Virus record (IMG/VR): IMGVR_UViG_3300027759_000462
Coordinates: 1 to 22,368 of that record
Strand: one strand, 5' to 3'
Source of the DNA: a virus
Length of the DNA: 22,368 nucleotides
In this document: piece by piece, positions 1 through 22,368 of the stretch
Numbering within the stretch: position 1 is the stretch's first letter
How the letters are laid out: every line of letters starts with the position of its first letter
Notes under the pieces: generated by a model
The model's database searches: none
The model's input: the letters and a program-made list of their open reading frames with translations, nothing else
What the model was told of the DNA's origin: nothing
Position numbers and translations under genes: made by a program

Positions 1-978
1 CCAACACCACCTGTAACTACACCACCTGTAACTACACCACCTGTAACTACACCAGTGCCTCCAGGTCCAACACCACCTGTAACTACACCACCTGTTGTTG
101 AGCCACCTGTTCAACCACCTGTTCAACCACCTGTTCAACCACCTGTTGTTGAGCCACCTGTTCAACCACCTACTAAACCAGAAGTTCCCATCTACGATAA
201 ATCAGTTCCATATCAAGGTGAATACAGCAATGAATCAGTGTTGGAACGCTATATGAATCAAACCTTGACATATGGTGACATTGCCAAACTGGTAGCTGCT
301 GGCCTAGTGCTACCAAGTGTATTAGGACTAATTGGTATGGGACAACCTACTGCCCCTGGCAAACGAGGCTATGGTCCACTTGCACCGCTACAATGGGGCA
401 CACTAGAAGGCGGACTAACCAATCCTGGATTGAATCCTGGTTTCTTAACATTTGGTGGATCACCACCTCCGGCATATCAAACCACAGATCCAGTACAAAG
501 TCAATACTATTGGGGTATGCATCCGTATATGCACACACAAGAAGACCTTGTGAACTACAATCAAGTACAAATGCCAGCTGTGCCGTTTGGAATACAACAA
601 CAACGCGGTGCATGGGATTATCAAAAGTTTATTGATCAAACAATCAACACTCCCCAGTATCAGCAAGCAGCCTTGGGTGCAAGCACACAGTATCCAGGCG
701 GCACAGCGCCAGCTACCAGCTATGCTGGCGGTGCTGTGGCACCAAGCCAGGCCAACATGCCCCAACCGCAGTTTACAGCGCCTGTGCCCACAGCACAGCC
801 CATGTATACATTGCCACCACAATTTCAGTTACCTGTAGCACCAGTGGTACCAAAAATTAATATAGATTTTACACCAGTTACAATTCCTGCTACATTGCCT
901 GAATGGGCACCAGGAATGTATGATTTGACACAACCAATAGCACCTTATGGCACAACACCTGTACCGGTTGTTACATAA
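1..978 (+). CDS. Proline-repeat virion-type protein, 5' end outside window
   Basis: The frame is open from the first base, so the gene begins upstream; 325 codons are visible and a GTG at 55 is just a Val codon inside the repeat. The visible start is a Pro-rich repeat (PPVTT, then PPVQ and PPVVE units) to about codon 59. A hydrophobic segment follows at about codons 94-114 (nt 280-342, ending VLPSVLGLIGMG), long enough for a membrane span. The rest is rich in Pro, Gln, Tyr and Gly. It stops 29 bases before the next gene, which has its own GGAG ribosome site. No enzymatic motif was recognised. Its place ahead of a transglycosylase ejection-type protein, the repeat linker and the hydrophobic helix suggest an internal virion or tail-tip protein; this is inference from context. 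Confidence 0.75.
   Translation, partial: PTPPVTTPPVTTPPVTTPVPPGPTPPVTTPPVVEPPVQPPVQPPVQPPVVEPPVQPPTKPEVPIYDKSVPYQGEYSNESVLERYMNQTLTYGDIAKLVAAGLVLPSVLGLIGMGQPTAPGKRGYGPLAPLQWGTLEGGLTNPGLNPGFLTFGGSPPPAYQTTDPVQSQYYWGMHPYMHTQEDLVNYNQVQMPAVPFGIQQQRGAWDYQKFIDQTINTPQYQQAALGASTQYPGGTAPATSYAGGAVAPSQANMPQPQFTAPVPTAQPMYTLPPQFQLPVAPVVPKINIDFTPVTIPATLPEWAPGMYDLTQPIAPYGTTPVPVVT
4..177 (+). repeat. In-frame tandem repeats, 15-bp and 12-bp units
   Basis: Unit ACACCACCTGTAACT (Thr-Pro-Pro-Val-Thr) occurs three times in tandem at 4-48 and again at 70-84. The second unit, CCACCTGTTCAA (Pro-Pro-Val-Gln), occurs three times at 103-138 and once at 154-165, with a diverged copy at 166-177. A 15-bp variant, CCACCTGTTGTTGAG, ends both sides of the triple (88-102 and 139-153). 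All units are multiples of three and keep the reading frame, so length can change by slippage without breaking the protein. The array may continue upstream of base 1. Confidence 0.92.
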
Positions 979-1007
979 AGGTTAAATAACGTATACGGAG
1001 AAATAAC

Positions 1008-1739
1008 ATGAGTTTATTTGATTTAGGAAAAAGTGGAGGCACTTCAGTAACAACACCAGAAATGACACCTGAACAGCGTCAGCAAATTCAGGCTCAAACA
1101 GAGTTTTTTACTAAAACTATTGCACCACAATATCAAGAAGCTGTGAAAGGTGCTAGAGACATTTACAATCTAGGTGCTCCGGGTGTGACTTATGCCGCAC
1201 AGAATTTAGCAGGTCAAGCTGGACAAGCACAACAAGCTCTTGGCAGCACTGGCGAAAGTGCTTTACGCACAGGTATCACTGGTCTGGAAAATTTGTTCAG
1301 CAACGAATATCAAGATCAACAGATGCAAGCCGCATTGGCGCCTGCACAAGCACAATATCAACAAAACTTAGCAGGCCTACAAGCCGGCTTTGGTGGCGCA
1401 GGTCAAATTGGATCAGCACGTCAAGCTCTAGCTAACACACAATTAGCCGGTACTGCACAACAACAACAACAGATGGCTGCTGCACAAGTACGCAAAGACA
1501 TTGAAGCACAGCGAGCTGCTGCTGCACAAGCCTTGGCTGGATTTGGTCAAGGCGGTATTGGTCAAGCACTTGGTGCCGCTGGCCAAGGTGTTTCAGCTGC
1601 TATGACTCCGTCAGATTATTACAACAAATATGCTGGTGTAATATTTGGAACACCTAGTGCCAGTTACAATCCGGATTTCCGAGGCACACAAGGCAGTTCA
1701 ACAAGCACCAACCAAATCAAAATGGGCATTGGCATCTAA
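1008..1739 (+). CDS. Ala/Gln-rich virion-type protein sharing the QIQAQTxFF module
   Basis: A 243-residue protein with a clear GGAG site before ATG 1008. About residues 20-65 carry a segment with QQIQAQTEFF, then YQEAVKGA and APGVT, which matches the protein at 11393-13261 far better than chance. The middle (about 65-190) is Ala, Gln and Gly rich and probably long amphipathic helix, with runs such as QQQQQ. The C-terminus is Ser/Thr rich and ends in a short Gly-Ile tail. No enzyme motif was seen. It lies 11 bases ahead of the transglycosylase gene in the same operon, which fits a small ejected or tail-associated protein such as those that accompany a large injected enzyme. Function is inferred only from place and composition. 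Confidence 0.85.
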   Translation: MSLFDLGKSGGTSVTTPEMTPEQRQQIQAQTEFFTKTIAPQYQEAVKGARDIYNLGAPGVTYAAQNLAGQAGQAQQALGSTGESALRTGITGLENLFSNEYQDQQMQAALAPAQAQYQQNLAGLQAGFGGAGQIGSARQALANTQLAGTAQQQQQMAAAQVRKDIEAQRAAAAQALAGFGQGGIGQALGAAGQGVSAAMTPSDYYNKYAGVIFGTPSASYNPDFRGTQGSSTSTNQIKMGIGI

Positions 1740-1750
1740 GGAAAAATATA

Positions 1751-4336
1751 ATGGATTTTATGGATATAGCAGGTAAGTATCTGCAAACAAAGTTGGATAC
1801 GGCCACACAACCAGATACAGAAGCCAATGTAAAACCTGTCACACAAACAATAACAACAGATCCTGTGACTGGTGAACAAATGATGACTGTGAAAGGTCGT
1901 CCAGAAGATTTGAGTGTTGGCAATCCAAACACACCAACTGTACTTCCGCCACTACAAACAAATCAATATTTGAATTTGGCCAATAGTGCAGATAAACGCC
2001 CAGTGGCATATCAACCACCTGTTGCTCCGGTATCTCCACAATCTTTACCTGCTGTTACTCCTGATCAAACCTATCAACGCATGATACAGGCTGAATCAGG
2101 TGGACAACAATACAATCCACAAGGTGGTGTATTGACCAGTCCCAAAGGTGCTATGGGTGTAGGACAAGTTATGCCCTCAACTGCTATGCAACCAGGTTAT
2201 GGTGTTCCTAGTATTTTTGACATGGCACAGCAACGTGGCATGCCAGTGGCCAATAGAGATCAAGCCACAGCACAACAACTACTAAGCAATCCTGAATTGA
2301 ATCGTAATTTTGGACAGAACTATTACAATGCAATGCAACAGCGTTTTCCAGGACAACCTGCAGCCGCAGTAGCGGCTTACAATGCTGGTCCAGGACGTGT
2401 GGGACAAAACATGCAGGCCAATGCTGGACAATTAAATGTCAGCCAACTGCCACAAGAAACACAAGGCTACTTGCAAAAGGTAGGCTTTCAACCTGGTCAA
2501 ACAACTCCTGCAGTGGTTGGCACAAATGCTCCATCTACCACAGTTCCACCTATTGCAGGTGATGCAGTGGCACAAGGCACATATCAAGATGTGACTGGAC
2601 AAACTGCTACCGAAGCCAATTGGCACGAATATTACGGCAAACAAGTTGTTAACAATTTAAACAATCCCGTTGAATTACAAAAATTATCTGAAGATCCAAA
2701 TGCTCCAAGTTTTGCCAAAGTTGCGGCCAGCAGACAAGCATTTGAATTGTTGAAAAACCGAAGAGATGAACAAGATGCTGTTCGTAAAGTTGATTCTGGT
2801 GATCAAGCTGCCATTGAAAAAGCATTCAAAAGTCGCAACAACGAAGGCAGTTATGTTTTAGCCTATTTGTATGGTCGTCTAGGTCTAAATGATCTAGCAC
2901 GAAGTGAACAAGAAAAATTAGGTGCTGGACGTGTTTGGGAACAAAATACTTTAGACGATGGTACAGTTGCATTGATACAACGTGCTTCTAATGGTATGCC
3001 TTTGTATGGCATTGACCAAAATGGTAAAGAATTGTCAGCCAAAGAACTAATTAGATTTGGTGGTGCTGCAGTCAAAGGTGTTGAACAAGGTGCTACAGTT
3101 TACAAAGATCCATTCTATCGATCTGAAGTGCGTGATGCACAAGGCAATGTTGTACAAGCAGCACAAGGTGTTGCTGGCAACTGGATCTTAGAACGCAGAC
3201 CAGGACGTGCTCCGGTGTTTCGTGAAGCTGGAACCAATCGTTTGGCATCACCTGAAGAAGCACGTAGACTCAATCCAACAGGTGTAAGTGGTCCTATTGA
3301 ACAACAGGCAGCTGCTGCCTACGCTGGTCGTGGTGCTGGTAAACAAGGTGAACAAGCTGCAGAAGGATTTGTAAATACACCGTTGCCTGGTATGCCTACA
3401 CAAATGCCACCAAGTACTCCAGGTGCTGTAACTACACCAGGTGCTCCAGGTGCTATGCCTACAACTCCTGTTTCAACTGCTGCTCCTGCTCCTGCACCTG
3501 CTGTAAACATTCCAAGTGCCAGTGCTAACATTCCTGTGTATGAGCAAAAAAGAGCAGCCAACATTGCAGAAAAACGTACTGAATCGTTTAACAAAATTAT
3601 TGATACAGAATATCGTGACAATGCTGGCAAAGGCGAAATTGTATCTAACAATCGTAAAATGCAATTTGATATTTTAAATCGTGATGATCCCACAACAGGT
3701 AAAAAAGTTGCTGAACAAATTACTGGTTTGTATAATGCTGCCAATGAAAATACTGGCAATCAAAAATTAACTATTATTCGTGATATCTTTACTGGTAAAT
3801 TGTTGCCAGATCAAGATGCTAGCAAACGTATTGCTGAATTGAATGTTAGTCCAGCAGTTAAAAGTGCGTTACAAGAATACAATTCTCTTAATGCTCAAAT
3901 CGCTGGACAGACTCTGCGTGAAACAGCAGGTCCTGGAAGTGTTAGTGATGCCGAACAACAAGCCAACCGTGCTCGTAACGTAGATATCACTCGTGCTCCA
4001 ATGTTGGGTGCTTACAACATGATGGCACAAAGTCAGTTTAATGCAGATATACAACGTTACAAAGCAGATTTGGCAGCAAGTCCAAATAATACTGCCAGTA
4101 ATGCTACTGCATTTGATCGTGACTTCCGTGCTCATCAATCACAATTGATCAAATCTTATCGTGAAGTTACTGAAGCACGTTTAAAATTTATTCAAGAAAA
4201 CGGATCAGGTCCAGGCGCCATACGTGAAGGATATAAACTTTATCCTGTGCCTGAATACGATCCACAAGCAGGCAATTGGAGATATTTGAAACCATTGGAT
4301 CAACATATCAAGAAAAAAGAAGGACAATCTTTATAA
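1751..4336 (+). CDS. Large internal virion protein with lytic transglycosylase domain
   Basis: An 861-residue protein. An SLT-type lytic transglycosylase domain lies at about residues 104-225: the motif QAESGG places the catalytic Glu at 115, followed by GAMGVGQVMPST (133-144) and AVAAYNAGPGRV (206-217), the three classic blocks of soluble lytic transglycosylases. Such domains cleave the MurNAc-GlcNAc bond of peptidoglycan. The remainder is unrecognised: a mostly helical region to about 535, a Pro/Ala/Thr linker (about 540-595), and a charged helical C-terminal third. Enzyme at the N-terminus of a long structural chain is typical of phage ejection proteins that open the cell wall when DNA enters. 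The start has an AAGGA site; the stop overlaps the next start (TAATG). Confidence 0.9.
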   Translation: MDFMDIAGKYLQTKLDTATQPDTEANVKPVTQTITTDPVTGEQMMTVKGRPEDLSVGNPNTPTVLPPLQTNQYLNLANSADKRPVAYQPPVAPVSPQSLPAVTPDQTYQRMIQAESGGQQYNPQGGVLTSPKGAMGVGQVMPSTAMQPGYGVPSIFDMAQQRGMPVANRDQATAQQLLSNPELNRNFGQNYYNAMQQRFPGQPAAAVAAYNAGPGRVGQNMQANAGQLNVSQLPQETQGYLQKVGFQPGQTTPAVVGTNAPSTTVPPIAGDAVAQGTYQDVTGQTATEANWHEYYGKQVVNNLNNPVELQKLSEDPNAPSFAKVAASRQAFELLKNRRDEQDAVRKVDSGDQAAIEKAFKSRNNEGSYVLAYLYGRLGLNDLARSEQEKLGAGRVWEQNTLDDGTVALIQRASNGMPLYGIDQNGKELSAKELIRFGGAAVKGVEQGATVYKDPFYRSEVRDAQGNVVQAAQGVAGNWILERRPGRAPVFREAGTNRLASPEEARRLNPTGVSGPIEQQAAAAYAGRGAGKQGEQAAEGFVNTPLPGMPTQMPPSTPGAVTTPGAPGAMPTTPVSTAAPAPAPAVNIPSASANIPVYEQKRAANIAEKRTESFNKIIDTEYRDNAGKGEIVSNNRKMQFDILNRDDPTTGKKVAEQITGLYNAANENTGNQKLTIIRDIFTGKLLPDQDASKRIAELNVSPAVKSALQEYNSLNAQIAGQTLRETAGPGSVSDAEQQANRARNVDITRAPMLGAYNMMAQSQFNADIQRYKADLAASPNNTASNATAFDRDFRAHQSQLIKSYREVTEARLKFIQENGSGPGAIREGYKLYPVPEYDPQAGNWRYLKPLDQHIKKKEGQSL

Positions 4337-5016
4337 TGGACAAAATGCCTACACAGGACTTACAGAGTCAGATTCAAGCAGCACGTGCCGATGGTTACAG
4401 TGATGAACAAATACAGGCTTTTTTAAATCCTCAACCTGTGCGTGAAACAGCATTACAGCCACAAGGCACAGGTCCAATGTCAACTACCACTGTACAAACA
4501 CCGGCAACACCTTGGGTTGATCGCGGTGCTGAAGAAACTGCAACTATACAAGCTGGCGGTTTACAAGCTGGATATGATGTGGCCAAATATGGTTTACCAG
4601 CAGCCGGTATTGGTTATGCACTTAAAAAGGGCATTGATGCATATAAACAAACAAAAATGCCACCGCCAAGTACTTTTACAGGTGGAGCAAATCCAGCATT
4701 TGACAAAGCACTAAGTCAACCGTATAATCCAACTGCACCACAAGGTGCTCCAGCGGCTCAACCACCAGTGGGTGGTCCAGCAGCAGCACAAGGTGCTACC
4801 TTTCTTGAAAGAATGGCTGCAATGGCCAGCAAATATGCTCCAGCCGCTCGTGTGGCCACAGGTGCTGGTGCTATGGTAATGCCAGGTAACGTAGGCCAAA
4901 ATTATGGTGCACAGTTTCCACAAACAGGTCCTATGCGTGGTATGGAAATTAATCCAACAACTGGTAGACCTTGGACTCCACAAGAACTGCAACAGTATTC
5001 TCAACAATATAGATAG
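4336..5016 (+). CDS. Small ejection-type virion protein
   Basis: A 226-residue protein starting at ATG 4336, which overlaps the upstream stop as TAATG and has AAGAAGGA ahead of it; an earlier in-frame ATG at 4276 lies inside the upstream gene and is less likely. Residues 7-32 form a short amphipathic segment (ARADGYSDEQIQAFL) of a kind often found at the N-terminus of phage internal virion proteins. The rest is Ala/Pro/Gly rich with a moderately hydrophobic stretch near residues 85-110 (KYGLPAAGIGYALKKG) and another near 165-185. The last residues (GRPWTPQELQQYSQQYR) are polar. Translational coupling to the transglycosylase gene suggests the two products act together in the particle. No catalytic motif was found. 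Confidence 0.85.
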   Translation: MDKMPTQDLQSQIQAARADGYSDEQIQAFLNPQPVRETALQPQGTGPMSTTTVQTPATPWVDRGAEETATIQAGGLQAGYDVAKYGLPAAGIGYALKKGIDAYKQTKMPPPSTFTGGANPAFDKALSQPYNPTAPQGAPAAQPPVGGPAAAQGATFLERMAAMASKYAPAARVATGAGAMVMPGNVGQNYGAQFPQTGPMRGMEINPTTGRPWTPQELQQYSQQYR

Positions 5017-5024
5017 GAACAGAA

Positions 5025-5504
5025 ATGAACATTAAAAATTTACAATTGGTACTAGAAGATACATTTTCAGGCAATTTTGTCAGTTACTATCGTAGCCATG
5101 TGGCACATGTGAATATCCAAGGACGTAATTTTTATGCAGACCATAAACTGCTACAAAAAGTGTATGAGTACTTTCAAGGCAACATTGATGTGCTAGCTGA
5201 AAAGCTACGCACAGTACGTGCCATGATGCCAGTGGACCTAATGACAGTGACCATGTCTAGTCCTGTTGCTGATCAAGCTGCTGTGGGTGATAGTGAAGAC
5301 CTGTTTGAACAGGTGTTGGAAACATTAGAAACCATGATCAATCAATATGTGGATTTGAACGAAGCTGCTGAAGAAGTCAACTACATTGACATTGCCAATT
5401 TTGCACAGGATCAAGTTGCTGTGTTGTCCAAGTTCCGTTGGATGATTGAAGCCACACTAGATCGTGACACTGACACAGAAGAAGATCCAGACACGGACGA
5501 CTAA
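5025..5504 (+). CDS. Dps-like ferritin-family protein
   Basis: A 159-residue protein with GGAACAG before its ATG. Residues 15-62 align by eye to the Dps core: HVNIQGRNFYADH matches the family pattern HWNxxGxxFxxxH, followed at the right spacing by an acidic pair in DVLAEK. Taking E. coli Dps H51, H63, D67, D78 and E82 as reference, the equivalents are H28, H40, Q44, D55 and E59, so four of five ferroxidase-site residues are kept and one Asp is Gln. A second pair of helices follows (about 90-145), as in the four-helix ferritin fold. The acidic tail (last about 12 residues) is unusual. Dps proteins form 12-mers that oxidise iron with peroxide and may coat DNA. The lone change could weaken iron oxidation. 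Fold call fairly sure, activity uncertain. Confidence 0.78.
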   Translation: MNIKNLQLVLEDTFSGNFVSYYRSHVAHVNIQGRNFYADHKLLQKVYEYFQGNIDVLAEKLRTVRAMMPVDLMTVTMSSPVADQAAVGDSEDLFEQVLETLETMINQYVDLNEAAEEVNYIDIANFAQDQVAVLSKFRWMIEATLDRDTDTEEDPDTDD

Positions 5505-5659
5505 TGGGACAACTGCTTAAATTTTCCCTGGAAGATCATCTAGCCGAATGTGAGCAACGTTACAACACCTTACTGGATCGCATAGATCAAACTGATCGTA
5601 AACTGAACAGAATTGAAGATTTAATTATTGAATTAAAAAAACTAGTACAGCGTCAATAA
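5504..5659 (+). CDS. 51-residue coiled-coil peptide
   Basis: The ATG overlaps the stop of the Dps-like gene (TAATG), which supports it as a real coupled gene although it is short. From about residue 11 to 49 it is one charged helix with hydrophobic residues at heptad spacing (LLDRIDQ, LNRIEDLIIEL, LKKLV), so a coiled coil is likely. Codon 16 is Cys. Its last seven bases overlap the end of the leftward gene at 5653-5865 tail to tail, so the rightward virion operon ends here; no hairpin terminator was seen between them. No function assigned. Confidence 0.7.
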   Translation: MGQLLKFSLEDHLAECEQRYNTLLDRIDQTDRKLNRIEDLIIELKKLVQRQ

Positions 5660-5865
5660 CGGCTGTTGTAGTAGGCCAGTACAACGTGCATAAATTCTTC
5701 TAGGCTGAAGCTACCACCTTCAACCTTGACACCGTTTTCTATCATCCAAATCCAAACCCGTTCAGGTTCATCTTCATCTATTTCTATTCTTATGTTGGCC
5801 ATATCTATTACCGGACCGTCTTGTGGTTCTGGTTTCCATTTAACACTTACTGTTCTATCTTTCAT
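5653..5865 (-). CDS. 70-residue hypothetical protein, leftward
   Basis: Second gene of the only leftward pair. Its ATG overlaps the stop of the acetyltransferase-like gene (ATGA), so it is translated by coupling. The protein is acidic in the middle (RIEIDEDEPERVWIWMIENG) with alternating hydrophobic residues that suggest beta strands, then a short helix (SFSLEEFMHVVLAYY). It could be a small alpha/beta domain or a partner of the upstream protein. No family was recognised. It ends convergently against the coiled-coil peptide gene with a 7-bp overlap, leaving no space for a terminator. Confidence 0.72.
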   Translation of the reverse strand: MKDRTVSVKWKPEPQDGPVIDMANIRIEIDEDEPERVWIWMIENGVKVEGGSFSLEEFMHVVLAYYNSRY

Positions 5866-6380
5866 TTTGGTATCCTATAAAATGCTGAAATGCCTCTTAT
5901 GATAAATCCTGCCTGTTCATGCAGGCGTAAAAAAGCCTGTTGTTCAATACGCATGGTACTGCTGTGTATGACCGGTATACCGCACATGGTTGCCCATAAC
6001 ACCCATTGTTGAATGATTTGTGCCAGCAAGGTAATTTTTTTACGTATAGGCAAATCAACTGCCACATGACTGAATCTGCCGTCGGCCATTTCATCTCGAC
6101 TGTATGTGGTATATGAACCACGTACCAACCAAGCCCAAGCAATGAGTTGATCGTTTTCTTCGGCCACAATAATTTGTTCATCAAACTGATTGAATGCTTG
6201 TCTTACTATACCTAGGCTTAAATTTTTGGCAAACAGATCAGTATCAAAACGGCTGATAGCCACCACTTCATCCCATAAAGGTTGTTGTGATATGGCCACT
6301 ATTCGATCAATGTCTGTTAGGTTTGCCAGGCGCCAAGTCCATGTGTCTTTTTTGGATGGTGCATATCGTTCTAAAATCAT
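5862..6380 (-). CDS. GNAT-like N-acetyltransferase
   Basis: A 172-residue leftward protein with AAGGAACTG before its ATG. The pattern is that of a GNAT fold: an N-terminal segment with an acidic helix (LANLTDIDRIVAIS), a strand pair ending QIIVAEENDQLIAWAWLV, a strand with HVAVDLPIRKK where the acetyl-CoA binding loop is expected (about 106-116), a helix, and a final part with HEQAGFIIRG, resembling the usual last GNAT helix and strand (LYxKxGF). The pyrophosphate-binding Q/RxxGxG/A loop is not cleanly visible, so catalytic activity is unsure. Such enzymes use acetyl-CoA to modify amines on small molecules or proteins; the substrate here is unknown. It is transcribed against the rest of the genome from its own promoter. 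Confidence 0.62.
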   Translation of the reverse strand: MILERYAPSKKDTWTWRLANLTDIDRIVAISQQPLWDEVVAISRFDTDLFAKNLSLGIVRQAFNQFDEQIIVAEENDQLIAWAWLVRGSYTTYSRDEMADGRFSHVAVDLPIRKKITLLAQIIQQWVLWATMCGIPVIHSSTMRIEQQAFLRLHEQAGFIIRGISAFYRIPK

Positions 6381-6392
6381 TTCAGTTCCTTG

Positions 6393-6421
6393 TTGCAGTA
6401 TAAATATATTTATGTTATACT
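6393..6421 (+). promoter_or_regulatory. Sigma70-like promoter for the HNH-GroES run
   Basis: TTGCAG at 6393-6398 and TATACT at 6416-6421 are separated by exactly 17 bases. Transcription would begin near 6428, leaving a leader of about 23 bases before ATG 6451. TATAAATA, identical to the T4 late promoter core, also lies at 6399-6406. The -10 box lies inside a quasi-palindrome (6414-6430) that also covers the -10 box of the opposing promoter. Confidence 0.6.
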
Positions 6422-6422
6422 T

Positions 6423-6451
6423 ATTGTAACATTATTTTTAAGGAACTGCAA
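6423..6451 (-). promoter_or_regulatory. Sigma70-like promoter for the leftward acetyltransferase pair
   Basis: Read leftward: TTGCAG (6451-6446), a 17-base spacer, then TACAAT (6428-6423). Start would be near 6416, about 35 bases before the ATG at 6380. The -35 box lies at the ribosome-site end of the HNH gene, and the two -10 boxes are one base apart, so one polymerase should exclude the other. Confidence 0.55.
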
Positions 6452-7023
6452 TGACCAAACATAGAGATAGACAATTTAATTATCGTGCAGGTGACTTCAT
6501 GATCAACCTGGAACGCTTTGAATCTAGATGTGAACCAGACCCTGCGGGATCAGACTGCATCATATGGACTGGTGTAAAAAACAACATTGGTTATCCATTC
6601 ATGGGAGCCAGACACATTGTGACAGACAAATACAAGATGGTCACTGGACACAGAATGGCTCTCACAATCAAACTGGGTAGGCCTATAGCCCCAGGTATGA
6701 ATGCCAATCACTCATGCCATAGAAGAGATTGTGTGAATCCTGACCATTTATTCGAAGGCACACAACGGCAAAAAGTGTTGGACATGGCACGTGATGGTAT
6801 CAAAACTGGTAGGCCTGCAGGCAATCCCTACAATCACAAACAACACAATCGCAAGTACCGTTATTCCGAAGAGGAAATACAAGCTGTGCGAACCATGCCA
6901 CCAAAACAAATAGCTGCCAAATACAACTTGCCAATTCGACGTGCTTACACAATGAAAGCTTCGTTTCGAAATACCTATCGTTGGCTACCATTACCCGATC
7001 AAATCAAAGGAGATAAAAAATGA
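6451..7023 (+). CDS. HNH homing-type endonuclease
   Basis: A 190-residue protein starting after AAGGAACTG. Residues 86-100 carry the HNH_3-type motif NHSCHRRDCVNPDHL: the first His (87) and the NPDHL Asn-His pair (96, 99) make the beta-beta-alpha metal active site, with Cys89 and Cys94 nearby. EGTQRQK after it is the usual follow-on of this family. The basic C-terminal half (about 120-175) contains a helix-turn-helix-like segment (YSEEEIQAVRTMPPKQIAAKYNLP) that would recognise DNA, as in free-standing phage HNH nucleases. It nicks or cuts DNA, possibly to spread itself or to exclude a rival phage. It is the first gene of a coupled run: its TGA overlaps the GroES start. Confidence 0.9.
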   Translation: MTKHRDRQFNYRAGDFMINLERFESRCEPDPAGSDCIIWTGVKNNIGYPFMGARHIVTDKYKMVTGHRMALTIKLGRPIAPGMNANHSCHRRDCVNPDHLFEGTQRQKVLDMARDGIKTGRPAGNPYNHKQHNRKYRYSEEEIQAVRTMPPKQIAAKYNLPIRRAYTMKASFRNTYRWLPLPDQIKGDKK

Positions 7024-7286
7024 CATTACAAGCAACAGGCACTAGATACGTAATTCGACCAGTAGAATTGACCATGGCGTCAGCTGGTGGCATCATACTT
7101 CGATCAACAGAAGACACACAATTGGCAGAAGTTGTTAGTATTGGCCCCCGGGTAGAAGAACCGCTACCTTTAGGCACCAAAATTGTGGTAAATTGGAACC
7201 ATACGGTGCCAGTAAAGCACGAAAACGAAGCCTTGTGGATCATAGAATCAGGTGCGGTAGCCGCAATATATGAGGAGAACGAATAA
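7020..7286 (+). CDS. groES: GroES-like cochaperonin (Cpn10 family)
   Basis: An 88-residue protein, close to the usual 90-100 of Cpn10, with a strong AAAGGAG site. Order of features: N-terminal strand with YVIRPVE, a mobile-loop position ending GGIIL (23-27), AEVVSIGP (36-43), then the strand block PLGTKIVVNW and the roof region. The segment GGIIL matches the hydrophobic tripeptide that docks on GroEL in this family. Cpn10 caps the host GroEL chamber; phage versions (T4 gp31 type) adapt it for a large capsid protein. The mobile loop looks short and lacks the usual Lys/Thr-rich stretch, so pairing with the host GroEL is inferred. Coupled on both sides (ATGA upstream, TAATG downstream). Confidence 0.88.
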   Translation: MTLQATGTRYVIRPVELTMASAGGIILRSTEDTQLAEVVSIGPRVEEPLPLGTKIVVNWNHTVPVKHENEALWIIESGAVAAIYEENE

Positions 7287-7561
7287 TGAGCACTAAAAAA
7301 TCAGCAAAGAAAATAGAACACAAAAGTTTGGTACATGTGTTGGAAGACTGTGTACTAGCCCTAGAGTCACAAGGTCAAACCGAACAGGACATTTTTAGTC
7401 TGGTCAACATGATCCTGCGTGGATTTATTGTGAATGGTGAACTCACAGACGAGTACCGTATGTTGGCCCAAAAGGCCATAGAGTTCCGTGAACGTGGACA
7501 TCCAGAAGATAGAGAGCGAACCATACTCACTGACACAAGTGGTAATCCACTGATGCGTTGA
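7286..7561 (+). CDS. 91-residue hypothetical protein
   Basis: Start ATG overlaps the GroES-like stop (TAATG) and has GAGGAG ahead of it. The first 12 residues are Lys/Ser rich. Residues about 14-75 look all-helical with charged surfaces (HVLEDCVLALESQGQTEQDIFSLVNMIL and DEYRMLAQKAIEFRE), ending in a polar tail. No domain was recognised. Position beside the cochaperonin gene does not by itself give a function. It ends 30 bases before a strong promoter, so it is likely the last gene of the HNH run. Confidence 0.75.
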   Translation: MSTKKSAKKIEHKSLVHVLEDCVLALESQGQTEQDIFSLVNMILRGFIVNGELTDEYRMLAQKAIEFRERGHPEDRERTILTDTSGNPLMR

Positions 7562-7591
7562 TGTTTTGGTAAAAATAATTTAGGATTTATG

Positions 7592-7620
7592 TTGACATAG
7601 CATAAATAAAAGTATACAAT
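7592..7620 (+). promoter_or_regulatory. Strong sigma70-like promoter
   Basis: TTGACA at 7592-7597 (perfect -35), a 17-base spacer, and TACAAT at 7615-7620 (-10, five of six). This is the best promoter in the window. Transcription would start near 7627. The spacer holds the TAAATAA junction motif (7603-7609), and the -10 lies inside the left arm of a large dyad. Confidence 0.75.
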
Positions 7621-7651
7621 AACTACATACAGCAAGTAGTTGTTGTATACT
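7611..7651. promoter_or_regulatory. 16-bp-arm dyad over the -10 box and start site
   Basis: Arms AGTATACAATAACTAC (7611-7626) and GTAGTTGTTGTATACT (7636-7651) are inverted copies matching at 15 of 16 pairs, around a 9-base spacer. The left arm contains the -10 box and the start falls in the spacer, so the transcript would not hold both arms; an operator for a dimeric repressor is more likely than an RNA hairpin. No repressor gene was identified in the window. Confidence 0.75.
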
Positions 7652-7670
7652 AAACCTAAAGGAAATAGAA

Positions 7671-7841
7671 ATGAAAGAAGAAATGAATTTAATAGCAGAT
7701 GTGTTAAGTGATTTACCATTAGATCCGCAAAATGATTTTGGTTACACAGTAGGAGACGAGTTACATGAAATGAACTACTACTTAAAAGAAATCATGGAAG
7801 CATTACAGAAGATTTACACTAGAATGCCAATACAAGAATAA
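7671..7841 (+). CDS. 56-residue acidic peptide
   Basis: A short gene with AAAGGAAATAG before ATG 7671, directly downstream of the strong promoter and dyad. The peptide (MKEEMNLIADVLSD...) is acidic, with one long C-terminal helix (ELHEMNYYLKEIMEALQKIY) that could be a coiled coil or partner-binding helix. Asp/Glu outnumber Lys/Arg, so direct DNA binding is unlikely; a small early protein that acts on a host target or works as an antirepressor would fit the location but is a guess. It stands alone: the next gene begins after 184 non-coding bases. Confidence 0.65.
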   Translation: MKEEMNLIADVLSDLPLDPQNDFGYTVGDELHEMNYYLKEIMEALQKIYTRMPIQE

Positions 7842-8025
7842 GGAGGCAGGCCCGAAAGGGCCGGCTTCAGATGAATATACTACTAAGTAGTATTAGAGCA
7901 GGGCAATCAAAAAAACTATACACTTTAAGCCATTTTTGTGTCATAGATATTTCCGGGGCCCAGGACTTGTGTGATACCGAGCAAGGCTCGAAATCGGTAT
8001 TCCTACTATAACACTGGAGATTGAA
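7842..8025 (+). other. 184-nt structured non-coding leader
   Basis: No gene fits here. Three inverted repeats stand in a row: a GC-rich hairpin at 7843-7868, an AT-rich dyad ATACTACT-A-AGTAGTAT at 7877-7893, and a stem ATACCGA/TCGGTAT at 7974-8000 that can alternatively form CGAGC/GCTCG (7978-7990), two mutually exclusive folds. Weak AAAAA/TTTTT pairing lies between. A TTG start with GGAG follows. The arrangement could be a regulatory leader for the replication operon, a small RNA, or a processing site. No tRNA or known riboswitch was recognised. Confidence 0.5.
7843..7868 (+). other. GC hairpin with GAAA tetraloop
   Basis: Core GGCCC-GAAA-GGGCC (7849-7862) is closed by a GNRA loop and extends outward to 7843-7868 with one A-G mismatch and one G-T pair. 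It lies two bases after the stop of the 56-residue gene. No T-tract follows, so it is not a typical intrinsic terminator; an RNA-stability or processing hairpin is possible. Confidence 0.65.
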
Positions 8026-8271
8026 TTGAAACCAACCGTAAGACAACAGGTAGAAACAAAGTTTTCTGGCTACGAAGAAGAACGTAGACAACGTGTGCGT
8101 GAAGAACAACGCCGTAAAGATCGTGAACATGCTGTATGGGTTGACAGCGATGATGCCCTGTTTGAGATTTTAAAGAATCCTGGCTTGGCTACACCGCCTA
8201 GCCAAAGACCCGCACCCACTGGCGCAGAATTATTAGAGATAATGATTCGTGAACGCAAGGACAAGAAATGA
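8026..8271 (+). CDS. 81-residue highly charged protein, TTG start
   Basis: There is no usable ATG; TTG at 8026 with GGAG seven bases before it fits. Residues 14-40 are a strongly charged helix (EEERRQRVREEQRRKDREH), then VDSDDALFEILKNPG and a Pro-rich stretch, then a final helix. Its stop overlaps the start of the primase-polymerase (ATGA), so it is the first gene of the replication operon. Basic helix plus location suggests a nucleic-acid-binding or replication accessory protein, but no family was recognised. Confidence 0.72.
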   Translation: MKPTVRQQVETKFSGYEEERRQRVREEQRRKDREHAVWVDSDDALFEILKNPGLATPPSQRPAPTGAELLEIMIRERKDKK

Positions 8272-9203
8272 ATTACATTGAACTGGAAGTTGTGCCGTCT
8301 TGGCGTTATTGTAATGTACGTGGCGGTGAAAAGGTTCCTTATCCTGCAGGCTGGCAACGAGATCCCAAACGCATACGAGATATAGAAAGTGCCAATGTGG
8401 GCCTATTACTGGGTCCTACCAGTGGTGGTTTGGTTGCATTAGACTTTGATGGCGCAACGGCATGGTCATGGTTTGAACAGCGTATTGGTTGTGCATTACC
8501 TGGCACAGTGATGTGGACAAGTGGCAAGGATTCGCGTTGCCAAATGGCATTTACGGTGCCTGAACAGTATTGGGATTATGTTCGCACACAAAAGATTACA
8601 AACACACGTGATGATATGATTGCTGAAGGTGAAGGCTTTGAGTTTCGTTGGACAGGATGCCAAAGTGTCGTGCCTCCTAGTGAACTGGCTGATGGTAGGC
8701 AATACACGTGGATTGCAAGTCCTACTCAAACAGACGTAGCTGAACTGCCAGATGAGATCTTGGCCTATTGGCTAACCCTGGGTGAAAATCGCACAGTCGT
8801 AAATACTAATCCAGTTGAAGACATTGATATTGACAGCATCAATGAAGACAAGTTTACTGAACTCACAGCAGTATTGGAACTGATCAGGCAACAGATTCCC
8901 ACACCTGATTACGATGTATGGATGCGTATTGCATTTGCCACAGCCAGTGAAGTGGGCAACAGCGTTGCTGCTGTGTTGTTGGCTACATTTTGGCCTGAAC
9001 GCATACGAGGTGAGTATGCAAGACTGCTGGCGTCAAGAGATCCCAGCCGCAGTCCTACCATAAAGAGTCTGATGTTTATGGCCACAGAACAACGCAGAAT
9101 ACAGCATGAAAAAAAACGAGCAGTATATCAACAACAGTTGGAAGAAATAAAGGAATTGGAAAGAATCATTAAGGAAAAGAAGAATGAAAAATCTAAGCAT
9201 TGA
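8268..9203 (+). CDS. Bifunctional primase-polymerase (AEP Prim-Pol)
   Basis: A 311-residue protein. Residues 44-61 give the Prim-Pol entry: VGLLLGPTSGGLVALDFD, with the catalytic metal ligands D59 and D61 in the DxD motif. The second motif, usually S-G-G-x-H, reads SGKDSRCQ (85-92), a His-less version that also occurs in cyanobacterial-type Prim-Pols. EGFEFRWTGCQSVVPPS (121-137) fits the third acidic block. About 185-285 (DYDVWMRIAFATAS) resembles the PriCT-2 domain. The enzyme makes primers and may extend DNA. It ends by overlapping the helicase gene by 20 bases, and the pair forms a split replisome core: in many phages and plasmids the two domains are fused. Start ATG has AAGGA. Confidence 0.82.
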   Translation: MNYIELEVVPSWRYCNVRGGEKVPYPAGWQRDPKRIRDIESANVGLLLGPTSGGLVALDFDGATAWSWFEQRIGCALPGTVMWTSGKDSRCQMAFTVPEQYWDYVRTQKITNTRDDMIAEGEGFEFRWTGCQSVVPPSELADGRQYTWIASPTQTDVAELPDEILAYWLTLGENRTVVNTNPVEDIDIDSINEDKFTELTAVLELIRQQIPTPDYDVWMRIAFATASEVGNSVAAVLLATFWPERIRGEYARLLASRDPSRSPTIKSLMFMATEQRRIQHEKKRAVYQQQLEEIKELERIIKEKKNEKSKH

Positions 9204-10509
9204 AGAACTAGAAGATCTACTGGATCAAAAACGACAGCAGGTGGCAACGGGTGCCATAATTTTTACTGAATTGACTTCAAAAGGTGCAGTAAAGAGCACA
9301 TTGGCCAATGCAGAAACCCTAATTGCACATTGCGGCATCACTATCAGACACAACGAAATGACCAAGGAAATAGAAATTGACATTCCTGGAGTCACAATAC
9401 ATGCAGATACTGCTATAAATGCCGCACGTGGTTACATACGCAGTTATGCACATCAACATGGTATGCCTGTGGGCGAACTGGATGCTTACATAGCAACCAT
9501 AGCCAATGCAAATGCATACCATCCGGTGCGTGATTGGATTGACGCACAGGAATGGGATGGTCGGGATAGACTGGGCGATTATTATGATACTATTGTGTGT
9601 GGAGCCAACAGTCAACAGATTGGAAATACCCTAAAAGAAACACTGATGCGTAAATGGGCACTTGCTCTAGTGGCCAGCTTGTATGAACCACAGTTCAGTA
9701 TGGAAGGTGTGTTGTGCTTGTATGGTAGACAGGGCATTGGCAAGACAAGTTGGGCATATGGCCTAATCCCAAAAGAGTACGGCAACAGATGGATCAAAGA
9801 TGCTGTGGCCCTGGATGTGGGCAACAAAGATTCAGTGATGAAAGCAGTGGGCACTTGGATCACTGAACTGGGCGAACTGGATAGTACATTTAAAAAGTCA
9901 GATCTTGAAGCACTCAAAGCCTGGATAACTGAAAAGCAAGATGTTATACGTCCGCCTTATGAACGCTCAGCCAACAAGTATGCTAGACGCACAGGCTTTT
10001 ATGCCACACTGAACACCTTGGAGTTTTTGAATGATGATGAGAATCGACGCTTTTGGGTGCTAGATGTGGATGCATTTAGATTTCCCCGATATGATCTGGC
10101 ACAGTTTTGGGCACAGGTCAAACGCCTGTATGATGTGGTGAGTCCTTTGTGCAAAGATCCTGAAAGCCGTACTGTGAATCAGGAATGGGGCTGGTTCCTT
10201 ACTCCTGAAGAACGTGATGTGTTACAACAGAGTCAGAACCCATTTAGAACTGTGGATCCTGTGATTGAAACACTAAGCAATCATATTGTTGCACCACAGC
10301 ATATGAAAACTGTGCGTGGTGAAAACTTGAACATAACTGAAATACTCAAGCGTTGTGGCATGGATCGTGTGAGCAAACGGGAAACCACAGCCGGTGGCAA
10401 ATGGTTACGTGAACAGGGTTTCCGTAGTGATAGACAGAAAAGATTCACAGTTGAGATAGTGGATCAGACCAAAACCCTGCCACATTTGAAGGTAGTTGAC
10501 AGCATTTAG
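9184..10509 (+). CDS. VirE/D5-like superfamily 3-type replicative helicase
   Basis: A 441-residue protein of the virulence-associated E family. Walker A GRQGIGKT at 181-188; Walker B-like TWITELGELD at 224-233; then the family signature DVIRPPYER and LNDDENRRFWVLDV (282-295), with the Arg pair a likely sensor/finger. The N-terminal 110 residues are a separate domain holding no motif I recognise. The family provides ATP-driven DNA unwinding beside a Prim-Pol. The start has AAGGAAAAGAAG ahead of it and lies in the 3' end of the primase gene. Its stop is seven bases before the first copy of a short repeat array that looks like a replication origin, which supports the initiator-helicase role. Confidence 0.88.
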   Translation: MKNLSIEELEDLLDQKRQQVATGAIIFTELTSKGAVKSTLANAETLIAHCGITIRHNEMTKEIEIDIPGVTIHADTAINAARGYIRSYAHQHGMPVGELDAYIATIANANAYHPVRDWIDAQEWDGRDRLGDYYDTIVCGANSQQIGNTLKETLMRKWALALVASLYEPQFSMEGVLCLYGRQGIGKTSWAYGLIPKEYGNRWIKDAVALDVGNKDSVMKAVGTWITELGELDSTFKKSDLEALKAWITEKQDVIRPPYERSANKYARRTGFYATLNTLEFLNDDENRRFWVLDVDAFRFPRYDLAQFWAQVKRLYDVVSPLCKDPESRTVNQEWGWFLTPEERDVLQQSQNPFRTVDPVIETLSNHIVAPQHMKTVRGENLNITEILKRCGMDRVSKRETTAGGKWLREQGFRSDRQKRFTVEIVDQTKTLPHLKVVDSI

Positions 10510-10515
10510 AGCAGG

Positions 10516-10610
10516 TGCGACTATGTAGATAGTCGCAAAAGTGACATAGTCGCGGGGGATAGTTCCTGGTTTGAGCTATAGCTGCTGGAAGAATGCGACT
10601 ATGCGACTAT
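10516..10610. repeat. Five GCGACTAT iteron-like repeats
   Basis: Copies: + at 10517-10524, - at 10529-10536, - at 10546-10553, + at 10595-10602, + at 10603-10610. The first two are arms of a hairpin (TGCGACTAT / ATAGTCGCA with a 4-base loop). The last two are a head-to-tail pair, TGCGACTATGCGACTAT. Four of the five extend to the 9-mer TGCGACTAT. Confidence 0.9.
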
Positions 10611-10669
10611 CTTGTTATATATATAATATAATAATAATAATATTTTTTATATATATATAGCAAGATAGT
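10606..10669. repeat. 20-bp inverted repeat bracketing an A/T block
   Basis: Arms 10606-10625 and 10650-10669 match at 19 of 20 pairs (the odd pair is T-G). The 24-base loop is all A/T. This could extrude as a cruciform. The left arm begins inside the last GCGACTAT copy. Just after it, ATAGTATCT (10665-10673) and AGATACTAT (10714-10722) form another 9-bp inverted pair across the start of the next gene. Confidence 0.85.
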
Positions 10670-10675
10670 ATCTTT

Positions 10676-11008
10676 GTGGTAGATGGTAGCCGCACCGTAA
10701 ATACCCACATGAGAGATACTATTACCATACGCGGACGCACATACCTGGTCCAAGAGCTACTTAAACAAGTGTCAAAGAGTTCAGTAACCAATTTGAGAAC
10801 TGGCAGAACCAATCGCGGCGCTAGAGCGCCTACCAAATATTCGATAGAAGAACGACGTTGGCAAGCTGCGGCTACCATTGCAGAAATTATTGAACGTTAC
10901 AAATTAAAAGAAATACAGGCCCGTAGCATACAATGGAAAGCCAAACAGATCCTAACGCTTGTGGATGTGCCAAGCCCGCTCACGGAAAAGGATTCAGAAC
11001 ATAAATAA
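10676..11008 (+). CDS. Basic 110-residue hypothetical protein, start uncertain
   Basis: First gene after the origin-like region. The longest reading uses GTG 10676; ATG 10709 would give 99 residues. Neither has a clear ribosome site. The protein is basic (RGRTYLVQELLKQ, NLRTGRTNRGARAP) with a helical C-terminal half (EERRWQAAATIAEIIERYKLKEIQARSIQWKAKQIL), which would suit DNA or RNA binding. No family was recognised. Its last seven bases are TAAATAA, the junction motif, and the next ATG is four bases on. It is the opening gene of the packaging/head run, so a regulator or a terminase helper are possible. Confidence 0.62.
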   Translation: MVDGSRTVNTHMRDTITIRGRTYLVQELLKQVSKSSVTNLRTGRTNRGARAPTKYSIEERRWQAAATIAEIIERYKLKEIQARSIQWKAKQILTLVDVPSPLTEKDSEHK

Positions 11009-11015
11009 ACATATG
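11002..11015 (+). promoter_or_regulatory. TAAATAAACATATG junction block, copy 1
   Basis: This 14-mer, ending in the start codon, recurs exactly at 13272-13285. It lacks a well-placed Shine-Dalgarno (AAGG is about 21 bases upstream). CATAAATA resembles T4/cyanophage late promoter cores, but an AU-rich translation leader is equally possible. Confidence 0.45.
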
Positions 11016-11369
11016 GAACAAGCAAAGAAACGATACCAAACCAAAGCTCCAAGTCGTGGTGGTGCAAGGTCAGGCGCTGGCCGACCCAAAGGCAGCACTA
11101 ATAAGATCACCATGGACACCTTGTTGCAAAACCTTGATGTGCAGCTTGGGCGTAGCTATGCCGAACAGATAGCCATCAACTACACCACGGCCATTGACCG
11201 TGCAGACTGGTCCGGAGTGAGAGACTATGATCGTGTGTTGTTGGGCAAGGTTGTGGCAGACAAGCTGGAAGTTGAGTCAACCAACAGTGAAGATGCAGTC
11301 GCCGCCAAAGCTGAAGCTTTCGCAGCGGCCCTGACAGCATTGACACAGGTTGCCAGGACTGCTAAATAA
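11013..11369 (+). CDS. Candidate terminase small subunit
   Basis: 118 residues from ATG 11013; an in-frame ATG at 10959 would start inside the previous gene and is not favoured. Near the N-terminus is GGARSGAGRPKGSTNK (16-31), an AT-hook-like, Gly/Arg/Lys segment common at the start of phage small terminase subunits and related proteins. Helical segments follow (DTLLQNLDVQLGRSYAEQIAINYTTAI, VRDYDRVLLGKVVADKL) and an Ala-rich tail. It is the first product in the packaging run, but about 4.8 kb from TerL, so the role is inferred from motif and size only. The small subunit would bind the packaging site and start cutting by TerL. Confidence 0.5.
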   Translation: MEQAKKRYQTKAPSRGGARSGAGRPKGSTNKITMDTLLQNLDVQLGRSYAEQIAINYTTAIDRADWSGVRDYDRVLLGKVVADKLEVESTNSEDAVAAKAEAFAAALTALTQVARTAK

Positions 11370-11392
11370 TCAATAACACAACGGAATCAGAT

Positions 11393-13261
11393 ATGGCCAC
11401 CAAACCCAAGAGCACAACACAAAAACTATCAGCAGCCAGTCAAACTGAAATGAAAAAGAATGCCACGGTGCGACCACCAACACCCACCGGTAATAGAGCA
11501 ACAGACAAACAGGCTGCCAACCAATTTGTAGCTGACTCAAGAAAGCAAACAGCTGATCGTGCAGCCGCAACCAAGGCAGCCACACTCCAACAGCAACAGT
11601 TAGATTACACCAGAGCCAATCCGTTACAAGGCACACGACCGCAGACAGCAGCAGCTAGAACACAAGTGGCACAGAGCCGTGCTCCTGCTGTGTCTCAGAC
11701 TGCAGGTCAACAGGCCAATGCCAAACGCATACAGGCTGAAGCAGCAGCTAGAACAGCTGCCCGACCCCAATCCGTACCTTACACAGGACCACAAGGACGT
11801 GATGCACAAGGTCGGCCCATCCAGGTGCCAGGACAAGCTCCAGCACCAGTTGGTAAACAAATGGGACCAGAATTTTTTCCTAAAGGACCTGGACCCATTG
11901 GCGGACCAGCTCCAGCACCACCAGGCATGGATACAATGCCAATGCCAGGCATGAACCCTATAGAAAACATGCCAGGCGGTGGAGGACCAACCCCAGAACA
12001 ACTTCGTGGCAAAATGGGCGGAATCAGACCAGGTGGACCAGGTGGTTTCAGACCAGGTATGTCGTTTGAAGAAATGAAACAACTGACGCCACCAGGTCAG
12101 GATCCAATGAGTTATTTTGGATTGCAAGGTCCAATGGGCGGAGCACCAGGAAATCCAGGCGCAACCGGCATCTACGGTACTGCCAAAGAGATGCCAATAT
12201 CAGATCCAGGACCAGAACAATATGCACCACCAGCACCACCAGTAACAAACTCTCCTATGCCAGAAGGTTATGGATCAACCTGGGAAGAATCATTGCCACG
12301 ACGTAATCAGCTGGCACAAGATTATCTAACCAGCAATCCTTATGATACCAACATGGGTGGCACACAAGACTTGTATAATCAATATGCGTTTTATAACACT
12401 AACTTAAATTATGGTACACCTGACCAACTTAAAAGTCCTGTGCAGAATTGGCAAGAATGGCTAAGTCAGAATCAAAATCCAGCCCCCACCCCCAGCCCTG
12501 ACATGTCAGGCTCTATTATAGCTTATCCTGGTAGACTCAATCCACAACAGCAACAACAGATACAAGCACAGACTGATTTCTTCGCTCAGACTTTGCAACC
12601 TACATATCAACAAGCTGTGTCAGGAGCACAAAACATGTACAATCAAAGTGCACCTGGCGTAACCAATTTAAATCCGCAACAACAACAGATACAAGCACAG
12701 ACTGATTTCTTTACTCAGACTCCACCAGGCGCAACCGGCATCTATGGTACTGCCAAAGAGATGCCAGTGCAGTTACCAATGAATATGGCCGACATGTATT
12801 CACAATTGGATTTTAACAATCCAGACTTACAAGCTGGTAAGGCCTATGTCAATCCGCAACAACAACAATTTGTTGACAATCAGCAGGCCGGCATATATGG
12901 CCAGTCTGCACCTGGACTTACTCCCGTTATGGGAGCCTCCAGTGGATTTATTCCAGGCATGAGTCAGCAACAATTTGATCAGGCATTCATGCCTGGTAAT
13001 CAACCCAACAACCTGGGTGCAGCCAATCAGCCAATGCAAAGCTATGGTCAACTGCTGTCGGGCAACACGCCCAATGCTGGATTGAATCCTCAGTTCAATA
13101 CCAACAGTTCACAACCTACAGGACAACTGCCTGGCAATGCTGGCAACTTTGGACAACAGCAACAGACCACACAGCAGGCCAATCCTGCACAGCCTAGCAA
13201 TTCTGGCAAGATGGGTGGCTCTGGTGGCCCAATGGGTCCAATCAACACATCAGCCCTGTAA
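11393..13261 (+). CDS. 622-residue Pro/Gln/Gly-rich protein with duplicated modules
   Basis: Start ATG with GGAA ahead of it. The N-terminus is basic, Ala/Gln-rich (to about 140). A long Pro/Gly/Met-rich part (about 140-300) resembles a collagen-like or linker sequence without strict Gly-x-y. From about 385 the QQQIQAQTDFF module appears, then YQQAVSGAQNMYNQSAPGVT, matching the protein at 1008-1739. A second copy of QQIQAQTDFF is joined to a second copy of PGATGIYGTAKEMP. Later parts are Gln/Asn rich. No enzyme motif was seen. Likely an elongated virion protein; its position between a candidate TerS and the small head-run genes is odd for an ejection protein. Low-complexity composition makes family assignment unsafe. 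Confidence 0.82.
   Translation: MATKPKSTTQKLSAASQTEMKKNATVRPPTPTGNRATDKQAANQFVADSRKQTADRAAATKAATLQQQQLDYTRANPLQGTRPQTAAARTQVAQSRAPAVSQTAGQQANAKRIQAEAAARTAARPQSVPYTGPQGRDAQGRPIQVPGQAPAPVGKQMGPEFFPKGPGPIGGPAPAPPGMDTMPMPGMNPIENMPGGGGPTPEQLRGKMGGIRPGGPGGFRPGMSFEEMKQLTPPGQDPMSYFGLQGPMGGAPGNPGATGIYGTAKEMPISDPGPEQYAPPAPPVTNSPMPEGYGSTWEESLPRRNQLAQDYLTSNPYDTNMGGTQDLYNQYAFYNTNLNYGTPDQLKSPVQNWQEWLSQNQNPAPTPSPDMSGSIIAYPGRLNPQQQQQIQAQTDFFAQTLQPTYQQAVSGAQNMYNQSAPGVTNLNPQQQQIQAQTDFFTQTPPGATGIYGTAKEMPVQLPMNMADMYSQLDFNNPDLQAGKAYVNPQQQQFVDNQQAGIYGQSAPGLTPVMGASSGFIPGMSQQQFDQAFMPGNQPNNLGAANQPMQSYGQLLSGNTPNAGLNPQFNTNSSQPTGQLPGNAGNFGQQQQTTQQANPAQPSNSGKMGGSGGPMGPINTSAL
12155..12766 (+). repeat. Repeat A: two 42-bp copies in the Pro/Gln-rich gene
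   Basis: Copies at 12155-12196 and 12725-12766 agree at 41 of 42 bases; both read PGATGIYGTAKEMP in frame. The one difference is third-position (TAC/TAT). Near-identity over a non-simple sequence means a recent duplication or gene conversion. Confidence 0.92.
12551..12721 (+). repeat. Repeat B: two 42-bp copies in the Pro/Gln-rich gene
   Basis: Copies at 12551-12592 and 12680-12721 agree at 40 of 42 bases and encode QQIQAQTDFF(A/T)QT. The second copy is followed three bases later by the second copy of repeat A, so 12680-12766 is a fusion of two segments found apart elsewhere in the gene. Confidence 0.92.
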
Positions 13262-13271
13262 TGCACAAAGG

Positions 13272-13285
13272 TAAATAAACATATG
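13272..13285 (+). promoter_or_regulatory. TAAATAAACATATG junction block, copy 2
   Basis: Exact copy of the 14-mer at 11002-11015, here in the 21-base gap before the 52-residue gene, ending in its ATG. AAAGG is 11 bases before the start, a long spacing. Function as late promoter core or AU-rich translation leader is not decided by the sequence. Confidence 0.45.
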
Positions 13286-13441
13286 ACAACCCAGCCCAAG
13301 ATGAAAGGTGTTTATAGATTGAACCCCACTAGGCAGGTTATGAAGCAGGGCAGTCAAGCGGCACGTCGAGCTGTGACAACAGATGTGCCCAGCTTTAAGA
13401 AAACAAAACGACCCAAACAGGGCAAAGGAACAACACGATGA
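13283..13441 (+). CDS. 52-residue basic protein
   Basis: Begins at the ATG of the second junction block and ends with TGA overlapping the next ATG (ATGA), which argues that it is real. The peptide (MTTQPKMKGVYRLNPTRQ...) is very basic, with about 14 Lys/Arg, and ends in a Lys/Gly-rich tail (KKTKRPKQGKG). It may bind nucleic acid or an acidic head protein. No family recognised. Confidence 0.68.
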   Translation: MTTQPKMKGVYRLNPTRQVMKQGSQAARRAVTTDVPSFKKTKRPKQGKGTTR

Positions 13442-13803
13442 AGAACTCAACCCTAGCACGTAAGCCAGGACACGATATGAAAGCCAATGCCAGTATAACC
13501 AAACCTGTGCGTGGCACTAGCCAATCAGGCGACGGCGAATCATTTGCCTTTAATGGACAGATGGGTGACGGCGTAAATCGTGCCGCCAACCCTTATGCCA
13601 AAAACTACCATTCAGGACATTCAAATGATGGCCGTGATGTAAACTTTGGAATGGGTCCTAGAACTGGCAACCACGGTTCAAGTTCAGTGCCAAATGTTAC
13701 AGCTCGAACAGGACGGATTGATGGCGGTACCACAGTCAAGTGTCCAGCCAATCCCAGCAAGATCAATATGGGTCTTGGTCCACGCAAAGGAAACGAACAA
13801 TGA
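13438..13803 (+). CDS. 121-residue Gly/Asn-rich protein with GPRxGN motif
   Basis: ATG overlaps the previous stop; GGAAC lies seven bases before it. The protein is polar and poor in large hydrophobic residues, so it is probably disordered or extended: SGDGESFAFNGQMGDGVNRAANPYAKNYHSGH and similar. MGPRTGN occurs at about residue 71 and LGPRKGN at the very C-terminus. SGPRTGN also occurs in the small protein at 14177-14413, so the two share a short peptide. A capsid-internal, DNA-bound or decoration protein would fit, but nothing shows it. Its stop overlaps the next start (ATGA). Confidence 0.72.
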   Translation: MKNSTLARKPGHDMKANASITKPVRGTSQSGDGESFAFNGQMGDGVNRAANPYAKNYHSGHSNDGRDVNFGMGPRTGNHGSSSVPNVTARTGRIDGGTTVKCPANPSKINMGLGPRKGNEQ

Positions 13804-14165
13804 GCGTCACAGTCGTAGGTTCCACTAGAGTATTAACACCAGCCGCAGGCACCACAGCCAACGTGGGCAACGTGGTCACACAAACCAACACATTCCATGT
13901 GTTGAATGCCAGTTCAAACGTAAGCCCAGCATATTGTTATGTTGGTGTATTCCCAACCTATGCACAGGCCATTGCCATGGATCATCCCACAATTGGCACA
14001 GATGCTGGCGGTGTTCCTTTAGCACCAGGTGAGTCAATGACCATTGTGGGCAACTTTGGCACCAGCACTTTGGCCAGCCAGGCCAACGTTTATGTTTCAG
14101 CCATTACAGCCGCAGGCTCAACGTCAGTGTTCTTTACACCTGTTGCTCCTGGCTCAGACGCTTAA
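13800..14165 (+). CDS. 121-residue beta-rich small protein
   Basis: The ATG at 13800 overlaps the upstream TGA; an open frame continues upstream but lies within the previous gene, so 13800 is chosen. The sequence is Thr/Ala/Val/Gly rich with regular alternation (VTVVGSTRVLTPAAGTTANVG, YVSAITAAGSTSVFFTPV), expected of a small all-beta fold. No charged catalytic cluster was seen. In phages such proteins are often capsid decoration or tail-spike-like units, but this one was not recognised. It is followed 11 bases later by the GPRTGN protein gene. Confidence 0.72.
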   Translation: MSVTVVGSTRVLTPAAGTTANVGNVVTQTNTFHVLNASSNVSPAYCYVGVFPTYAQAIAMDHPTIGTDAGGVPLAPGESMTIVGNFGTSTLASQANVYVSAITAAGSTSVFFTPVAPGSDA

Positions 14166-14176
14166 GAAAGAATAAT

Positions 14177-14413
14177 ATGAAAATGCAAAAAGGTAATCCA
14201 AAGAGTACCACAACAGTAAATCAGAAGTCAGGTCCTAGAACAGGCAATGCAGGCACCATGAGCAAACGATCAGACTTCACAGCTGCCAAAGCAGAACGTG
14301 AACCCCTAGCTCGCACAATACAAAATGCATTCGGTGCAAGAGCACAAGACGACCATGTGAACCCAAAGTTAGAGCCTGTGAGTAGTAACAGCAAGCGTAA
14401 CTTTAAGAGATAA
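14177..14413 (+). CDS. 78-residue basic protein with GPRTGN motif
   Basis: Starts at ATG 14177 with a weak AAGAAAG site. Lys/Arg and Gly/Asn rich; SGPRTGN appears near residue 18, the same short peptide as in the 121-residue protein at 13438-13803. The C-terminus is basic (SKRNFKR). Composition suggests a disordered, nucleic-acid-binding peptide. No family. It ends before a 77-base gap. Confidence 0.66.
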   Translation: MKMQKGNPKSTTTVNQKSGPRTGNAGTMSKRSDFTAAKAEREPLARTIQNAFGARAQDDHVNPKLEPVSSNSKRNFKR

Positions 14414-14439
14414 CAACAACAATATTTCAAATAAGTTTT

Positions 14440-14462
14440 GCTGGCTGTACTTGACAACCAGC
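14440..14462. other. Hairpin in the gap before the 258-residue gene
   Basis: GCTGG (14440-14444) pairs with CCAGC (14458-14462), with TG/CA inside after a C-A mismatch. No T-tract follows, so no intrinsic terminator. TTGACA (14451-14456) lies in it, but no good -10 was seen 16-18 bases on. The rest of the gap (14414-14490) holds only the AAAGGAA ribosome site of the next gene. Confidence 0.4.
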
Positions 14463-14490
14463 TCATTGAACTACATAGAAAGGAATCACA

Positions 14491-15267
14491 ATGAAAAAGA
14501 AAGCCACACCCGCCGCCGCAGAATCCACCTGGGGCATTGACACAGACGTAGCAGATATTGCAAAGCCTGTGAAACCAGAACCAAAACGACCCCAAGTAGA
14601 AGCAGAACCCTTGTATGACCTAGATGGCCTTATGACCGACTTCCCCACAGCCCGAGAGTTGGAGAAGTTTGTGTTTGACCAAACAGGTTATGTGTTGAAC
14701 CTTAAAGGTCGTAGCAACAAATTCAAATACCAAACAGCCATGGATGTACTCAACGGTGCGCCACCAGATGAATACTTGCTGGGCACAGAAAATCCATATC
14801 TGGACAAGAACGATATCATTCCCATTGACGCCATGAAGGTCATTCCACCCTTACCCATGGACATTGATGGTGCCGCCATTGTCACACGCTTTGACTCAAG
14901 AGCTTTCCCACATCCAGATGCTGACTTCAAAGCAGCAGGACAAAAATGTGATGTGGTGTTTAAAAAGTATACCAACAATGTTATCACCTATGAAGTGTTG
15001 GGTCCAATATCAACAAGACCAGTTGGAGTAAGAGTCAACAAGTTTGGCAAAGAAGTTCCAGAAAAATATGAATGGATTGATCCTAGAACAGGTGAACAAG
15101 TTATCCGCAACGCCAATGGCATGCTGACACCTTTAGGTACTAGACTGCGTGGCTTTATGCAACGCATGAAAGTGAACAAATCAAACCAATGGGACGTGTG
15201 GATTGATCGTGACTTTGTTATTGAAACTGGTGGCGGCAACAACAATGATCCTTGGAGTAACATTTGA
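14491..15267 (+). CDS. 258-residue hypothetical head-run protein
   Basis: ATG with AAAGGAA site. The first 40 residues are Lys/Ala/Pro rich, then an ordered part (YDLDGLMTDFPTARELEKFVFDQTGYVLNLKGRSNKFKYQTAMDVLNG...). Middle section has alternating hydrophobic residues; C-terminus ends WSNI. The stop overlaps the TTG start of the next gene. It is a steady member of the packaging run and reads like a globular alpha/beta protein, but I do not recognise a family. Candidate roles are head completion or a DNA-processing helper; neither is supported by a motif. Confidence 0.78.
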   Translation: MKKKATPAAAESTWGIDTDVADIAKPVKPEPKRPQVEAEPLYDLDGLMTDFPTARELEKFVFDQTGYVLNLKGRSNKFKYQTAMDVLNGAPPDEYLLGTENPYLDKNDIIPIDAMKVIPPLPMDIDGAAIVTRFDSRAFPHPDADFKAAGQKCDVVFKKYTNNVITYEVLGPISTRPVGVRVNKFGKEVPEKYEWIDPRTGEQVIRNANGMLTPLGTRLRGFMQRMKVNKSNQWDVWIDRDFVIETGGGNNNDPWSNI

Positions 15268-15533
15268 ACCCAGATCAAGCCAGGCTGGTAGCAGATACCA
15301 AGATCCTACAAAAGGTCAATCGTGTACACAGAGAAGCCTTTGCAGAAAAGTATCCCAGCCAGGTGGAACATTGTCTCCGCTTGGTCATGGAACGCTTGCA
15401 AGCAGGATTAGACAAGCGTGATGGTTGCGATGTGTCAGATCCAACCACATGGCGCATGACCACAATAGAACTGCGTGACCTAGCCGAAACAGCACACCAG
15501 CTCGACACCATACGTCGACACCTGGCTGAATAA
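15264..15533 (+). CDS. 89-residue helical protein, TTG start
   Basis: The likely start is TTG 15264, overlapping the upstream TGA, with GGAG at 15254-15257 at the right distance. The peptide is helical and charged (TKILQKVNRVHREAFAEKYPSQVEHCLRLVMERLQAGLDKRDG and TTIELRDLAETAHQLDTIRRHL). Size and position four bases ahead of the next gene of the TerL run would suit an alternative small-terminase candidate, but it lacks a recognisable DNA-binding motif. Without the TTG, no ATG gives a sensible length. Confidence 0.66.
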   Translation: MNPDQARLVADTKILQKVNRVHREAFAEKYPSQVEHCLRLVMERLQAGLDKRDGCDVSDPTTWRMTTIELRDLAETAHQLDTIRRHLAE

Positions 15534-15536
15534 CCA

Positions 15537-16175
15537 ATGAGTCACATCGTGGCCAACCTACCGCCTGTGAAATGTTTTGTGCGTAGAGAGTTTCTTTATG
15601 ATCATGAATCAGGACATGGCGAACTGGAACCCGCCTGGTGGATCACAATCAAAAGTCTAAGAGGTCAAGCATTCCGTATTGAAAGTTATCTAAATCAATA
15701 TGGCGCATTGTATGACAAGTTGCCGCTACATGCCTACTGTTGGAAACCTATTGAAGGTGAACCTTTACCGTTAGACTATTTGCAACTATGGGACTGTCTC
15801 AGTTACGATATCACTGTGATCAAAAAAGCACAGTTGCAGAGTATGAAGTGTCGATTCAAATTAAAGTCGGGAGCCTGGATGTCAGGTGAATACATGTTCA
15901 CTGTGGACTCAGCACATCCAGACTTCAACACACTTGATACCGGCTTTTCAGAAGATGTAGAAGATCACAAAAGCTACAACTTCATACGGTGTGACAACGG
16001 ACAGTTTGCCGCACAGCCCAACAACAGACTACTGATTCTTGAACCCAGTAGCAATCCAAAAGAATTAAAGCGTCCAGATTTTCGAGTAGCAACTCAACGC
16101 TGGTCAGTAGAAACAGAAGCCAAGTGGGCACTAGGTGACACTGACACAGTCATGTACGAACACACACCCAAATGA
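15537..16175 (+). CDS. 212-residue conserved-type protein upstream of TerL
   Basis: ATG sits three bases after the previous stop, with no clear ribosome site, so coupling is likely. The protein opens with NLPPVKCFVRREFLYDH and has an ordered alpha/beta look (WWITIKSLRGQAFRIESYLNQYGALYDKLP). I have a general memory of similar proteins next to TerL in aquatic phages, but cannot name a family or function. Its TGA overlaps the TerL start (ATGATAG), so the two are made together, which may mean a role in packaging. Confidence 0.75.
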   Translation: MSHIVANLPPVKCFVRREFLYDHESGHGELEPAWWITIKSLRGQAFRIESYLNQYGALYDKLPLHAYCWKPIEGEPLPLDYLQLWDCLSYDITVIKKAQLQSMKCRFKLKSGAWMSGEYMFTVDSAHPDFNTLDTGFSEDVEDHKSYNFIRCDNGQFAAQPNNRLLILEPSSNPKELKRPDFRVATQRWSVETEAKWALGDTDTVMYEHTPK

Positions 16176-17782
16176 TAGACTCCAGCCTGTTGATGCGTCG
16201 TGCCTTGCGTTATGTGTTGGACCTGCATGGCCTAAAGCCAGATAGCTTGACACACATGCCATCAGATGCCAGAACCAAGTTTGAGGACTTGGTCATAACC
16301 ATAGCTGATGACATGCGTTATAATCAATTAAAATACTTTAGACCATTTGAACATCAAAAGCGTTTCTTTGAAACAGGCCACTCAGATCGTAGAGGTATCT
16401 TGGCTGCTAACCGAATTGGTAAAACAGTCTCAACCTGTTATGAAACTGCCATGCACCTGACCGGTATCTATCCTTCTTGGTGGACAGGCAAACAGTTCAC
16501 CAAACCTATCACTGCCATGGTAGCTGGAGAAGGATGGAGCCAGGTTGCCATGGTGTTACAAAATGAACTGCTGGGCACACAAGATATCAAGATCCAGGAC
16601 TCAATAGGATGTGGCGCTATTCCCAGAGACCGTATAGTATTTGAAACCATGCGTAATGATGGTGCCAACTGTTTGGGCATAGAAGTCAGACACAGCTCAG
16701 GTAACAACAGTTATCTGGTGTTTGCCAACTACACACAGGAAGTACGCCAAATGCAAGGTTTTAAATTATCATTGGCAGTATTTGATGAACAACCACCAGA
16801 TGACTTCTTCAGTGAAATTGTAACACGTACAGCGACAACACAAGGACAAGTGCTGTGTAGTTTTACACCACTCAAAGGTCTTAACGGCCTGGTATCAAAG
16901 TTTTGGAACCATGAAGAGGGTTATGAACACATACGTGTGAGTTGGGATGATGTGCCAGAATACGATCCTTGGGGCGAACCATTCTTGTTGATGAGCACCA
17001 GACAGCAGTTGGAACGTGATTACTTGCCACATGAACGTGATGCACGCCGTAACGGTGTGCCTGTTATGGGCAAAGGTGCTGTGTTCCAAATACGCAACTG
17101 GCCCACGTACAAAACAGGCGACTACGATCTACGCTCAGTACAAGGCATCAGAAGAATCATTGCATTGGATTTAGGTTTGATCAATGACAAAACAGTTATT
17201 ACTTTAATGTATTGGCATCCTGAAGAACAAGAAGCTTGGTTGCATCATCAGATAGTGGTCAAGGGCACAGAAGAAGCCAATCCCATGAACTACATCAATC
17301 ATCTAATGAGACCTGAAGTATTTGGCACACCCATAGTGTTGCCAGCTGATGCATCAACACAAGGTCGTTACACCATGAGCAGCCAGAGCATTAGAGAACT
17401 GTTTGAACAGTACGAATTGAATGTGCATCCAGATGCCATTATGAATCCGCCTGATGATGCTGGTCGTAGAACCAATCACAAAAGTTTTGGTATCAACGTG
17501 ATGCGTCAGATGTTGGAGTTAGGCACACTACATGTGAATGAAAACTGTACAGAGTTTATTAGAGAAGCACAAAATTACTATGCTGATGAAAAAGGACGCT
17601 TTAGCGATCCAGACGATTGCATTGACTCAGCACGTTACGCCCTAATAGGATGTTTGCAGGGCATTGCAGAAGCAGCTGATGGACGCACACCCAAGCAACG
17701 TTTCAGAGACATGCGTAGTCAATACCGTACACCAGACAACACAAAACTACCAGAGTGGAAAAAGACACATAGCCCAGGCTAA
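16172..17782 (+). CDS. terL: Terminase large subunit (packaging ATPase-nuclease)
   Basis: A 536-residue protein. Walker A AANRIGKT (78-85) and Walker B LAVFDE (201-206, D205, E206) make the ATPase; CSFTPLKG (229-236) is the coupling motif. The RNase H-like nuclease follows with D333 (IALDLG), D393 (PADAST) and the DPDDCIDSAR block (479-487), three acidic sites at normal spacing. The FDEQPP string is typical of P22-like terminases. It drives DNA into the prohead and cuts it, working with a small subunit and the portal encoded just after. The start overlaps the upstream stop and lacks a strong ribosome site, so it is coupled. Length is within the usual range. No missing key residue was noticed. 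Confidence 0.95.
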   Translation: MIDSSLLMRRALRYVLDLHGLKPDSLTHMPSDARTKFEDLVITIADDMRYNQLKYFRPFEHQKRFFETGHSDRRGILAANRIGKTVSTCYETAMHLTGIYPSWWTGKQFTKPITAMVAGEGWSQVAMVLQNELLGTQDIKIQDSIGCGAIPRDRIVFETMRNDGANCLGIEVRHSSGNNSYLVFANYTQEVRQMQGFKLSLAVFDEQPPDDFFSEIVTRTATTQGQVLCSFTPLKGLNGLVSKFWNHEEGYEHIRVSWDDVPEYDPWGEPFLLMSTRQQLERDYLPHERDARRNGVPVMGKGAVFQIRNWPTYKTGDYDLRSVQGIRRIIALDLGLINDKTVITLMYWHPEEQEAWLHHQIVVKGTEEANPMNYINHLMRPEVFGTPIVLPADASTQGRYTMSSQSIRELFEQYELNVHPDAIMNPPDDAGRRTNHKSFGINVMRQMLELGTLHVNENCTEFIREAQNYYADEKGRFSDPDDCIDSARYALIGCLQGIAEAADGRTPKQRFRDMRSQYRTPDNTKLPEWKKTHSPG

Positions 17783-17826
17783 AGCCCAACGCTAAATAAT
17801 GTAATACATAAATTGGATCGCAAAAC

Positions 17827-20103
17827 ATGCTTGATATCAAAAACGTAGTAATCAGCAACTTAGACAATGCCCGCGGCATGATGGCCCGCTTTGTCAAAAT
17901 GCACAACCTACTACAAACTAAATGTGCAGCAAACCTGCGCCTGCTGGCTACTAAAAACCAGGTAAATCGTGCCAGCGACTATCATTACCTAGTGTTACCA
18001 GTGACACAAAGTACGGAACCAGTTAACGGTATTGATTACATACATCCTGTGGTAAAACCCATGGTTGATTATGCCACTGCTGTGATCACCAAAGGTATTG
18101 CACAAAATGGTGAGATCAATTTTGAGTTTGTACCAGACAATGAACGGGATGAAGTTGCAGCACGCCAAGCCACCAACATGGTACACAAGCTGATTAACCA
18201 AAACAACGATCCACACACTATCTTACAGCATTGGGTTATGGATGCTTGCCTACACAAGAATGGTGAAATGATGATTGCACCCATGCGTGAAAGTTTCGTA
18301 CGCTATGTGACCACAACCGGTACTGCTGATCAACTGGCTGCATTTGAACAACAGGCAGCAGATTCAGGCCTAACTGTGCTACGTCAGAGTCGTCGCAAAA
18401 CAGATGTGGACATGGCCAAGGTCATAAAAGAAACCAAAGACTTTGTAGATCAATTGCCAGAAGCACAGCGTCAAGCTGAAATGGACACACGCATTGCCAC
18501 TGCTGAAGCAGGCTCACGTGGCGAGTTTGACAACATGACAGAAGAAGTGCCCAACATAGAACTAGAACAAGGCGAAGATGTCATTGCTGATAGTATTGCC
18601 CGTAACACCAGCTATGAAGCCAAGTACAAACTAACAGGTTATACTGTCAATGTGAAATTCCGTCCCATTGCACAACATTATTGGTTGTGTGATCCCACTG
18701 TTATCTCAATTGAAGAACAACCATTCTGCGGTTTCTACAAACCAATGAGTATACAAGAAGCCACAGAGCTTTATCCAGACATTGATCTAGAACAATTCAA
18801 AATACACGCTGAATATTCAAACGTGGGTGCTTTCCAAGCAGGCTCATTGCTAAACAACTTGGCCTTACATGCACGTGACTCAGTTCCTGTAAACGGTTTA
18901 CCATCAACAGGCTATAGTGCCCAAGAACCAGAAGCACGTCAAGTTACAGTATTGACCATTTGGAATCGTTATGACATTGACAATGATGGTGAACTAGAGT
19001 TAGTTGAAATTGTTTACTCAGGCACATACATTATTTCGGCCAAAGAAGTAGAATTTATTCCAGTGGCCAACATGGTACCCAAACCCCTGGCACAAAACTT
19101 TTACGGTATGAGCATTGCTGAATCAGTAGTGCCCATGCAAGAGTATGCCACTAGTGGCTATCGTGCAGAACTACAACTGGGCTTGCTGACTGCCACACCA
19201 CGTATTGGTGCCAAACCAGACAAATTGGATTTTGAAATGTTACAGGACGGTGAAGCTGCTATCTTTATTTTAGACAGCAAATTTGATCCGGCTAAAGACA
19301 TTTACCAAATTCCCCCACCAAGCGGAAACAATGCATTTATTGAAAGTGCAATGAATCGCATACAACAAGACAGCATGGCCATGATTGGTATGACCAGTCC
19401 ACAGGATGTGTTCAATCCTGAAGTGATGAGCCCAGGTAACTCAGGAGCAAAACTACAGTTGGCTCTAGGACCAAATCAAATTATCCAAGACAACACAGTT
19501 AAGAATAGTGCCGAAGGCATGAAAGATGCCATTTGGTTAGTATGGCGTACACTGGTACAATACGGCGACGACTACGGTGTTAAGAAATTGGCTGCTGAAT
19601 TCCACCCAGATGGAAAGCCAGAGTTTTTAGATTACCTGGCGTTTGATGACATGAACTTCAATGAACGCAAGACCATACACATTGAATTGGGTCTTGGTAT
19701 GAAGTCAGAAGAGAATAGTTTACAACGCTTGCAGATTATCAAACAAGCACAAACTGGGCTCACACAAGAAGTTACAATGGGAGTTCAAAGCGGAGCATTA
19801 ACTCCACAAGCATTTAAAAAAATACGTAAGCCTTACGAAGACATGTTGTATGTGTTGGGCATCAAAGACGCCAACGCATATTTGCCTACTGAAGAAGAAG
19901 TTATGGAAATGGTCACACAAGCACAAGAAAGTAAAAAGAATGCTGAGCCAAGTCCAGATGACAAAAAGAAGATTGCAAGTGCTCACCTTGATGATGTACG
20001 TGCTAACCAAATTGAAGCTGAAGTTGCTGGCAACACAGCTAGCAGTCAACTTGAAGGCTATGCTCTATTAGAAGAACACAAAGCCAAAAGCTACGGAACA
20101 TAA
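17827..20103 (+). CDS. Portal protein (P22/SU10-like)
   Basis: A 758-residue protein, close to P22 portal (725). The middle has the expected block IDNDGELELVEIVYSGTYII (about 380-400), then QNFYGMSIAESVVPMQEY (about 421-438), then a helical part with IQQDSMAMIGMTSPQDVF and a clamp-like region. The last about 100 residues are charged helix (KKLWK-like, ESKKNAEPSPDDKKK), typical of portal barrels. It forms the 12-subunit ring at the capsid vertex through which TerL pumps DNA. The gap before it holds CTAAATAAT (17792-17800) and a GGAT site at about 10 bases. Immediate partners are TerL upstream and scaffold and capsid genes downstream. Confidence 0.88.
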   Translation: MLDIKNVVISNLDNARGMMARFVKMHNLLQTKCAANLRLLATKNQVNRASDYHYLVLPVTQSTEPVNGIDYIHPVVKPMVDYATAVITKGIAQNGEINFEFVPDNERDEVAARQATNMVHKLINQNNDPHTILQHWVMDACLHKNGEMMIAPMRESFVRYVTTTGTADQLAAFEQQAADSGLTVLRQSRRKTDVDMAKVIKETKDFVDQLPEAQRQAEMDTRIATAEAGSRGEFDNMTEEVPNIELEQGEDVIADSIARNTSYEAKYKLTGYTVNVKFRPIAQHYWLCDPTVISIEEQPFCGFYKPMSIQEATELYPDIDLEQFKIHAEYSNVGAFQAGSLLNNLALHARDSVPVNGLPSTGYSAQEPEARQVTVLTIWNRYDIDNDGELELVEIVYSGTYIISAKEVEFIPVANMVPKPLAQNFYGMSIAESVVPMQEYATSGYRAELQLGLLTATPRIGAKPDKLDFEMLQDGEAAIFILDSKFDPAKDIYQIPPPSGNNAFIESAMNRIQQDSMAMIGMTSPQDVFNPEVMSPGNSGAKLQLALGPNQIIQDNTVKNSAEGMKDAIWLVWRTLVQYGDDYGVKKLAAEFHPDGKPEFLDYLAFDDMNFNERKTIHIELGLGMKSEENSLQRLQIIKQAQTGLTQEVTMGVQSGALTPQAFKKIRKPYEDMLYVLGIKDANAYLPTEEEVMEMVTQAQESKKNAEPSPDDKKKIASAHLDDVRANQIEAEVAGNTASSQLEGYALLEEHKAKSYGT

Positions 20104-20128
20104 ATAAACTTACTAGAACGGAACTGAA

Positions 20129-20482
20129 ATGATTAATGAAGATGCTGTGAATGCGTTTAATAATCGCTTGACTGCGAACCTGAACAATATCAAAACAATG
20201 ACACCAGCACAGCTGGATAGAGTCAAGGATATTGGATCACGTGCAGAGAACTTGTTGAAGAACAAAGACTTCGCACAGTTTGTACACAGCTTTAAATTTG
20301 AAATATGTGATAGTTTGGTAGACATCAAAGATCACACAGCGGAAAACAATGCCAACCGCGTAGCTTTGAGCAATCAGCTAAGTGGCATTGACAGTTTTAT
20401 TGCATCGCTTCAGAGAGCGGTGTACTTAAAAAATCGTGTGGTAACCCAACAGACCCCTGTTGAGCCCGACACAGACAATTAG
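20129..20482 (+). CDS. 117-residue hypothetical protein between portal and scaffold
   Basis: Start ATG preceded by CGGAACTGAA; the stretch GGAACTGAAATGATT across its start is identical to that of the leftward acetyltransferase gene at 6380. The product is mostly helical, with polar surfaces (AQLDRVKDIGSRAENLLKN, SGIDSFIASLQRAV). The position between portal and scaffold genes is usual for head-assembly helpers or proteases, but no catalytic triad was seen. The TAAATAA junction motif (20101-20107) precedes it. The stop is eight bases before the next start. Confidence 0.76.
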   Translation: MINEDAVNAFNNRLTANLNNIKTMTPAQLDRVKDIGSRAENLLKNKDFAQFVHSFKFEICDSLVDIKDHTAENNANRVALSNQLSGIDSFIASLQRAVYLKNRVVTQQTPVEPDTDN

Positions 20483-20490
20483 GAGAATAA

Positions 20491-21663
20491 ATGGATAACA
20501 TAGTCCAGGATACACCCAACCTCAAACCAGAGGTGGTCCCTGTCCAAGAAGTCAGTACCGGTTTAGAAGCAATAGCCCAGAAGATGGCCGCAATGCGTAA
20601 CCAATTTTCAGCTACTGAGCCAACTGAGACGGGTAGTTCTAAAGCGGCAGCTAAAGAAAGCCCCGTGGCACCAGAAGGAGTTGTCGTTGATGACAACAAT
20701 ATCGATTTAGTAGAGCCAGAAGTTGCAGTACCAGACGCAGAATATAGTGATGAAGCAAGTGAAGAAGAGGAAGCCCCTGAAGAGGTAAGCCAATCGGACT
20801 CGTCTGATGCAGAAGTTATTGATTTCTTGGAGTTTGCTGAAACAAACCCCAACGCTAAATTTAAATTTATGCGTAATGGAAAAGAAATTGAGATTGATGC
20901 AAAGAAAGCAGCAGCTATTTTAGGCCAAGGCGCCGCAATTAGTGAAGATGCAAGACAATTAAAGATTGAAAAGTCTGAGTTCGATGAATATTTACAACAT
21001 AAACGAGCTGAGACAGAAGGTCTTTTGTTGGCAATGGAATTCACTGTACGTCCACAGTTGCAACGGGCTTACGATGAAATTGTAAAGACACAGAATTACC
21101 AAACGACTTTCCAACAGCAGTTGGCACAAACTTCAGATCCAGCTCAACGAGCCAGAATTGAAGCCAGTATTGCACAGAACGAAAGATATATCCAGCAACA
21201 AGCTGGCACTATCAATCAACTAAAACCAAATGTTGATCAGTTCTATCAAATACGCCAACAGCAAGTTAACGAGGTGTTAGAAAACTCTCGTAAAAGCTTC
21301 AAGGACAAGGAACTGCGTAATCAATATGTTTACAATGAACTTCGTAACAAAGTAGCAGATGGATGGGCAGGAGCACATGGACAGATAGTACCAGGTATCA
21401 AGAATATTGACTTGATCTCAAGCGATGAACACATAATGTCATTGGTGCGAGACGGTTTAAAATATCGAGATAAACCCAAAGCTAAATCAGCTGGCGGTAG
21501 TATTGCTGCACTGACATCCAAACGCTCAGGTACTCCATTAGGCAACGGTTCTTCAGGTGATGAAATCGCCAATCTTCGCAAACAAGCCAGAGCTGGCGAC
21601 CAAAAGGCCGCCGATAACTTGCTCGTAGCCCAAATGAAGGCTTTGCGAGCAGGTAGAAAATAA
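20491..21663 (+). CDS. Scaffolding-type protein
   Basis: A 390-residue protein with AGGAG before its ATG. Residues about 40-110 are very acidic (EVSQSDSSDAEVIDFLE), followed by a basic stretch and long charged helices (about 170-285: Gln-rich coiled-coil), and a basic tail (MKALRAGRK). Acidic N-part, coiled coils and a positive C-terminus make the standard scaffold profile; the tail would dock on the capsid protein. Order portal, small gene, scaffold, capsid fits the usual head operon. No protease motif seen, so whether it is cleaved is unknown. It ends 22 bases before the capsid gene, which has a strong AAAGGAG site. Confidence 0.8.
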   Translation: MDNIVQDTPNLKPEVVPVQEVSTGLEAIAQKMAAMRNQFSATEPTETGSSKAAAKESPVAPEGVVVDDNNIDLVEPEVAVPDAEYSDEASEEEEAPEEVSQSDSSDAEVIDFLEFAETNPNAKFKFMRNGKEIEIDAKKAAAILGQGAAISEDARQLKIEKSEFDEYLQHKRAETEGLLLAMEFTVRPQLQRAYDEIVKTQNYQTTFQQQLAQTSDPAQRARIEASIAQNERYIQQQAGTINQLKPNVDQFYQIRQQQVNEVLENSRKSFKDKELRNQYVYNELRNKVADGWAGAHGQIVPGIKNIDLISSDEHIMSLVRDGLKYRDKPKAKSAGGSIAALTSKRSGTPLGNGSSGDEIANLRKQARAGDQKAADNLLVAQMKALRAGRK

Positions 21664-21685
21664 CGCCAAATCAAAGGAGATTAAA

Positions 21686-22368
21686 ATGGCATTTATCGCA
21701 ACCTCAGCAATTGGCAATGGTACTGGTAACTATCAAACCGATATCGTTGTTAAAGATTTAGACTTAGACGTATCCAACCGTGTTAAGGACGACACCCCTG
21801 TTCTTAATATGTGTATGGCTAAAAAGCGTAAAGTAGTTAGTACTTTACCATTGTGGACAAACGACGTTTATCGTCAACCACAAATCCAAGCACAGTTAGA
21901 AGGTGCAGCTGTTAGTTCAAACTACGCAGAAGCCAACCAACGTGCCAACTTGGGTAACTACACACAGATTTTCTCAACAGTAGTTGGTGCCACTGGTACT
22001 GCTCGTGCTGTTGAACAATCAGGTGGAGATCCTCAAGCATATCAAGAAGTAAAACAGTTGATCGAATTGATGTTCGACGTTGAAGCACAGATTGTACGTA
22101 ACGACCAAATTGGTACCAAGTACTCTGCTCAAAGCGGTGCTGCATTAGGTGTTGCAATTCCTGCAACTACTGGTGTAAGCGGCAACCAAGCTACTCCAAA
22201 CACAACTACTGCTAACGTTCAAATTGCTAGCACAAACGGTGTTGGTCCTGCTGTTGCTACTGGTCGCAGAATGGGTTCATTGAACTCTTTTGCAGCCACA
22301 CACAGTTTCAACCCAGCATCAGGTACAACATACTACACTATTTTCAACACTGAATCTAGTGATGCTAC
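21686..22368 (+). CDS. Major capsid protein, SU10/DUF5309-like, 3' end outside window
   Basis: ATG 21686 after AAAGGAG; 227 codons are visible and the frame is open at the window end. Early motifs fit the SU10-type capsid family: DDTPVL (about 35-40), LPLWTNDVYRQP (54-65), EGAAVSS (72-78), NLGNYTQIF (88-96), TGTARAVEQSGG (103-114), and a helix with QLIELMFDVEAQIVRND (124-140). These are HK97-fold spine-helix and E-loop region patterns as I recall them for the family. Later visible sequence is Ala/Thr/Gly rich. It builds the icosahedral shell round the scaffold encoded just upstream. An SU10-type shell beside the P22/SU10-type portal and TerL is a coherent set. Confidence 0.87.
   Translation, partial: MAFIATSAIGNGTGNYQTDIVVKDLDLDVSNRVKDDTPVLNMCMAKKRKVVSTLPLWTNDVYRQPQIQAQLEGAAVSSNYAEANQRANLGNYTQIFSTVVGATGTARAVEQSGGDPQAYQEVKQLIELMFDVEAQIVRNDQIGTKYSAQSGAALGVAIPATTGVSGNQATPNTTTANVQIASTNGVGPAVATGRRMGSLNSFAATHSFNPASGTTYYTIFNTESSDA

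Follow-up and report, generated by a model that had tools for sequence, protein, structure and literature searches.

We analysed a 22,368-base virus record over its whole length (hereafter the window). It carries matches to terminase, portal and major head proteins, a Prim-Pol primase and a helicase, and a tRNA search of the 22,368 bases found none. A group of plus-strand genes runs, in order, from a protein with a transglycosylase SLT domain through a 246-aa ORF, a Dps gene and a 51-aa ORF, up to a convergent ORF (Table 1). Judged by its architecture, the SLT protein would be an internal virion (ejection) protein of the T7 gp16 type. The ORF directly before Dps probably starts at an ATG at 4336 rather than at the listed TTG, and its homologues were found directly before Dps in many relatives. 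The 51-aa ORF is the probable last gene of the plus-strand operon.

Table 1. Features of the Dps locus in the window.
Feature	Position	Strand	Remarks
243-aa ORF	1008–1739	+	Part of this module; conserved before Dps in relatives; matches no database family
861-aa protein, transglycosylase SLT domain	1751–4336	+	SLT PF01464, E = 3.3e-10; PHROG endolysin/virion matches
ORF preceding Dps, listed from TTG, 246 aa	4276–5016	+	Pro/Ala/Gln-rich; no database family
Perfect sigma-70 consensus, TTGACA-17-TATAAT	4700–4728	+	Inside preceding ORF, 325 nt before Dps; sole 12-of-12 site in the window
AGGA, likely ribosome-binding site	5015–5018	+	Putative, read from sequence; 6 nt before Dps ATG; overlaps stop codon of preceding ORF
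Dps-type mini-ferritin, 159 aa	5025–5504	+	ATG start; ligands H28, H40, D55, E59; Q44; acidic C-terminal tail 146–159
51-aa ORF	5504–5659	+	ATG overlaps Dps stop (TAATG)
Convergent 172-aa ORF	5862–6380	−	Weak acetyltransferase match, E = 0.0068; marks end of Dps-containing operon

The sigma-70 consensus was considered as a dedicated Dps promoter and rejected. Among 80 relatives, a site matching at 11 or 12 of the 12 positions within 700 nt upstream of Dps occurred only in the near-identical L009, which keeps it, and in L016 (11-of-12, at −83), so the site is not a feature of the family.

Other parts of the window yielded separate observations. An 88-aa Cpn10/GroES-like protein at 7020–7286 (+) matched with E = 5.3e-05, just above the Pfam cutoff, and tblastn matches to this ORF in relatives were often on the opposite strand. 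A second iron protein was considered at 15537–16175 (+), where PHROG 3704 ('ferredoxin') matched with E = 4.6e-81; the label is doubtful, since Pfam gave nothing there and visual inspection of the sequence showed no cysteine cluster of the ferredoxin type. The tblastn placements of 1008–1739 and 11393–13261 overlap in relatives; the 622-aa ORF at the latter position therefore has a segment in common with the 243-aa ORF, and the pair is possibly a duplicated module.

Predicted fold and ferroxidase ligands

The product of 5025–5504 is a genuine Dps-type mini-ferritin. It matched the Pfam Ferritin family (PF00210) with E = 3.6e-13 and 50.1 bits (curated cutoff 24.5), PHROG 3636 with E = 2.4e-23, and HP-NAP (1ji4) with E = 2.7e-12 by phmmer; profile A2, built on the window Dps family, matched Dps chains with E down to 1.2e-22. 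An AlphaFold2 monomer model, with a 31-row family alignment as input, had a pLDDT of 92.9 and a pTM of 0.86. Its helices span residues 3–30, 36–63, 72–78 (BC), 90–117 and 121–144, with the Dps hallmark of a short BC-loop helix and no fifth (E) helix. The top Foldseek match in the PDB was B. brevis Dps 1n1q (TM 0.83/0.92, rmsd 1.3), followed by HP-NAP, and VIA-align gave a Z of 22.3 to the dodecameric B. subtilis MrgA. Both structure searches ranked Dps proteins first rather than another four-helix family, and the Dps-like identity given in the original prediction was borne out. A 12-subunit shell would be expected for such a protein. The gene is under purifying selection (NG86 dN 0.112, dS 0.956, window against the relative L002).

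When the window protein was aligned to E. coli K-12 Dps with MAFFT, residues H28, H40, Q44, D55 and E59 fell under H51, H63, D67, D78 and E82 (numbering including Met1), exactly as had been predicted: four of the five ligands are present and D67 is Gln. We aligned the family in 81 rows (64 distinct proteins), comprising the window and the 80 loci listed of 105 IMG/VR relatives. H28, H40, D55 and E59 were each invariant (81/81). Position 44 was Gln in 77 rows, Lys in two, Glu in one and Ala in one, a conservation that is inflated because one IMG/VR search pattern, DHKLLQK, contained Q44 along with H40. In the 32 rows without this string, all four ligands were again present (32/32), and position 44 was Gln in 28, Lys in two, Glu in one and Ala in one. 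Four further members of the family kept the ligands and had Gly, Gly, Lys and Lys at position 44. The family thus appears to have mostly settled on Gln at the D67 position.

Having four of the five residues is not peculiar to the window phage. We scanned IMG/VR separately with the canonical Dps ligand pattern, which matched at least 120 stretches, 80 loci of which are listed as an arbitrary sample. Among these listed matches, which carry the four ligands by construction since the scan required them, the residue at E. coli position 67 was Gly in 32 of the 80 ORFs, Asp in 12, Gln in 11, Glu in nine, Ser in seven, Ala in four, Asn in three, and Leu and Lys in one each. Replacement of D67 is therefore common in phage Dps, and HP-NAP carries Glu at the equivalent position (phmmer alignment). 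The predicted enzyme is very probably active.

Conservation of the locus in the phage lineage

The original prediction had put the gene after ejection-protein genes rather than among metabolic genes. This placement held in the window, where Dps follows the 861-aa SLT protein and the 246-aa ORF, and across the family found in a profile search of IMG/VR (105 relatives, 80 loci listed). At 68 of the 69 loci with more than 900 nt of upstream sequence, Dps started within 30 nt of the preceding plus-strand ORF or overlapped it. Where more than 3 kb of upstream sequence was present (51 loci), homologues of the ejection-module ORFs lay upstream on the same strand in 50; where the downstream sequence exceeded 2.5 kb (76 loci), a homologue of the convergent 172-aa ORF lay downstream within 2.5 kb of Dps in 69. 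Late expression of the predicted Dps operon is highly likely.

A search with the large terminase protein (TerL) gave 158 relatives, of which 80 loci are listed. Among these 80, every IMG/VR record of at least 29 kb contained Dps (9/9, the ninth being 3300002098_000052), and none joined the upstream module to the downstream genes without Dps, L088 being merely cut by the locus border. Dps is a core gene of a group of uncultured podovirus-like phages. We also checked for Dps in 41 records, namely MW202484 and the 40 records from which 41 of the 80 TerL loci come. It was matched in 13, and most of the 28 records without a match were short fragments and hence little informative. MW202484, a circular record of 41,762 bases, truly lacks the gene. 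It comes from an uncultured source and was, in the phage collection, the sole relative by TerL at close to 50% identity; no isolate of the lineage was found there.

Two long records, IMGVR 3300002091_000037 (L096 and L098; 54 kb) and 3300002098_000052 (L097 and L138; 50 kb), each contain two different TerL genes of the lineage, about 35 kb apart. These contigs represent two related phages joined, either by assembly or in nature.

To look for a recent acquisition of Dps from a host, or for a known host, genome contigs were scanned with profile A2 and with TerL. The pattern was matched by 49 stretches in the first scan and by eight in the second, and none was confirmed; such scans reach close relatives only, and therefore do not exclude relatives in bacteria.

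Dps genes in packaging and head modules of other phages

Virus ferritins had been thought uncommon when the gene was first described, which does not agree with the numbers found here. In INPHARED, 136 of 50,697 phage records matched an Aeromonas phage Dps, in addition to the 105 IMG/VR relatives and the 120 or more stretches of the motif scan, and DPS proteins have been reported in gut and Lactobacillus phages (PMC8008677 and PMC6669764, in their passages on DPS). Phage Dps as such is therefore already known. In the passages of PMC12796354, PMC7368026 and PMC5648845 that came up, 'DPs' or 'DPS' denotes other things.

The 80 listed loci of the motif scan held one Dps ORF each, 70 of them stand-alone (at most 230 aa) and ten longer. 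Among these matches, seven of the ten long ORFs had the Dps domain fused in frame to proteins of the head-maturation-protease or portal type. Four contained a Peptidase_S78 prohead protease (L243, L209, L182, L233) and one matched head maturation protease PHROG 2753 (L240); L191 and L193 matched PHROGs 859 (portal) and 21470, and one of the two also a head maturation protease family. The other three (L180, L225, L177) had other partner domains or none, L180 being a Dps with DUF5824. Independently, BFVD lists proteins that are named prohead protease and contain a Dps fold.

For the 70 stand-alone loci, a neighbour was defined as the closest same-strand ORF that was 130 aa or longer and lay no more than 1.5 kb away, which gave 57 upstream and 49 downstream neighbours. 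Among the matches listed, Dps lay directly after the small terminase gene (TerS) at ten loci, directly before TerL at eight and between the two at seven, so that eleven adjoin terminase genes; the terminase matches were direct for L178, L190, L223, L239 and L215, and the other assignments come from BLAST clustering with these and from the family tally. In the seven TerS-Dps-TerL arrangements (L178, L188, L190, L196, L223, L232, L239) the gaps were of a few bases. A further four of the 70 listed genes lay directly after a portal gene, and no link to packaging genes was seen for 55. The commonest other named neighbour was a cytidyltransferase (8 of 106 neighbours).

A 98-row tree placed the window Dps family in a single group (support 98/98), and likewise the portal-adjacent Dps. 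The TerS/TerL-associated Dps needed three changes (two forced) and the protease fusions five (three forced). Since such forms sit on separate branches, it appears that Dps was taken into head and packaging modules on several occasions. In the one open-licence library that the literature search covered, we found no mention of Dps-prohead protease fusions, of the TerS-Dps-TerL arrangement or of a lineage with Dps as a core gene of its ejection operon; within this scope, the fusions and the terminase and portal placements are new.

Proposed function and comparison with known systems

Our best explanation, to which we give a probability of roughly 60%, is that the window Dps is a late-made ferroxidase that guards the phage DNA through iron and peroxide chemistry, possibly inside the virion. 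The original prediction had put forward DNA protection, packaging in virions and iron storage, with no preference among them. The protein would be made late in infection, from among the last genes of the operon for internal virion proteins. Its inter-subunit site (H28, H40, D55, E59) would bind Fe(II), oxidise it with hydrogen peroxide and store the ferric product, and phage DNA would thereby be spared Fenton damage during packaging, storage or delivery. The likeliest place of action would be the assembling or finished virion; the shell would lie in the head and perhaps accompany the ejection proteins into the next host.

The linkage to ejection genes and the placements among packaging genes hint at a role of Dps on the virion or within it. 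In favour of a virion link are the seven protease or portal fusions among the ten long ORFs, the TerS, TerL and portal neighbours, the separate branches on which these occur, and the case of Proteus phage Privateer, whose Dps was found by mass spectrometry in CsCl-purified virions, as stated in the relevant part of PMC7881722. Against it stand the 55 of 70 loci with no packaging tie and the placement among metabolic genes in Aeromonas phage 4_4572, in Lactobacillus phages, where Dps lies among or close to genes for nucleotide metabolism and replication (PMC6669764, passage on these genes), and in S-EIV1, where it adjoins sulfate adenylyltransferase. Coliphage SU10 also yielded a DPS-domain protein (6 peptides, 35.8% coverage) from PEG-precipitated phage without CsCl purification (PMC4281155, in its part on this protein); the SU10 protein is listed as a middle gene product, and Dps in phage preparations of this group may therefore be carry-over. 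Both the SU10 and the Privateer protein are distantly related to the window Dps. The behaviour of the fused and TerS/TerL-associated forms need not transfer to the window Dps, because the latter is a separate clade. Co-transcription with ejection genes fits a late cytoplasmic protein equally well, and we regard the presence of Dps in the virion as close to an even bet.

The main rival to virion-borne protection is a cytoplasmic stress gene, with Dps acting only in the infected cell, where it would lower free iron and peroxide so that the host survives until lysis; its place in the operon would then reflect late expression and nothing more. We consider this doubtful, though well short of improbable. 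It is the reading given in the passages on DPS in PMC8008677, for 36 gut phage genomes in addition to the 'Gratiaviridae', and in PMC6669764, for Lactobacillus phages, both of which propose a role against oxidative stress. Several isolates have Dps among metabolic genes. The host dps gene was among the most induced genes during YerA41 infection (PMC7354516, passage on host expression), which makes iron and peroxide stress in infected cells plausible. However, a purely cytoplasmic role leaves unexplained the repeated placement of Dps in packaging and head modules, its in-frame fusion to proteins of the head-maturation-protease or portal type, and its presence in the purified Privateer virions.

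The window Dps is strongly acidic, with a net charge of −19 and a pI of 4.2 (E. coli Dps: −4 and 5.7); over the 81 family rows, the net charge ranged from −22 to −8 (median −15). The acidic C-terminal tail singled out in the original prediction as unusual (DRDTDTEEDPDTDD) is present and is mostly confined to the sub-branch of the window and a few other sequences, most of the 81 aligned proteins stopping at about residue 143. At the other end (MNIKNLQL), helix A of the AlphaFold2 model begins at residue 3, which leaves no basic flexible N-terminal tail. Some Dps proteins bind DNA by routes other than this tail, and PHROG 3636 is labelled 'DNA binding protein'. Nevertheless, with no basic tail and so acidic a surface, E. 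coli-style DNA binding is unlikely, and a nucleoid protein that coats or condenses phage or host DNA has little probability; the title of one solved Agrobacterium Dps structure describes DNA protection in the absence of binding. For the same reasons, protection by the window Dps would be chemical, and not through coating of DNA.

A catalytically dead shell, in which the four-helix protein serves as a building block of the internal core and the replacement of D67 has disabled its metal site, would agree with the Gln found in 77 of 81 rows and with the position of the gene beside internal virion proteins, but it is very improbable given that the other four ligands are invariant (81/81) and that position 67 varies in other phage Dps too. 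Dps shells store iron, and one might suppose a depot in the virion or dying cell that supplies iron to progeny or for adsorption, a 'Ferrojan horse' type of idea that we consider equally remote. Iron in phage particles is discussed in PMC10980836, but the hypothesis set out there concerns tail construction and iron receptors, and nothing in the window ties Dps to tails.

A broader extension of late-made, virion-associated protection would be that phages have repeatedly recruited Dps as an enzyme of the capsid lumen, whether by making it with the ejection proteins, by placing its gene between the terminase genes or behind the portal gene, or by fusion to the head-maturation protease; we hold this tentatively, as somewhat more apt to fail than to hold. 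If true, a working iron- and peroxide-scavenging shell in the virion would guard the packaged genome and perhaps enter the next cell. Phage Dps genes have hitherto been read as host stress-tolerance genes. Given their repeated link to packaging and head assembly, including the protease fusions, it can now be asked by experiment whether the virion brings along an antioxidant enzyme of its own. Because Dps occurs in Kuravirus-type laboratory coliphages, ordinary tools would suffice for an answer.

Compared to known systems, the window Dps shares with bacterial Dps, HP-NAP and MrgA the fold, the BC helix, the four ferroxidase ligands and the length. It differs from them in having Q44 for D67 and V29 for W52, in its strong acidity and missing N-terminal tail, and in being phage-encoded, and its identity to bacterial Dps-type structures is about 12–26%. 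The best viral structure match was A0A6J7WGJ1 in BFVD, a 151-aa Dps of an uncultured Caudovirales phage with 39% identity to the window protein. In Pithovirus, a ferritin-like protein is merely named in the relevant passage of PMC9611531. The protease and portal fusions (the seven above and A0A6J7XDU5, A0A6J7WPK9 and A0A6J7WIS1 in BFVD) contain, like the window Dps, a ferritin domain with the ligand motif, but they are fused and belong to other phage lineages, whereas the window Dps is stand-alone.

The C3 podophages (Kuravirus, Privateer, GAP52 and the Aeromonas LAh phages) likewise encode a stand-alone Dps, which is distant from that of the window (27% identity over 64% of the query for the Aeromonas phages). 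Aeromonas phage 4_4572 has its Dps among genes of nucleotide metabolism and keeps Asp at position 67. Like the window phage, the 'Gratiaviridae' and other gut phages and the Lactobacillus plantarum phages (Semele, Bacchae and relatives) encode a DPS that may act against oxidative stress. These are different phage groups, in which the passages on DPS read the protein as helping the host to tolerate oxygen or iron and propose no link to the virion.

Follow-up and report, generated by a model that had tools for sequence, protein, structure and literature searches.

A probable iteron-type replication origin directly 3' of the VapE-like helicase gene of a podovirus-type phage, with counterparts in related phages

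We analysed a 22,368-base virus record (IMGVR_UViG_3300027759_000462, a contig that is a fragment, referred to here as the window) and found that the stretch between the stop codon of its VapE-like helicase gene and the start of the next gene is very probably the replication origin of the phage. An initial annotation of the same DNA had suggested this role from its repeats, and comparison of related sequences now supports it well, since arrays of repeats and an A/T block recur at the same place 3' of related helicase genes, with a different iteron word. The site provides a precise candidate origin for an uncultured podovirus-type phage.

Genes on either side of the site point rightwards, in the order Prim-Pol, VapE-like helicase, repeats, a 99-aa gene, a TerS-like gene, TerL, SU10-type portal and major head protein. 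No family match was obtained for the 99-aa gene, and the TerS-like gene (approximately 11016-11369, about 0.35 kb 3' of the site) was named by eye from its sequence and gave no curated family match. As the window carries TerL, portal and major head protein genes, it does not qualify as a PICI, that is, a satellite without a full set of virion genes; its source is a podovirus-type phage contig, not a satellite. Searching the window for Rfam families and tRNAs returned nothing. Elsewhere among the phage genes, we observed a ferritin/Dps-like protein (5025-5504, +; PF00210, E 3.6e-13), a short GroES/Cpn10-like protein (7020-7286, +; PF00166, E 5e-5) that is also kept in the related locus L003, and a gene (15537-16175, +) which strongly matches phrog_3704 'ferredoxin' (E 4.6e-81) and has no Pfam match, so that the label may be wrong. 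The contig starts with a proline-rich tandem repeat (PPVTT / PPVQ units, 1-250), similar in kind to repeats at the end of L007. The features of the site and of the two replication genes are collected in Table 1.

Table 1. Coordinates of the proposed origin, its elements and the adjoining replication genes in the window
Feature	Position	Strand	Remarks
Split primase-polymerase (Prim-Pol)	8268..9203	+	PF09250, E 4.9e-19; overlaps helicase gene
VapE-like AAA+ helicase, proposed origin-binding initiator	9184..10509	+	PF05272, E 1.5e-43
Helicase residues 355-425, predicted winged-helix C-terminal domain, proposed iteron reader	10246..10458	+	AlphaFold2 model
Proposed replication origin	10510..10705	.	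Spans helicase stop to start of next gene
Iteron 1, TGCGACTAT	10516..10524	+	5' arm of 9-bp hairpin with iteron 2
Iteron 2, TGCGACTAT, inverted	10529..10537	-	
Iteron 3, GCGACTAT, inverted	10546..10553	-	
Iteron 4, TGCGACTAT	10594..10602	+	First of tandem pair adjoining A/T block
Iteron 5, TGCGACTAT	10602..10610	+	Second of tandem pair, 8-bp spacing
Inverted repeat	10606..10669	.	20-bp arms, 19/20 complementary; 24-nt loop
45-bp A/T-only run, proposed DNA unwinding element	10615..10659	.	Highest A/T of locus
Degenerate right-hand iteron AGATAGTATCT	10663..10673	-	Weak score
Degenerate right-hand iteron TGGTAGCCGCA	10684..10694	-	Retained in L003

The 8-mer GCGACTAT was found on the forward strand at 10517, 10595 and 10603 and on the reverse strand at 10529 and 10546, all within 10517-10610; one further copy, the sixth, falls within the portal gene at 17975. 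Only 0.22 copies are expected in the whole window, and six were reached in no shuffle. Four of the five clustered copies extend to TGCGACTAT, while that at 10546 reads CGCGACTAT. The array is as the initial annotation had described it, with five 8-mers (four as the 9-mer) in both orientations, the first starting seven bases after the helicase stop codon (10507-10509). Array and A/T block both stand far above chance. Two features had been overlooked, namely a perfect 9-bp hairpin formed by iterons 1 and 2, and two weak inverted copies to the right of the A/T block. The best score on the right-hand side is matched by 5% of random 55-bp stretches and the second-best by 0.3%, the two top matches overlapping each other.

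The A/T block and its 19-of-20 matching arms (10606-10625 and 10650-10669) were likewise borne out, and the strand that carries the inverted repeat folds better than 200 of 200 shuffles (z -5.5). Some half of each 20-bp arm consists of (TA)n, which pairs with itself; what is informative is a perfect 9-bp ACTATCTTG/CAAGATAGT match, seen in 0.14% of flank shuffles. The idea that the cruciform is an essential part did not hold. L003, whose helicase is 84% identical, has degenerate iterons, the A/T block and GCAAGATAG to its right, and has lost the 9-bp non-A/T arm on the outer left, so that the 20-bp cruciform was ruled out as the functional core. In relatives the A/T block has the highest A/T of the locus and lies at the same distance from the helicase stop. 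The conserved element is the A/T block, and the cruciform is not conserved. Two stable hairpins after a stop codon might also be read as transcription terminators of the helicase transcript, with the A/T run as a by-product. We regard this as very unlikely, since a terminator scan found no terminator-like site, conservation does not extend to the outer arm of the long hairpin, and a terminator has no need of a multicopy, lineage-specific iteron word.

The first relatives found were L003 and L002, the latter a near-identical contig. In L006 (63% identity) CGGCTATC and GATAGCCG repeats surround an A/T block directly after the helicase gene, and in L007 (47%) TCATCTAT-type repeats occupy this place; from L003, L006 and L007 we therefore conclude that the word differs between relatives that share the position and the plan. 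A profile search for helicase relatives yielded 80 loci, in which a recurrent plan was seen 3' of the helicase: iterons, often one of them inverted, then a tandem pair with the A/T block, then inverted copies on the far side. In most clear cases the tandem pair and A/T block lie about 80-115 bp past the helicase stop. The word differs by lineage, and includes GCGACTAT, CGGCTATC, TCATCTAT, GGGTTACT, TTTACATC, GTGACACC, GTTACGCC and GTCCAACC among others. Clear iteron sets on both flanks of the A/T block are present in L027, L028, L033 and L062, whereas the right-hand set of the window is degenerate only.

Clustering at 70% identity gave 41 scorable lineages, each of which was scored against random stretches of its own locus. 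The iteron score was in the top 2% for 21 of the 41 helicase clusters and the A/T score for 20, and 17 passed a 5% threshold on both. All six clusters at 46% helicase identity or more have a top-ranking A/T block, and at least one member of each carries repeats directly 3' of the helicase; the representatives L010 and L017 score weakly for iterons, and their cluster mates L011 and L018 have clearer arrays. No array was found directly 3' of the helicase in L022, L024/L025 and L038, nor in the cultured phages Mica, Murka, Mano, ep3 and Vibrio 1.009. Relatives that lack repeats at this place had been named beforehand as evidence against an origin; they do exist, but only among far more distant relatives, at about 30-35% identity, and the six clusters at 46% or above carry repeats. 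By eye, nearly the whole L035 origin (after 3948) resembles an imperfect inverted repeat centred on the A/T block, within which a second element (AACCCTTACTGGGCTTGAG) appears next to the iterons. A second common element (TTTTTGCGTCTAGCGATACCGC-like) was also seen 3' of the helicase in L010-L019, located after the first iterons and before the tandem pair.

Even where the primase, the following gene and TerS differ, the array remains beside the helicase. The structural genes of L009 and L011 are closely related to those of the window (TerL 80% and 72% identical). BLAST nevertheless gives no match to the window Prim-Pol in either, the 99-aa gene is absent and the TerS-like gene is more than 1 kb off, with the array still directly behind the helicase. 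No match to the TerS-like gene was found near the array in L015-L036, and in L006 the array is followed by a reverse-strand ORF. In the primase position before the helicase, ORFs without a Pfam match were noted in L009 (1690-2664) and L016 (7049-7975), and mainly a PriCT_2 match in L011/L018; the primase partner seems either to be exchanged or to evolve far faster than the helicase.

The persistence of the array behind the helicase in L009 and L011 argues against two other functions for the site. It is unlikely that the repeats are operators, bound by a repressor and not by the helicase, with the A/T block as the promoter region of the downstream structural or small genes. The region does sit between the replication and structural modules, and sigma-70-like matches occur on both strands of the A/T block (6 against 2.6 expected in the stretch); promoters are, however, often present within origins too. 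The array persists though the downstream gene differs among relatives, as in L006 and in L009 and L011, and its word is tracked by the C-terminal domain of the helicase (see below). A packaging (pac/cos-like) or other terminase site beside the TerS-like gene, which in the window starts so close by, is more improbable still, and a packaging site next to terS was rejected, given that in L009, L011 and L015-L036 the array keeps to the helicase irrespective of that gene.

We next consider the helicase as the candidate reader of the iterons. It scores 149 bits against PF05272 (curated cut-off 25), which places it in the VapE-like family. Among solved structures the closest to it is 7PDS, 'The structure of PriRep1 with dsDNA', a VapE-like initiator, which was both its best fold match (E 9e-21) and a profile match (E 4.7e-63). 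PriRep1 is the SaPI1 protein. A first structure model of the helicase, built from 4 sequences, was poor (pLDDT 57) and was set aside; the AlphaFold2 model used is a second one, from 34 sequences (pLDDT 85). Its C-terminal elements follow the order H359-367, E380-382, H384-390, H398-410, E421-423, which we read as a predicted winged helix.

Domain identity was compared with iteron similarity for pairs among 27 helicases, with correction for core identity. C-terminal identity followed iteron similarity (partial r 0.29), a value equalled in 0 of 2000 label permutations, in which shared ancestry is only partly controlled for; N-terminal identity did not track it (r 0.09, p 0.09). Pairs with about 58% core identity had a C-terminal identity of 50% if they shared the word and of 34% if their words were unlike. 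The core of L011 is closer to L017 than to the window (68 v 59%), its C-terminal domain is closer to the window (50 v 30%), and its iteron is that of the window. There is, statistically, a link between the iteron word and the predicted C-terminal winged-helix region, and not the N-terminal domain. We lean, by a small degree, towards the view that the C-terminal winged helix changes fast and that through it every lineage recognises an 8-9-bp word of its own. If this is true, sequences could be used to derive a recognition code and the groups of phages and satellites with replication cross-talk, and words held in common would predict which of them can fire each other's origins. With many initiator/iteron pairs now collected, the DNA-reading specificity of these self-loading helicases becomes directly testable.

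In the mechanism that we propose, the VapE-like helicase encoded just upstream would be the initiator of an origin of the iteron / A/T block / inverted-iteron kind. Its C-terminal winged-helix domain would bind GCGACTAT iterons, the likeliest sites being the tandem pair at 10594-10610 together with the weaker inverted right-hand copies, and one or two helicase rings would assemble adjoining the A/T run. The bound ring or rings may then melt the 45-bp run, load onto the separated strands and start to unwind the DNA; primers would be made by the Prim-Pol that the overlapping gene encodes. Because the right-hand copies are weak, binding on one side or on both is possible, and replication could accordingly proceed in one direction or in two, depending on whether these copies are bound as well. 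GC skew at third codon positions was calculated for nine contigs. In the phage of the window it switches sign at the site, from +0.12 to -0.10, which is the reverse of the change at a classical origin. The other contigs show no consistent pattern, and the skew therefore counts neither for nor against an origin here.

For origins of VapE-type phages we found no paper in the open-licence literature, and the comparison was made with three known systems. In the pri-rep-ori replicons of SaPIs and PICIs (SaPIbov1, SaPI1, EfCIV583, EcCICFT073), the origin lies directly 3' of rep and iterons flank an A/T region (PMC6092414, PMC7581432); in these precedents and in Cch2, the iterons are bound by the C-terminal domain (PMC6092414, PMC7581432). 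The window origin also lies directly 3' of the gene for an initiator helicase, with iterons beside an A/T-rich region, and this helicase is a PriRep1 (7PDS) homologue whose predicted C-terminal winged helix may bind DNA. Unlike these satellites, the window is a phage contig that encodes TerL, portal and capsid proteins of its own; it also differs in its iteron word and in the weakness of its right-hand iterons.

SCCmec Cch2 has a putative origin downstream of its helicase gene, read by the C-terminal domain (PMC7581432). The binding site 3' of the helicase gene and a primase-polymerase in the same operon resemble the window, whereas the three AAGTG iterons and the D5-type helicase do not, and the Cch2 origin is putative in vivo (PMC7581432). 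The annotated 302-bp origin of Streptococcus thermophilus phage Sfi21 (NC_000872, 34487-34784; PMC6356513) consists of a TTAGTTAC pair, an A/T block and an inverted GTAACTAA pair. Sfi21 is likewise a phage, with a split Prim-Pol upstream, an origin immediately 3' of the helicase gene and the same anatomy as the window. Its helicase is of the D5 type (Pox_D5, DUF5906); a close homology to the window helicase was ruled out, as BLAST detects no similarity.

The initial suggestion of a new origin type is not upheld. Because its layout matches that of SaPI/PICI origins and its position, with a split Prim-Pol upstream, that of the Sfi21 origin, the window origin belongs to a known kind. Earlier examples of this layout come from phage satellites and a single streptococcal phage, and in 2018 it was called PICI-only; in the sequences compared here it is nevertheless widespread among phages, each lineage having its own repeat word.
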